Under the pieces are notes generated by a model. That model worked only from the letters and a program-made list of their open reading frames with translations, was not told where the DNA came from and ran no database searches. A DNA stretch of 48,890 nucleotides. It comes from SAR86 cluster bacterium. Lineage in GTDB: Bacteria > Pseudomonadota > Gammaproteobacteria > Pseudomonadales > Pseudohongiellaceae. Below, one piece after another: positions 1 through 48,890 of this stretch; the stretch's first letter is position 1, and every line of letters starts with the position of its first letter. The stretch lies in NCBI GenBank assembly GCA_002401885.1, contig NVUL01000015.1, positions 1-48,890 on the forward strand. The letters run 5' to 3'. Both the position numbers and the translations under genes were made by a program.

Positions 1-162
1 GGCTTGATCATCTTAGGCATTCTGGTGGTGTTCATTGGAGGCTCATTGGGTCTCTATGCATGGCGCGCTCCTGCCTTAAAAGGCGGTGGTTTGTTCGCGA
101 TCGGGGTTTCTCAATGCGGAATCGATGAATCGGTGTTGGAGCATCGAGCCATATTAGCGTAG
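1..162 (+). CDS. C-terminal fragment of a membrane protein (5' end outside window)
   Basis: Frame 1 is open from the first base to a TAG at 160-162 and gives 53 residues. The first about 20 residues (LIILGILVVFIGG and onward) form one strong transmembrane helix ending in YAWRAP, followed by a short soluble tail that is rich in glycine at first. The start lies outside the window, so the family cannot be named. The hydrophobic register and absence of stops support real coding, but 53 residues are too few to assign a function. Confidence 0.5.
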   Translation, partial: GLIILGILVVFIGGSLGLYAWRAPALKGGGLFAIGVSQCGIDESVLEHRAILA

Positions 163-235
163 AAAGGCAGGGCGTGGAACCATCTCGCCCGCGGTGTTAA
201 AGCGACTGTCCGCTTAATCGAATCGAGGAAAGTTA

Positions 236-409
236 ATGTTTAGATCATCCGCCATCGTTTCGCTGTGCCTTGTGTCTACGGCATTACTCGCTCAATCTAG
301 CACCGATCCCTATTTTACGACCTACCACGTTGCCGGCAAGGTACACATGCTGCAGTCACTCGATGCCGCCGACGTGTTGCCGATAGTCTATGATGAGCTG
401 ACGCAGTAA
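236..409 (+). CDS. small exported protein of 57 aa, possibly a gene remnant
   Basis: This short ORF has a good ribosome binding site (GAGGAAAG, 6-13 bases before ATG 236) and a clear Sec signal peptide (MFRSSAIVSLCLVSTALLAQ). The mature part is only about 37 residues. Its segment TTYHVAGKVHMLQS resembles the first strand of exported metallo-beta-lactamase-fold hydrolases, which often read like VAGNVYMLxG just after the signal. The rest of that fold, including any HxHxD zinc motif, is absent. It could be a truncated remnant of such a gene or a genuine small secreted protein. The MBL resemblance is from memory and is weak. Confidence 0.4.
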   Translation: MFRSSAIVSLCLVSTALLAQSSTDPYFTTYHVAGKVHMLQSLDAADVLPIVYDELTQ

Positions 410-512
410 TTGCAGAATCCAGGAAGGCTTGCGCTGTTGCCTTCTCGGTCCTAAACTCCTCAATTCGCAATAAAGCTGTAGCCGAGCTTAGACAACTCTT
501 TTTGGAATCCCT

Positions 513-1076
513 ATGATCAAGCACCTCAACACCGTCTGGCTGGTCGTGGTGGCTGTGATTCTGGGAATGATTGTTATCAATCCTGAGTGGCTGACTCGCG
601 AATCGATATCGCAATTGCTCAATCAGATGGGCTCAATGGCACTCATTATCTATGTATTGATGTCGCTAACCCGTTCGATACTGTTGATTCCATGTACGCC
701 GTTTGTCTTGGCTGGAGCGATTTCCTTCCCGCAATGGCCCTTTTTGGTGTTCGCTATATCCCTTGCAGGAGTTGTGGTTGGGGCATTCCTAGTATACAGT
801 TTCCCCTCTTTTGGCGGCTACGATAGGTTGCTGGAAGAAAAGTACCCAGAAAAAATCGCTAACTTGAAGGCCAAAATGCAGCATAAGAATGCGTTTTGGT
901 TTGTAGTTGGTTGGTCTTTCTTCCCCTTAGTACCCACCGATGCAGTTTGCTATGTTGCGGGGATTGCTAAGATGCCGCTGAGGAAAATGCTGACAGCATT
1001 ATTACTCGGCGAACTACCATTAGTAGCCGTGTACGTTTTTCTCGGTGCGGAAATTGGCGAGTGGCTTAGAATATGA
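513..1076 (+). CDS. VTT/DedA-like (TVP38/TMEM64 family) inner-membrane protein
   Basis: The 187-aa product is an integral membrane protein with about five hydrophobic segments. It carries the VTT (SNARE-associated) domain pattern: a re-entrant stretch near SILLIPCTPFVLAGAISFP, a cytosolic loop (GGYDRLLEEKYPEKI), and the conserved turn FFPLVPTDAVCYVAGIAKM before the last helices. Proteins of this superfamily are linked to phospholipid or undecaprenyl-phosphate translocation across the inner membrane. The stop overlaps the start of the next gene by four bases (ATGA), so the two are translationally coupled. The partner is a PmtA-like phospholipid methyltransferase, which supports a lipid role. 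Substrate is not determinable here. Confidence 0.8.
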   Translation: MIKHLNTVWLVVVAVILGMIVINPEWLTRESISQLLNQMGSMALIIYVLMSLTRSILLIPCTPFVLAGAISFPQWPFLVFAISLAGVVVGAFLVYSFPSFGGYDRLLEEKYPEKIANLKAKMQHKNAFWFVVGWSFFPLVPTDAVCYVAGIAKMPLRKMLTALLLGELPLVAVYVFLGAEIGEWLRI

Positions 1077-1633
1077 ATGCAAGATTAAAATTTAGTGATT
1101 CGCTGAATCTAATCAAGAGCTTTAGGACTTCTGGGACAATTACGCCCAGTTCTAAGGTCTTGATTAAGACGCTTCTTGCTCCTATAGACTTCACTGCGGC
1201 GCGCTGCATTATCGAGCTAGGCCCTGGCACCGGTTGTGTTACACGTTCTCTTTTGAAACGAATGCACTCCGACTGTATTCTAATCTGCTTCGAAGTGAAT
1301 AATGACTTCGTCGATCAGTTGGCAACATTACAAGATCCTCGCCTGCGGGTGGTCAATGCCTGTGCATCGTCCATTCGATCTATTCTCGATGAGCTTCAAA
1401 TAAAAGAAGTCGATCACGTTGTTTCCAGTCTACCGTTGGCTTTGATTGATGATGAAGTGGTTAAAAACATTCTCGAATCGGTGCGATCGAATTTACGCGA
1501 AGGCGGCCGCTTCTTGCAATTTCAGTACAGTTTGAGTAACTACTCAGAACTAAAGCCAATCTTCAAAAACGTGAAATTAGATTTTACGTTCCGAAATATG
1601 CCTCCGGCATTTGTCTATGAGTGCACGAAGTAA
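1073..1633 (+). CDS. PmtA-like phospholipid N-methyltransferase
   Basis: The product is a 186-aa class I SAM-dependent methyltransferase. Motif I is IIELGPGTGCVTRSLL (about residues 44-59), followed by the acidic end of strand 2 (CFEVNNDF) and a motif IV-like VVSSLPLALID. The C-terminus FRNMPPAFVYECTK and the phrase FLQFQYSLSNY match the signature of PmtA/COG3963 phosphatidylethanolamine N-methyltransferases, which also resemble rRNA adenine dimethylases. The N-terminal SGTITPSSKVLIK agrees with the same family. It is coupled by a 4-bp overlap to the upstream VTT membrane protein. Expected role is SAM-dependent methylation of phosphatidylethanolamine at the membrane; the exact lipid and number of methyl groups are inferred. 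Confidence 0.75.
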   Translation: MNARLKFSDSLNLIKSFRTSGTITPSSKVLIKTLLAPIDFTAARCIIELGPGTGCVTRSLLKRMHSDCILICFEVNNDFVDQLATLQDPRLRVVNACASSIRSILDELQIKEVDHVVSSLPLALIDDEVVKNILESVRSNLREGGRFLQFQYSLSNYSELKPIFKNVKLDFTFRNMPPAFVYECTK

Positions 1634-1755
1634 GTTGCCTCATATTCTAGTTAGCCAGCTCGATCAGAAAATTGAGACCACTCAGCATCCAAACCTCTTC
1701 GCACGCATCGTCTTATCATCACGTAGCGAATAATAGTGAACACTAGGAGACCACC

Positions 1756-2415
1756 ATGTCATTAAGAATCAACGATACTGCTCCAAATTTTCGGGCACAG
1801 ACCACCCAAGGCGAAATTGACTTCCATGAATGGCTTGGGGAAAAATGGGGTGTACTCTTCTCACATCCTAAGGACTTTACCCCAGTCTGCACCACCGAAT
1901 TGGGTTATATGGCTGGACTTGAAGATGAGTTTACCAAGCGCAACTGCAAGATCATTGGGCTGAGTGTCGATCCGGTAGATAACCATGAGGCTTGGGCTAA
2001 GGATATAGAAGAGACCCAGGGTCATGCCGTTAACTTCCCGATGATCGGTGATAGCGACCTGAATGTGGCGAAGCTTTACAATATGCTCCCTGCCGATGAG
2101 CCGGGTAGCTCAGACGGTAGAACAGCGGCAACGAACGCTACGGTACGTTCGGTATTTGTTGTGGGCCCTGACAAGACGATCAAGTTGATGTTGACCTATC
2201 CGATGACCACGGGGAGAAACTTCGACGAAATACTGCGCGTGCTCGATTCCATGCAGTTAACCGCAAAACATAAGGTGGCGACACCAGTGAACTGGAAAAA
2301 CGGGGATGATGTGATAATCGTTCCTTCCGTATCCGATGAGGATGCGAAAGAAATGTTCCCGGAGGGCTTTAACACTATCAAGCCTTATCTGCGCACAGTC
2401 AAACAGCCCGACTGA
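1756..2415 (+). CDS. 1-Cys peroxiredoxin (Prx6/AhpC-TSA family)
   Basis: The 219-aa protein has the peroxidatic cysteine at about residue 45 in DFTPVCTTELG, preceded by LFSHPKD, the Prx6-type active site. The C-terminal extension (VATPVNWKNGDDVIIVPSV and onward) is the Prx6 dimerisation domain, and the length fits the family (about 210-220). It reduces hydrogen peroxide and organic or phospholipid hydroperoxides in the cytosol; no resolving cysteine in the 2-Cys arrangement is seen. The start is supported by AGGAGA eight bases upstream. The gene is monocistronic and ends in a strong hairpin terminator. Confidence 0.93.
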   Translation: MSLRINDTAPNFRAQTTQGEIDFHEWLGEKWGVLFSHPKDFTPVCTTELGYMAGLEDEFTKRNCKIIGLSVDPVDNHEAWAKDIEETQGHAVNFPMIGDSDLNVAKLYNMLPADEPGSSDGRTAATNATVRSVFVVGPDKTIKLMLTYPMTTGRNFDEILRVLDSMQLTAKHKVATPVNWKNGDDVIIVPSVSDEDAKEMFPEGFNTIKPYLRTVKQPD

Positions 2416-2448
2416 TCTTCGAAGATAAGACTCTGGATGCAGTTAGAG

Positions 2449-2481
2449 AAGCTGACGTGCGATGCACGTCAGCTTTTTTTT
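2449..2481 (+). terminator. Rho-independent terminator of the peroxiredoxin gene
   Basis: A perfect 12-bp stem (AAGCTGACGTGC / GCACGTCAGCTT) with a GAT loop is followed by a run of T. The stop codon of the converging PQQ dehydrogenase gene lies at the end of this T-tract. The minus-strand side lacks a T-run, so it should act mainly on the plus strand. Confidence 0.92.
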
Positions 2482-4531
2482 ATGGAAGTTTGAAGGCGAC
2501 GAGCTCGGGGCTGTACTCTCGGTCACCAATCGCGACGAGTATGTACTGCTCTCCCTCGTGGAGATAGCTGATCGGGGGTCCGGATGTCCCAGCTTCCAAT
2601 TCAACTTCCCAAACAATGTCACCTGACTCTTTGTTGTAGGCTCGGAACATCGGGCCGCCGCTATTTGTTGCAATCTCGACAGGCATATCAACAGGGATTC
2701 GTCCGCCCGGTCGCTGATTGGTGAGTCCCTCGCCGAGGAACAGTAAAGTCTTGGTGAGTAGTGGCGTGGGTCGTCCTGGCATCCCAAGTGGGCCTAAGTC
2801 TAAATCCACGAGATCAGGATGCTCGGTCGGGCCATTTCCATTCGGCACCATCCACACATGCTCGCCAGTATTCATATCGATAGCCGTAATACGCCCGTAC
2901 GGAGGCTTGAACAGGGGTAGTCCGCGAGGTCCCGCGATCCAGCGTCTCGAGCCTTTCACGTAGCTGAGATTCGTAACCTCCGGGTCGCCAGGCAAAATAT
3001 CGGCAACGAATGGCGATGTTATTGAAGGAATGTACAGGTATCCCGTCTCCGGGTCGAAGGCAGCGCCCTGAACGTCTGCGCCACCCTGCGAGCCTGGTAA
3101 TTGAATCGTTCCCAAGGTTCCATTTGGGTTGTCGCTGCTAATAGATGGTGGTGTGAAGAGGGGGCCTGTCACATAGTTGTTAAAAATCTCTAGCGCTTCC
3201 GCGCGTAACTCCGGCGTAAAATCGATCAGGTTATCAACGGTTGCCCCCTGACGATCGAAAGGAGCGGGTCGAGTCGGAAAGGGCTGTGTGAGTGAGGTGA
3301 TTTCTCCCGGCACGTCGGACTGCGGCACTTCCCGCTCTTCTATTTCCCAGATAGGCTCGCCTGTTTCGCGGTTGAAGACGAAGGCGAAGGCCTGCTTGGT
3401 AAGTTGCGTGATCGCCTTTACCGGTTCGCCATCTACGGTGATATCCATCAAGATTGGTGCCGCGGGCGGATCGTAGTCCCATAGGCCATGATGAACCGTT
3501 TGGTAGTGCCAAACCCGGTCGCCGGTCTCTACATCGACAGCCACTAGAGACTGGCTAAACAGATTGTCGCCGATGCGATGGCCGCCATACATGTCGTTAG
3601 TTGAGGAGGAGATAGGCATGTACACGAGGCCTAGCTCTTCATCGGCACTGAACAGCGCCCAAACGGGTGAGTGACCGGTGTAGGACCAGGATCGGTCCTG
3701 CCAACTAGCCGTGCCGAACTGTCCTTCCTGTGGAATGGTGTTGTAAGTCCAGCGCAATTCGCCAGTGCGTACATCGAAGGCATGTACGTCGCCGCGGAAG
3801 GCTTCTTTGTTAGAGAACGTGTCCGACATGGATTGACCGATGAGGACTATGTCTCGTACCACAGTTGGCACGCCGCCCCAGCGAAATCGCTCGGCACCCT
3901 CGGGCATAAGTTGCAGATTGGTGCGGCCATCGATACCGAAGCCCTCTATCGGTTCTCCATTGCCGGCATTCAGGGCGTATAAATAGACGCCGCGTTGCAC
4001 CAAAATGCGTCGGTCGTTGCCTTCGCTCCAGTAGGCGACTCCCCTGGTATTTGCGCCAGGCAGTCCATCTACCCCGCCAAAGGGCTCCTGAACCCAAATC
4101 GTCTCGCCAGTGCCGGGATTGAATGCCTCGACTAGGCCTACACCATTCGGTACATAGGCGATGCCATTCTTCACTATCGGCGCAGATGTCCAGGTGGAGG
4201 TATAGCGCTGCGCTGGATTCATGGTGGAATAGTAGGCATCTAGCGCAGGCCTTCTCCAAGCTATTTCAAGCTCTGCTACATTGCTGGCATCGATTTGATC
4301 TAGGCTGGTATATTTAGACTGGCCATTGTCGGCGGCGTAGGCTCCCCATTCGCCCTCGGGGGACGGGTTGGCCTGTTCTGCAAGAGGCGCCACAGCGGCC
4401 ATAGAATCGGGCGCTTCAGGGGCTGCAGGCTCCGGCTCTGGGCTGCAGCTAATCAGCAGAGCAGCAAGAGCTGCCAGGCTAAGTGCGCGCAGAGAGTGCG
4501 AAGGAGTTGTTATTGGTGTTGACCAGCTCAT
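2480..4531 (-). CDS. PQQ-dependent dehydrogenase, membrane-bound glucose dehydrogenase-like lipoprotein
   Basis: The 683-aa quinoprotein has a type II signal peptide with lipobox LLISC (Cys about 29), so it is probably a periplasm-facing lipoprotein. The lipobox cysteine is its only Cys, which rules out the vicinal disulfide of methanol dehydrogenases. The propeller starts at EWGAYAADNGQSKYTSLDQI. The segment VHHGLWDYDPPAAPILMD, followed by LTKQAFAFVFNRETGEPIW, matches mGDH-like PQQ dehydrogenases. There is no N-terminal five-helix quinone-binding domain as in E. coli Gcd and no haem motif, so the electron acceptor must be a separate protein. AGAGG precedes the ATG. The gene stands alone. The sugar or alcohol substrate is unknown. 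Confidence 0.85.
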   Translation of the reverse strand: MSWSTPITTPSHSLRALSLAALAALLISCSPEPEPAAPEAPDSMAAVAPLAEQANPSPEGEWGAYAADNGQSKYTSLDQIDASNVAELEIAWRRPALDAYYSTMNPAQRYTSTWTSAPIVKNGIAYVPNGVGLVEAFNPGTGETIWVQEPFGGVDGLPGANTRGVAYWSEGNDRRILVQRGVYLYALNAGNGEPIEGFGIDGRTNLQLMPEGAERFRWGGVPTVVRDIVLIGQSMSDTFSNKEAFRGDVHAFDVRTGELRWTYNTIPQEGQFGTASWQDRSWSYTGHSPVWALFSADEELGLVYMPISSSTNDMYGGHRIGDNLFSQSLVAVDVETGDRVWHYQTVHHGLWDYDPPAAPILMDITVDGEPVKAITQLTKQAFAFVFNRETGEPIWEIEEREVPQSDVPGEITSLTQPFPTRPAPFDRQGATVDNLIDFTPELRAEALEIFNNYVTGPLFTPPSISSDNPNGTLGTIQLPGSQGGADVQGAAFDPETGYLYIPSITSPFVADILPGDPEVTNLSYVKGSRRWIAGPRGLPLFKPPYGRITAIDMNTGEHVWMVPNGNGPTEHPDLVDLDLGPLGMPGRPTPLLTKTLLFLGEGLTNQRPGGRIPVDMPVEIATNSGGPMFRAYNKESGDIVWEVELEAGTSGPPISYLHEGEQYILVAIGDREYSPELVAFKLP

Positions 4532-4748
4532 GGGAATTACCTCTTTGGGTAGTAATTTCTATCGATGTCTCGATTCTAACCAATTACTGTGTACATAAGG
4601 AAACAATTCTCAGAGCTGTGGATGCGCATGGAGTCTTATGTTAGAAAGCATAACAATTACTGACTTTCGTATGGGCAGAAGAAAGAGAAATGGCGCTACA
4701 AATAGCGGGAGAGAATCTCAGTTCAGTAGCGCGCCAAAGCGTAAATCT

Positions 4749-4835
4749 CTAAAGAAAGACTAGGTAGGCAGCGAGAGCCACCATCAGTAATAAAGATAGA
4801 TTCACTTTATGTTGCGAATCGGTAGGGTTTTTCAC
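4749..4835 (-). CDS. 28-aa single-helix membrane microprotein
   Basis: On the minus strand a GTG start at 4835 is preceded by a strong GGAG ribosome binding site with six-base spacing. It encodes a short polar head (KNPTDSQHKVN) followed by one hydrophobic helix (LSLLLMVALAAYLVFL) and a TAG stop. The combination of a well-placed binding site, a transmembrane helix and an immediate stop is typical of small inner-membrane proteins. No family is recognised. It lies in the 368-bp gap between two divergent genes. Coding is plausible but unproven. Confidence 0.45.
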   Translation of the reverse strand: MKNPTDSQHKVNLSLLLMVALAAYLVFL

Positions 4836-4899
4836 GGGTTACTCCTTCTCGTTAAGGATTATCACTAGGTCAAGTTCACAGTTTTAAGGTTAGTCCACT

Positions 4900-5508
4900 A
4901 TGAAAGTATTTAATATGCGTCCAGCGTTCCATGGATATTCATCCAGTAGTATTGTGGCTTGGTACTACGAGCGCGCTTGGAATACTTTGACCGGAGCGAA
5001 GCGGGCGATCGTGGCTCGTGCTGTAGATTTGTATCTTCAGGAAATCGTACCGGAACACCGAACGATTAGGTTCAACGTTCCAGAGAACCTGGAAGACGGA
5101 GATCAGTTTCTCGAGTGTAATAAGAAAAATATAAAAATCATCGATGATTTCTTCGCCGACAATTCAGTAAGGTCCAAACACTTCCGCGACAACATGGAAA
5201 TATTCGTAGCACGGGCTATCGATCAGATATTTGAAACGGGTATTTGTGAAATTCTAAAGCAGAAACTTTTCCCCGAAGCGGTAATTCCTTATACGGAAGA
5301 TCAGCTAGATAATTTGCTTGTTGAAACGAATTCAAGTTACACGGAGGCCGTAAATGAATGCGTCAGAGTCTTCCGAAATGGACTAAGCGATGACACAAAT
5401 GAAGAGTTGGAAATATTAGAAAGTAAGCTGCTATCGGCACGCGAACTATTAGACAAGAACGTTGGCGTTATTGAGAATGAGTTGACGCGCCGCAAGGAAA
5501 AGAAATAG
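4900..5508 (+). CDS. uncharacterised 202-aa cytosolic protein
   Basis: I do not recognise this protein. It has no signal peptide or membrane segment and looks mostly alpha-helical. Its C-terminal third (about residues 145-202) is highly charged and heptad-like, ending in ENELTRRKEKK, and could form a coiled coil. The N-terminal part contains two aromatic patches (FHGYSSSS and VAWYYERAW). The start ATG 4900 follows AAGGTTAG. Base composition is AT-richer than its neighbours, and no partner gene is adjacent on the same strand. Acquisition by transfer is possible but not shown. Confidence 0.65.
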   Translation: MKVFNMRPAFHGYSSSSIVAWYYERAWNTLTGAKRAIVARAVDLYLQEIVPEHRTIRFNVPENLEDGDQFLECNKKNIKIIDDFFADNSVRSKHFRDNMEIFVARAIDQIFETGICEILKQKLFPEAVIPYTEDQLDNLLVETNSSYTEAVNECVRVFRNGLSDDTNEELEILESKLLSARELLDKNVGVIENELTRRKEKK

Positions 5509-5588
5509 TTTCTTCACATGTTAAAATGTTATGGAATGGCTTTGGATGAACTACGCGGTCCGGACATTGCCTATCGGGAGTTTAATGT

Positions 5589-6578
5589 ATGTTGCATGAT
5601 TCACTAGTATCACGGCGCCGAGTGCTCGCAGGCATGGCCGCCAGTAGTTTCTTGCCCTTCGGTAGCCTCTTGGCTGCTACAGCCGACAAGCAGATGCGCG
5701 GCGCGCTGATGATTCTCAGTACACCCTATACTGAATCGGGCGATGTGGACTACGAGGACCTAGCCAAAGAGGTCGCATTCTGCGAGCAGTGCGGCGTGCA
5801 GGGAATCGTCTGGCCGCAAAACTCCAGTGAACAGCGCTACCTAACAAAGGGCGAACGCATTCGCGGATTCGAAGTGCTTGCCGAGGCGAGTCGTGGCCGC
5901 AGCCTGTCCCTAACTCTTGGCGTGCAAGCCGATGATACGGCAGGCATGTTGGAGTATGCGCGCGTGGCCGAGTCACTCGAACCCGATGGCATGATCGCAA
6001 TTCCGCCGACATCGGCCGATTCTCTTGAACAGATTCGTGCCTATTATGCTGCGCTCTGTGAAATCACCGCCAGACCTATCTTCGTGCAGACCAGTGGTGG
6101 TCCAGAGATTGAGCTACCAATCGATTTTCTTGTGCAACTTGCCCGTGACTTTCCGCAGTGTGGCTACATAAAGGAGGAATACGGCAATGTGCATGCGCGT
6201 ATGTTGGCATTGCAAGAATTCCAGCCGAATCCGATTCGTAGTGTCTTCGGTGCAACTCTAGGAAGAGGCTGGCTGTATGAGATGCGCATCGGTACCGATG
6301 GGGTGATGACCGGCGGCACCATGTATGGTGATGTCTACGCGCGCCTCTGGCAGCTTCATCTCGAAGGAAATCAGGAAGAGCTCCGCGAATGTTACAGCAA
6401 GCTATTGCTGATGCAGAATCTCGACACGTTGATTCCAGGCGTGCGTCTGTATGTGCTGAAGATGCGCGGCGTATTCAAAACCACGAAATCGCGCCGCGGG
6501 GAATACAGTTTCTCAGGGCAGCAGATCGCGGAAATTGACTATCGCTTCGAGGCGCTTAAGCCGTATATGAGTGTCTAG
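5589..6578 (+). CDS. Tat-exported dihydrodipicolinate synthase/NAL-family lyase
   Basis: The 329-aa protein starts with a twin-arginine signal (SRRRVLAGMAASSFLPFGS), so it should fold in the cytoplasm and be exported. The rest is a DapA-like TIM barrel (from RGALMILSTPYTESGDVDYEDL) with the Schiff-base lysine in YIKEEYG (about K195). The usual GTTGE motif is replaced by WPQNSSEQRYLT, and the catalytic tyrosine of DapA (TPYYN) is replaced by IPPTSAD. It is therefore unlikely to make dihydrodipicolinate and more likely a keto-acid or sugar-acid aldolase or dehydratase. GGGAG lies about nine bases before ATG. No catabolic partners are adjacent. Confidence 0.78.
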   Translation: MLHDSLVSRRRVLAGMAASSFLPFGSLLAATADKQMRGALMILSTPYTESGDVDYEDLAKEVAFCEQCGVQGIVWPQNSSEQRYLTKGERIRGFEVLAEASRGRSLSLTLGVQADDTAGMLEYARVAESLEPDGMIAIPPTSADSLEQIRAYYAALCEITARPIFVQTSGGPEIELPIDFLVQLARDFPQCGYIKEEYGNVHARMLALQEFQPNPIRSVFGATLGRGWLYEMRIGTDGVMTGGTMYGDVYARLWQLHLEGNQEELRECYSKLLLMQNLDTLIPGVRLYVLKMRGVFKTTKSRRGEYSFSGQQIAEIDYRFEALKPYMSV

Positions 6579-6679
6579 CCAAGCTCTCCAAATTTAATAT
6601 GGCGACTCCTAGGTTGGCTTAGCGTTACGTTTATCCACTTGGGGCGCGCAGCGTAATTTTCGTGTGCTTGAGAGTCTAG

Positions 6680-6697
6680 TTGTCACACAATTGTAAT
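6680..6697 (+). promoter_or_regulatory. putative Pho box upstream of the PhoB-like gene
   Basis: TTGTCAC-ACAA-TTGTAAT is a 7+4+7 direct repeat resembling the PhoB consensus CTGTCAT-AWAT-CTGTCAT (five of seven matches in each half, 11-bp period). It lies 75 bp before the response regulator start, consistent with autoregulation. Assignment is by eye. Confidence 0.5.
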
Positions 6698-6772
6698 ATA
6701 CTGCTGGTTAAATAGGCGCTATAGAGTCGACTGCTTGGCGCAGTTTCAAATTAATTTCTAATTAGTACTCCA

Positions 6773-7477
6773 ATGCATCAATCCACAATTCTGATCGTTG
6801 ATGATGAAGTCGCCATTCGCGACATGGTTGCTGTCACTTTAGACTTAGCAGGCTATCGTAGTATCAGTGCAGCGAACTCCCATGACGCCCACGTATCCAT
6901 TATTGATCAAAAGCCAGATCTGGTGCTGCTGGATTGGATGTTGCCGGGAGGCAGCGGTATAGAGTTAGCGCGCAGGTTGCGACGCGACGAGATCACGAGC
7001 AATCTCCCAATCATCATGCTTACTGCAAAAACCAGTGAGGACAACAAGGTGCAGGGCCTCAGCGAGGGCGTGGACGATTATGTGACTAAACCCTTCTCGC
7101 CGAGGGAATTGATCGCACGTATCGAGACCGTACTTCGACGTGTGCATGGCAAACAGAAGGACAAGCCGCTGCGCGTATTCGAATTGGAGCTGGATCCATC
7201 GAGTCACCGAGTTTCGTTAGAAGGTCAACCGGTAGAAATGAGCGCCACAGAATTTCGGCTATTGAAGTTCTTCCTGTCGAATCAAGAGAAGGTGTTCAGC
7301 CGCGACCACATTCAAGATGCGGTATGGGGCAGTAATGTCTATCTGGAAGAGCGAACTATCGACGTGCACATACGTCGCCTGCGCAAGGCCCTGTCTTCAG
7401 TTGAAGGCACCTCGATTGACTACGCCAAATTGGTACAGACGGTGCGCGGGGCAGGATACCGCTTCTCAGTACGTTAA
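6773..7477 (+). CDS. phoB: PhoB-like OmpR-family response regulator
   Basis: The 234-aa protein has an N-terminal receiver (ILIVDDEVAIRDM; phospho-acceptor D54 in LVLLDWMLPGGSG; K106 in YVTKPFSP) and a C-terminal winged helix. The winged-helix domain carries LSATEFRLL-type and RTIDVHIRRLRKAL signatures. WMLPGGSGIELARRLRRD is characteristic of PhoB, which activates phosphate-starvation genes. A Pho-box-like repeat at 6680-6697 supports this and suggests self-regulation. No phoR kinase or pst genes are adjacent, unlike the usual phoBR pair, so the kinase must be elsewhere or the assignment is only to the PhoB subfamily. The downstream gene is convergent. Confidence 0.8.
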   Translation: MHQSTILIVDDEVAIRDMVAVTLDLAGYRSISAANSHDAHVSIIDQKPDLVLLDWMLPGGSGIELARRLRRDEITSNLPIIMLTAKTSEDNKVQGLSEGVDDYVTKPFSPRELIARIETVLRRVHGKQKDKPLRVFELELDPSSHRVSLEGQPVEMSATEFRLLKFFLSNQEKVFSRDHIQDAVWGSNVYLEERTIDVHIRRLRKALSSVEGTSIDYAKLVQTVRGAGYRFSVR

Positions 7478-7494
7478 TTCTAGCTCTCGCTCTA

Positions 7495-7743
7495 TTATCT
7501 AGCTATCAGCGAATCCCTTTCACGCTTATAAGTAGCATAGTCCTTTTGGTATTGGGCCTTGCAGCCGGCTTGCTGGGCTATGGGGATCTCCTCGCAGGCG
7601 CGTAGACCATTCTGCTGAATCGATTGATAGATGGCCTCATTGCTGCACGCATTCAAGCTGAGGGCTAGCAAGCCAAGCGACAGGGCTGCTAGGCGACCAG
7701 TAAAGTGCCTAGGGCGCGAAAGCGGTCTCTCAGGGATGTGCAT
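7495..7743 (-). CDS. small lipoprotein, 82 aa
   Basis: Starting at the ATG at 7743, seven bases after AGAGG, the product has a basic N-terminus, a hydrophobic helix and the lipobox SLNAC (Cys about 33). The mature part is about 50 residues, predicted helical and charged (QAGCKAQYQKDYATYKRERDSL), with two further cysteines (RACEEI and AGCKAQ) that could form a disulfide. A longer frame opens further upstream at 7794, but that start has no visible binding site. Small lipoproteins of this layout are common in gammaproteobacteria; the function is unknown. It converges on the PhoB-like gene, with 17 bp between them. Confidence 0.75.
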   Translation of the reverse strand: MHIPERPLSRPRHFTGRLAALSLGLLALSLNACSNEAIYQSIQQNGLRACEEIPIAQQAGCKAQYQKDYATYKRERDSLIAR

Positions 7744-8174
7744 CGTATGCCTCTTTGTTGTGTCTCTCAGGCTTGCTGCGTGACCTGCCAGCAATAGCCA
7801 GCATCCGGGGTCGATTCTAGCTCTAATTCACTAAGTATGACGAGAGTCGTCAGTCATGTTTATTAGAATGCCCTCATATGGCGCATTATAAACGATCCCA
7901 GAAGCCCGCAGAAAACTCCTACAAGCCCCTATTTAGGGGAAATTACTAGTAATCGGAAAGTGAAAGCGTCAAAAAGGGGCAGGAAATGCCCTAAATATAT
8001 CAAATTGTTACAGTTGTAACTGTTTGTTTCCCTATAACAGGTGTAGAATCCGCGCCAAGTAGTTCATAAGTTTTGAATTGCATAAATCATAATAAGAAAT
8101 CTGGGCACAGAACTTAGCTATAAATCGCGACAGTTTTGGTCTGGATTTTCACTTATATAAGGGGGAACATTTAA
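7744..8174. other. 431-bp intergenic region between divergent genes, upstream of the TonB receptor
   Basis: No gene was found. The region is AT-rich. It holds nested palindromes at 8007-8023 and a possible sigma-70 -10 (TAGAAT, 8044-8049), which would leave an untranslated leader of about 120 bases before ATG 8175. Confidence 0.5.
8007..8023. promoter_or_regulatory. nested palindromic operator candidate
   Basis: Two overlapping perfect inverted repeats share this site: GTTACA-GT-TGTAAC (8007-8020) and ACAGTT-GT-AACTGT (8010-8023). The site sits just upstream of a possible -10 element for the TonB receptor gene, where a regulator could bind. The regulator is not known. Confidence 0.35.
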
Positions 8175-11168
8175 ATGTTCAAACTAAACCGAAAGGCATC
8201 TGCCTGGAGCATGGCGTTCGCCGCTATTGCAACAGCAGCTTCAATAGGCACGGCTCCTACCGTTTACGGCCAAGAGCAGGTACTAGAAGAAGTGATCGTG
8301 ACGGGTTCACGTATTCGTCGTCCAGGACTTTCCTCTTCAAGCCCAATCACATCAATCGGACTGGAAGAAATAGAATTTGCCCAAGAAGTAGAAGTCGAGC
8401 AAATCCTACGTGATCTACCTTCCACAATCCCAGGTGATGGACAAAACGTTAACAACGGCAGTGACGGAATCTCAACTGTTAACCTTCGCGCCTTAGGACC
8501 AGAGCGTAACTTGGTTCTTCTTAATGGCCGTCGTATGACTCCAGCCAACTTCCGTGGACGTGTGGATCTTTCCACTATCCCAACTGCATTGATCGAGCGA
8601 ATCGACGTAGTGACCGGTGGCGCATCTGCCGTATACGGTTCTGACGCTATCGCTGGTGCAGTAAACATTGTGCTTAAGCAAGATTTCGAAGGTTTCGACC
8701 TTCAAATCAACAACACAACTACCGGCGACAACGATGCCGACACAGACAACATCTCGTTGACTCTGGGTTCTGCATTGGAAGGTGGCCGTGGCCACGTAGC
8801 TCTTAACTTGAGCTGGTCTGAGCGCGAAGCTGTTTTGCTTGGACAACGTGAGCTTGGCAACATCGGTATCGAAACTGGTTCCGGTGCTGGCTTTGATAAT
8901 TTCAATGCGGGTCTTGGCCCGCAGCCCGCTCCAGGAAACTGTCAGGGTCCAGGTGCTGTGGCCACTGGTGGTTCAACGACTTCCATGCCAACTCGTGCGA
9001 ACATCGCCGGTGCTGGTAACGTAGGGCAGTTCCAGGAAGACCGCACACTATTTACTGGTGATGCAGGTACTGGTCTTGGTCCTCGTGGCGGTTGTTCGGT
9101 ATTTAACTTCAACCCGTTCAATTTCTATCAAGTGCCTAGTGAGCGCTACAACGCGTTCTTCATGGGTAACTTTGAGTTTAATGAGAACCTAGAAGTTTAC
9201 TCAACAGTCACATACAGCAACATCACTGTAGACGGGCAAGTAGCTCCTTCTGGTACTTTCGGTGCGCGTTTTGATGTGCCAATGGCGAACCCTTTCATCG
9301 GCGATCAAGCGCGAAGCGAAATTCTTTCTTTCGCTAATACTTCAGCTGCAGCTGGCCTAATCTCACCGGGTGGAACTGGTGATAACTGGAATGACGTGAA
9401 TGGCAACGGTATTGTCGATAACGCTGACTACCTGAAGATGCAACTCCGTCGTCGTACTCTTGAGCTAGGACCACGTTCTGAGCAATACGATACTGAATAT
9501 TTCACTTTCCTAGCTGGAGCCCGCGGCTCACTGTTAGGTGACTGGAACTATGACGTGTCTTTTCAGTACGGTGAATCTAACCGAACTACGGTTCGTGACG
9601 GCTACACTAACTTGACCAATATCCAGAATGCACTAGACAGCGTCGATGGCGTGACTTGTGCGAATGGTGATTCGTCATGTGTGCCTATCGATCTATTCGG
9701 TGGCTTCGGTACGATTACTGGTGCTATGGCTGGCTATGCTCGAGCTGTTGCTTTTCAACAACAGAAGTATGACCAATCAATCGGCCAGATCATCTTAGAT
9801 GGTCCTGTTGATTTCATTCAGGTTCCTTCGGCTTCAACTCCTCTAGCGTTGAGCTTTGGTTTTGAAACTCGTGATGAATTCGGTTCACTTAACCCTGACG
9901 AATGTCTGAAGCTTGCTCCAGCATCGTGTCAAGGTGGTGCCGGCGGTAACCTCCTGCCAATCGCTGGTGGCTTCCGTGTTGACGAATTCTTCGTAGAGGG
10001 TTTCTTGCCTTTAGTTGATGGCCTAGACTTCGTTGATTCTCTGAACCTCGAGTTTGGCTATCGTGATTCCGACTACAACACTGTTGGTAATGTTGATACG
10101 TGGAAAGTTGGTTTCAACTGGACTGTTAACGATTCATTGTTGCTTCGTGTAATGGAGCAGGAAGCGACTCGTGCACCTAACATCGCTGAGTTGTTCTCGC
10201 CAATCACTACGGCACTGCGTAACGCTACACAGGATCCATGTTCTATAGCTAACGCGGGCAACATCGATGCGAGACTGCAAGGTCTTTGTGAGTCTACTGG
10301 TATGTTGCCAGCACAGGTTGGTGTTCTTCAGGACATCGTGTCTGGTCAGGTTAATACCCTTGAGGGTAGCAGTCTAACTAGTGCGCCTGCCGCTGAAACA
10401 GCTGACACTTTCACTGCTGGCTTCGTCTGGACTCCAGATCTGCCTATCTTTGAAAATGCGATGCTTTCTATCGACTACTATGACATTGACATCACTGACG
10501 TAATTGGTGAGTTCTCTGCTCAGGAAGTTTTGGACCAGTGTTATGTATTAGGTAATGCAGCATCATGTGCGAACGTTGTGCGTGTTGATGGCGACCTGAC
10601 TAGCCCAGCATCGGGTATCCGTCGTCTGACTACTAACCTGGACTACGAGAAGTCTACTGGCTACGAAATTGCCTTTAACCTTGGTTACGACCTAGGCGAA
10701 TACGGCGACCTATCTTTCTCAGGTATGATCAACAAGTACTCTGACCAAGAGAGCCAGAGCTCTTCAACTAGCCCGGTAATCGATTGTTCCGGTTTCTTCG
10801 GTACAAGCTGTGACCCTGTTTCCGACATGCGTTGGACTCAGCGTACATCTTGGAACTGGGGTGACCTGACTGCTTCACTGCAATGGCGTCATATTAGCTC
10901 TGTTGATATTGAGCGTCCAGAAGCTGCAGCGACTTTCGCAGCCTTCCGCAGCATCGATGACTACGACTACCTTGACCTCTACGTAGGCTACAACCTTTGG
11001 GATGATCGCGTACGTCTCAGCGTTGGTATCGACAACATCACTGACGAAGATCCACCTGTAGTAGGTAACGAAGCAGGCGATACTTCTTCTAACTCTGGTA
11101 ATACGTTCCCAAGTAACTATGATACTTTGGGTCGTATGTACACTTTCGGTGCTCGTTTGAGCTTCTAA
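8175..11168 (+). CDS. TonB-dependent outer-membrane receptor, 997 aa
   Basis: The product has a Sec signal peptide (to about VYGQ), a TonB-box-like EEVIVTGSRI, and a plug domain with LVLLNGRRM and IERIDVVTGGASAVYGSDAIAGAVNIV (about residues 110-165). A long 22-strand barrel follows, ending in FGARLSF. It imports an unknown large substrate using TonB energy. The predicted loops carry about seven closely spaced cysteine pairs (for example CANGDSSC and CSGFFGTSC), probably disulfides. GGGGGA precedes ATG. Codon choice is visibly more uniform than in neighbouring genes, with many repeated ACT, GGT and GCT codons, suggesting high expression. It is monocistronic with a strong terminator. The substrate cannot be read from the sequence. 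Confidence 0.93.
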   Translation: MFKLNRKASAWSMAFAAIATAASIGTAPTVYGQEQVLEEVIVTGSRIRRPGLSSSSPITSIGLEEIEFAQEVEVEQILRDLPSTIPGDGQNVNNGSDGISTVNLRALGPERNLVLLNGRRMTPANFRGRVDLSTIPTALIERIDVVTGGASAVYGSDAIAGAVNIVLKQDFEGFDLQINNTTTGDNDADTDNISLTLGSALEGGRGHVALNLSWSEREAVLLGQRELGNIGIETGSGAGFDNFNAGLGPQPAPGNCQGPGAVATGGSTTSMPTRANIAGAGNVGQFQEDRTLFTGDAGTGLGPRGGCSVFNFNPFNFYQVPSERYNAFFMGNFEFNENLEVYSTVTYSNITVDGQVAPSGTFGARFDVPMANPFIGDQARSEILSFANTSAAAGLISPGGTGDNWNDVNGNGIVDNADYLKMQLRRRTLELGPRSEQYDTEYFTFLAGARGSLLGDWNYDVSFQYGESNRTTVRDGYTNLTNIQNALDSVDGVTCANGDSSCVPIDLFGGFGTITGAMAGYARAVAFQQQKYDQSIGQIILDGPVDFIQVPSASTPLALSFGFETRDEFGSLNPDECLKLAPASCQGGAGGNLLPIAGGFRVDEFFVEGFLPLVDGLDFVDSLNLEFGYRDSDYNTVGNVDTWKVGFNWTVNDSLLLRVMEQEATRAPNIAELFSPITTALRNATQDPCSIANAGNIDARLQGLCESTGMLPAQVGVLQDIVSGQVNTLEGSSLTSAPAAETADTFTAGFVWTPDLPIFENAMLSIDYYDIDITDVIGEFSAQEVLDQCYVLGNAASCANVVRVDGDLTSPASGIRRLTTNLDYEKSTGYEIAFNLGYDLGEYGDLSFSGMINKYSDQESQSSSTSPVIDCSGFFGTSCDPVSDMRWTQRTSWNWGDLTASLQWRHISSVDIERPEAAATFAAFRSIDDYDYLDLYVGYNLWDDRVRLSVGIDNITDEDPPVVGNEAGDTSSNSGNTFPSNYDTLGRMYTFGARLSF

Positions 11169-11190
11169 TACCGAATAGAGTAATGTATCG

Positions 11191-11221
11191 AAAAAAGGCG
11201 AACCTCGGTTCGCCTTTTTTT
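11191..11221. terminator. bidirectional Rho-independent terminator
   Basis: AAAAAAGGCGAACC-TC-GGTTCGCCTTTTTT is a 14-bp perfect stem including A- and T-tracts on both arms. It serves the TonB receptor (+) and the converging BKACE-type gene (-). Confidence 0.93.
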
Positions 11222-11273
11222 ATTCCTCAGATTTGTATTGAGCGACTCGCTCTTTAAAGTTCTAACAGTTAGC

Positions 11274-12098
11274 TTAGGACATGCCGAGTAGTTTTCTTGC
11301 CGCATCCGCCGACGCGATTTTCCTATCGAGTGATGTGGCTCCATCACTCACCGCCTTAACCAGTGCGGCGTTGTTTTCAGCCTTCGAACCGTTGGCCATT
11401 AATAGGTTGTTCTCGAAACCGACCCGACAGTGGCCCCCGCGCTGAATAGCTTCAAGCATGCAGTCTGCCTCACTGGCGCCGAATGCGCAGAGTGACCAGT
11501 GCTGAACATCCGGAAGGAAGGAGAGAAGAGGGGCAAGGTCTGCTGAATCCGATTGCTGATTTTCCGCATAGCGACCTAACACTAATAATACGGAAACATG
11601 CTCATCTGGAACTATTCCTCGCTCCAACAATTCATTGAAATGCAGAATGTCTTCTTTGTCGTAGAGTATGTACTGTGGCGCGATACGTTCTCGTTGTAAG
11701 AAACTGAAAAATTCGGCGGAGATTTTCTCATCAACCCCGACAGGGCTTATCTCTCGAATCGCGAGTGATACTGCTTCTGGCCGAACCTCATGGACAGTCT
11801 GAATCTGCTGCTCTCTGTTATAGATCCCTACAGCTTCCGTCGTGATCTGAATGATTAGATCCTCACCCACCTCCAGACGAATCGTCTGGATAGCCTCCTT
11901 ATAGTGCTGCGCATCGAGGCTATGCCGTAGATTCTCATCGCGAACATGCAGATGCAGCATGCACGCGCCGGCATCAACACAGGCAGCCGCGGCATGGGCA
12001 ATCTCCTTCGGGTTGATTGGCAGCTGAGGGTGATCCTGCTGTGTCTTCCTCGCACCGTTTGGTGCTACTGCAATCATCACTTCATCGTTGTGAATCAA
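11274..12098 (-). CDS. BKACE family (3-keto-5-aminohexanoate cleavage-type, DUF849) enzyme
   Basis: The 274-aa TIM-barrel protein has the BKACE zinc motif in MLHLHVRD (H49, H51) and a third ligand glutamate in RVGFENNL (E229). The N-terminal IAVAPNGARKT corresponds to the substrate-binding strand. BKACE enzymes condense a beta-keto acid with acetyl-CoA to give acetoacetate and a new CoA thioester. The specific beta-keto acid depends on active-site residues not decoded here. It is a single gene, divergent from the START-domain gene. A weak AAGGA lies about 11 bases before the ATG at 12098; a later Met8 (IAVAPNG) is an alternative start. Confidence 0.85.
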   Translation of the reverse strand: MIHNDEVMIAVAPNGARKTQQDHPQLPINPKEIAHAAAACVDAGACMLHLHVRDENLRHSLDAQHYKEAIQTIRLEVGEDLIIQITTEAVGIYNREQQIQTVHEVRPEAVSLAIREISPVGVDEKISAEFFSFLQRERIAPQYILYDKEDILHFNELLERGIVPDEHVSVLLVLGRYAENQQSDSADLAPLLSFLPDVQHWSLCAFGASEADCMLEAIQRGGHCRVGFENNLLMANGSKAENNAALVKAVSDGATSLDRKIASADAARKLLGMS

Positions 12099-12264
12099 TA
12101 CGCCATTCCTTATCGACGGGTGACTAAGTCTTGCATGGTCTCAAAGCCGTGAAGCTACTACAAGTCAGGCAACTGTCGTATGCTGGAGACAAGCAATGCA
12201 CGATACTTGGCTAGGTTCGGTCTCTTCTTGGTACATTACTAAGTTATCGGCTCTGGGAGAGAAC

Positions 12265-12939
12265 ATGAACATCGCTCAACGTTTAATCAAGCTATCCATC
12301 CTGCTAGCGGCCTGCGCATCCGGATACTTGTTTGCGGCTGAGGCACAGGACTGGGAGTTACGACGGGATAGAGACGGCATACAGGTGCACACGCGCCCTG
12401 TAGAGGGTTCGCCTTATGATGCCGTGCGCACGACAACGCGTATGACGGACGTGCGACTGTCCTCTCTGGTTGCCTTAATCGAAGACGCGCCAGCCTGTGC
12501 GGACTGGGCAGATAGTTGCGCCGAGTCTTATCTGGTCGAACGCCTCAGTGATTCTGAGTCTCTCGTGTATACCCACAACGACATGCCATTCCCGGTGAAG
12601 GACCGCGACGTGCTTGCGCAGGTTAAGTGGACTCAAAATTCTGCGACCTTTGAGGTAGAGATGAATAGCGTCGCTACCGTGGGTAAGATAGATGACGTGC
12701 GCGGAAGGCTGCGCCTGACGAAGGCGGTGGCCAGTTGGAACTTCGCTCCACAAGCGGACGGCTCTGTCCTAATAAGCAACCAGGCCCACATCAACCCGGG
12801 TTCGGCGCTGCCTGGTTGGGTGACGAATATGTTGTTGATCGATGCCCCCTTCGAGACTATGAGATCCTTTGTAAACGAAGTAAGGAACTCGAAATATGTC
12901 GATGCGCAGCTGAGCTTTATTCGGGAACCGGCACCGTAA
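12265..12939 (+). CDS. exported START-domain (SRPBCC) lipid-binding protein
   Basis: The chosen start is ATG 12265, next to GGGAGAG, rather than the longer frame from 12196. It gives a Sec signal peptide ([20 protein letters not shown], cleaved near FAAEA) and a 200-residue START/SRPBCC domain. Typical START features are [17 protein letters not shown] near the N-terminus, the strand [17 protein letters not shown] and [20 protein letters not shown] near the C-terminal helix. Family members bind a lipid or hydrophobic ligand in a deep pocket. It lies 34 bp before the nitrile hydratase operon on the same strand and may be co-transcribed. A link to nitrile metabolism is only positional. Confidence 0.82.
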
Positions 12940-12973
12940 ATCGATAAGGAATCTAGAAAATAGGAGTATAAGC

Positions 12974-13615
12974 GTGCCCCACGACCATCATCAACACGAC
13001 CATGAACACACCGATCCACCCTCTGATCTTGAACTTCGAGTGAAGGCTCTCGAGAGTCTGTTGGTAGAGAAGGGCTTGGTGAGGCCGGAAACGCTTAACA
13101 GCATCATCGAGACTTATGAGCACAAGGTAGGCCCACGCAACGGCGCACACGTAGTCGCGAAGGCATGGACAGATCCAGAGTTTAAACAGGCGCTGATGAA
13201 TGATGCGACAGAGGCAGTAGCGAGCCTCGGTTACTGTGGGCGTCAGGGCGAACACTTAGAGGTGGTTGAGAATACCAATGAAACACATAATCTAGTTGTG
13301 TGCACTCTATGCTCCTGCTACCCATGGACCGTGTTAGGTCTGCCTCCAGCCTGGTATAAGTCGGCACCGTATCGATCACGTGCTGTGAGTGATCCCCGTG
13401 GCGTGCTAGAAGAATTTGGCACAGAGCTGGATGATAAGAAGAAAATCAGAGTCTGGGATTCCACTTCGGAGATGCGCTATCTGGTTCTACCTCAGCGACC
13501 GGTAGGAACAGAGAGTTGGAGCGAGCACGATTTACAACAACTAGTGAGCCGCAATTCCATGATAGGAGTAGAACTGGCACGTTCTCCCGAACAGGAAGAT
13601 GAGGGTGGCAAGTGA
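12974..13615 (+). CDS. nthA: nitrile hydratase alpha subunit, cobalt-type motif
   Basis: The 213-aa subunit has the metal-binding claw [10 protein letters not shown] (Cys110, Cys113, Ser114, Cys115). Threonine in CTLCSC is typical of cobalt enzymes, while iron enzymes have CSLCSC. The enzyme hydrates nitriles to amides in the cytosol as an alpha-beta heterodimer, and the two cysteines are normally oxidised post-translationally. The N-terminus is histidine-rich ([16 protein letters not shown]), which could bind metal. The start is GTG 12974 with AGGAG seven bases before. The stop overlaps the beta start by GTGA. No amidase or cobalt transporter is adjacent. Confidence 0.93.
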
Positions 13616-14280
13616 AAGGGGGTCATGACCTAGGCGGCCAGCCCGAGATGGGCCCGATAAATCCTGAGCCCGAATCGAAGGAGCCTGTGTTCCATGCCGA
13701 GTGGGAGCGTCGCGTGTTCGGCCTGACGCTGGCGACGGGCATGTTGGGTAAGTGGAATATCGATGAGTCTCGCCATGCGCGGGAACGTCAGGACCCTCTC
13801 GCCTATGTAGAGAACAGCTATTACGAGAACTGGTTAGAAGGGTTAGAGAAGCTGCTAGTCGAGAAGGGCTTGGTAGATATTGAAGAACTAGGCCAGACGG
13901 CGAGCACGCTGCCTCAAACGACGGAATCACTCACAGTGCCGAATCCAGAGATTGCTCAGAAGATACTCAGCGCCGGCGCGCCCAGCACCATGGGCACGGA
14001 TAGCGAGCCGCTGTTTCGCAGTGGCGATAGCGTCTTAGTTAGAGCTAGCGAGATCGCAGGCCACACGAGAGCACCGAGATATGCGCAGGGGGTGATAGGC
14101 ACCGTTGCAGCACAGTTAGGCTGTCATAGCTTTCCCGACAGCAATGCGCTGGGCATTCATGAGGGAAAATTTCTCTATAGAGTCATCTTTAGTGGAGTTG
14201 ATCTTTGGAGTCATTCTTCCACACAGACCGAAGTATTAATTGACCTTTGGGAACCTTATCTAGTCGCGGCTGCAAACTGA
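13612..14280 (+). CDS. nthB: nitrile hydratase beta subunit
   Basis: The 222-aa protein begins [16 protein letters not shown], the standard beta N-terminus, and has the helical N-terminal domain ([35 protein letters not shown]). The C-terminal SH3-like barrel carries [26 protein letters not shown] and [12 protein letters not shown]. It pairs with the alpha subunit to form the active site. GTG start 13612 overlaps the alpha stop by four bases. Its own TGA shares a base with the ATG of the accessory gene, so all three genes are translationally coupled. Length is normal. Confidence 0.93.
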
Positions 14281-14630
14281 TGCAGAATTTTCCCAATCAA
14301 CCACAGGACGAACAGGGGCCGGTATTCAATGAGCCCTGGGAAGCGCAGGCTTTCGCCTTAGTGTTGGCATTACACGAGGAGGGCCTGTTCAGCTGGCAGG
14401 AATGGGCGTCTGTATTGAGCGAACAGATCGCGCTAGCACAGGCCGGCGGTGACCCCGACCTCGGCAATACCTATTACCAACATTGGTTAGCGGCGTTAGA
14501 GACGATCTCGCGGCAGAAGAACCTCTCCAACGAAGATGAGTTGAAAAAAAGAAAATCAGAGTGGCATGCAGCCTATCTAAACACGCCCCACGGGAAACCG
14601 ATCGAGCTCTCTGCGGGGAAAGTCTCCTGA
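14280..14630 (+). CDS. nitrile hydratase accessory/activator protein (P14K-like)
   Basis: The start is taken as ATG 14280, overlapping the beta-subunit stop (TGATG), which gives 116 residues; a longer frame from 14247 would lie inside nthB. The segment FNEPWEAQAFALVLALHEEGLFSWQEWASVL and YYQHWLAALETI match nitrile hydratase activator proteins, which are homologous to the beta-subunit N-terminus and act in metal insertion and cysteine oxidation of the alpha subunit. The order alpha-beta-activator is the one usually quoted for iron enzymes, whereas the alpha motif is cobalt-type. The length fits a compact activator. Confidence 0.88.
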   Translation: MQNFPNQPQDEQGPVFNEPWEAQAFALVLALHEEGLFSWQEWASVLSEQIALAQAGGDPDLGNTYYQHWLAALETISRQKNLSNEDELKKRKSEWHAAYLNTPHGKPIELSAGKVS

Positions 14631-14737
14631 CGGTTACTACCGATAAGCGATGGGAGTCATGGAAAAATTCCCGTGCCAATCGCGTTGAGTCTTGGCTATG
14701 CCGCGTAAAAACTAGCAATGTAGGTTAAGAAAAACCC

Positions 14738-15430
14738 ATGACAAAGTTTGAGAAGATCAAGGAACGTGCCGAGCATCGTAAAGGTGGCGGCGCGGAGTTG
14801 AAGAAACTACTGCCTAAAGTCGCGAGTAAAAAAAAGCTTGTTGCGCTGGGAGACGATCGCTATCTCGCCATGATGACCAAGTGCATTAACCAGGCGGGCT
14901 TTAGCTGGAAGGTGATCGAGAACAAGTGGCCGGAATTTGAGGAGGCCTTCTTTGGTTTCGATCTCCGGACACTCGGTTTTCTATCGGTGGAGCAATGGGA
15001 AGCCTATGTCAGTGATAGACGGGTGGTGCGTAACTGGCAAAAAATTAGGGCCCTGCAAGAGAACGTGTTTTTCGTAGCGGATGAGTCGCGCAAGAATGGC
15101 AGCTTCGGTAAGTTCATCGCCGAGTGGCCTGCCTCCGATCAGATTGGCCTAATGGCTTATCTGAAGAAACACGGCTCGCGCTTGGGCGGTCAGAGTGCGT
15201 TGTGGTTCCTCCGCCGAACTGGCAAGGACTGCTTCATACTATCAAAAGACGTAGTAGTTACCTTGCGCGGCAGTGGATTGGAGATAGCGGAGCAGCCGAC
15301 AAGTCAGCGTGACTTGAAGAAGGTGCAGGCGCAGTTCAACGAGTGGCACGCAGAAACCGGTCTTCCCTATAGTCATCTCAGTCGCATTGCAGCCTGCTCA
15401 GTTGGCGAAAATTATTTGCAGCACGCCTAG
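14738..15430 (+). CDS. DNA-3-methyladenine glycosylase I (Tag)-like protein
   Basis: The 230-aa protein contains the Tag-like core DDRYLAMMTKCINQAGFSW, then WPEFEEAFFGFDLRTLGFLS and a helix ending RNWQKIRALQENV. The family removes 3-methyladenine from alkylated DNA. Classic Tag zinc-ligand residues at the termini (CxW near the start, HxxxC near the end) are not obvious. It therefore belongs to the shorter Tag-related group whose activity is less well documented. The start ATG follows AGGTTAAG with weak spacing. It sits 107 bp after the nitrile hydratase genes; a functional link is not evident. Confidence 0.75.
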   Translation: MTKFEKIKERAEHRKGGGAELKKLLPKVASKKKLVALGDDRYLAMMTKCINQAGFSWKVIENKWPEFEEAFFGFDLRTLGFLSVEQWEAYVSDRRVVRNWQKIRALQENVFFVADESRKNGSFGKFIAEWPASDQIGLMAYLKKHGSRLGGQSALWFLRRTGKDCFILSKDVVVTLRGSGLEIAEQPTSQRDLKKVQAQFNEWHAETGLPYSHLSRIAACSVGENYLQHA

Positions 15431-15460
15431 GGAGCCTCTGATCAGGGGCTCCCTACTTCT
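15430..15460. terminator. hairpin terminator between converging genes
   Basis: GGGAGCC and GGCTCCC (15430-15453) enclose CTGATCAG, giving an almost continuous stem. TACTTCTTT follows on the plus strand. It overlaps the tail of the minus-strand gene and probably terminates the Tag-like gene. Confidence 0.7.
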
Positions 15461-16671
15461 TTCGTTACGATTCGTGGATTGTTCTCGAGAGTTAAGTGCA
15501 CCGGACAGCGATCTGCAATTTCCATTAGCCTTTGGCGCTCCGCACTAGTCAAGTTTCCCTTCAGCGTAATATTTCTCTCGATCACATCGACGAATTTACT
15601 CTTGCTTTCGCAGTCCTCACAGTCTTCTGCATGGCTGCGCTGATGATTCAGCTGCACCTCAACATCGTCCAGAGCTAGATTCTTCCGATTCGCGTACATG
15701 CGCAATGTCATCGAGGTGCAGGCGCCTAACCCGGCTAACAGATGTTCGTAGGGATCGGGCCCCAGATCATGGCCGCCCACCGAGACCGGTTCGTCGGCGA
15801 TCCAGACATGATTGTCGGTCTGCACATCGCGCGCGAAGTGTTTGTTACGCTCATCGACTTTCACGTAGCCCTTGCTGAGCTTCGATTCACTTTGCTTTAT
15901 CACGTTTGGCTCCGGCAGAAAACGGCTCGCCCAAGCGCTGATGCAGGCGGCGACGTATTCAGAATCCTCGCGACGGCTCAGTAGATGATCTGCCTTGTCC
16001 AGGCTAATAAAACTCTTTGGATGCAGGGCCTCTAGATAGATCTTCTCCGCCTCGACAATATTCACCGTCTCATCGACAGGGGAGTGCAGTATCAGCAGGG
16101 CGCGTCGCAGCTTAGCGATGTGATCGCTATTCTGGCCGCGGATATCATCGACGAATTGTTTCTTGATCTTGAATTTGCGGCCTGCGAGATCGACTTCTGC
16201 CTCGCCATCGCTGGATATTTTTTCCAGATCCTTCTCGAGCTGTTTACTGACGTGCTGGGCGTTGAAGGGAGCGCCGATAGTTGCGATGGCTGTGACCTCA
16301 TCAATACTCTTCGCCGCCTTCAATACAGCGGCACCACCCAGACTGTGGCCGATCAATAGCTGTGGCGCGTGATAGTCGCTGCGCAGAAAATCCGCTGCGG
16401 CGACGAGATCTTCCACGTTAGAGGAGAAGTTGGTGTTGGAGAAGTCACCGTCGCTATTACCGAGGCCGGTAAAGTCGAAGCGCAGTACTGAATATCCCAG
16501 TGCTACGAGCGCACGGGAAATGCGCGAGGCGGCCGCGATATCTTTACTGCAGGTGAAGCAGTGGGCAAATAACGCATAGGCGCGCACGGCATCCGAATCG
16601 GACGATTCCAACAGTCCGGCTAACCTGATGCCATTGCTTTCGAATTCAACTTTGTTGCGTTTCACGGCCAT
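15442..16671 (-). CDS. alpha/beta hydrolase-OsmC fusion protein
   Basis: The 409-aa two-domain protein has an N-terminal alpha/beta hydrolase (about 1-255) and a C-terminal OsmC-like domain (about 265-405). In the hydrolase, the nucleophile elbow is GHSLGG (Ser110), with Asp200 in SPVDETV and His229 in KADHLLS as probable triad members. The OsmC half has the redox cysteines in [14 protein letters not shown] (Cys318) and DRCPVHLTL (Cys389), expected to reduce organic hydroperoxides. This fusion is a known architecture in proteobacteria. It may couple ester or thioester hydrolysis to peroxide removal, but the joint substrate is unknown. The ATG is preceded by AGGAGC. It is divergent from the multicopper oxidase gene. 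Confidence 0.9.
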
Positions 16672-16714
16672 GAGTAGGGCTCCTGATTTTTGTGCTAGCT
16701 AATATTTGGACGTT

Positions 16715-16740
16715 AGCAGCTAATTTATCAAATAGCTGCT
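16715..16740. promoter_or_regulatory. inverted repeat in divergent promoter region
   Basis: AGCAGCTA, a 10-base spacer and TAGCTGCT form a perfect 8-bp inverted repeat between the divergent hydrolase-OsmC and multicopper oxidase genes. It could be a shared operator; nothing identifies the regulator. Confidence 0.35.
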
Positions 16741-16875
16741 TGAGCTGTGAGGATGGACTAGACCCGATTACTCCAATTTTTGTTCAAACGTATTCATTCG
16801 AAGACATGACCCTAGTGTCCAGATGCCGCGGAAATAGCCACTGACAGCCTGCCAGCGCTGTGCAATAATTTCTCT

Positions 16876-18408
16876 ATGCTCACTCGCCGTCGTGCCATAA
16901 AATCTCTAGGAGTTGGTCTAAGTGTTGCTGGCTTGGGATTGAGTCCTTGGCTGCGCGCTCAGCACAATGCAATTAGTCAGCAGCCGCTTAGTATCCCCTC
17001 GCTGGATTCGGGCACATTTTCTGCCGGCATCAATAAGTTTGATCTAAATTTGCAGCGCGGCAAGCATAGCTTCCTGCCCGGGCTTAGCACTGAGACACTC
17101 GGCATTAACGGCAACTATCTCGGTCCGACGCTGCGCTTCAAGCGTAATCAGAAAGTCGCTCTGCAGGTGAGCAATAAGATTGGCGAGCCTTCCAGTCTGC
17201 ATTGGCATGGCTTCCACCTGCCACCCACCGAGGACGGTGGGCCACATCAAGAGATCGCTGCTAACCAAGTCTGGAACCCCTCGTTCGATGTGGTGCAATT
17301 CGCCGGTACCTACTGGTACCACTCCCACGTTATGCATAACGCGGGTTCTCAGGTGTACCAGGGTTTGGCCGGCATGATTATCGTGGAAGACGAAGAGCAG
17401 GATGTCCCGCTACCGACAAACTATGGCGTAGACGATATCCCCGTGATCCTGCAAGACCGACGTTTCGGCGACGATGGCTCTCTGCTGTACATGAACCGCT
17501 ACGAAGATCAGGTCATGGGTATGCAAGGGGACACCATTGTGGTGAATGGCACGGTGAACCCTGTTATCACTACCGCTACCAGGTTACTGCGTCTGCGTTT
17601 GCTAAACGCCTCCAATGCGCGCACCTACAATCTAGGTTTTAGCGACAACCGCGAGTTCTACCAGGTCGCGAGCGATGGTGGATTCTTAGAATCACCCGTC
17701 CCGTTGACTCGCCTTACGCTCGCCGTCGCGGAGAGGGCAGAGATTCTTGTCGAGTTCGACCCCTTTGATGAAGCAACACTGATAAATATCGCCTTACCAC
17801 CAGCTTTTCCAGACTTTCCCGGTGCTATGAGCGAGATGATGCGGGAACTAAATACTCAGGCATTCGACATTCTTCATTTTCGTGCCCAGTCGACTCTGCA
17901 GGATAACGGGGAGCTCCCAACACAGTTGGCGGATATCTATAGGCTGCCAGAGGCAGCTGCAACCAATACCCGTAGCTTCAGGCTCGGCATGGGCAACGGT
18001 ATGCGCAGTGGAGATGATGCTGGTCCGGGGCGCGGCGCGCGCAACGGTCGTGGAGGTGGTTTCGGTGGCGGGCAATTCTCCATCAACGGCAGGCTCATGG
18101 CTGAGAATTACATTAATGAGAGAATAGAATTCAACACGACCGAGATATGGGAATTAACTAACACATCTCCTATGATGCATCCCTTTCATGTGCACAATGG
18201 ACAATTTCAAATTCTAGATCGTGATGGTAGCCCACCGCCTGACAATGAGATGGGTTGGAAAGATACAGTACAAGTTAGGCCCGGCCAGCTCGTGCGCATC
18301 GTCATGCGCTTTACAGATTTTAGAGACGAAGAAAACCCCTATATGTACCACTGTCATATACTCGAGCATGAGGATAGAGGCATGATGGGGCAGTTCCTAG
18401 TCGTCTAG
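16876..18408 (+). CDS. Tat-exported multicopper oxidase (CueO/laccase-like)
   Basis: The 510-aa cupredoxin-repeat protein starts with a twin-arginine signal (LTRRRAIKSLGVGLSVAGL). All four copper motifs are present: HWHGFH (H109, H111), WYHSHVMH (H149, H151), HPFHVHNGQF and YHCHILEHEDRGMMG (H492-C493-H494, H498, axial Met503). It oxidises phenolics, Cu(I) or other donors and reduces oxygen to water in the periplasm. A glycine/arginine-rich linker (NGMRSGDDAGPGRGARNGRG), positioned where CueO has its Met-rich insert, is not especially Met-rich. A 77-bp gap leads to the PQQ dehydrogenase, which may be co-transcribed. No strong ribosome binding site is visible. Confidence 0.92.
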   Translation: MLTRRRAIKSLGVGLSVAGLGLSPWLRAQHNAISQQPLSIPSLDSGTFSAGINKFDLNLQRGKHSFLPGLSTETLGINGNYLGPTLRFKRNQKVALQVSNKIGEPSSLHWHGFHLPPTEDGGPHQEIAANQVWNPSFDVVQFAGTYWYHSHVMHNAGSQVYQGLAGMIIVEDEEQDVPLPTNYGVDDIPVILQDRRFGDDGSLLYMNRYEDQVMGMQGDTIVVNGTVNPVITTATRLLRLRLLNASNARTYNLGFSDNREFYQVASDGGFLESPVPLTRLTLAVAERAEILVEFDPFDEATLINIALPPAFPDFPGAMSEMMRELNTQAFDILHFRAQSTLQDNGELPTQLADIYRLPEAAATNTRSFRLGMGNGMRSGDDAGPGRGARNGRGGGFGGGQFSINGRLMAENYINERIEFNTTEIWELTNTSPMMHPFHVHNGQFQILDRDGSPPPDNEMGWKDTVQVRPGQLVRIVMRFTDFRDEENPYMYHCHILEHEDRGMMGQFLVV

Positions 18409-18485
18409 CCCACAATGTGTTGGACAAGGCGAGTAAATAAAGTGACTATTTGCTCACAATAGAAAACTAGCAGGCAAACATTATA

Positions 18486-20273
18486 ATGATGATAAAAACT
18501 GCAAAGCCTCTCGGTTACTCAGCGATAAGAGCACACTCCATTTTATTGCCGCTCGCCTTCCTGCTATCGGCTTCATTCTCTACAGCGCAGATCGAAGACT
18601 TCGCCTCTGTTACCGATGAGATGCTAATCAGCCCGCCTACAGGTGAGTGGCTTAGCTGGCGCGGTACGCCCGCCGCTTGGGGTTACAGTCCCCTCGATCA
18701 GATCAACACCAACAACGTCGATCAACTTCAGCTCAAATGGTCCTTCGCCCTAGACGACACCGGCGCGGTACAGGCCGCACCGCTAATTCACGCTGGAATT
18801 ATGTTTATTCCGTCGGCCCGCGGCGTAATTCAGGCATTGGATGCCGTTAGCGGCGATCTGCTCTGGGAGTACCGTCCCGCACCACCCACCGAAGAATTCA
18901 TCAATTCCGGAGAGGGTACTCGGGCAGCCGTATTGCCACCGGGTGCCTTCGCAGGTGTCGGTAGAGGTGTACAGAAGAACATCGCGCTATACGGCGACAT
19001 GATCTATGCGGCCACAGAGACTGCGAGCATTCGTGCTATCGATGCACGCAGCGGTCTGTTGGTCTGGGAGACTCAGGTTGCCGATCCTACGCTTGGCTAT
19101 TTCTATACCGCGGGCCCAATCGTCGCCAATGGTACTTTGGTGACTGGCATTACCGGTTGCGATCGTTACAAGGAAGACGTCTGTTTCATCACCGGACATG
19201 ATCCCGAGACGGGTGAGGAAAAGTGGCGCACCTCAACTGTGGCCAGGCCCGAAGATCCGGGCGGCGATACCTGGGGCGATCTTCCCCTTAGATTTCGCGC
19301 CGGCAGCGATGCCTGGGTCGCAGGTTCCTATGACCCTGAAGCAAATCTGATCTACTGGGGCACGTCACAGGCCAAACCTTGGGCGAGAGCGGTGCGCGGC
19401 AGCGACGGCGATGCGCTCTACACCAACTCCACACTGGCATTGAATCCAGATAACGGCCAAATGGCTTGGTACTTTCAACATCTACCTGGCGAGACGCATG
19501 ACATGGATGAGGTGTTCGAGAATATCCTTATCGATGTCGATGGCAGGAAATCCCTGTTCAAAATGGGCAAGCTCGGCATCCTATGGCAGCTGGACCGGGA
19601 GACGGGCGAGTTCATCAAGGGTACCGATATCGGCTACCAGACCATCGTGAATCTTGACCCTATCACCGGGAAAATTAGCTATCGCGACGGCATGATTCCG
19701 CGCATCGGCGAGGAACTAAACATGTGCCCAAGTACTTCAGGCTTCAAGAGCTGGCGCGCGATGGCATACTCACCTGACACCAGTGCGATGTATATTCCGA
19801 TCACACTCAATTGCGAACTTGCCACTTTTGGCCCCACGGAACGACAGTTAGGCGGCGGAGGCACCGGCCCAGTACGGCGTGTCAACTACCATCATCCAGA
19901 ATCTGATGGGAACTTAGGAGAGCTGCTTGCACTAAATATTCCCAGCGGCGAAGTTAAGTGGCGTTACAGAACAAGAGCTCCGTTCAATACGGCAGCGCTT
20001 ACTACCGCAGGTGGACTGGTTTTCATCGGAGACTGGAACCGTACCATGTCGGCATTGGATGCGGAGAACGGAGATGTGTTGTGGCAGGTAAGGCTCGCGA
20101 CATCGAACCAAGGATTTCCCATCAGCTATAGCGTCGATGGTACGCAATATATCGCTATGCCCGTCGGTACCGGTGGCGCTAGTTGGTCTGGTAGTTTACC
20201 GAACGAACTTGCGCCGGAGCTGCACCGGCCGCGCAATGGCAGCTCAATTAACGTGTTTGCACTACCGGAATGA
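18486..20273 (+). CDS. periplasmic PQQ-dependent alcohol dehydrogenase-like quinoprotein
   Basis: The 595-aa beta-propeller has a Sec signal peptide (cleavage near FSTAQ). Features include the N-terminal WLSWRGTPAAWGYSPLDQINT and PQQ-binding GGDTWGD (about 259-265). Repeated W-docking segments follow the pattern ALDAxSGDLLWEY. At the position of the catalytic aspartate of methanol/alcohol dehydrogenases the sequence is THDMDEVFEN (D339, D341). The vicinal cysteine pair is missing. The gene overlaps the cytochrome c gene by four bases, so electrons probably pass to that cytochrome. No fused haem domain is present, unlike quinohaemoproteins. The substrate (alcohol, aldehyde or polyol) is unknown. 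Confidence 0.88.
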   Translation: MMIKTAKPLGYSAIRAHSILLPLAFLLSASFSTAQIEDFASVTDEMLISPPTGEWLSWRGTPAAWGYSPLDQINTNNVDQLQLKWSFALDDTGAVQAAPLIHAGIMFIPSARGVIQALDAVSGDLLWEYRPAPPTEEFINSGEGTRAAVLPPGAFAGVGRGVQKNIALYGDMIYAATETASIRAIDARSGLLVWETQVADPTLGYFYTAGPIVANGTLVTGITGCDRYKEDVCFITGHDPETGEEKWRTSTVARPEDPGGDTWGDLPLRFRAGSDAWVAGSYDPEANLIYWGTSQAKPWARAVRGSDGDALYTNSTLALNPDNGQMAWYFQHLPGETHDMDEVFENILIDVDGRKSLFKMGKLGILWQLDRETGEFIKGTDIGYQTIVNLDPITGKISYRDGMIPRIGEELNMCPSTSGFKSWRAMAYSPDTSAMYIPITLNCELATFGPTERQLGGGGTGPVRRVNYHHPESDGNLGELLALNIPSGEVKWRYRTRAPFNTAALTTAGGLVFIGDWNRTMSALDAENGDVLWQVRLATSNQGFPISYSVDGTQYIAMPVGTGGASWSGSLPNELAPELHRPRNGSSINVFALPE

Positions 20274-20701
20274 TAATTAGTATGGACTCATCACTCAAGA
20301 AAATTACTTCGCTTTTTACGCTACTTAGTTTAGCCGCAGTAAGTCACGCAATCGAGGCACAGTCGGTTTGGGATGGAGTCTATTCCGACGCACAAGCGAG
20401 TCGCGGCGAATTCATTTACAGAGAAGCTTGCCTGTCATGCCATGGCCAAGATCTCGGCGGCAACAGCAATTCGCCCGGGTTGGTGGGAATGGGTTTCATG
20501 TTTCTTTGGGAAGGGAAAACTCTCGGCGAATTCTTTGAAAAAATTCGAAGCGAGATGCCAACAGATAGACCGGGGCAGCTGCCAGCAAAAGACTACCTGA
20601 ACGTAGTCGCTTACATCCTACAGGAAAATGCAATGCCCTCGGGGAAGGAATTATCTTCTAGTGCCGCTGCGTTAGATGCCATAGCGATCTCATCCAAATA
20701 G
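20270..20701 (+). CDS. periplasmic c-type cytochrome, partner of the PQQ dehydrogenase
   Basis: The 143-aa protein has a signal peptide (cleaved near AIEAQ) and one haem-binding motif CLSCH in REACLSCHGQDLGGN. The distal helix around MPTDRPGQLPAKDYLNVVAYIL is the usual C-terminal cytochrome c helix, with MPTDRPG supplying the axial Met. The start ATG 20270 overlaps the PQQ dehydrogenase stop (ATGA); an in-frame Met at 20282 is an alternative. It should accept electrons from the quinoprotein and pass them to the respiratory chain. Confidence 0.9.
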   Translation: MIISMDSSLKKITSLFTLLSLAAVSHAIEAQSVWDGVYSDAQASRGEFIYREACLSCHGQDLGGNSNSPGLVGMGFMFLWEGKTLGEFFEKIRSEMPTDRPGQLPAKDYLNVVAYILQENAMPSGKELSSSAAALDAIAISSK

Positions 20702-20748
20702 TTTTTCCAATTAGATCGCGATGGGCGGCAGCTATTCTGCCAGTTTCA

Positions 20749-20768
20749 AAACCGCTACCTAGCGGTTT
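20749..20768. terminator. hairpin between converging genes
   Basis: AAACCGCTA-CC-TAGCGGTTT is a perfect 9-bp stem. Only a loose T-rich tail follows on either strand, so it is a moderate terminator candidate for cytochrome c (+) and the collagen-like gene (-). Confidence 0.6.
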
Positions 20769-20817
20769 ATGTATTCTCATCTTTTTCTACTAAATTGATG
20801 AGCTAGTTATTGTGACA

Positions 20818-22263
20818 TCACTCGTTATAGGCAGTCGCCACATCGAGATCATCGACATACTCTAGTCCCGCTGGTAATAACAAGCTGTCACCACTAAATG
20901 CTAAGAATACTGTTCGGGAATTGGTTCCAGGGGCTGTAGAACCTGAGGCGAAAATAGCAGTACTGGTGCTATTTGCCGGAATCAGAAGGTTATGGGTCTG
21001 CGGCACTGCTGTAGAATTAATATTACTAGAACCGCTGTCCCAGACTGACGTGCCATTCAAGGCTACACTGGCGCGCTCACCCCAACCGTGGTACGAAGTG
21101 TGGTGTGCAGTTACTGGCCACAGAATTGCCGAGCTCGTCGTATTCTTAATGCGGAATAGGGCCAATGCCATCTTCCCATTGGTAGACGATACCGATGTCC
21201 ATGTGTCCGCAATGATAAGAGCGTTTTTCGATGCATAACCTTTTTTGGTAAAAAGAGTTTGCAGCTCCTCGATAGTGCCCAGACTGTCGACAGTGGCACC
21301 ATTGTCGGTCCAGTTAGAGGGTTGAATGCCTCCAAAAAAGCTACCAGAATTTGCACCTATCCATCCGTGGTTCTGATCGTAACTCGAGAAAACGCTCCAG
21401 CGGTAGATTGCTCCTGAGTGCGACGATCCTCCCGCAGCGCCAGTTGCCCCTGTTGTTCCGGTCGCACCCTGAGTGCCAGTTGCTCCTGCCGGACCTTGAG
21501 GTCCTTGTGCTCCTGTCGACCCCGCGGGGCCTTGTGGTCCCGGTGCGCCAGTAGCTCCGGTTAAACCTTGTGCTCCAGCGGAACCTGCTGAGCCTTGCAG
21601 TCCTGCAGCTCCCGCGGGACCAGGGTTACCTTGTGGTCCTGCAGCTCCTACAGTGCCCGCTAATCCAGCAGTACCAGCGGGCCCCGCAGCTCCAACAGCT
21701 CCAGCAGTTCCCGCTGGTCCAGTCGGTCCTGTGGCTCCCTGCGGTCCGGCAGGTCCTCCCGAACTGCCGGATCCTGCAGGTCCTCTTGGCCCGGCAGGTC
21801 CTTCCGGTCCGACTTCACCTCTTTCACCCTGAATGGCAGCAGTCGCTGCTCCAATCCAGCTACTACTTTGTCCTAAAATATCGAGCCTCGTCTGTCGAAA
21901 AATTGCAGGGTCTTCAGAGACAAGGTTGAAATCAGCTGAATAGGAAACGCCATTGAGTACAAGCATTGGAATAGAAAGCGTGTTTCCACTGAAAGTAGCG
22001 ATATTGTCGCCACTCACATCGAAGATTTGTTCACCAAGTTCAATCTGTAGCTCTATAGGGTCAGTGTTTATCAATCGCAGTTCTACCCGATAGAAGTCAT
22101 CTCCCACAGCGACAGCTGGAACGGACAATTGGTCTCCGCTGACAATTGCTTGTTGGGCCATGATTGAAGCTGGGGTTGCAGCTATTAGAAATGTCATGAA
22201 TATGAACTGGGGGAAATATCGATACAATAAATTCTTATGAGTGCTGGTTTTCTCTATGGACAT
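20818..22263 (-). CDS. secreted collagen-like repeat protein
   Basis: The 481-aa protein has a signal peptide (cleaved near SIMAQ). An N-terminal beta-rich region follows, made of two related units ([18 protein letters not shown] and [18 protein letters not shown]). A collagen-like domain of about 44 Gly-X-Y triplets covers about residues 146-280, with one interruption near GSGSSGG. A C-terminal globular domain of 200 residues starts at GAIYRWSVF. Triplets are rich in GPA, GAT, GPQ and GAA, as expected for bacterial collagen helices without hydroxyproline. It probably forms trimeric surface or extracellular fibres. AGGAG precedes the ATG. The C-terminal domain (probable trimerisation or adhesion head) is not recognised. 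Confidence 0.88.
21424..21828 (-). repeat. Gly-X-Y coding repeat (collagen-like)
   Basis: About 44 nearly uninterrupted nine-base units encode the collagen-like region. Units are degenerate at the DNA level (GGTCCTGCA, GGAACTGCT and similar), so length changes by slippage are possible but no long identical tandem block is seen. Confidence 0.85.
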
Positions 22264-22464
22264 CTTGAGTCTCCTTTGTGCTTTTTATGTAAGCTACTCT
22301 AAGAAAAATAGTTAGAGATATTCTAGGAAGGAATGTACGGAGTATCTAGAATTCGCACATCACGCAAATAGGTGAGTTATGAACGTTATCAGCAGAAGAA
22401 GCGCAGAATAATGAATGGTGGTTCTGAAAAAATAGAGCTGCAGGGTATTTCTATTCCGTATGAC

Positions 22465-22509
22465 TCGATGGATCTAATAGAGCGTAGATGTGAATATTAG
22501 ATCCATCGA
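22465..22509. repeat. 15-bp perfect inverted repeat, 15-base spacer
   Basis: TCGATGGATCTAATA at 22465-22479 is exactly complementary to 22495-22509. It lies just after the end of the barrel-like minus-strand gene (22544). No T-run follows on either strand, so it is not a standard terminator. Confidence 0.75.
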
Positions 22510-22543
22510 ATTGAAGCAAAGACGTAGCGAAAGAGACTGAAGA

Positions 22544-23122
22544 CTAGAAGTTGAATTTAATTCCTACATATATCGCGCCATCACTAGTGTCACCAAAAGA
22601 TTCGTCTGCGGTCCATCCTTGCGAGTAACCGACCTCTGCAAAAACATTTTGATTGACACCTTGAAGCTCAATGCCAAACGAAGCCATAAATACTGGCGCG
22701 CTTGAAGCCGTGGGTAAAGTGGTCATATTTCCGGCATTGTCTGATACCGAAGGGCTTTTCGCGGGGGTGCTCAGGCCGGCACTCAAGATAGGTCCCCAGC
22801 TATAGTCCTTACTGCCGAGAAAACTGCGATGCCATGCGATTGAAAGAACTTCCAGCGTTACGTTCAAGCTACCATCCACGAACAGATCTATCTCATCCTC
22901 GTCATCGGATCCCGTATCAAAGTAAACTCTCGTGCTCGGTTTCAACCAACTAATCTTAAAGCATTCAAGTTTGAATTCGCCGCCGATCGATTCTCCATTG
23001 TCACATTGAAATTGTTCTCTTTCTTCCTTATCACTATCTTCAGTTTCTTCAGTCGCCACTTCTTGAGCAAAAATACTTGCTGAGGCCAACATCGTTAGAA
23101 TAATCATGAGTAGATTTTTCAT
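22544..23122 (-). CDS. outer-membrane beta-barrel-like protein of unknown function
   Basis: The 192-aa protein has a Sec signal peptide (MKNLLMIILTMLASASIFAQ) and a very acidic segment (EEVATEETEDSDKEERE-like). It then has alternating beta strands and the terminal aromatic YVGIKFNF expected of an outer-membrane barrel. Two cysteines (FQCDNGE and LECFKI) may pair. No specific family is recognised. The gene is divergent from the PDZ sensor kinase, with 196 bp between starts containing a 16-bp palindrome. It may be under the control of that two-component system. Confidence 0.7.
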   Translation of the reverse strand: MKNLLMIILTMLASASIFAQEVATEETEDSDKEEREQFQCDNGESIGGEFKLECFKISWLKPSTRVYFDTGSDDEDEIDLFVDGSLNVTLEVLSIAWHRSFLGSKDYSWGPILSAGLSTPAKSPSVSDNAGNMTTLPTASSAPVFMASFGIELQGVNQNVFAEVGYSQGWTADESFGDTSDGAIYVGIKFNF

Positions 23123-23210
23123 TTCCTGCTCCCAATATTTGGTAAATTGACTAAAAGGTAGTTACATTGATAATCACGAAACATGATTTCATAGATCAAT
23201 TGAGTCGAAT

Positions 23211-23226
23211 TCACCTAATTAGGTGA
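23211..23226. promoter_or_regulatory. perfect 16-bp palindrome in the divergent promoter region
   Basis: TCACCTAATTAGGTGA is fully self-complementary and lies between the barrel-like gene (-) and the sensor kinase gene (+). It is a strong operator candidate, possibly for the neighbouring LuxR-type regulator, but no second copy was seen in the adjacent promoters. Confidence 0.55.
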
Positions 23227-23318
23227 TCCAGCATGCATAATTGCGCCCTATACTCTGAGCATGGGAAATTGGTGGCGTTACTCCGACGAGTCGGCCGGTA
23301 TAGGATCGAGAAAAGAGA

Positions 23319-25535
23319 ATGCTGTCCCCGAAACTGACAATCAATGCGCTCCTGGCTATAGCTGTTGCTCTGACTTTGCTGTTTTTTAGCATCATCAATT
23401 CGACTCCTTATTCTGGGTTTATGTTGCAGTATCAGGACGAGACAGGGGTTATGGTGGTTAGCAACGTGGATGACTGGGCAAGGGCCGCAGGACTAAATAT
23501 TGGTGACCAAGTCATTAGCATGGGTGTTGCCGGTGGGCCGTACATGGAAGTGGAGCCAAGACATATTATGACGTCGCCTGGCGACAATGGGCTGTATTAC
23601 CCAAACGAGCGAGATCGCAGGCCGACGCGGTTTGAGGAATTTGGGAAACTTCACACTATCCTTTCAGCGCCAGAGATAGAGGTGAACACCGCGGCGGGCG
23701 ACAGAATCCGCTTGGCAATGAATCATGCTCGTCCTCTTCAATCGATTTCTAGCTTAGTTTGGGTAGAGTATATTTTTGCGTTGGCAGCATTTCTAATGAC
23801 GGCGTTTGTATGGGCGTGGAAACCAAAAAATAGAGAGTGCCAATTCCTCCTTCTCTGCGGAATCTCCTATTTCTTGATCGTAATGCCCGCCGCTGTATCT
23901 GTTTACGATATTGATATGTTCTATCCACATCTTGGCGTCTATTGGTGGCTTAGAACTAGCGCCGATATTGGTCACAGCCTCGTGGCTATAGCAGGGGTTT
24001 GTGTGGTGCTCTACTACCCGACAAAACTCAAAAACGCGGAGCCAATTTCTTGGCTGTTGCTAGCAGGCTTGCCGGTATATGTACTGGTTCTCTATATGGA
24101 CAAGTGGGTCGATGGCAAACCTTTCTCAGAGCAGTTTTTATACTTTGAGCCTTACCAAGCCGATCTTCCACTGGCCTTATTATTCTGCGGTGTAATAGTG
24201 GCCTCCGGGTTTCAATGGTTTAGCAACCAAAGGAAGCCTGTGGAACGAGCGCAAACACTCTGGGTAATACTGGCCTTTACTACCGGTCCTGGCATTGCTT
24301 ATGGATTCTATGTTGCACCCAAATTGGTCGGCGAAGTGCCGGGTATGCCTGGGATTGTCGCGAATCTCATGATGCTCAGTGTTTTTGCAATGTTGACTCT
24401 CGGCATAATGCGTTCGAATCTTTTTCAGATGGAGCAATATATAGGTGTTGCCTACCAGTGGGCGTTCGCCTCTGTCATATTTTTTAGTCTCGATAGCATC
24501 CTGGTTTCTACATCAGGCCTCTCTGCCGGTGAGTCATCTTTCATCCTATTGGCGTTAGTTCTTTGGGTGTATTTGCCATTAAGACAGTGGTTTCATAATA
24601 GTTTTGTTACCGCTCAGCAAGACAAGCGTCAGCAACTGGTAAACGAGTCACTAGTACTAATAGCGGAAGAATCGCTGACCAAGTCTGAGTCAGCGGATCA
24701 AGTTTGGAAAACCGCATTACAGATGGTATTTAGCCCGATAAAACTGGATAGACTACATCATGGGGAAGAGAACGGTGTCTCCGATAGAGGGCAATCTTTG
24801 GCAGTAGCGGCAAACAAATACAGTCATGGACTAAAATTGAGTTTCGCTGAGAAAGGCGCCAGATTGTTTAACAGCAAAGACACAGAACTAGTCATCACCC
24901 TCAATTTACTTTTCGAAAAGCTCTACGACTTACAAGATGCCTATCTGGCAGGCCTTACCCAAGAACGAAACAGGATTCGAAGGGATTTGCACGACCAAAT
25001 TGGTCACAAATTGCTGTCTTTAGTTTATTCGGCGAACGATGAAAAATCTAGAACATTGGCGAAAGAGACAATGGCTCAGCTAAATGAGTTGATTCAGGCA
25101 CTCAAACAAGAATCGGTAGACCTTTCTGATCTCAGCCTTCAACTGAAGATGCTTGGAGAGGAAAGCTGTAGACACTCCAGTCTGAGTTTTCAGTGGTATG
25201 ACAAGCTACCTGAAGGTCTTGAAATTAAATTGAGTCCCAATCAATACTTAAACATTCTAAATATCCAGCGTGAATTATTGAGTAATGCGATAAAGCATTC
25301 TCACGCCCACACCATTAGATCATCTGTAGATATAGATTCATCAGTTCTAATTATTTCTTTATCCGATGATGGGGTTGGGTTCAATCACAATAATATCAAG
25401 CCAGGAAATGGGCTATTCAATATCCAAACGCGAATAGAAGAACTTCAGGCAAAAATTGAATGGCTAACTAGCGAGGGGACGAAAGTGGTATTTCGTGTAC
25501 CAATACAAAGGACGAGGAATTCGGATGAGTGCTAG
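23319..25535 (+). CDS. PDZ-containing polytopic sensor histidine kinase, ComP-like layout
   Basis: The 738-aa kinase starts with one transmembrane helix (about 8-28), then a periplasmic PDZ-like domain (about 33-140, with VMVVSNVDDWARAAGLNIGDQV). About nine more helices follow (147-420). The cytosolic part has a HisKA_3-type phosphorylation helix ERNRIRRDLHDQIGH (His558) and a HATPase domain (N-box RELLSNAIKHSHA, Asn656; DDGVGF; GNGLFNIQTRIEEL). An N-terminal helix, outside PDZ and polytopic membrane block is also the layout of Bacillus ComP. The stop overlaps the regulator start by 11 bases. It probably senses a lipid, peptide or envelope signal; the ligand is unknown. Confidence 0.88.
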   Translation: MLSPKLTINALLAIAVALTLLFFSIINSTPYSGFMLQYQDETGVMVVSNVDDWARAAGLNIGDQVISMGVAGGPYMEVEPRHIMTSPGDNGLYYPNERDRRPTRFEEFGKLHTILSAPEIEVNTAAGDRIRLAMNHARPLQSISSLVWVEYIFALAAFLMTAFVWAWKPKNRECQFLLLCGISYFLIVMPAAVSVYDIDMFYPHLGVYWWLRTSADIGHSLVAIAGVCVVLYYPTKLKNAEPISWLLLAGLPVYVLVLYMDKWVDGKPFSEQFLYFEPYQADLPLALLFCGVIVASGFQWFSNQRKPVERAQTLWVILAFTTGPGIAYGFYVAPKLVGEVPGMPGIVANLMMLSVFAMLTLGIMRSNLFQMEQYIGVAYQWAFASVIFFSLDSILVSTSGLSAGESSFILLALVLWVYLPLRQWFHNSFVTAQQDKRQQLVNESLVLIAEESLTKSESADQVWKTALQMVFSPIKLDRLHHGEENGVSDRGQSLAVAANKYSHGLKLSFAEKGARLFNSKDTELVITLNLLFEKLYDLQDAYLAGLTQERNRIRRDLHDQIGHKLLSLVYSANDEKSRTLAKETMAQLNELIQALKQESVDLSDLSLQLKMLGEESCRHSSLSFQWYDKLPEGLEIKLSPNQYLNILNIQRELLSNAIKHSHAHTIRSSVDIDSSVLIISLSDDGVGFNHNNIKPGNGLFNIQTRIEELQAKIEWLTSEGTKVVFRVPIQRTRNSDEC

Positions 25536-26205
25536 CGAACTACCAGAAATTGGCTCCGTCCTTATAGTGGAGGATCATCATGACGCTATCGAAGTCTTGA
25601 AAACAGTCGCTGCCTCGGCATTCAATCAGCCTGATATTGTTACAGCCTCGACATTGTCTCAGGGTTTGGAAATTCTCAAATCTCGAATCTTCGACATGGC
25701 TCTTTTAGACTTAGGCCTGCCCGACGGCAGTGGAATTGAGCTGGTCAAGTATATCGGGGCACACCACCCTGGCTCGCTAATAGTTGTAACAACTATCTTC
25801 GACGATGAGGAGCATTTATTCGATGCTCTTCGATCTGGCGCTTGTGGCTATCTTTTGAAGGGGCATTCGCCAGATGAGCTGCAGAATTACCTGGTTGACG
25901 CCGTGTCGGGTAGGCCGGCGCTTTCCCCTAAGATCGCTCAATCCATGCTGGGGTTTTTTCGTCAAAGCGGGGCCGCGATAGATTCGAATCAATTTGAACC
26001 CTCTGAGCCGCTCACCAAGCGAGAAACAGAGATTCTGGTTTTAATCGCTAAAGGTTGCGGGGTTCGGGAGGTAAGCGATTTATTGGAGATATCCCCCAAT
26101 ACGGTTTCTCATCACATAAAGAATTTGTACAGCAAGCTCAATATCCACAATAGAGCCGAAGCGACCGCGGCCGCGGTTCAACTCAAGATTTTCATACCCA
26201 ACTAG
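25525..26205 (+). CDS. NarL/FixJ-family response regulator
   Basis: The start is taken as ATG 25525, with GAGGAA nearby; an upstream in-frame ATG at 25495 lies inside the kinase gene. The 226-aa product has a receiver (acidic pair E16-D17 in LIVEDHHDA, phospho-acceptor D62 in ALLDLGLPDGSG, K112 in YLLKGHS). The C-terminal LuxR-type HTH is LTKRETEILVLIAKGCGVREVSDLLEISPNT with SHHIKNLYSKL. It is the cognate partner of the upstream kinase. The phospholipase and PAP2 genes follow on the same strand and are its likely, though unproven, targets. Confidence 0.92.
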   Translation: MSASELPEIGSVLIVEDHHDAIEVLKTVAASAFNQPDIVTASTLSQGLEILKSRIFDMALLDLGLPDGSGIELVKYIGAHHPGSLIVVTTIFDDEEHLFDALRSGACGYLLKGHSPDELQNYLVDAVSGRPALSPKIAQSMLGFFRQSGAAIDSNQFEPSEPLTKRETEILVLIAKGCGVREVSDLLEISPNTVSHHIKNLYSKLNIHNRAEATAAAVQLKIFIPN

Positions 26206-26248
26206 CTAACTCACTCGTAGTGTAATTTGATCTTAGGAGAGCGTCGTG

Positions 26249-27478
26249 ATGTCATTTAGATATGTCTTCCTGTTCTTGTTTAGTTGCTTTTTTTTTGGTG
26301 AAGATGTATCCGCTAAACAGCTGGACGCCTATTCAGTTTGTCCAAGCATACAAGGCCCAATGGATAGACTGGCGTGTTTCGACAGCTATTCTGATCAAGG
26401 CTTGTCCAGCAGAGATATTCGTGACGAACTTGTTCTCGCAAGTCTTGAGCCTGTCTCCCTCATTGCGTCGGCTGCTGCTGATTCACAGGCAGCCAAGGTA
26501 AGGGGCTCGAATTGGGTGCTACCGACCCTGCTTACAAGCGATGGCCCAAATCATATACGAATAGCAGGACCCCTCGACAATTCAGAACTGGAAGATGATA
26601 AGCATTTAGAGATAAGTTTGGCAATTAAGTATCCGCTATTTAGGGAAAATTTACGTAACTTGAAGAACAAGGTGTCGAAAGAAAAACGCGGCCTTGTTCC
26701 GGATAACTTATTTTTCACCTATCGTGGGGAGTACGATTTCTATGCGCTTGGGGGTTCAAGATACGATTCAAGCCCCATCGTTTCTCGCAATCAAGTGCCG
26801 GGTTTCGTCTTTGAATGGGAGCTTGACGAGAAAAGTCATCATTCGATTCGATTTGGTGTTTTTCATCAATCGAATGGTCAATCCCTGAATAATAAGCCTA
26901 GCAACCTTGATGAAAGATTCTCTCTTTCAGCCGATGTGCCGACCATGCCGACAGATTGTGAGCTCTTGCTAACTGGAGAGGAATTTGCGACTTATAATAT
27001 AGGCCGGAAGAGATATGAGGCAGAACTATGCCGTTCGGGCAGTAAGGATTTTTCGTTGGCACAAGTCAGCCGAGCATATAACTATTGGCAGTTAAAATAC
27101 CGTTACTCCAATACCGAAAAAATACATACAGAAAACCTTTTTCGGTTTCAAATTGAATTGAGAACTTACGACGATACTCACGATGAAATATTCTGGGACC
27201 CGAACAATCCTTCTCAGATCGAAGATTATGACGGATTACGTCTTAGCGTAGATAAAGCGGTCAAGCCTTTCGGTGCTATTCCTCTGCTTTTGCGGGCCGA
27301 ACTAAAAGCGGGAACGAGCTCCTTTGATGCCTTGGGCAATGTTGGCGGAAAAGTTTCGGTTGGCTCGGATAAACTTGGTTTTGGAACTTCATTGTTTTAC
27401 TTCAGTGGATTCGGCAAAGAGCCGTCCACGTATCACAAGCGAACCAAATATTGGGGTCTGGAATTCGAATTGCGTTAG
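26249..27478 (+). CDS. pldA: outer-membrane phospholipase A1 (OMPLA)-like
   Basis: The start is ATG 26249, eight bases after AGGAGA; an overlapping GTG at 26246 is an alternative. The 409-aa product has a signal peptide, an extra N-terminal domain of about 120 residues, then the OMPLA barrel. The catalytic His-x-Ser pair is in VFHQSNGQS (about H206, S208) and the supporting Asn in SRAYNYWQLKY (about N278). E. coli PldA is about 290 aa, so this is a long form with an N-terminal extension starting YSVCPSIQGPMDRLACFDSYSD. It hydrolyses outer-leaflet phospholipids, usually as a calcium-dependent dimer. It lies 43 bp after the regulator gene. Confidence 0.87.
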   Translation: MSFRYVFLFLFSCFFFGEDVSAKQLDAYSVCPSIQGPMDRLACFDSYSDQGLSSRDIRDELVLASLEPVSLIASAAADSQAAKVRGSNWVLPTLLTSDGPNHIRIAGPLDNSELEDDKHLEISLAIKYPLFRENLRNLKNKVSKEKRGLVPDNLFFTYRGEYDFYALGGSRYDSSPIVSRNQVPGFVFEWELDEKSHHSIRFGVFHQSNGQSLNNKPSNLDERFSLSADVPTMPTDCELLLTGEEFATYNIGRKRYEAELCRSGSKDFSLAQVSRAYNYWQLKYRYSNTEKIHTENLFRFQIELRTYDDTHDEIFWDPNNPSQIEDYDGLRLSVDKAVKPFGAIPLLLRAELKAGTSSFDALGNVGGKVSVGSDKLGFGTSLFYFSGFGKEPSTYHKRTKYWGLEFELR

Positions 27479-27531
27479 TTTGATGCGATTACAATAGAAA
27501 GAGAGCTAGTATGGAATCGAGGAGCGATTGA

Positions 27532-28335
27532 TTGGAATTCACTAGTAAGAGAAGGATGTCACTGTTCTCCTTATTGCTTGTAGTGTTGCTGAGTACAGGG
27601 TGTGCGAGTAACTCCACGAGTCGCGCCGGTTGGTCCGATGTCAGGCAGGCCGCTAGTGAGGCGTTCATGGACAGATCCACTTGGTTACCACTTGTTGCTG
27701 CCGGTGTATTTGCAATGAATGACTATGATGAGCAGGTAACTGAATGGGCATCTGAGAAAACTCCTCTGTTTGGGAGCACGAAACGAGCGGACGATGGCAG
27801 CGATAGGCTATCCCAACTATCTCATGTGACTTTGGCAGTTTCCGCTATGCCCTCGATTAGTAGCCTAAAAGAAGATGGAATGTGGAAAAGCGCAACAGCA
27901 ACATTTAAAAGATTAAGGCCAGCTTTGGGGGCTCATCTGGTTAACATCGCCTTTACGCAAACCTCCAAGGACCATATTAATAGAGAAAGGCCTGATGGCG
28001 AGGGTAGTGAGAGTTTTCCATCTGGGCACACTTCCTATTCTGTAGTGTCTGCAATTCAGGCTTCGAATCTAATAGATAGGATGGATATACCTCAAGCAAC
28101 AAAACGGAATTTGCGACTTGCTAACTATTCTGTTGCTGGGCTGTCCGCTTGGGCCCGACTGGAAGCGAATCGACACTACCCATCGGATGTACTGACATCA
28201 TTCGCAGTGGGAAACTTTGCCGCTGGTTTTGTCAATAGACTACTAGAGAAGAAGATGAATGATCGAAATGAACTGCTATTTCTAGATACAAATGGAAATA
28301 CTGGAATCAGGCTTACTTACGCTTATGCATGGTGA
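27532..28335 (+). CDS. PAP2-family phosphatase lipoprotein
   Basis: The 267-aa product probably starts at TTG 27532, eight bases after AGGAG; the next in-frame ATG is 27556. It has a lipobox LLSTGC (Cys24) and the three PAP2 motifs: KDHINRERP (K146-P154), FPSGHTSYS (PSGH 163-166) and RLEANRHYPSD (R209, H215, D219). Soluble or lipid-anchored PAP2 enzymes dephosphorylate phosphatidate, phosphatidylglycerophosphate or undecaprenyl pyrophosphate in the periplasm. It follows the OMPLA gene by 53 bp, suggesting that phospholipid breakdown products are dephosphorylated. The specific substrate is an inference. Confidence 0.88.
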   Translation: MEFTSKRRMSLFSLLLVVLLSTGCASNSTSRAGWSDVRQAASEAFMDRSTWLPLVAAGVFAMNDYDEQVTEWASEKTPLFGSTKRADDGSDRLSQLSHVTLAVSAMPSISSLKEDGMWKSATATFKRLRPALGAHLVNIAFTQTSKDHINRERPDGEGSESFPSGHTSYSVVSAIQASNLIDRMDIPQATKRNLRLANYSVAGLSAWARLEANRHYPSDVLTSFAVGNFAAGFVNRLLEKKMNDRNELLFLDTNGNTGIRLTYAYAW

Positions 28336-28465
28336 TTGCTCTTAGGCTGAACGCTCCAATATTCCGGTATATTGCTAGACTGTTCGAATTCGTCGACCAA
28401 ATATTTAATGGTTTTTATTCTGAGTGGAGATTACTCTAAGTGGCAGCCACAGATGGAGAGCCAAT

Positions 28466-29362
28466 ATGCCAAACACTTCAGATCTCCTTTCACCCTGGTC
28501 ACTGCCCCAACCTATAGTCGTCCTCGGGCTCTCCTTGCTTACGGCGAGTGCTGCTATCAACGGTTGGGCTGATCTGTCACGGCTCGTACCGTTGTTCATG
28601 TTTGCACCAATTCCTCTGTTATGGCTAGCAGAGCGGCTACTCCCGAAGAGGGAAGATTGGTTGCTCAATTGGAAGGACCTCGCCGAGGATCTGTTCTGGT
28701 TGGCCGGTACCTATCTGATCTGGGCCCCTATCTACGACCAAGCCTATGACACGCCCATATCGAATCTGTTTGAATCTGTGAGAGATGCATCGGAGTTTCC
28801 GTTTCGGCTAGAAGCAGAGACAACGGGCGGCCTGCTAATAGCAGCATTCATCGGTATACTCGCCGCCGAATTGATTGGCTATTGGGCGCATCGCCTACAG
28901 CACCGCTTCATGTTTCTCTGGCGAATTCACGCAACTCATCACCATATAACGAAGATGAGTGTGGCCAGGGCAGAGCGTACCCATCCGCTGGAATTCCTCG
29001 GGCTAAATTTAGGTTCTGCAGTGGCCTTGGCATTTCTAGGAGCTAGCGCTGAGGTGGTGGCAGTGCTCGTCGTGTTTCGCCTCAACACCGCACATCTATG
29101 CCATAGCAATTTGCCTTTGGTCTCTGGTGTGTTTGGTTGGCTGTCGAACACACCCGAATGGCATCAACTACACCATTCCTGCAACTACGAAGAGAGCAAT
29201 ACTAATTTCGGCTGCACGGTAATTCTATGGGACCGCCTCTTTGGGACGTTCTCGGGGAAGAATCATATTGAAAGATTGGGCAATGGCACCGGAGAAAAAC
29301 TCTCGTTAGCTACTCAGCTCCTTATTCCTTTCAAGTCAGACCAAGCGCTACGAGAACTCTGA
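28466..29362 (+). CDS. fatty acid hydroxylase/sterol desaturase-family membrane di-iron enzyme
   Basis: The start is ATG 28466 behind TGGAGAG, giving 298 residues; a GTG at 28424 is less likely. The protein has several transmembrane helices and the family's histidine clusters: HRLQH (H142, H146), HATHH (H155, H158, H159) and HQLHH (H233, H236, H237). They bind a di-iron centre for oxygen-dependent hydroxylation or desaturation of a lipid. Extra motifs such as SNTPEWHQLHHS match the bacterial group. It lies three bases before the next gene, and the two form an operon. The lipid substrate is unknown. Confidence 0.9.
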   Translation: MPNTSDLLSPWSLPQPIVVLGLSLLTASAAINGWADLSRLVPLFMFAPIPLLWLAERLLPKREDWLLNWKDLAEDLFWLAGTYLIWAPIYDQAYDTPISNLFESVRDASEFPFRLEAETTGGLLIAAFIGILAAELIGYWAHRLQHRFMFLWRIHATHHHITKMSVARAERTHPLEFLGLNLGSAVALAFLGASAEVVAVLVVFRLNTAHLCHSNLPLVSGVFGWLSNTPEWHQLHHSCNYEESNTNFGCTVILWDRLFGTFSGKNHIERLGNGTGEKLSLATQLLIPFKSDQALREL

Positions 29363-29365
29363 ATC

Positions 29366-29941
29366 ATGAAAAGTCTACTGAAGGTAATCGTTCTAGTAGC
29401 TGGCTTGCAGGCCTGCGCCATTGCTGGCAACTCGCTTTCTCCTGCTGACACTGAAGCCCTGCTGCCTATAGCCGAATCCCTGATTGATGACTTCTATTCT
29501 TTCGACAGCGTGCGTCTCGAGGAAGCACTCGCGAATGCAGAGGATTCAAAAGAGTCACTCCTGTATTACCAGGGTTGGGCCGAAGGGGGGAACTATGAAG
29601 TCGTCGAACGCAAACGCTGTGTAGTCAAATCATCCAACATCGTCAGCTGTCCAATTACGGTAAAGGATGATCCGATGCTAGCGCTTGGTGTCGACTTCTT
29701 CGTCACCGATACTTTCGAGATTGCGTTCCAGGATGAGAGAGTCTCTTCGGTGGAAACCAGCTCAAACGATCTACCGATCTATTATGAAGCGCGCGATTGG
29801 GTACGTAGCAACATGCTTGAGCTTATTGCCGAGCCGTGTGAAGGATTTTTTGCTGGGGGGCGCACTCCGGGTGGCTGCGCGCGTGCCATGGCCGAAGGCT
29901 ATAGACGCTTCGCGGCCAGCGATGATTTTCCAAACCCTTAA
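29366..29941 (+). CDS. exported protein of unknown function
   Basis: The 191-aa product starts three bases after the di-iron enzyme gene. It has a signal peptide (MKSLLKVIVLVAGLQACAIA); LQAC could also be a lipobox. The mature protein contains five more cysteines (KRCVVK, VSCPIT, EPCEGF, GGCARA and context), suggesting disulfides. I do not recognise the family. The ATG partly overlaps the upstream operon end, which argues that it works with the hydroxylase. A GC-rich hairpin without a T-run follows (29968-29986). Confidence 0.7.
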   Translation: MKSLLKVIVLVAGLQACAIAGNSLSPADTEALLPIAESLIDDFYSFDSVRLEEALANAEDSKESLLYYQGWAEGGNYEVVERKRCVVKSSNIVSCPITVKDDPMLALGVDFFVTDTFEIAFQDERVSSVETSSNDLPIYYEARDWVRSNMLELIAEPCEGFFAGGRTPGGCARAMAEGYRRFAASDDFPNP

Positions 29942-30002
29942 TGGTGAGTGCTCAAGGGAGCAAGACCGGGCAGCAGCTTGCTGCCCAGCTCGTAGTCTAA
30001 AG

Positions 30003-30485
30003 CTAGCGTCGCCTGTCGAACTTAAGAATCTGATTATTCACTTGGCCGCCTAGGTTCTGAATCACTATCGTAAGCACACTCCCATCTGGGGTAATAGACT
30101 TGGCGCCTATCTGTGTGGTTAGTCCGTCTACGCGAACCGTGTATTCCACAGTCTTTTCGTTTACCTTCCTATAGGAGATGCGGGCCTGCGCGTCAGGATT
30201 GAGACTCGCTATCGTGTTCTCCTGATTGTCGTACTTGTAGGTCGCCGAGCTTCCACCAATGCTGCCATCTTCATTTATGGTGACAAGCAAATACATGAAC
30301 GCGCCATCGCCTGCATCGGCATAGGTGCGAATCATATTCGCTGGAACTGCGGAGCTGCCGAAATTTGAATCTGGCTTATCTAGATCCCAAACACCGATAA
30401 ATGGATTCTCGTCCTGAGCCGAAGCCACTAGGGGTAGCAGTAATGCGAATACGGCGACTACTATTTTTCTTGTATTAATCCTCAT
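30003..30485 (-). CDS. exported lipocalin-like protein of unknown function
   Basis: The 160-aa protein has a signal peptide (cleaved near ASAQ). The mature part starts NPFIGVWDLDKPDSNFGSS and has regular beta strands (YLLVTINEDGS, VEYTVRVDG and VLTIVIQNL). GxWxLD near the N-terminus is typical of small secreted beta-barrel proteins such as lipocalin-like domains. The function is unknown. GAGGAA precedes ATG 30485. It stands alone, converging on the previous operon. Confidence 0.7.
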   Translation of the reverse strand: MRINTRKIVVAVFALLLPLVASAQDENPFIGVWDLDKPDSNFGSSAVPANMIRTYADAGDGAFMYLLVTINEDGSIGGSSATYKYDNQENTIASLNPDAQARISYRKVNEKTVEYTVRVDGLTTQIGAKSITPDGSVLTIVIQNLGGQVNNQILKFDRRR

Positions 30486-30730
30486 AGGTATTCCTCACAT
30501 CCAACTAACTAGTTTACCGCGCTCACTGAGAAGGGGTTTTCAATGTGTTCAATCGGCCAGCCACAAATGTCTGCGTTTTAACTACAAAAACCTCGATCTC
30601 TGCTCATCAAACTACGCCAAACTGTAGTCAAGTCAAGTGACGATGATTCGGTGTCAACGTAGATGAACTGATGATCGACGTGACGACAGTGACTGAAGTA
30701 AGGCCGTTAGGATTGTAGGTCGCGGGCGAA

Positions 30731-31786
30731 TTAAAAAGTCGCCAAAGCATTAAATGGACTCGCCGTACCGCCCTTGATCGGGTTGATCTGAATAGAGGTC
30801 ATAAATTCCCAGCGCTGCAATCGCGCCGCAGTCTCTGCGACATCCTTCATGTAGCCATTGTCCACTATCGGCAGGCCTAAGTTCACCTGAGTCAGTTGGT
30901 GTATGGGCCTATTGATTCCCTCCACGCCGGAAGGCTGCACATCATTCACCGCATCACCTATTAATATCGCCACATCGCGCTCACGCAGGAAAGGCAGTAC
31001 CGAGGCATGTAAGCCCGCGCCAGCCTGGCCGTATTGCCAGGGACCTTCTGCATCGCGCATGGCCCAGCGTCCAGTGCGAACGAATAGGGCGTCGCCACTG
31101 CTAATAGTTACACCTGCAAACTCTTCCCAAGCGAGCAGGTCTTCTACATAGATGGGTGTGCTTGGGTCTAGCCATTCGACGCCGCGCATCAAAGGTATGT
31201 CCACCAGAATGCCTCGCGTCACATAGGAGGTACCCATGCGATCGATAGCTAGATCCTCACAGCCAGTGGCAGTGAGGTTCTGCGGGTAGCCATTGAAGAT
31301 AATATATTCACCATCGATCTCCGTGCGGTAATGACAGAGTGCGTCCAGATGAGACAGCATGCCGTCGTGCAGGGAGAATTGAATTTCATCTAAGGCAAAA
31401 GTAGGCTCGCCCGTAACCGGGTCCAGTCGACTCATCCAATGCTCGGTTGGGCCGAAGGCGGCGCTGTCTATTGCGGGCGGCTCGGTGGTTACGAAATGCT
31501 GCAAGGTCACGGTCTCACCTGATTGCACCAAGGAGGCGGCCTGTTTCGTCTTCTCCGCCGTAATCAGGTTAAGGGTGCCGCGCTGATCATCCGGTCCCCA
31601 GCGCCCCCAATTGGAGAGCTCCTGCTCCCAGCCAGCCAGCGTTTCAAGTGTCACCTTGATCGAATCTTCCTGAGTTGAAGGATGTGCCTGAAACGGCTGA
31701 GCATGAGTCGCACTAAGTGCAAACATGGCGACACAAACACTTCCGATTCGAGCGAGTGATTTACGTGATTTGAAGGCGTTGCGCAT
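30731..31786 (-). CDS. exported cyclase-family (kynurenine formamidase-like) hydrolase
   Basis: The 351-aa protein has a signal peptide (cleaved near THAQ), so it acts in the periplasm. The cyclase/formamidase metal motif is in SLHDGMLSHLDALCHY; the other markers are DDQRGTLNLITAEK, DVSxP-like ILVDIPLMRG and GDALFVRTGRW. GDAVNDVQPSG near the C-terminus completes the family. The enzymes hydrolyse N-formylkynurenine or related amides with a Mn/Zn pair, but exported members with this loop are uncharacterised. AAAGG precedes ATG by seven bases. It stands alone. Confidence 0.87.
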   Translation of the reverse strand: MRNAFKSRKSLARIGSVCVAMFALSATHAQPFQAHPSTQEDSIKVTLETLAGWEQELSNWGRWGPDDQRGTLNLITAEKTKQAASLVQSGETVTLQHFVTTEPPAIDSAAFGPTEHWMSRLDPVTGEPTFALDEIQFSLHDGMLSHLDALCHYRTEIDGEYIIFNGYPQNLTATGCEDLAIDRMGTSYVTRGILVDIPLMRGVEWLDPSTPIYVEDLLAWEEFAGVTISSGDALFVRTGRWAMRDAEGPWQYGQAGAGLHASVLPFLRERDVAILIGDAVNDVQPSGVEGINRPIHQLTQVNLGLPIVDNGYMKDVAETAARLQRWEFMTSIQINPIKGGTASPFNALATF

Positions 31787-31920
31787 GGGGATACCTTTCT
31801 AAGCTGAGCGAGTTTCAAACCAGAATAGAGAGCTTGTGCGAGAGAGTCTAGCGCTATCAAGCTGAATCGAAAGGAACAGTAACTTTTTACGGAGTTTTCT
31901 TATGCTTCGGCGAGCAAGGG

Positions 31921-32493
31921 CTAGCGCAGATACTCGAGGGTAACTGCGCGGATTGACTGCCTAACACCTCTAGCCATAGCCTTGACCGAGATGGTGGCCT
32001 TCACGATACCGTCTATGTCGTTGCCAATCTGAAATCGCTGTTCGGCGCGCTTGCCCACGAACTGCTCCTCGTAGCCATCCCAGGCGAAGAAATCTCCCCA
32101 GGTGTGGCGCAGGGATTCCTTGTAATAGATGACTTTTAAGCCTGTGATGTTGCCGTCAAGGTCCATGCCGATGAGGCTATCGATCTCGCTGCTATAGCCG
32201 CTAGGCTCCGGATGGGTGTCGGCGGAAACGAAGGCATAGCCGATCAGGGTCTGCTCGCCAGTGTCTGAGTCAGTCTTATAGGCCTTGTAGACGGGAACCT
32301 CACCTTCCTTCTCTGAGAAGCTATCCGCGCCCGGCACAACCTCCTTGAGCAGCCTTAGCGTGGTGTGATCCTTGCTTCTGGCCGCTTGAGCGCCACCATT
32401 GAAGGTTGCGCCATTGAATAGAATCACGAGCACGAGAAGCCCGGTACTCAATAGAGTTTTTAGCCAAGAATGAATCGATTGCTGCGTAGACAT
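31921..32493 (-). CDS. exported FMN-binding-domain protein (NosR/RnfG N-domain-like)
   Basis: ATG 32493 is preferred (190 aa); a TTG at 32526 lacks a binding site. A signal or anchor helix (TLLSTGLLVLVILFNGA) is followed by an FMN-binding domain: YAFVSADTHPEPSGYSS, DLDGNITGLKVIYYKESL and DIDGIVKATISVKAMARGV. The last segment aligns with the flavinylation motif DxxSGATxT, but the glycine is lysine and the final Thr is Ser (D161-S169), so covalent FMN attachment is uncertain. It could be a periplasmic electron carrier. No Rnf or Nos genes are adjacent. Confidence 0.75.
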   Translation of the reverse strand: MSTQQSIHSWLKTLLSTGLLVLVILFNGATFNGGAQAARSKDHTTLRLLKEVVPGADSFSEKEGEVPVYKAYKTDSDTGEQTLIGYAFVSADTHPEPSGYSSEIDSLIGMDLDGNITGLKVIYYKESLRHTWGDFFAWDGYEEQFVGKRAEQRFQIGNDIDGIVKATISVKAMARGVRQSIRAVTLEYLR

Positions 32494-32808
32494 GGTGCTT
32501 TCGTGCTTCCCTGATATTGTATTCAAACCGCATTGAAGTTTCGCTGGTTAGCCACCATAGTTTGACTAGCCGAGAGCGACGTATTCATTACGAGGAAGGG
32601 TAGTTTGGCAATTTTTTTGACAGGGGACAAGAGGGCTCCAGCCTTGCTGGGCTGAGAAAGCCGAAGTACGGGGCTGAAATTTGTAACTTATTGAAACACA
32701 TTGCTAATTCACCCATCGATGTTCTGACAATGGAACAATTCTGCTATCCTAACACTAGGATTCACTCACCGCTGCTGGAATCCAGCAGGGCACAATTTAG
32801 GAAATACT
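32494..32808. other. 315-bp intergenic region between divergent genes
   Basis: No supported gene is seen. A small hairpin CTGCTGG-AAT-CCAGCAG lies at about 32773-32789, just before the TerB gene's ribosome binding site, and could affect its translation. Confidence 0.35.
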
Positions 32809-33246
32809 ATGAGCTTGGTAGATTTTTCAAAGATCACAAAATTACTCAGAGACGACAAGCACAGAGCGAAGCATAGGCAGGAACTGTTTAAGGAAGTCAT
32901 GCTAATGGTGCTCGCGCGAGTAACGCGCGCCGACTCTAACGTCGAAACGGTTGAGCTTGAGAAAGTGCAGGAAGTTCTCAAGGAAGAACTTGGGCAAGAT
33001 ATCTCTGTCGCCGAAATACGCACGGCATCTTCCTCAGAAGTTTTCGAGACGCAGTCTTTAGAGAGCTATCTCTCGACCGCAACGCGTAAGCTGGATGAGC
33101 GCGAGCGCATGCTCATCTTGGCCTCCCTGAAGAAAGTGATTCACAGTGACGAGATTATTCGCAGTTTCGAGCTAGACTTCTTCGATAGGGTGGCATTAGC
33201 GCTACGCGCGACTCCCTCTGAGATTGCAGGCTTGGTCGCAGACTAG
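32809..33246 (+). CDS. TerB-like protein
   Basis: The 145-aa all-helical protein matches the TerB/COG4103 fold: FKEVMLMVLARVTRADSNVETVELEKVQ at the N-terminus and RMLILASLKKVIHSDEIIRSFELDFFDRVA in the second helical bundle. Each repeats the pattern A-D-x-x-(V/I)-x-x-x-E(L)x(F). The acidic residues may bind metal. TerB domains occur in tellurite resistance and in stress signalling complexes, but no other ter genes are present, so a tellurite role is not implied. AGGAA precedes ATG. It is upstream of the CoA-transferase on the same strand with a 121-bp gap. Confidence 0.8.
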   Translation: MSLVDFSKITKLLRDDKHRAKHRQELFKEVMLMVLARVTRADSNVETVELEKVQEVLKEELGQDISVAEIRTASSSEVFETQSLESYLSTATRKLDERERMLILASLKKVIHSDEIIRSFELDFFDRVALALRATPSEIAGLVAD

Positions 33247-33367
33247 CGCTAGAGCTAAAACTCAATCGTGTTAGCAATCCGATGCAGTGGTGCTTGATCT
33301 TTGTGCCCACGCAAAGCAGCTTTTCTAGACGCTCCGTTGCATCACTACTGGTTCTAAAACATTCTCT

Positions 33368-34579
33368 ATGACAGCTGACACAAATCCTCTCTTCGGCAAT
33401 CTTCGTGTTGTTGAATTGGCATCCATGATTCTTGCGCCATCCGCTGCCGTCATATTGGCAGACTTCGGCGCAGAAGTTATTAAGGTTGAACCTCCAAAGA
33501 CAGGCGACCTGAATCGAAACTGGCACAAGAAGATAAACGGCCTGCCTATTTCTGACATGGCCTACGGTTTTGAGGTGGACAACCGCAACAAGAAGAGTGT
33601 GGTGTTAGATCTCAAGTCAGCGGATGCCTACGCAGCGCTCTGCAAAATTATCAGTGAAGCGGACGTGTTGATAACCAACTACCGCTTGAAGGCGCTGGAC
33701 AAACTCAAGCTCGACTACGAATCCATTCGCGCAATAAATCCCAAAATTATCTACGCCTTGGCCACGGGCTTCGGTGAAGAAGGCGAAGAGGCGCACAAGC
33801 CAGGCTACGACACCGTCTCCTACTGGTCGCGATCAGGTATTGAGTATCAGGTGTTTCCCTATGAGGGTTGGCTTGCGCAATTTCCCTACGGCTCCGGCGA
33901 TCATCCAAGCGGGATGGCGCTGTTCGGCTCTATTATGACGGGTCTTTATCAGCGTGAGAAAACTGGCGAGGGTTGCAAGGTATCGACATCTCTCTTGGCT
34001 AACGGCGCCTGGTCGAATGCGGTCATGCTGCAGGCGCAACTCGCGGGTGCAGAGTTCAGAGTTAAGCGTCCTCGCGACAATGCCTATAATTTTATCTCCC
34101 TGCACTATCCAACTAGCGACCATCGCCTGCTGAAGATGAGTATGGTGAATACAGCGAAAGACTGGCGTCCCTTCTGCAATGCTATCGATAGAAATGACCT
34201 TCTCGACGACAGTCGTTTCTGTGACAACGCGGCGCGCGTTGCCAATATGCCAACGCTGATTAAAGAAATTTCCGAGACAATAGAGAGGCAGCCGATTGCA
34301 CACTGGTTGCAGAAGTTGGAGCAGGCGGATGTGCCACACACCGTCGTGTCCAACTACGAAGAGGCCGCAAACGATAAGCAAAAAGCAGCGAACGATATTA
34401 TCGTACCGCTGGATCATCCCGAACATGGATTGATGCGAACCGTTAACAGCCCGTTTAAGGTGAGTGGAGCGGACAAACTGCCTGCCAAGGCTGCGCCGAA
34501 ACTAGGCGAGCATACCGAAGAAGTGCTCAAACGCTTTGGCTACAATGACGAAGAGATAGCTGGGCTGACAGACGACTAG
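33368..34579 (+). CDS. class III CoA-transferase (CaiB/BaiF family)
   Basis: The 403-aa protein has the family signature at the N-terminus (LRVVELASMILAPSAAVILADFGAEVIKVEPP) and the catalytic aspartate in GYDTVSYWSRSGI (about D148). LLNADVLITNYR-like text is present as ADVLITNYRLKALDKL. These enzymes move CoA between carboxylic acids; members act on formyl-, carnitine- or succinyl-CoA donors. The DUF2288 gene follows after two bases and may be co-translated. The substrate is not known. Confidence 0.9.
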   Translation: MTADTNPLFGNLRVVELASMILAPSAAVILADFGAEVIKVEPPKTGDLNRNWHKKINGLPISDMAYGFEVDNRNKKSVVLDLKSADAYAALCKIISEADVLITNYRLKALDKLKLDYESIRAINPKIIYALATGFGEEGEEAHKPGYDTVSYWSRSGIEYQVFPYEGWLAQFPYGSGDHPSGMALFGSIMTGLYQREKTGEGCKVSTSLLANGAWSNAVMLQAQLAGAEFRVKRPRDNAYNFISLHYPTSDHRLLKMSMVNTAKDWRPFCNAIDRNDLLDDSRFCDNAARVANMPTLIKEISETIERQPIAHWLQKLEQADVPHTVVSNYEEAANDKQKAANDIIVPLDHPEHGLMRTVNSPFKVSGADKLPAKAAPKLGEHTEEVLKRFGYNDEEIAGLTDD

Positions 34580-34581
34580 AT

Positions 34582-34905
34582 ATGAACGAAGCAAGCGAGA
34601 AGGATCCTGCAGTAGTCAGGCAGAAACTAAATCACGATACCGCCAAGATAAAATGGGGCGCCTTACACGAGCATCAGCAGATCGAGTGTGTGATTGCCGT
34701 GTCTGCTGATCTGGATTTGATCGATGTGGCCTGCGAATTTACCTTCGACAACAGTGATCAGGTGAAGGCGTGGTTGGAGCAGGCACAGATTACGAAGGTA
34801 ACCGGCGATCAGGCGCAGCAGTGGAAGGCCGAAGACCGTGAGTTATGGGCAGTGGTCGTGGCGCCCTGGGTGTTGGTGCAGGAACAAAAACCGGGAGCGA
34901 CCTAG
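34582..34905 (+). CDS. DUF2288 family protein
   Basis: The 107-aa cytosolic protein matches DUF2288: LNHDTAKIKWGALHEHQ at the N-terminus, a central VIAVSADLDLIDVACEFTFD and the C-terminal ELWAVVVAPWVLVQ. The function of the family is unknown. It starts two bases after the CoA-transferase stop, so it is probably co-transcribed. Confidence 0.82.
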   Translation: MNEASEKDPAVVRQKLNHDTAKIKWGALHEHQQIECVIAVSADLDLIDVACEFTFDNSDQVKAWLEQAQITKVTGDQAQQWKAEDRELWAVVVAPWVLVQEQKPGAT

Positions 34906-35213
34906 CCGACATAGTTGTTGGGAACAACTGATTTCGAGGCATGTGACCGTTGGGGTGACCTGCCTCATGGTCTTGGTGGTTTTCTAGCTATGGGACATTA
35001 AGCAGGCCAGCAAGATGATTGCGGCGAAAAAGAGGGAGGTTGCAGAAACGCTGTTGGCTGCCGCAGAAGACCCAGGCCAGGCAGCATCCCCAATCAACTA
35101 AAGTCGCTAGAATCCAGATTGTTGCAGCAAGTCATTCCATCGAATGATCTGTTTTATTGCTGTCATTCTAGGTAAACTGTGTCGCGATTATTGAACTGAA
35201 AAGGTAGTAATGA
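34906..35213 (+). other. 308-bp intergenic region with possible ORF remnant
   Basis: A hydrophobic reading (VTVGVTCLMVLVVF) ends in TAG at 34984-34986. The same frame then continues LWDIKQASKMIAAKKREV and onward to TAA at 35101, with an ATG at 35015. It looks like a membrane-anchored small protein interrupted by a stop, or just chance. No good ribosome binding site is visible. Confidence 0.3.
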
Positions 35214-35945
35214 ATGGCTTCTCCAGTAGCTCTGCAAAACGATAAACACGCAAAACTAAAAATCACCGAATCCGGCGACTACGCGCGCTACAAAGATCAG
35301 CACCTGATCCCTATCATCGCGCCGGACTTCTTCACCCTGTGTGCAGAATTTCCGGTGGTCTTCGTCAAAGACAGCACCGGTGACCAGTTCGTACCTGTTG
35401 CCATCATGGGCCTCAGAGAGGGCCAGAATCTCTACTGCCAAACCGAGGAGTGGAAGGCACAAGTCGTACCCATAAGATTCAGCAATGCCCCATTCTCGAT
35501 AGTGCGAATAGACGCAGAAAGCGACCAGCTCGCAGTACTCGTCGATGAAGAGAGTTCCATGCTAAGTGAGACGAAAGGCACGCCTTTGTTCAAAGAAGAT
35601 GGAGAGAGGTCAGAATACCTAGAAAAGAAAATGGAATATCTGGTCAATACCGCGCAGCAGACTGTGCAAACCGAAAACATCTGCAAGCTATTAAAAGAGA
35701 AGGATCTGTTAACGACACAGCAACTGCAACTGCAACATCGCCAAGACTCCCAGCGTTATGACATCAATGGTGTGTATACAGTCGATGAGAAGAAGCTCAA
35801 TGCGCTGTCCGATGAAGAGTTTTTAGATCTGCGCAAGCAGGGAATCATCCCGCTGATCTACGCGCATTTAAGCTCTCTTCAGCAGCTTAGAAGAATTTCC
35901 GAGATGCAGTACAATGCGGATAAGGCAGCCGAAGCTAGCGCTTAG
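35214..35945 (+). CDS. SapC family protein
   Basis: The 243-aa protein matches SapC: HLIPIIAPDFFTLCAEFPVVFVKDSTGDQFVPVAIMGLREGQNLY near the N-terminus, then IRFSNAPFSIVRI and LFKEDGERSEYLEKKMEYL. The family is named for S-layer-linked SapC proteins; the role in gammaproteobacteria is unknown. It has no signal peptide. The last 60 residues are a helical, charged tail. It is monocistronic with a strong bidirectional terminator. ATG 35214 has AAGGTAG about eight bases upstream. Confidence 0.85.
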   Translation: MASPVALQNDKHAKLKITESGDYARYKDQHLIPIIAPDFFTLCAEFPVVFVKDSTGDQFVPVAIMGLREGQNLYCQTEEWKAQVVPIRFSNAPFSIVRIDAESDQLAVLVDEESSMLSETKGTPLFKEDGERSEYLEKKMEYLVNTAQQTVQTENICKLLKEKDLLTTQQLQLQHRQDSQRYDINGVYTVDEKKLNALSDEEFLDLRKQGIIPLIYAHLSSLQQLRRISEMQYNADKAAEASA

Positions 35946-35958
35946 ATCTGCTGGTGAA

Positions 35959-35996
35959 AAAAAAGCCCAATCACTCAGCAGTGCTTGGGCTTTTTT
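35959..35996. terminator. bidirectional Rho-independent terminator
   Basis: AAAAAAGCCCAA and TTGGGCTTTTTT form a 12-bp stem around a 14-base loop. A- and T-tracts on both arms allow termination of the SapC gene (+) and of the porin gene (-). Confidence 0.9.
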
Positions 35997-36053
35997 ATGT
36001 GCTTTATAAGCTGATGCTGACGGCGTGAATATGAGCTTGTCAGTAAGAGCGAT

Positions 36054-37433
36054 TTAGAAGTCGATCTTCGTTCCGATGTAGAAGAACTCAGATTGCTCGT
36101 CGATAAGGTCTTTCGAGTCAAGAAGGATCAACCCACTATCGATACGGACATTACCGGGCGCCACGCTCCATCGTATTCTCAACTCAAGATGCTGACCCAT
36201 ATAGTCGCCGCTACTGCCAGTAACATCACGTTGGCCCGTTCTTCCCCAGCTGTCTTTGTCCTCGGCGAGCCAGAAATGGCGATAGTCTGCCATTAAGCTG
36301 ATATTTGCCCAAGGCGTCGCAGTTAAACGAATGCCCGGCGTAATAATATTGCTGCGGCTAATCGGTGCATAGAGAGATACCGGACCAAATTCGGGGGTGG
36401 TCACACCGAGGATTGTATCGAAGCGGCCACTGTCTCGATCTGCTGGACTCTCGTCACCGCTAGCGTAGTTGAATTCGAAGATTGCTCGAAGTCTGGACGG
36501 CGTATCGAAGCTATAGGCCAATTCCACCCGCTGGTAGAATGCCTGGTGATCGAGATCCACGGTATCAAGAGGGTTGCTCGATGCTCTGCGCTCGCCTGTC
36601 TGGAAAATCGACTCCCAATTTATGTCCCACTCGTTGATTGCTGCTGTAGAGCGGACGCGAAAACCGAAAGTATGCAAATTACGATTGCTGGTTTGTAATT
36701 TTCTGGTGTCTTTCTCTTTCAGTGCAATGTAGTAAGTTTCTAGATCTAGGTCGACATCTAAAAGAGAGGGTAAAAGATTCGGCAGATTTGCGAATACGCC
36801 ATGAAGCCGCAGTGCCTCACTAGATTTGTCTGCTCTATGCTCATTGTCGAGCAAGCTCAAACGGTCTCGAGGCGTTCGTCGTACCGGCTGCGCCGATAAG
36901 AATTTAAACTCGTTGCCATTCGCCTGTGTATGACTGAATGAGACGCCATCAAGTGCATTGATAGAATTGCGGTAACGGTTTCTGGCTATGAGAGTTCGGC
37001 TTCCCCAATCCTGCGTGAATCGACCGACACGCACCTCGCTGGAGTTATTGACGCCAAATTTATAGCCGACATTCGCCTGCAATAGGTCGAGAGTGCTGAC
37101 GTTTGAGTTGCTAAGCCGCGAGTCTCTATCGGCTTGGCCCTGTCGCGCATCCACCAGTTCGATCTGGGCGCTAAAGCGGTCTCGCTTGTACTGCGCGTCC
37201 AGAGTTGTGCGCAGAAAGAACGCGCCATCGTTGGGGCTGGCGCCGACAAAAACATTGCCGTCGTAGTGCTCGAAGCGCGATTGATGTTCGCCACTTAGTG
37301 TGAAACCCTCTTCCAATCCGAGAGCATCAGATAGAGTCCATGGACCATCGGCTGCATGGAGCGAGTTACTGATTAGTAGGGCGGTAGAGAGAGCTAAGAG
37401 ATGTTTGATCGCGCAAGTTGCTTTTGAGAACAT
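36054..37433 (-). CDS. AlgE-like alginate-export-family outer-membrane porin
   Basis: The 459-aa protein has a signal peptide (cleaved near SLHAA), an 18-strand-like barrel and the terminal aromatic (IGTKIDF). LRTTLDAQYKRDRFSAQIELVDARQGQ and VGRFTQDWGSRTLIARNRYRNSINALDGV are typical of the alginate export family. Despite the name, many members transport other anionic or aromatic substrates. No alginate genes are nearby. The ATG is weakly preceded by a binding site (AACGATAAT). A 59-aa membrane protein follows upstream on the same strand, 115 bp away. Confidence 0.82.
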   Translation of the reverse strand: MFSKATCAIKHLLALSTALLISNSLHAADGPWTLSDALGLEEGFTLSGEHQSRFEHYDGNVFVGASPNDGAFFLRTTLDAQYKRDRFSAQIELVDARQGQADRDSRLSNSNVSTLDLLQANVGYKFGVNNSSEVRVGRFTQDWGSRTLIARNRYRNSINALDGVSFSHTQANGNEFKFLSAQPVRRTPRDRLSLLDNEHRADKSSEALRLHGVFANLPNLLPSLLDVDLDLETYYIALKEKDTRKLQTSNRNLHTFGFRVRSTAAINEWDINWESIFQTGERRASSNPLDTVDLDHQAFYQRVELAYSFDTPSRLRAIFEFNYASGDESPADRDSGRFDTILGVTTPEFGPVSLYAPISRSNIITPGIRLTATPWANISLMADYRHFWLAEDKDSWGRTGQRDVTGSSGDYMGQHLELRIRWSVAPGNVRIDSGLILLDSKDLIDEQSEFFYIGTKIDF

Positions 37434-37548
37434 ATAATTATCGTTTCTAGTTAATAGGGCGCCGCCAATGCTACACCAGTCCTAGGCTGAGTTCACTTCC
37501 CAATCCGATGTGAGTAAATATTTAAATCTGAGACTTGAGTCGGACACG

Positions 37549-37728
37549 CTAGCCCATAAAATAGCGTATAGCCATGCCGATTATGAGGACAGCCATTAAT
37601 GCTGGCATGTAGCGAGTCATCTTGCCCAGCTCCTCATCTGACTTCTCCGTGCTGTATTTTTCAAGCAATGGAATGCCAACGATTAGTACCAAAAAGAGTA
37701 TGGCGAGTATCGATAGTAAGACTGTCAT
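37549..37728 (-). CDS. 59-aa two-helix membrane protein
   Basis: This ORF on the minus strand runs from ATG 37728 to TAG 37549. It has two clear membrane helices (TVLLSILAILFLVLIVGIPL and MPALMAVLIIGMAIRYFM) joined by a charged loop (EKYSTEKSDEELGKMTR). This hairpin layout and clean stop argue for a real small inner-membrane protein. No strong ribosome binding site is visible (GGTG only). I do not recognise the family. It lies upstream of the porin gene on the same strand and could be its partner. Confidence 0.6.
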   Translation of the reverse strand: MTVLLSILAILFLVLIVGIPLLEKYSTEKSDEELGKMTRYMPALMAVLIIGMAIRYFMG

Positions 37729-37886
37729 TGGATAGCACCGGCAATGTTCGAGTGAGGAGTAGTTTGATTCTAAATGGAAATGACAGGCTTTGCATTGAGT
37801 CCATCGAGCGAGAAGGGCAATAGGTGCAAAATACTGTATATTAACGCTGACTCCACATATAAGAAGCTATAACAAAGGTGGTCACC

Positions 37887-38807
37887 ATGATCAGTTCTGC
37901 GGATCTATTCTCCCTCACACTCCTCGCCACTGGCGGGCTCTATGCCTGCATGCTCGCCTACTTCAATGGGCTGGTAGGAGCAAAACGCCCTAATTCTCAA
38001 ATCATGTGGAATTCAGAGCCCGTCATCTGGATCATCACTCTGTTGCTTACATTCTCGGTCGTATTCAAAATCGTTGAGCCAGGGGGAGTAGAAGGGCCCG
38101 GCGTTTGGTACCTGATTGGCACAGGTAATCTGCTGGTGATCTACATCTATCTTGTTATAGAACTAGCGCGCCATGATCTACCAAAAATCGGCTATTGGGG
38201 TATGGCGGCACTGACGGCAGCCGCCGTCATTTACACGACGGCAACTATCGTCATGGGGTTTTCAACTCAAACAATGGATCTTGGTTTCTATAAGGATGTG
38301 CTAGCGACCTTGATGGCGACCATGACCTACTTACTCTTGCTCGTGCTTGTATTTAATCTGCTGCGATCTTTTCGAAGTTCGCTGATGAAAATCTGGATGG
38401 CAGATCCAGATTCTCGAGACCGATTAACGGCCGGTGGAATTGCAGTCAGCACGACAGGAGAGGTTAGCAATCCGCAAGGGGCTCTTTCTGATATCAACCT
38501 GGAGCTTGGAGAAAAAACTGAATCTGCAACTTTAAATCCTGGTGGCGGCATCATCGTCGACTTTGGTATCCGTCGCATCGAAGATCATGGTTTTAGATCC
38601 GACCTGCGAATTGCGAGTAGCAATACGGAACAGCCCATCGTGGTGGAAGTAAGTAATGATAAGCTAAACTGGGAAGTGTGCGAACGAGAAGACAAGATTC
38701 TCACCGACTGGGATGTGCCCTACTTCAATAGTCCGTGGAGGTACGTTCGCGTTCGTAATACGAGTGAGGATGCTATCGATATATCAGAAGTCTATGATTT
38801 GGATTGA
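37887..38807 (+). CDS. polytopic membrane protein with C-terminal discoidin-like domain
   Basis: The chosen ATG 37887 follows AAAGGTGG; a GTG at 37878 is an alternative. The 306-aa product has about five helices (about 5-28, 45-62, 77-95, 105-126 and 136-160) and a cytosolic or periplasmic tail. The tail (about 180-306) shows strand patterns of discoidin/F5-8-type domains: GGIIVDFGIRRIEDHGF, VVEVSNDKLNWEV and the end WRYVRVRNTSEDAIDISEVY. Discoidin domains bind carbohydrates or lipids. No family is recognised for the fusion. The calls for the tail rest on pattern resemblance. Confidence 0.6.
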   Translation: MISSADLFSLTLLATGGLYACMLAYFNGLVGAKRPNSQIMWNSEPVIWIITLLLTFSVVFKIVEPGGVEGPGVWYLIGTGNLLVIYIYLVIELARHDLPKIGYWGMAALTAAAVIYTTATIVMGFSTQTMDLGFYKDVLATLMATMTYLLLLVLVFNLLRSFRSSLMKIWMADPDSRDRLTAGGIAVSTTGEVSNPQGALSDINLELGEKTESATLNPGGGIIVDFGIRRIEDHGFRSDLRIASSNTEQPIVVEVSNDKLNWEVCEREDKILTDWDVPYFNSPWRYVRVRNTSEDAIDISEVYDLD

Positions 38808-38861
38808 AGGGCCGCGATGGGCTCGTTACATTCAATCTCTTCAGCAATGGCTTGGCACTAT

Positions 38862-40691
38862 TCAGGAATCTTTAGTCGGTTTCTTTATTCCCAGCGTTTT
38901 CATTTGATAGGCGAGGGTTGAAGGTTTTAGACCTAACAACACCGCCGCGCCATCGTCTCCCCACGTTCTCCAATTGGCGTGTTGTAAGGCTGCCGTAATA
39001 TTCGCTTTTTCCAATTCTCTGAATTCAGCGCTGGTTAGGTAGGCAGTTGCTGGCTGTGAGTGCGTGGCAGCGTTGAGCGTTTCTCTCGGTCCTGTGGCGA
39101 GCGCCAGGTCGAGTCTAAGTTTCTTACTTGTCGAAGAAATAACTGCACGGTCGATGGTGTTTTTCAGCTCGCGAATATTTCCCGGCCAGCTGTGGCTCTT
39201 AAGCGAAGTAAACTGATTTTGCGTTAGCGTCAGTGACTCGCGCCCTAGTTCTCTGCAGGCTTTTTCAAGAAAGCTTATGGCAAGAGGCATGACATCATTG
39301 ATGCGTTCTCGTAGCGGAGGTACTTCAATCGGAAACACACTGAGTCGATAGAATAGGTCCTCTCTGAAACGGCCATCTTTCACCTCTGTGGCGAGATCGC
39401 GATTTGTTGCGGCAACTACTCGCACGTTAACTCGCATGGTTTTGTCGTCACCGACTCGCTCAAATTCACTTTCCTGAAGTGCGCGTAATAGTTTCCCCTG
39501 CTGTGCTAAAGGTATTTCTCCTACCTCGTCGAGAAATAGTGTGCCGCCGTCTGCAAGTTGCAGCCGTCCGATTCTGTCTTGATGGGCTCCGGTAAAGGAG
39601 CCTTTCACATGACCAAAAAATTCACTCTCAAAAAGTTCATTGGGAATAGACGCGCAATTTACTTTAACGAGGGGACAGTCAGCTCTGTCGCTCTTGGTGT
39701 GAATCGCGCGAGCGATCATCTCTTTGCCGACACCCGACTCGCCGAGTATAAGAACGCTAGCAGGAGTTTGTGCGACAGCCTCTACTTGGGCTAGCGTGCG
39801 TTTCAGTGCCTCGCTTTCTCCAATGATTTCTCCAAAACTTCCAGAGTCATTAACTTCGTCTCTGAGGTAGTCGCGCTCTAGTTCCAGTCTTTCTTTCAGC
39901 TCTTTAATTTCCTCAAAAGCGAGTTCGCGCTCTTTCTCGAGAGCTTTGCGATCAGAGATATCTCTAAAAACAATTACCGCGCCTGTGAGTTTTCCGTCCT
40001 GAACGATGGGTGTGCTTGTGTACTCGACGGGCACCGCTGAGCCATCGGTGTGCCAGAACACTTCGTTCTCTACTCTGTGGACTTCCCCATCTTGAATGGA
40101 TGCGTATATAGGGCAATCAATCCTTGGGTACTTGCTGCCGTCAGCATGCGAGTGGTGATGTATCTCATGTGAGAAGCGGCCCATAACATCATCTGCCTTC
40201 CAGCCAAGGATCGCGGTGGATGCGCGGTTGCTAAAGGTGATTCTCCCTTCGCTATCCAAGCCGTAAACACCTTCACCGGCGCTATCGAGTATTAACTGGT
40301 ATTGAGAGCGAAGCTGTTCCAGCTCAACAGATTCCTCGGCGCAGTTATCGGTGATGGTCGCGAGAAGAATCAAACAGGGCTCCAGCGTGTCGCCAGCACT
40401 AGCGCACCAAGCTGAAACCGTGGCAGGGATGGTCTCGCCGGCGATCAACAAATTTACTTGGTAGTCGGAGATTGCACCTGCTTGATCAAACAAATTCTCC
40501 AGCTGCGTCTCCAGCTCGGGGCGCTCAATCAAGTCTAGCAAGTCGCCAGCAGGAATCGCTGGCTCTTCATTTATAGGCAGGTCGATTCTGTCCCGCCAAG
40601 GCCTGCTTAGAGCTCGGCACGTAAGCCCGCTATCGAGCATCAGAACCAAAGCAGGGGAATCTGCGAAGGCCCAATCATTTGCTGTTTTCAT
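38862..40691 (-). CDS. sigma-54-dependent activator with PAS, AAA+ and Fis-type HTH domains
   Basis: The 609-aa enhancer-binding protein has an N-terminal PAS-like domain (about 10-115) and a second PAS domain (about 128-248). A coiled linker (about 250-280) and an AAA+ domain follow: Walker A GESGVGKE 317-324, GSFTGA loop 364-369, Walker B GGTLFLDEVG and R-finger region FREDLFYRL. The C-terminal Fis-type HTH is about 577-602 (LGLKPSTLAYQMKTLGI). The second PAS carries an unusual His/Cys cluster (EIHHHSHADGSKYPRIDCPIY). It faces a sigma-54 promoter and three palindromes upstream of the adjacent operon, so it is its presumed activator. AGGGA precedes ATG. Confidence 0.93.
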   Translation of the reverse strand: MKTANDWAFADSPALVLMLDSGLTCRALSRPWRDRIDLPINEEPAIPAGDLLDLIERPELETQLENLFDQAGAISDYQVNLLIAGETIPATVSAWCASAGDTLEPCLILLATITDNCAEESVELEQLRSQYQLILDSAGEGVYGLDSEGRITFSNRASTAILGWKADDVMGRFSHEIHHHSHADGSKYPRIDCPIYASIQDGEVHRVENEVFWHTDGSAVPVEYTSTPIVQDGKLTGAVIVFRDISDRKALEKERELAFEEIKELKERLELERDYLRDEVNDSGSFGEIIGESEALKRTLAQVEAVAQTPASVLILGESGVGKEMIARAIHTKSDRADCPLVKVNCASIPNELFESEFFGHVKGSFTGAHQDRIGRLQLADGGTLFLDEVGEIPLAQQGKLLRALQESEFERVGDDKTMRVNVRVVAATNRDLATEVKDGRFREDLFYRLSVFPIEVPPLRERINDVMPLAISFLEKACRELGRESLTLTQNQFTSLKSHSWPGNIRELKNTIDRAVISSTSKKLRLDLALATGPRETLNAATHSQPATAYLTSAEFRELEKANITAALQHANWRTWGDDGAAVLLGLKPSTLAYQMKTLGIKKPTKDS

Positions 40692-40701
40692 GTCCCTGAT
40701 T

Positions 40702-40757
40702 CCTCAAATAATTGAGGATTAGACCACAGATAGTTGTGGACCACAAATACTTGTGGT
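40702..40757. promoter_or_regulatory. three palindromic activator-binding-site candidates
   Basis: Three palindromes lie in a row: CCTCAA-N4-TTGAGG (40702-40717), CCACA-N6-TGTGG (40724-40739) and ACCACA-N6-TGTGGT (40740-40757). The last two share a core CCACA-N6-TGTGG and sit about 16 bp apart. They are about 70-130 bp upstream of the expected transcription start of the sigma-54 promoter, where enhancer-binding proteins bind. Confidence 0.72.
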
Positions 40758-40801
40758 TGTCGGAATATAGTTAACCCATTGATTAATTTGATAATTACTA
40801 G

Positions 40802-40818
40802 TTGGCACGGTCAGTGCT
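40802..40818 (+). promoter_or_regulatory. sigma-54 (-24/-12) promoter
   Basis: TTGGCACGGTCAGTGCT matches the sigma-54 consensus, TGGCACG-N4-TTGCW, with one mismatch. The invariant GG (40804-40805) and GC (40816-40817) are separated by exactly ten bases. Transcription should start about 40829, 45-50 bases before the first ATG at 40876. Confidence 0.88.
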
Positions 40819-40875
40819 ATATCAGGATTGTAATCACGCTACTTAGATTCAACGGGAAAGCTTAGGAGAAGTGCA

Positions 40876-41043
40876 ATGAATAACACCGATGAAGAAACAG
40901 TTTTTGTCGACTACGACTCAGCATCTGCTGCCGAACCCGAGCGTTTGCAGGATGAGTACTGGACATTCGAATTTGAGGCGATGACTGAGGTGCCAACTGC
41001 ACTAGCCGCCTACGTCTCGCATCAACACACTTTCGACCTCTAG
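40876..41043 (+). CDS. 55-aa acidic small protein, first gene of the sigma-54 operon
   Basis: ATG 40876 follows AGGAGAAG with good spacing and gives 55 residues before TAG 41043. The protein is strongly acidic, with many Glu and Asp in MNNTDEETVFVDYDSAS and LQDEYWTFEFEAM, and ends VSHQHTFDL. It has no signal peptide. No family is recognised. Being first behind the sigma-54 promoter, it is probably an accessory factor, chaperone or leader peptide of the operon. The next gene starts 24 bases later. Confidence 0.72.
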   Translation: MNNTDEETVFVDYDSASAAEPERLQDEYWTFEFEAMTEVPTALAAYVSHQHTFDL

Positions 41044-41067
41044 GTCTTAAGAAAAGGAATTAACAAA

Positions 41068-41496
41068 ATGCAAAGCCAACCACTCCCTCCATTCACTTTG
41101 GAGTCTGCGAAACAGAAAGTTCAAGCCGCGGAGGACGCATGGAACTCGCGCGATGCCGAGCGAGTCGCCCAGGCGTATAGCGTCGATTCTACATGGAGAA
41201 ACAGAGATGAGTTTTTTCAGGGACGGAAATCGATTCAGGAATTCCTAAAAGGCAAGTGGGAGAGAGAACTTCACTACAAGCTAATGAAGGAGCTCTGGGC
41301 GCACAGCGACAATCGTATCTCCGTGCGTTTTGAATACGAATGGCAGCATGCAGAAACGGGACAGTGGTATCGCACTCATGGCAATGAACATTGGGAATTC
41401 GACGAGGACGGTTACATGCGCCGCCGTGACATGAGTGCGAATGACATTCCCATCAACTCCGCTGACCGGCGTATCGGTTATGAGCAAATAGACTAG
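41068..41496 (+). CDS. DUF1348 (NTF2/SnoaL-like) family protein
   Basis: The 142-aa protein fits DUF1348, an NTF2-like fold: [42 protein letters not shown] at the N-terminus and [28 protein letters not shown] in the centre, ending [11 protein letters not shown]. The family has conserved Trp, Arg and His residues in the cavity but no established reaction. AAGGAATTAAC precedes ATG. It is the second gene of the sigma-54 cluster; presumably a small binding or enzymatic partner for the two exported hydrolases, although it has no signal peptide itself. Confidence 0.87.
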
Positions 41497-41534
41497 TAAC
41501 TAACCGAATCATCAATTAACTAGAGGAAACTATC

Positions 41535-42269
41535 ATGAACGCATTAATAAAAATGACAGCAGGCTTACTACTACTTAGTGGAGCCGCCGCGCAGGCGCAA
41601 CTCCCCGACCCCGGTATGGAGATTGTCCCCGGACGAACAGCCTTAGTGGTAACTGATCCACAGAATGATTTTCTCAGCCCTGATGGTGTTGCCTGGGGCG
41701 TTGTTGGCAAGAGCGTCACTGAGAACAATACGGTCAAGAACATCGATTCTTTGTTCAGTGTGGCGAAAGCAGTCGACATGCCAGTATTTATTTCGCCGCA
41801 TTATTATTACCCAACTGACCACGGCTGGAAATTTGAAGGTGCCTTGGAAAAGCTCATGCACAACATCGGCATGTTCGATCGAAAAGGGCACCTGGACACA
41901 CACGGCTTTGAAGGCTCTGGTGCTGACTGGTTAGAACAGTACAAGCCCTACATCAATGATGGCGCGACAGTCGTAACTAATCCGCACAAGGTGTTTGGTC
42001 CGGAAACCAACGATCTAGTCTTACAGCTGCGTAAGCGCGGAGTCGACAAGGTCATTCTTGCGGGCATGTCTGCAAACCTGTGTACCGAATCGCATATGCG
42101 TGAACTCATCGAACAGGGCTTTGAAGTTGTAGTGGTAAGCGATGCTACCGCGGCTGCGCAAGTTGCTGAGGGCGATGGCTATCAGGCGGCGTTGGTAAAT
42201 TTCCGCTTCATCGCCAATTCGGTTTGGACTACGGATCAAACGGTGGAAAAAATTCAGAACAGTCTCTAA
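41535..42269 (+). CDS. exported isochorismatase-fold cysteine hydrolase
   Basis: The 244-aa product has a Sec signal peptide (MNALIKMTAGLLLLSGAAAQ, cleaved near AQAQ), which is unusual for this mostly cytosolic fold. The triad is complete: Asp41 in VVTDPQNDF, Lys152 in NPHKVFGP and Cys183 in SANLCTESH. The fold hydrolyses amides, nicotinamide, isochorismate or related bonds. The HYYYPTDHGWKF region suggests a distinct subfamily. AGGAAAC precedes ATG. It is third in the sigma-54 cluster, followed by an exported alpha/beta hydrolase. The substrate must be periplasmic. Confidence 0.9.
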   Translation: MNALIKMTAGLLLLSGAAAQAQLPDPGMEIVPGRTALVVTDPQNDFLSPDGVAWGVVGKSVTENNTVKNIDSLFSVAKAVDMPVFISPHYYYPTDHGWKFEGALEKLMHNIGMFDRKGHLDTHGFEGSGADWLEQYKPYINDGATVVTNPHKVFGPETNDLVLQLRKRGVDKVILAGMSANLCTESHMRELIEQGFEVVVVSDATAAAQVAEGDGYQAALVNFRFIANSVWTTDQTVEKIQNSL

Positions 42270-42358
42270 CTACACAGGAAAGAGAAGTTCGGATCGGCAA
42301 TACAGCGCGGAAGACAGAGTACTCATAGCAAATATTTTCTATAGATTGGAGAAAGACA

Positions 42359-43423
42359 ATGAAGAAACTAACAATCAATCAAACGTTGACCGCCTTGCTA
42401 CCTGCACTGGTGGCAGCAACTCTACTGATCTCGTGGTCCATTCCTGCGAATGCAGATGTGAACGGCAATACAAATAATGTTGCCTACAAGACTGTAGAAA
42501 TCGAAGGGCTGGATATTTTCTACCGCGAAGCCGGCAACCCGGAGAATCCAACTCTCTTGCTATTGCACGGGTTCCCAACCTCGTCACATATGTTCAGGGA
42601 GCTAATGCCGGCGCTAGCGGATGAATATCATCTGATTGCACCTGACTATCCGGGCTACGGCTATAGCTCTATGCCGAGCGTGTCGGAGTTCGAATATTCG
42701 TTCGACAATATCGCTCGAATCATGGGTAAGCTAGTGGACGACATCGGCATCGATGATTACAGCCTCTACCTTATGGACTACGGCGCACCCATCGGCTACC
42801 GACTAGCAGCTGCTCAACCGGAGCGCATTGAAACACTAGTAATCCAGAATGGTAATGCCTATATGGAAGGGTTAGACAATGACTTCTGGGAGCCGATTCG
42901 CGAGTACTGGAAAGACCGCGACGCGGTGAATTCCGGGCTGGATAACGCTTGGTGGAAAAACGTAAAGACCGCCTACAAGCAGCCCGAGATGAGTAACGAC
43001 CAGGCGCTAAGATTTCTGCTGACGCTAGGCGCGACGAAATGGCAATACACCAACGGTGTGAGCGACGTTGAGGCAGTAAGTCCAGATACCTGGGGCCATG
43101 TACAACCGCTGTTGGATCGAGAGGGCAATCAGGAGATACAACTGCAGATGTTCTACAGCTATGGATCCAACCCTGAACTGTACCCAAGCTGGCAGCAATA
43201 TTTTCGTGATCACCAGCCGCCTACATTAATAGTCTGGGGTCAGAACGATGAGATATTTCCTGCAGCAGGCGCCGAGCCCTATAAGAGAGATTTAGAGAAC
43301 TTGGATTACTACTTGCTGGACACCGGGCACTTCGCTTTGGAAACCCACGTGGATGAAATTGCAGATCGTATGCGCACTTTTCTCAATCGTGAACTGCCGC
43401 AATCTTCCCCGGCCGCTGACTAG
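42359..43423 (+). CDS. exported alpha/beta hydrolase with Asp nucleophile
   Basis: The 354-aa protein has a signal peptide (cleaved near ANAD). The oxyanion motif [10 protein letters not shown] (from H70) and the nucleophile elbow [15 protein letters not shown] carry Asp140 where lipases have Ser. The acid is Asp296 in WGQNDEIFP and the base His323 in DTGHFALE. An aspartate nucleophile is typical of haloalkane dehalogenases and epoxide hydrolases, so a halide, epoxide or related electrophile may be the substrate. A family sharing this MDYGAP elbow is widespread. It is 89 bp after the isochorismatase gene, with a terminator right after the stop. Confidence 0.9.
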
Positions 43424-43434
43424 CGCGCCACTTA

Positions 43435-43465
43435 ATGCGGCCACACCCCGTGGCCGCATATTTTT
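43435..43465 (+). terminator. Rho-independent terminator after the alpha/beta hydrolase
   Basis: ATGCGGCCAC-ACCCC-GTGGCCGCAT is a perfect 10-bp stem followed by ATTTTT. It separates the PPOX-like gene from the sigma-54 operon or reduces its expression. Confidence 0.9.
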
Positions 43466-43499
43466 AAACTTACAACTAGCTAAGATTCCTGGATCAGAC

Positions 43500-44063
43500 A
43501 TGACTCACTCATTCGCAGACACAATGTTTACCGAAAGCGTAAAGGCAGCCCAAAAAGCCTATGGCTCACAGGAGCATAATGAAAACCTCAGACAGAACTT
43601 CGGTCCCAATGATGAGCTGAGTGCAAGAGAAGCAGACTTCATCGCTAAGCGCGATTCATTCTATCTAGCGACAGTGAGTGAAACCGATTGGCCCTACGTT
43701 CAACACCGAGGTGGCCCGGCCGGTTTTCTTAAGGTGATCGGTCCAAAGCAATTGGCCTATGCCGACTTTCGCGGTAACACGCAGTTAGTGAGTGTCGGTA
43801 ATCTGACGAAGAACGATCGCTGCTCTATCATCTTGATGGACTATGCGAATCGGCGCCGTCTAAAGCTTATCGGCCATATACGCGTTGAAGAGGCTTCCAT
43901 GATAAATAAGCAGCTTCTAGATAAAATAGATCTGCCAGACTATGGAGCTGTTGTAGAGAGAGTATTCCTGATCGATCTGGTGGCGTTCGACTGGAACTGC
44001 CCGCAACATATAACGAAACGTTATACGGAAGCAGAAATAGCAGTATTGGCTACTAGGGACTGA
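43500..44063 (+). CDS. pyridoxamine 5'-phosphate oxidase-family (FMN-binding split barrel) protein
   Basis: The ATG at 43500 is chosen because the longer frame from 43353 starts inside the hydrolase gene and runs through its terminator. The 187-aa product has a PPOX-like split barrel: FIAKRDSFYLATVSETDWPYVQHRGGPAGFLKV, then LAYADFRGNTQLVSVGNL and LIDLVAFDWNCPQHI at the C-terminus. WNCPQHI marks the group of PPOX proteins sometimes found with flavin-dependent reductases. It probably binds FMN or F420. It lies 77 bp after the hydrolase stop, so it is only loosely linked to the sigma-54 cluster. Confidence 0.85.
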   Translation: MTHSFADTMFTESVKAAQKAYGSQEHNENLRQNFGPNDELSAREADFIAKRDSFYLATVSETDWPYVQHRGGPAGFLKVIGPKQLAYADFRGNTQLVSVGNLTKNDRCSIILMDYANRRRLKLIGHIRVEEASMINKQLLDKIDLPDYGAVVERVFLIDLVAFDWNCPQHITKRYTEAEIAVLATRD

Positions 44064-44121
44064 GGGGATTAGGCAGGGTCGCTCGATAAAAATAGATTCT
44101 TTGTCCTCCCTCTATTTTCGC

Positions 44122-45126
44122 TTATTCGGATTCTTGCCTCCTAGCCCCAGCCAATATGCTGGGCATTGAGTAGTTTCCTTCATGGCAGGCGTATTCATAG
44201 ATATTTTCACCCGGCGGTCTTCTTGCGATATTTTTCTCTACTACAACTGGCTCGGTAAGCATCTCCGGATCGGTGAGGGTAAGGCTGTAATAGATCTCAT
44301 TTTCTGAGCTCATTCTGAAGCGCTCGGTGGTAGCTAATTGATCCGACATGCGGAATGCGAACCAAGATTGTTCGGGTCTAAAACTTGTAGTTTCCACTAC
44401 GAGTGTGTCTCCATCCCAATGCCCATGGGAATTACCCATCCACTGCGGGAAGGGTTTGCTGGCTTGCTCACGATTGAGTGGGATGATGCGCACATCATGA
44501 TTCATCTCCGCCAAGATGATGAAGTAGTCTTCGGTTTGTATAATTTGCATATTGGCGTTATAGAACCATCCAATCATCGGCGCCGCTGGGCCTCCATTCG
44601 GCCCGACACAACGTTCACTCACCGGCCTGATTTCCGGCCCATCGAAAGCGCCATGTCCCTCTGATTGGAAGCGCTCAAAGAAATCTAAAGCCCCTGCGCG
44701 ATAAGGCCACCGTCCATTCTCCGGGCTAACGATTTGAGAAGTGCGATACTCGCCATCAATCTTCACCAGATCAATACGAGAGCTGGCAAATTCATGGTCT
44801 GCATCCTGAGAAATAGGAGCTCCAGCAACAGGAGCAGCTCGATTCGGGTCCTGGTTTGCTAACTTTGCATTATCCGCATCCACTAATGATTGCCGCACCG
44901 ACATCGCTTCTGCTTCGCTGTACACCTTCTTCTCACCCAGATTCGTTGGCCTACTAAAAGGCGTGCCCGAACCGTAGAACCACACTCCCTGTAGATTTGG
45001 TTGGCCGTACTCGGTTGGAGGCAGCGCCTGAGCCTCCGCAGCATGAGCGCGAGTTGCTGGTAATTGAATAACCATTACGAATGTTAGGCAGCAAAGTGAA
45101 ACTGACATGCATCTAGAACGGCACAT
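44122..45126 (-). CDS. secreted protein of unknown function, paralog A
   Basis: The 334-aa protein has a signal peptide (MCRSRCMSVSLCCLTFVMVI, cleaved near AHAAEA). Its landmarks are TEYGQPNLQGVWFYGSG, SERCVGPNGGPAAP, NANMQIIQTEDYFIILAEM, GHWDGDTLVVETTSF and YEYACHEGNYSM. The same landmarks occur in the gene at 47170-48192. The family is common in environmental gammaproteobacteria in my recollection, but I can assign no function. Two conserved cysteines (SERC and ACHEG) may form a disulfide or bind a metal. GAGGGG precedes the start. It lies 13 bp after the GGT gene, so the two form an operon. Confidence 0.8.
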   Translation of the reverse strand: MCRSRCMSVSLCCLTFVMVIQLPATRAHAAEAQALPPTEYGQPNLQGVWFYGSGTPFSRPTNLGEKKVYSEAEAMSVRQSLVDADNAKLANQDPNRAAPVAGAPISQDADHEFASSRIDLVKIDGEYRTSQIVSPENGRWPYRAGALDFFERFQSEGHGAFDGPEIRPVSERCVGPNGGPAAPMIGWFYNANMQIIQTEDYFIILAEMNHDVRIIPLNREQASKPFPQWMGNSHGHWDGDTLVVETTSFRPEQSWFAFRMSDQLATTERFRMSSENEIYYSLTLTDPEMLTEPVVVEKNIARRPPGENIYEYACHEGNYSMPSILAGARRQESE

Positions 45127-45139
45127 TATTTTCCCCTCA

Positions 45140-46930
45140 CTAATAGGCTAGTGAATAGGCCTCTCGTCGGGGATCGGCTGCTGCTGTGAGCACTTTAGTA
45201 TCTCGGTCATAGAAGATCATTTGTGCTCCACCGAATGTGGCGGTCCAGCCAGGAATTACTTGCAGGCTGTGCCCTAATGATTCGAGCTGCACAAGCACCT
45301 CGGGCTTAACGCGATCCTCGATGGCAACTGAAACACCACGCGATGATCGAAAGCGCGGCGCTTCGATAGCTTGCTGTGGTGTCATTCCAAATAGCAGCAT
45401 GTTGTGGGTGATCTGCAGCAACGACTGCGTCTGACTGTCGCCGCCGGGCGTACCCATGGTCAATGCGAACTCGCCATCCGGATACAGCGCCATGAGCGGT
45501 GAAAGGGTGTGATAGGGGCGTTTTCCTGGTGCCACTTCATTGGGGTGTCCACTATCGAGTGAGAATAAGGCACCTCGATTGTGTAACAAGATTCCCGTCT
45601 GACTTTCCAGTAGACCAGAACCGAACCCAGCAAAATTACTTTGAATCCAACTTACCGCGTTGCCCCACTGGTCTACCGCGGTCAGGTAGACAGTATCACC
45701 GGCATCGTCTCTGTCCTTATCAAAGTTGGTGAAATCTGGATTGCTGAATCCTGGCTCAACTGATTCTACCGCCTGATTGAAATTAACCAAACTGGAACGT
45801 TCACGCAGGTATTGTTCATCGAGTAACTCTGCAACAGGCACGTCGGCATGCTCAGGATCGGCAACCCACCTGTCGCGGTCGGCGAAGGCGAGTTTCTTCA
45901 GCTCAATCAAGGTGTGCAAATATTCGGTACTGTTATGCCCCATAGATTCGAGTGAGTGATGCTTCGACATTTCCATAAGCGCAAGCTGTGTCACGCCTTG
46001 GGTGTTGGGTGGCATAACGAGGAAGGTGTAATCGAGATATTCCCCTCGCAGTGGATCTACCCAAGTGGAGGTGTGGGTCGCAAAATCATTTGCACGCAGG
46101 TGGCCACCCTGCTCGGTAATAAAGGCAGCGAGCTGTTCTCCAATAGCAGCATTGTAGTAGCCAGCCTTGCCGTCACGTGCAACCGTTTCCAACGAGTCTG
46201 CCAGTTCTATATTAATTAGCAGCGAGCCAACCGCCGGCGGCGAACCCCCTGGTAGATAGAGATTTCGTCCAGCCTGGTTGAGAGATCCGCCTTGTTCTGC
46301 GAAATCCATTGCCAGCCGGGTCGATACAGGAAAGCCGTTTCTCGCGTAATTGACTGCAGGCTCTAGTAAGGACTGAAGGTCCATTGTGCCGTAGCGTGCA
46401 TGCGCATCCACCCAGCCGGCGACTGCACCGGGCACAGATACCGAAAGAGGCCCACTTCCAGGGATTCGCTGTACGCCTGCCGCCTGGAAAAATTCCGGCG
46501 TCGCAAGCTCACCAGCTCTACCACTTGCGTTAAGTGCCGTAATTTCTTTTGTTTCGCCGTCATAGAAAATACCGAAGGCGTCACCACCAATGCCATTCAT
46601 ATGTGGCCTGACTACCGCTAAGACTCCGGCCATGGCGATGATCGCATCGGTCGCATTACCTCCGTCATGTAAAACCCGCAGGCCAGCTTGAGTTGCTAAC
46701 GGATGATCCGAGGACACTGCGCCCTGCATACCTCTGACATCCGGCCGATTCTGAGGGGCGTAGCTAGTGGTGGTAAAAGTTGTAACAATTTCGGTGGCTT
46801 GCTGTTCGGGGGTGCATGACACGCCTAGTGCAATAATAGCGGTGAGAACAAGTTTGCATGGAGTCGAGCGCAGTAGGAAAGCTGTCTGATGAGCCGCAGA
46901 AGTGTTGACTAGAGTTATTGAACTAATCAT
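45140..46930 (-). CDS. gamma-glutamyltransferase-family lipoprotein
   Basis: The 596-aa protein has a lipobox LGVSC (Cys39), so it is likely anchored in the membrane. The GGT precursor is complete. The autoprocessing nucleophile is Thr413 in DTVYLTAVDQWGNAVSW, the substrate loop is SNFAGFGSGL, and the C-terminal PYHTLSPLMAL and MGTPGGDSQTQ motifs are present. TVYLTAVD is nearer to YwrD-like enzymes than to E. coli GGT (TTHYSVVD). It hydrolyses or transfers gamma-glutamyl groups, for example from glutathione. The start is at 46930; it is upstream of paralog A in an operon. Absence of a lid loop is not checked. Confidence 0.9.
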   Translation of the reverse strand: MISSITLVNTSAAHQTAFLLRSTPCKLVLTAIIALGVSCTPEQQATEIVTTFTTTSYAPQNRPDVRGMQGAVSSDHPLATQAGLRVLHDGGNATDAIIAMAGVLAVVRPHMNGIGGDAFGIFYDGETKEITALNASGRAGELATPEFFQAAGVQRIPGSGPLSVSVPGAVAGWVDAHARYGTMDLQSLLEPAVNYARNGFPVSTRLAMDFAEQGGSLNQAGRNLYLPGGSPPAVGSLLINIELADSLETVARDGKAGYYNAAIGEQLAAFITEQGGHLRANDFATHTSTWVDPLRGEYLDYTFLVMPPNTQGVTQLALMEMSKHHSLESMGHNSTEYLHTLIELKKLAFADRDRWVADPEHADVPVAELLDEQYLRERSSLVNFNQAVESVEPGFSNPDFTNFDKDRDDAGDTVYLTAVDQWGNAVSWIQSNFAGFGSGLLESQTGILLHNRGALFSLDSGHPNEVAPGKRPYHTLSPLMALYPDGEFALTMGTPGGDSQTQSLLQITHNMLLFGMTPQQAIEAPRFRSSRGVSVAIEDRVKPEVLVQLESLGHSLQVIPGWTATFGGAQMIFYDRDTKVLTAAADPRREAYSLAY

Positions 46931-47130
46931 ACAAATACCTTTGATAGCGTTTTACGACTGAGTATAAAGCGAATTGTTACAAAGGTCTGCTTTGACCGGC
47001 GGAGCTGCCAGTTGAACTCTCAGTCGAAAACAAACCCGTGGCTAGCAGCTAGGCTAAGCCCTATGCACGCAGTGTTTGGCGTGAGATCGACTATAAGTAA
47101 CTCTTTGCTTAAAGACCACTAAATTGGAGA

Positions 47131-47180
47131 AAAGGTCAGAGGGGAGCAAAGGGGTCAAAGTTCTTTGAATTACAGTCCCC
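47131..47180. repeat. REP-like palindromic element at the end of paralog B
   Basis: Read on the minus strand, GGGGACTGTAATTCAAAG, then AACTTTGACCCC follows, with an inner palindrome TCAAAG-TT-CTTTGA (47155-47168). A degenerate second GGTCAGAGGGG lies at 47134-47144. This resembles REP-type units seen in gammaproteobacteria, by recollection. The first bases supply the last codon and stop of paralog B. Confidence 0.5.
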
Positions 47181-48192
47181 GAAATAAATCCGCTACTCGA
47201 TCAGACACCTCACTAGCCTCTTTTCGGCGTGCGCCGCGTAGCATATTGGCCATGCCATAGTTTCCCTCGTGGCAGGCATACTCGTACAGCTGAGCCGCAA
47301 CTTTGGTTATGGGCAATATAGCGCTAAACTTATCAGTGAAGGTAGAGGGGTCGTCGATAGTGAACTCATAGTTGATGGTCCGCGGCCCGACACGCGTAAA
47401 TCGTTCTGTGAGTACTTTGTTTTTGGAAGTGCCGAAACCATCGAAGCTTTGCGTCAGGCCATTAAAATTTTGTGTTACCACAATCAGTGTATCGCCATCC
47501 CAATGACCACGTGAGTCCCCCGACCAGAGCCCCAGACTCTCATCGAGGGCCGGGCGCTTTTCGAGTTTAACAATGCGAGCGTCATGAACCATCTCGGTCA
47601 GGATCACCATATGATCTCTGTTCTGTATGATCTGCAAGTTGTTGTTATACACACTTGGTGATAGCGGTGGGCCAGCGTTAAAGCCGACTAGACAACGCTC
47701 CGAAAGGCCTCGATCTTCTGGGCCATCCCGGCCAATGCCGCCGATTACAAATCTCACCGGACGTTCACCAGCAGCCTCTATTTCTCCACCGGGTTGATTT
47801 TCTATGCCCTCTGCAAGCGGAGGAAGTCGACCATTCGGCGGAAAGACGATTAGCGATGTGCGCACGTTGCCTTCGCCTTGAACTTTTTCCATCCAGATGG
47901 TGTCATTGTAAAAAGCTTCAACGCCAGATGCTGACCTTGTGGGCGCATCTGCGGCGCCCAACCCAAAACGCGGAAGCTGTGCTAGGGCGATCTCATCATC
48001 GGTGAGAAATTGTCGCTCTCCGAATTCCTCGGGGCGTTGCATGGGGACATTGGATGAGAAATTCCAAACGCCCTGCAGGTCGGGTAGCCCCCACTCGGTG
48101 CGCGGAACTTTATAGTCTTCGGCAGCTAGGCCAGGTTGGGAAGCCTGCAGTGAAAACCACAATAGTAGTAACAGCGAACACTGTCTCTTCAT
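47170..48192 (-). CDS. secreted protein of unknown function, paralog B
   Basis: The 340-aa protein has a signal peptide (cleaved near PGLAAE) and is clearly related to the gene at 44122-45126. Shared landmarks are TEWGLPDLQGVWNFSSN, SERCLVGFNAGPP, NNNLQIIQNRDHMVILTEM, GHWDGDTLIVVTQNF and YEYACHEGNYGM. An extra C-terminal tail (ASEVSDRVADLFRGL) ends in a repeat element. It lies 239 bp from the GGT gene on the same strand. The function is unknown. GGAATAGCTG precedes the ATG. The paralogs flank the GGT gene, suggesting a common periplasmic role. Confidence 0.8.
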   Translation of the reverse strand: MKRQCSLLLLLWFSLQASQPGLAAEDYKVPRTEWGLPDLQGVWNFSSNVPMQRPEEFGERQFLTDDEIALAQLPRFGLGAADAPTRSASGVEAFYNDTIWMEKVQGEGNVRTSLIVFPPNGRLPPLAEGIENQPGGEIEAAGERPVRFVIGGIGRDGPEDRGLSERCLVGFNAGPPLSPSVYNNNLQIIQNRDHMVILTEMVHDARIVKLEKRPALDESLGLWSGDSRGHWDGDTLIVVTQNFNGLTQSFDGFGTSKNKVLTERFTRVGPRTINYEFTIDDPSTFTDKFSAILPITKVAAQLYEYACHEGNYGMANMLRGARRKEASEVSDRVADLFRGL

Positions 48193-48679
48193 CAGCTATT
48201 CCATGAATTCAATCGAACTGGCGTAATCAATAATGGCTTAATCAATACGGCAGTACAATTCTATTCCAGGCACAGAAGCTGGAAGCATGGATCAAAAATA
48301 ACGCTTCGCTCCTCTTTAGCACGCGCTAGCTTCGAGAAAGGGATAAAGAGGCTGTGAAAGGCGGTGAAACTATCTGAACTCAGCGCAGAGGGAATTGCTG
48401 TCTTCCAGCCAATTTGGCAGGGTTGGCTAAACACTGACCACTGCTTCAAATCCCCGTATCGTCAAGCGATAGCGTTTGATTTCTGCTATAGATAGTCGTA
48501 GTCTCAGATCGATTGTCCGGTCAAGATATTCTAAGATCAAGCACTCAAAGAACAGAAGCTTTAACTAAAAAGCTCGTGTCCGCAATGATGCTGTTGAATT
48601 CTACAGTTCTGAATTTCAGATCGATGCTAGTCTCGAGCACTCATTCTTCTCAGTACTCTCAGTCAGGGAGGTCAAGTTC
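48193..48679. other. 487-bp intergenic region between divergent genes
   Basis: No gene is supported here; a 62-codon minus-strand frame (48261-48449) has no binding site or recognisable protein. No hairpin or repeat stands out. Confidence 0.5.
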
Positions 48680-48890
48680 GTGAATCCTAAAGTTACCCGC
48701 CGACGCTTCATTAAGGGTGTAATTTTCTCTGCCACCGCCGCCACAACCGGTGCCGGGGTTTACCTCGCAAATGCCGCCAGCAGCAGATCATCGGGCGCTG
48801 TCGAGCGACTCGTTTCACTGTCGGTCAATGGCCGCACTCGCAGAGTCGATGTTTTACCCCAGGAAACCCTAGCGCACACATTGCGCTATC
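48680..48890 (+). CDS. Tat-exported [2Fe-2S] subunit of a molybdenum hydroxylase, N-terminal part
   Basis: The GTG at 48680 follows GGGAGG by eight bases. It gives a twin-arginine signal (VTRRRFIKGVIFSATAATTG) and then RLVSLSVNGRTRRVDVLP and QETLAHTLRY. The latter matches the N-terminal ferredoxin-like strand pair of XdhC/CoxS-type iron-sulfur subunits (usually ISLTVNGRxxxVDVxPDTPLLWVLR). The cysteine ligands lie beyond the window end, so the cluster cannot be verified. A Tat signal on this subunit is known from isoquinoline 1-oxidoreductase-like, periplasmic aldehyde oxidoreductases. The 3' end is truncated. Confidence 0.72.
   Translation, partial: MNPKVTRRRFIKGVIFSATAATTGAGVYLANAASSRSSGAVERLVSLSVNGRTRRVDVLPQETLAHTLRY

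Follow-up and report, generated by a model that had tools for sequence, protein, structure and literature searches.

A SAR86 cluster bacterium carries two dissimilar hydrolases with predicted export signals side by side, near a divergent gene for a sigma-54 activator. Do these genes and their neighbors form a functional unit and, if so, what might it act on? We addressed this in a 48,890-nucleotide stretch of contig NVUL01000015.1 (the window), which belongs to a genome that is 84% complete. An earlier note had described a PAS-AAA+-Fis activator facing an operon for a small acidic protein, a DUF1348 protein, an isochorismatase-fold cysteine hydrolase (ISO), and an alpha/beta hydrolase (ABH), with a PPOX-fold protein behind. 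Open reading frames and Pfam bore out all six genes at the positions named, with the activator's HTH_8 match slightly below the cut-off.

Gene set and control region

The features of the locus are as follows.

38862..40691, minus strand: sigma-54 activator (Pfam Sigma54_activat and PAS), 45-56% identical to the activators of loci L009, L010, and L012
40702..40717, no strand: candidate activator site 1, CCTCAAATAATTGAGG; register in relatives about -100 from the -24 element
40724..40739, no strand: candidate activator site 2, CCACAGATAGTTGTGG; register about -78
40741..40756, no strand: candidate activator site 3, CCACAAATACTTGTGG; register about -61
40803..40818, plus strand: predicted sigma-54 -24/-12 promoter, TGGCACG-GTCA-GTGCT
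40876..41043, plus strand: small acidic protein of 55 aa; relatives at L013, L014, L015, L020, and L021
41068..41496, plus strand: DUF1348 protein, NTF2-like (Pfam E 3.8e-61; 2imj E 2.2e-48)
41535..42269, plus strand: ISO, with export signal (Pfam Isochorismatase; Asp41, Lys152, Cys183)
42359..43423, plus strand: ABH, with export signal (Pfam Abhydrolase_1; Asp140, Asp297, His324; HGFP)
43435..43459, plus strand: GC-rich terminator-like hairpin between ABH and PPOX (fold z -2.43)
43500..44063, plus strand: PPOX-fold protein (PNPOx_N E 1.9e-07), start as in relatives

Export signals had been claimed for both hydrolases, and a home-made rule predicted signal peptides on each. The same rule found none in 33 DUF1348 proteins and none on the PPOX-fold protein read from 43500. 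That position is most likely its true start, since relatives begin there; the gene itself stood, and the start at 43353 given earlier probably does not. The acidic protein contains 13 D/E and one K/R, ends in an ALAAYVxHQ-like motif, had no Pfam or NCBIfam matches, and has relatives that always precede DUF1348 (at the five loci listed above). None of the six proteins reached an NCBIfam cut-off among the matches listed (the best 25 of 43 for the activator and the best 25 of 28 for ABH); the nearest family to DUF1348 was TIGR02246, below its cut-off at 24.8 of 33.95 bits. A hairpin lies 3' of ABH in 10 of 18 ABH gaps, and the hairpin scan overall gave 6 such sites compared with 5.7 in shuffles.

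The predicted promoter scored 15.1 of 16.1 and was the sole site in the window scoring at least 15. Scores of at least 14.5 were reached in 15 of 27 related regions (L073 was omitted because its activator is 7 kb off), against 0.17 in shuffles. The three palindromic candidate sites keep a fixed register where they recur, which is in 13 of the 27 upstream regions. Exact matches to the site pattern number four genome-wide, three of them in this control region; the pattern was derived from these same sites, and the independent evidence is the fixed spacing rather than the match count. Together with an rpoN gene found in the host genome, the locus carries sequence features of a sigma-54 operon: a -24/-12 promoter, an AAA+ activator, and upstream candidate sites. 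Judged from its sequence, this is an operon with a sigma-54-type promoter facing the divergent PAS-AAA+ activator gene, and the same candidate control sites are kept in the cluster's closer kin.

Recurrence of the cluster

To ask how far the grouping extends, we checked neighbors across related genomes; 80 of the loci are the best of at least 573, and the sample therefore leans to close relatives. The neighbors were conserved. Of 31 loci classed as sigma-54-type, 22 had ABH in the vicinity of ISO, compared with 6 of 51 others; the 31 include two in which the protein matched was a PAS histidine kinase (L043 and L051) and one whose divergent gene is LysR-type (L020), and the Fisher tests on locus counts take related loci as independent. 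Entries L009 and L018 represent one and the same stretch; the export counts include both, and the tree and the promoter counts leave L009 out. The gene set is retained as far out as Zixibacteria (L025) and Phycisphaerae (L077), and at four loci, L034 being one, ISO and ABH are naturally fused into a single protein, with a signal-like N-terminus in three of the four by the home-made rule.

The association is looser elsewhere. ISO occurred without ABH in all 18 AraC-type loci, some of them incomplete, and also beside TetR-type regulators, and ABH is frequently found without ISO. Among 398 genomes, 6 had ISO and 40 had ABH; the two occurred together in 2, one of them the host. Co-occurrence in 1 of the other 397 genomes, where about 0.5 would be expected, lends no support at the genome-wide level. 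Such separation in many genomes is what a chance grouping of unrelated genes would produce, an explanation that we regard as very improbable given the fusions, the recurring gene set, and the shared control array in fixed register. The grouping exceeds chance, since the predicted promoter, the candidate activator sites, and the gene set are all seen again at other loci, and the proposal of one unit with a sigma-54-type promoter and two hydrolases bearing export signals holds. The definition of the unit by five genes proved too strict: the group does recur, but ISO without ABH beside AraC or TetR regulators, and ABH without ISO, fall outside it.

The host genome has a second ISO copy with an RclR-like AraC regulator beside it. 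For the six AraC regulators tested (5 of 23 in cluster 3 and one in L008), the best NCBIfam match was in each case the chlorine sensor RclR at 79-125 bits, far below the 400-bit cut-off of NF040475. Two TetR neighbors had DicD as best match, below cut-off, which suggests nothing. Genes for carboxymuconolactone-decarboxylase-family proteins, glutaredoxins, and ChrR-like cupins occurred in 10, 7, and 4 of 84 loci, respectively, with adjacency not constant. Relatives also occur on plasmids; on the annotated ones, neighbor genes were seen that gave no functional clue. In the literature, we found no description of such a cluster, of an isochorismatase with DUF1348 or with RclR, or of a function for these ISO relatives.

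Hydrolases and sensor

The ISO triad had been called intact, and Asp41, Lys152, and Cys183, the isochorismatase-like Asp-Lys-Cys triad, were invariant in 41 of 41 aligned proteins. These relatives, picked as best matches, share 66-85% identity with the copy in the window and span several phyla. ISO shares its fold and triad with the amidohydrolases 3kl2, biuret hydrolase BiuH, triuret hydrolase, and RutB; it differs in its predicted export signal, is at most 25% identical among the 50 structure matches listed, and is far below the cut-offs of all five NCBIfam matches. By the home-made rule, the export signal is absent from ISO of L031, L053, L061, L071, and the first copy of L050; at L061 and L071, ABH has one though ISO does not.

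RutB and the biuret and triuret hydrolases are nitrogen-release enzymes, and sigma-54 often serves nitrogen metabolism. Both points would fit a nutrient-scavenging pathway, exported and controlled by sigma-54, in which a natural product with an amide group serves as a source of nitrogen or carbon. We consider this unlikely: from the activator to the end of PPOX there is no transporter or catabolic gene, the activator's sensor is a PAS rather than a receiver domain, and stress-type genes and regulators adjoin some relatives.

For ABH, the Asp140 nucleophile proposed earlier was invariant in all 24 proteins, as were Asp297 and His324. HGFP was present in 23 of the 24 (HGYP in the other) and Asp-Tyr in every one. 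In the cap, Tyr268 is conserved in all 24 and Tyr183 in all but one, which has Phe; judged by spacing, these may correspond to the two tyrosines (or His-Tyr) that open the ring in epoxide hydrolases. By sequence, the cap taken alone matched no solved cap; its matches were to fragments of the C-terminal core of other hydrolases and to a single unrelated chain. Among the hallmarks of alpha/beta epoxide hydrolases, ABH has H-G-X-P with an aromatic X, an Asp nucleophile, and a His with an acid. The H-G-X-P motif is as given in PMC8244358.

A haloalkane or epoxide substrate had been suggested. Among the matches listed, whole-length PDB sequence matches were the epoxide hydrolases 4io0, 4inz, 4nzz, and 4o08 and the Cif-like Cfl2, the latter aligned over positions 3-280 of a 291-position profile. 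Cfl2 (7jqz) was also the top Foldseek match, at 21% identity, and nearly all of the 50 listed Foldseek matches were dehalogenases with similar scores; the fold does not separate the two classes. ABH has the fold and Asp nucleophile of the haloalkane dehalogenases DhaA, DmmA, and DhmeA, which also gave its strongest sequence scores, over the N-terminal core; the main sequence matches end before the cap. In haloalkane dehalogenases, HG-N-P and Asp-Trp have a halide-stabilizing role. The alignments show HGNP and DW in those enzymes, whereas ABH has HG-F-P for HG-N-P and Asp-Tyr for Asp-Trp, so dehalogenase activity is unsupported; on these residues and the partial sequence alignments, we rejected it. 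The epoxide half of the suggestion is supported in part, by HGFP and the listed whole-length matches.

Cif, an alpha/beta hydrolase with an Asp nucleophile, is exported, as ABH is predicted to be, and its gene belongs to an inducible operon, but its regulator is the TetR-like repressor CifR, not a sigma-54 activator (PMC8244358). According to the same paper, Cfl1 and Cfl2 are predicted to be non-exported, unlike ABH, and Cfl2 lacks the HG-X-P histidine and is only a very weak epoxide hydrolase; in the available sections, no cysteine hydrolase partner is mentioned for Cif or Cif-like enzymes.

Predicted export of both enzymes and plasmid-borne relatives would also suit inactivation of a signal or antibiotic, with the pair hydrolyzing an ester, lactone, or amide from neighboring microbes; an alpha/beta hydrolase with an amidase would fit a lactone/amide compound. 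This seems to us quite improbable, as no signaling gene was seen adjoining the operon and the residues give no preference for such substrates over epoxides.

The activator consists of an N-terminal region, a PAS domain (~130-245), an AAA+ domain (289-456) with a GSFTGA loop, and a Fis-type HTH (558-598). Its AAA+ and HTH architecture is that of NorR, PrdR, and FhlA, which gave the best NCBIfam scores; for NorR this was 372 of 476 bits, and each of the best 25 of 43 matches was below cut-off. It differs from them in its sensor, a PAS domain with a His/Cys motif, which is replaced by a GAF domain in other lineages' activators. The window's PAS carries HHHSHADGSKYPRIDCPIY. An exact or near form of HHHSxxDGxxYPxxxCPIY, searched with a permissive pattern, was present in 21 of 29 neighboring activators (counting L009 and L018, the same stretch, and L012, which lacks ISO) and in the kinase near ISO at L043 and L051. 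A search for solved relatives of this domain returned two weak PAS matches.

Proposed role

On our preferred but tentative reading, this conserved cluster may be an inducible detoxification module that works through exported enzymes and targets electrophilic compounds of the epoxide or amide type; its probable task is to break down a reactive chemical outside the cell. The PAS domain would sense the compound or the resulting stress, perhaps through its conserved His/Cys motif, and an activator hexamer would open the sigma-54 promoter. Asp140 of ABH would attack an epoxide-like carbon, with His324-Asp297 hydrolyzing the resulting ester intermediate, and Cys183 of ISO, with Asp41 and Lys152, would cleave a C-N bond in the same or a related compound. 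Besides the hydrolases, the set includes two proteins predicted to be cytoplasmic, DUF1348 and PPOX, which may deal with whatever reaches the cytoplasm, and, in close kin, the small acidic protein. The stress theme around some relatives (RclR-like regulators, glutaredoxin, and others) lends some weight to detoxification. In one study, a fungal DUF1348 protein expressed in Neurospora conferred cercosporin resistance, and loss of the fungal DUF1348 gene left resistance unaffected (PMC4608573).

The folds are known; their conserved combination, fusion, and control appear to be new. On a wider view, which is possible but doubtful, this could be an envelope defense module that is widespread and moves horizontally, with an exported enzyme pair or fusion to clear away a reactive electrophile outside the cytoplasm. 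Its sensors would be interchangeable (PAS- or GAF-sigma-54 activators, a PAS histidine kinase, RclR-like AraC, and TetR), and the His/Cys PAS would represent a new sensor class. With a defined promoter, three candidate sites, and a natural fusion, the system lends itself to direct testing; a reporter could reveal its inducer, which in turn would be a lead to the substrate. The cluster would also provide a bacterial setting for DUF1348.

Gene layout and conservation of the cluster

The cluster comprises a regulator gene and a plus-strand operon in the following order, where ISO and ABH denote two hydrolases with export signals:

38862-40691, minus strand: sigma-54 activator gene, divergent from the operon
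Plus strand: gene for a 55-aa acidic protein
41068-41496, plus strand: DUF1348, an NTF2-like protein
41535-42269, plus strand: ISO, an isochorismatase-fold cysteine hydrolase
42359-43423, plus strand: ABH, an alpha/beta hydrolase
Plus strand: hairpin
43500-44063, plus strand: PPOX-fold protein (43500 being the most likely start)

Pfam confirmed the families of these genes, returning no match for the acidic protein. The catalytic residues that the earlier note had named for ISO (Asp41-Lys152-Cys183) and ABH (Asp140) proved correct and are invariant across aligned relatives.

Strong ABH matches occurred in 5 of 229 genomes of the class, the window's own among them. A phylum-level survey of 398 genomes at E 1e-70 placed ISO in 6 and ABH in 40; 2 genomes, one of them the window's own, had both. 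In one of the five class genomes with a strong ABH match, locus L009 has the window's order of activator, DUF1348, ISO, ABH, and PPOX, with a DoxX gene added and the acidic protein absent. We also sampled ISO relatives from species genomes; the best 80 of at least 573 span many phyla, as judged by record titles. Relatives of the acidic protein are found in five loci of these 80, always ahead of DUF1348, and gene combinations with a sigma-54 activator recur out to Zixibacteria (L025) and Phycisphaerae (L077).

We tabulated 82 loci, calling 31 sigma-54-type (two with a PAS histidine kinase and one with a LysR-type divergent gene included) and 51 others. ABH lies near ISO in 22 of the 31 versus 6 of the 51, DUF1348 in 21 versus 9, and PPOX in 13 versus 7; none of the 18 AraC-type ISO loci has ABH. 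On the ISO tree, where many forks are weak, regulator type requires 21 changes compared with a shuffled mean of 48.1, so it is clustered yet has switched repeatedly. We further sampled the surroundings of ABH in 20 ABH-bearing stretches plus 7 more. In several, ABH accompanies PPOX, DUF1348, or LysR/TetR regulators, and many of the proteins have export-like N-termini by eye. A Phaeobacter plasmid groups PPOX, ABH, NTF2-like, cysteine hydrolase, YHS, and CMD genes with TetR and AraC regulators. The system is modular, and the window's cluster is its sigma-54 version. That a real, conserved system exists is very likely.

Other ISO relatives lie on plasmids, including L161 and L163 (about 57-62% identical). 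One on a Pseudomonas plasmid adjoins a Tn3-family transposase accompanied by aminoglycoside genes, and one on a mercury-resistance plasmid adjoins a gene whose annotation reads chloride peroxidase. Among the 120 matched plasmid records, 58 are of Lactococcus origin. The window's genome encodes a second ISO with an export signal, 66% identical to the first. It diverges from the gene of an AraC regulator that in NCBIfam matches RclR best (L008:4973-5728 and 3864-4802). The contig of this locus, C111, ends directly behind it.

Control region and sensor domain

The predicted promoter, TGGCACG-GTCA-GTGCT at 40803, is the sole site scoring at least 15 in the 48.9-kb window, and rpoN was found in the genome. 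Scores of at least 14.5 occurred in 15 of 27 upstream regions, compared with 0.17 in shuffles. A set of three CCWCAR-N4-YTGWGG palindromes precedes the -24 element by about 100, 78, and 61 bases. Allowing at most one mismatch per site, 10 of the 27 regions have the full trio and 13 have at least one palindrome in register. L034 adds a 14th region, whose single site falls out of register; no site occurs in the remaining 13, a group that takes in the tandem loci and most of the GAF-type ones. Exact palindromes number four in the whole genome, three of them in this control region. The reversed pattern likewise gave four matches, so the fourth palindrome may be chance. This distribution points to a regulator that would be local and dedicated.

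Of 29 neighboring activators, 21 carry the PAS motif HHHSxxDGxxYPxxxCPIY or a close variant of it; the eight lacking it (L025, L026, L027, L029, L034, L041, L050, and L077) all have a GAF domain. The PAS domain has a single further match in the window's genome (26% identical). The same His/Cys motif occurs on an apparent histidine kinase upstream of ISO in two loci (L043:5570-6781 and L051:5557-6786), so the sensor domain may have been swapped between output types. We infer a metal or thiol role for the His and Cys residues.

Class and location of the two hydrolases

The ABH model was confident (mean pLDDT, 85.1). Its top match was Cfl2, and nearly all of the best 50 Foldseek matches were haloalkane dehalogenases, alongside three fluoroacetate dehalogenase matches. 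All listed matches were near 20% identity with similar scores, so fold by itself cannot settle the class. In sequence searches, dehalogenases scored highest, but their alignments covered the N-terminal core plus one weak stretch toward the C-terminus. Nearly whole-profile matches were to Cfl2 (among the best 60 of 85) and, in a second search (56 rows), to four soluble epoxide hydrolase entries. Dehalogenases carry HG-N-P and Asp-Trp, whereas ABH carries HG-F-P and Asp-Tyr. Together, the whole-length matches and replaced residues make ABH a putative epoxide-hydrolase-like enzyme, as judged from sequence. A sequence search for a solved relative of its cap found none.

For the ISO model (mean pLDDT, 83.1), the matches were 3kl2 and the folds of RutB, biuret hydrolase, and triuret hydrolase, with identities of 19-24%. 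The reaction of ISO is likely of the amidase type. Elsewhere in the window are the following:

12974-14630: nitrile hydratase subunit-like genes, based on CTLCSCYPW, which we take to be the metal motif
20818-22263: protein that starts like an exported one and contains a long stretch of collagen-like Gly-X-Y repeats (by eye)
44122-45126 and 47170-48192: two look-alike proteins with export-like starts; for the first, Pfam and NCBIfam searches at E 0.01 returned nothing
Between these two: gamma-glutamyltransferase-like gene (by eye)

The nitrile hydratase-like genes are a possible source of amide.

Using a home-made signal-peptide rule, we called signals on 72 of 84 ISO and 19 of 28 ABH proteins; of the nine ABH without one, four are fused domains and several others are pieces. 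DUF1348 had none (0/33), and the single PPOX call (1/22) was the window's over-long frame. ISO lacked a called signal in L031, L053, L061, L071, and the first copy of L050; two further uncalled ISO (L049 and L086) resemble Tat leaders by eye. In four loci (L025, L026, L034, and L077), ISO and ABH share a single stop-free frame. Three of these fusions have a signal-like N-terminus under the same rule, and that of L077 is strongly hydrophobic without positive charge. Such fusion argues that both domains would act in one place. In L009 (6656-8074), one open frame spans DUF1348 and ISO without a stop, leaving the ISO signal peptide internal; this may be a real fusion, an overlap, or an assembly error.

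Accessory genes and proposed function

DUF1348 is similar to 2imj. In one published account, 11 of 27 Neurospora transformants tested became more resistant to cercosporin when they expressed the fungal DUF1348 protein 71cR, but loss of this protein in Cercospora had no effect (PMC4608573). The hairpin between ABH and PPOX is terminator-like, in a scan yielding 6 such sites versus 5.7 in shuffles. Of 18 gaps behind ABH, 10 contain a hairpin, which in six cases has a T-rich tail; the corresponding counts are 7 of 28 behind ISO and 1 of 20 behind DUF1348. Partial read-through into PPOX may occur.

RclR was the best NCBIfam match for all six AraC regulators given near ISO relatives, far under the cut-off. 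Among 84 loci, 7 contain a glutaredoxin gene, 10 a CMD-family gene, and 4 a ChrR-like cupin gene; the surroundings of some ISO relatives have a stress flavor. The cluster may serve to scavenge nitrogen or to inactivate compounds of microbial origin. If ABH is of the epoxide type, ISO of the amidase type, and both act outside the cytoplasm, the function that fits best is inducible detoxification, in which the predicted exported enzymes would remove an electrophilic compound; we hold it tentatively, at a little under an even chance. A literature search, with most subscription papers beyond reach, returned no description of this gene combination. The folds are already known; what appears to be new is the conserved pair of exported ISO and ABH, together with its fused form and its control array.
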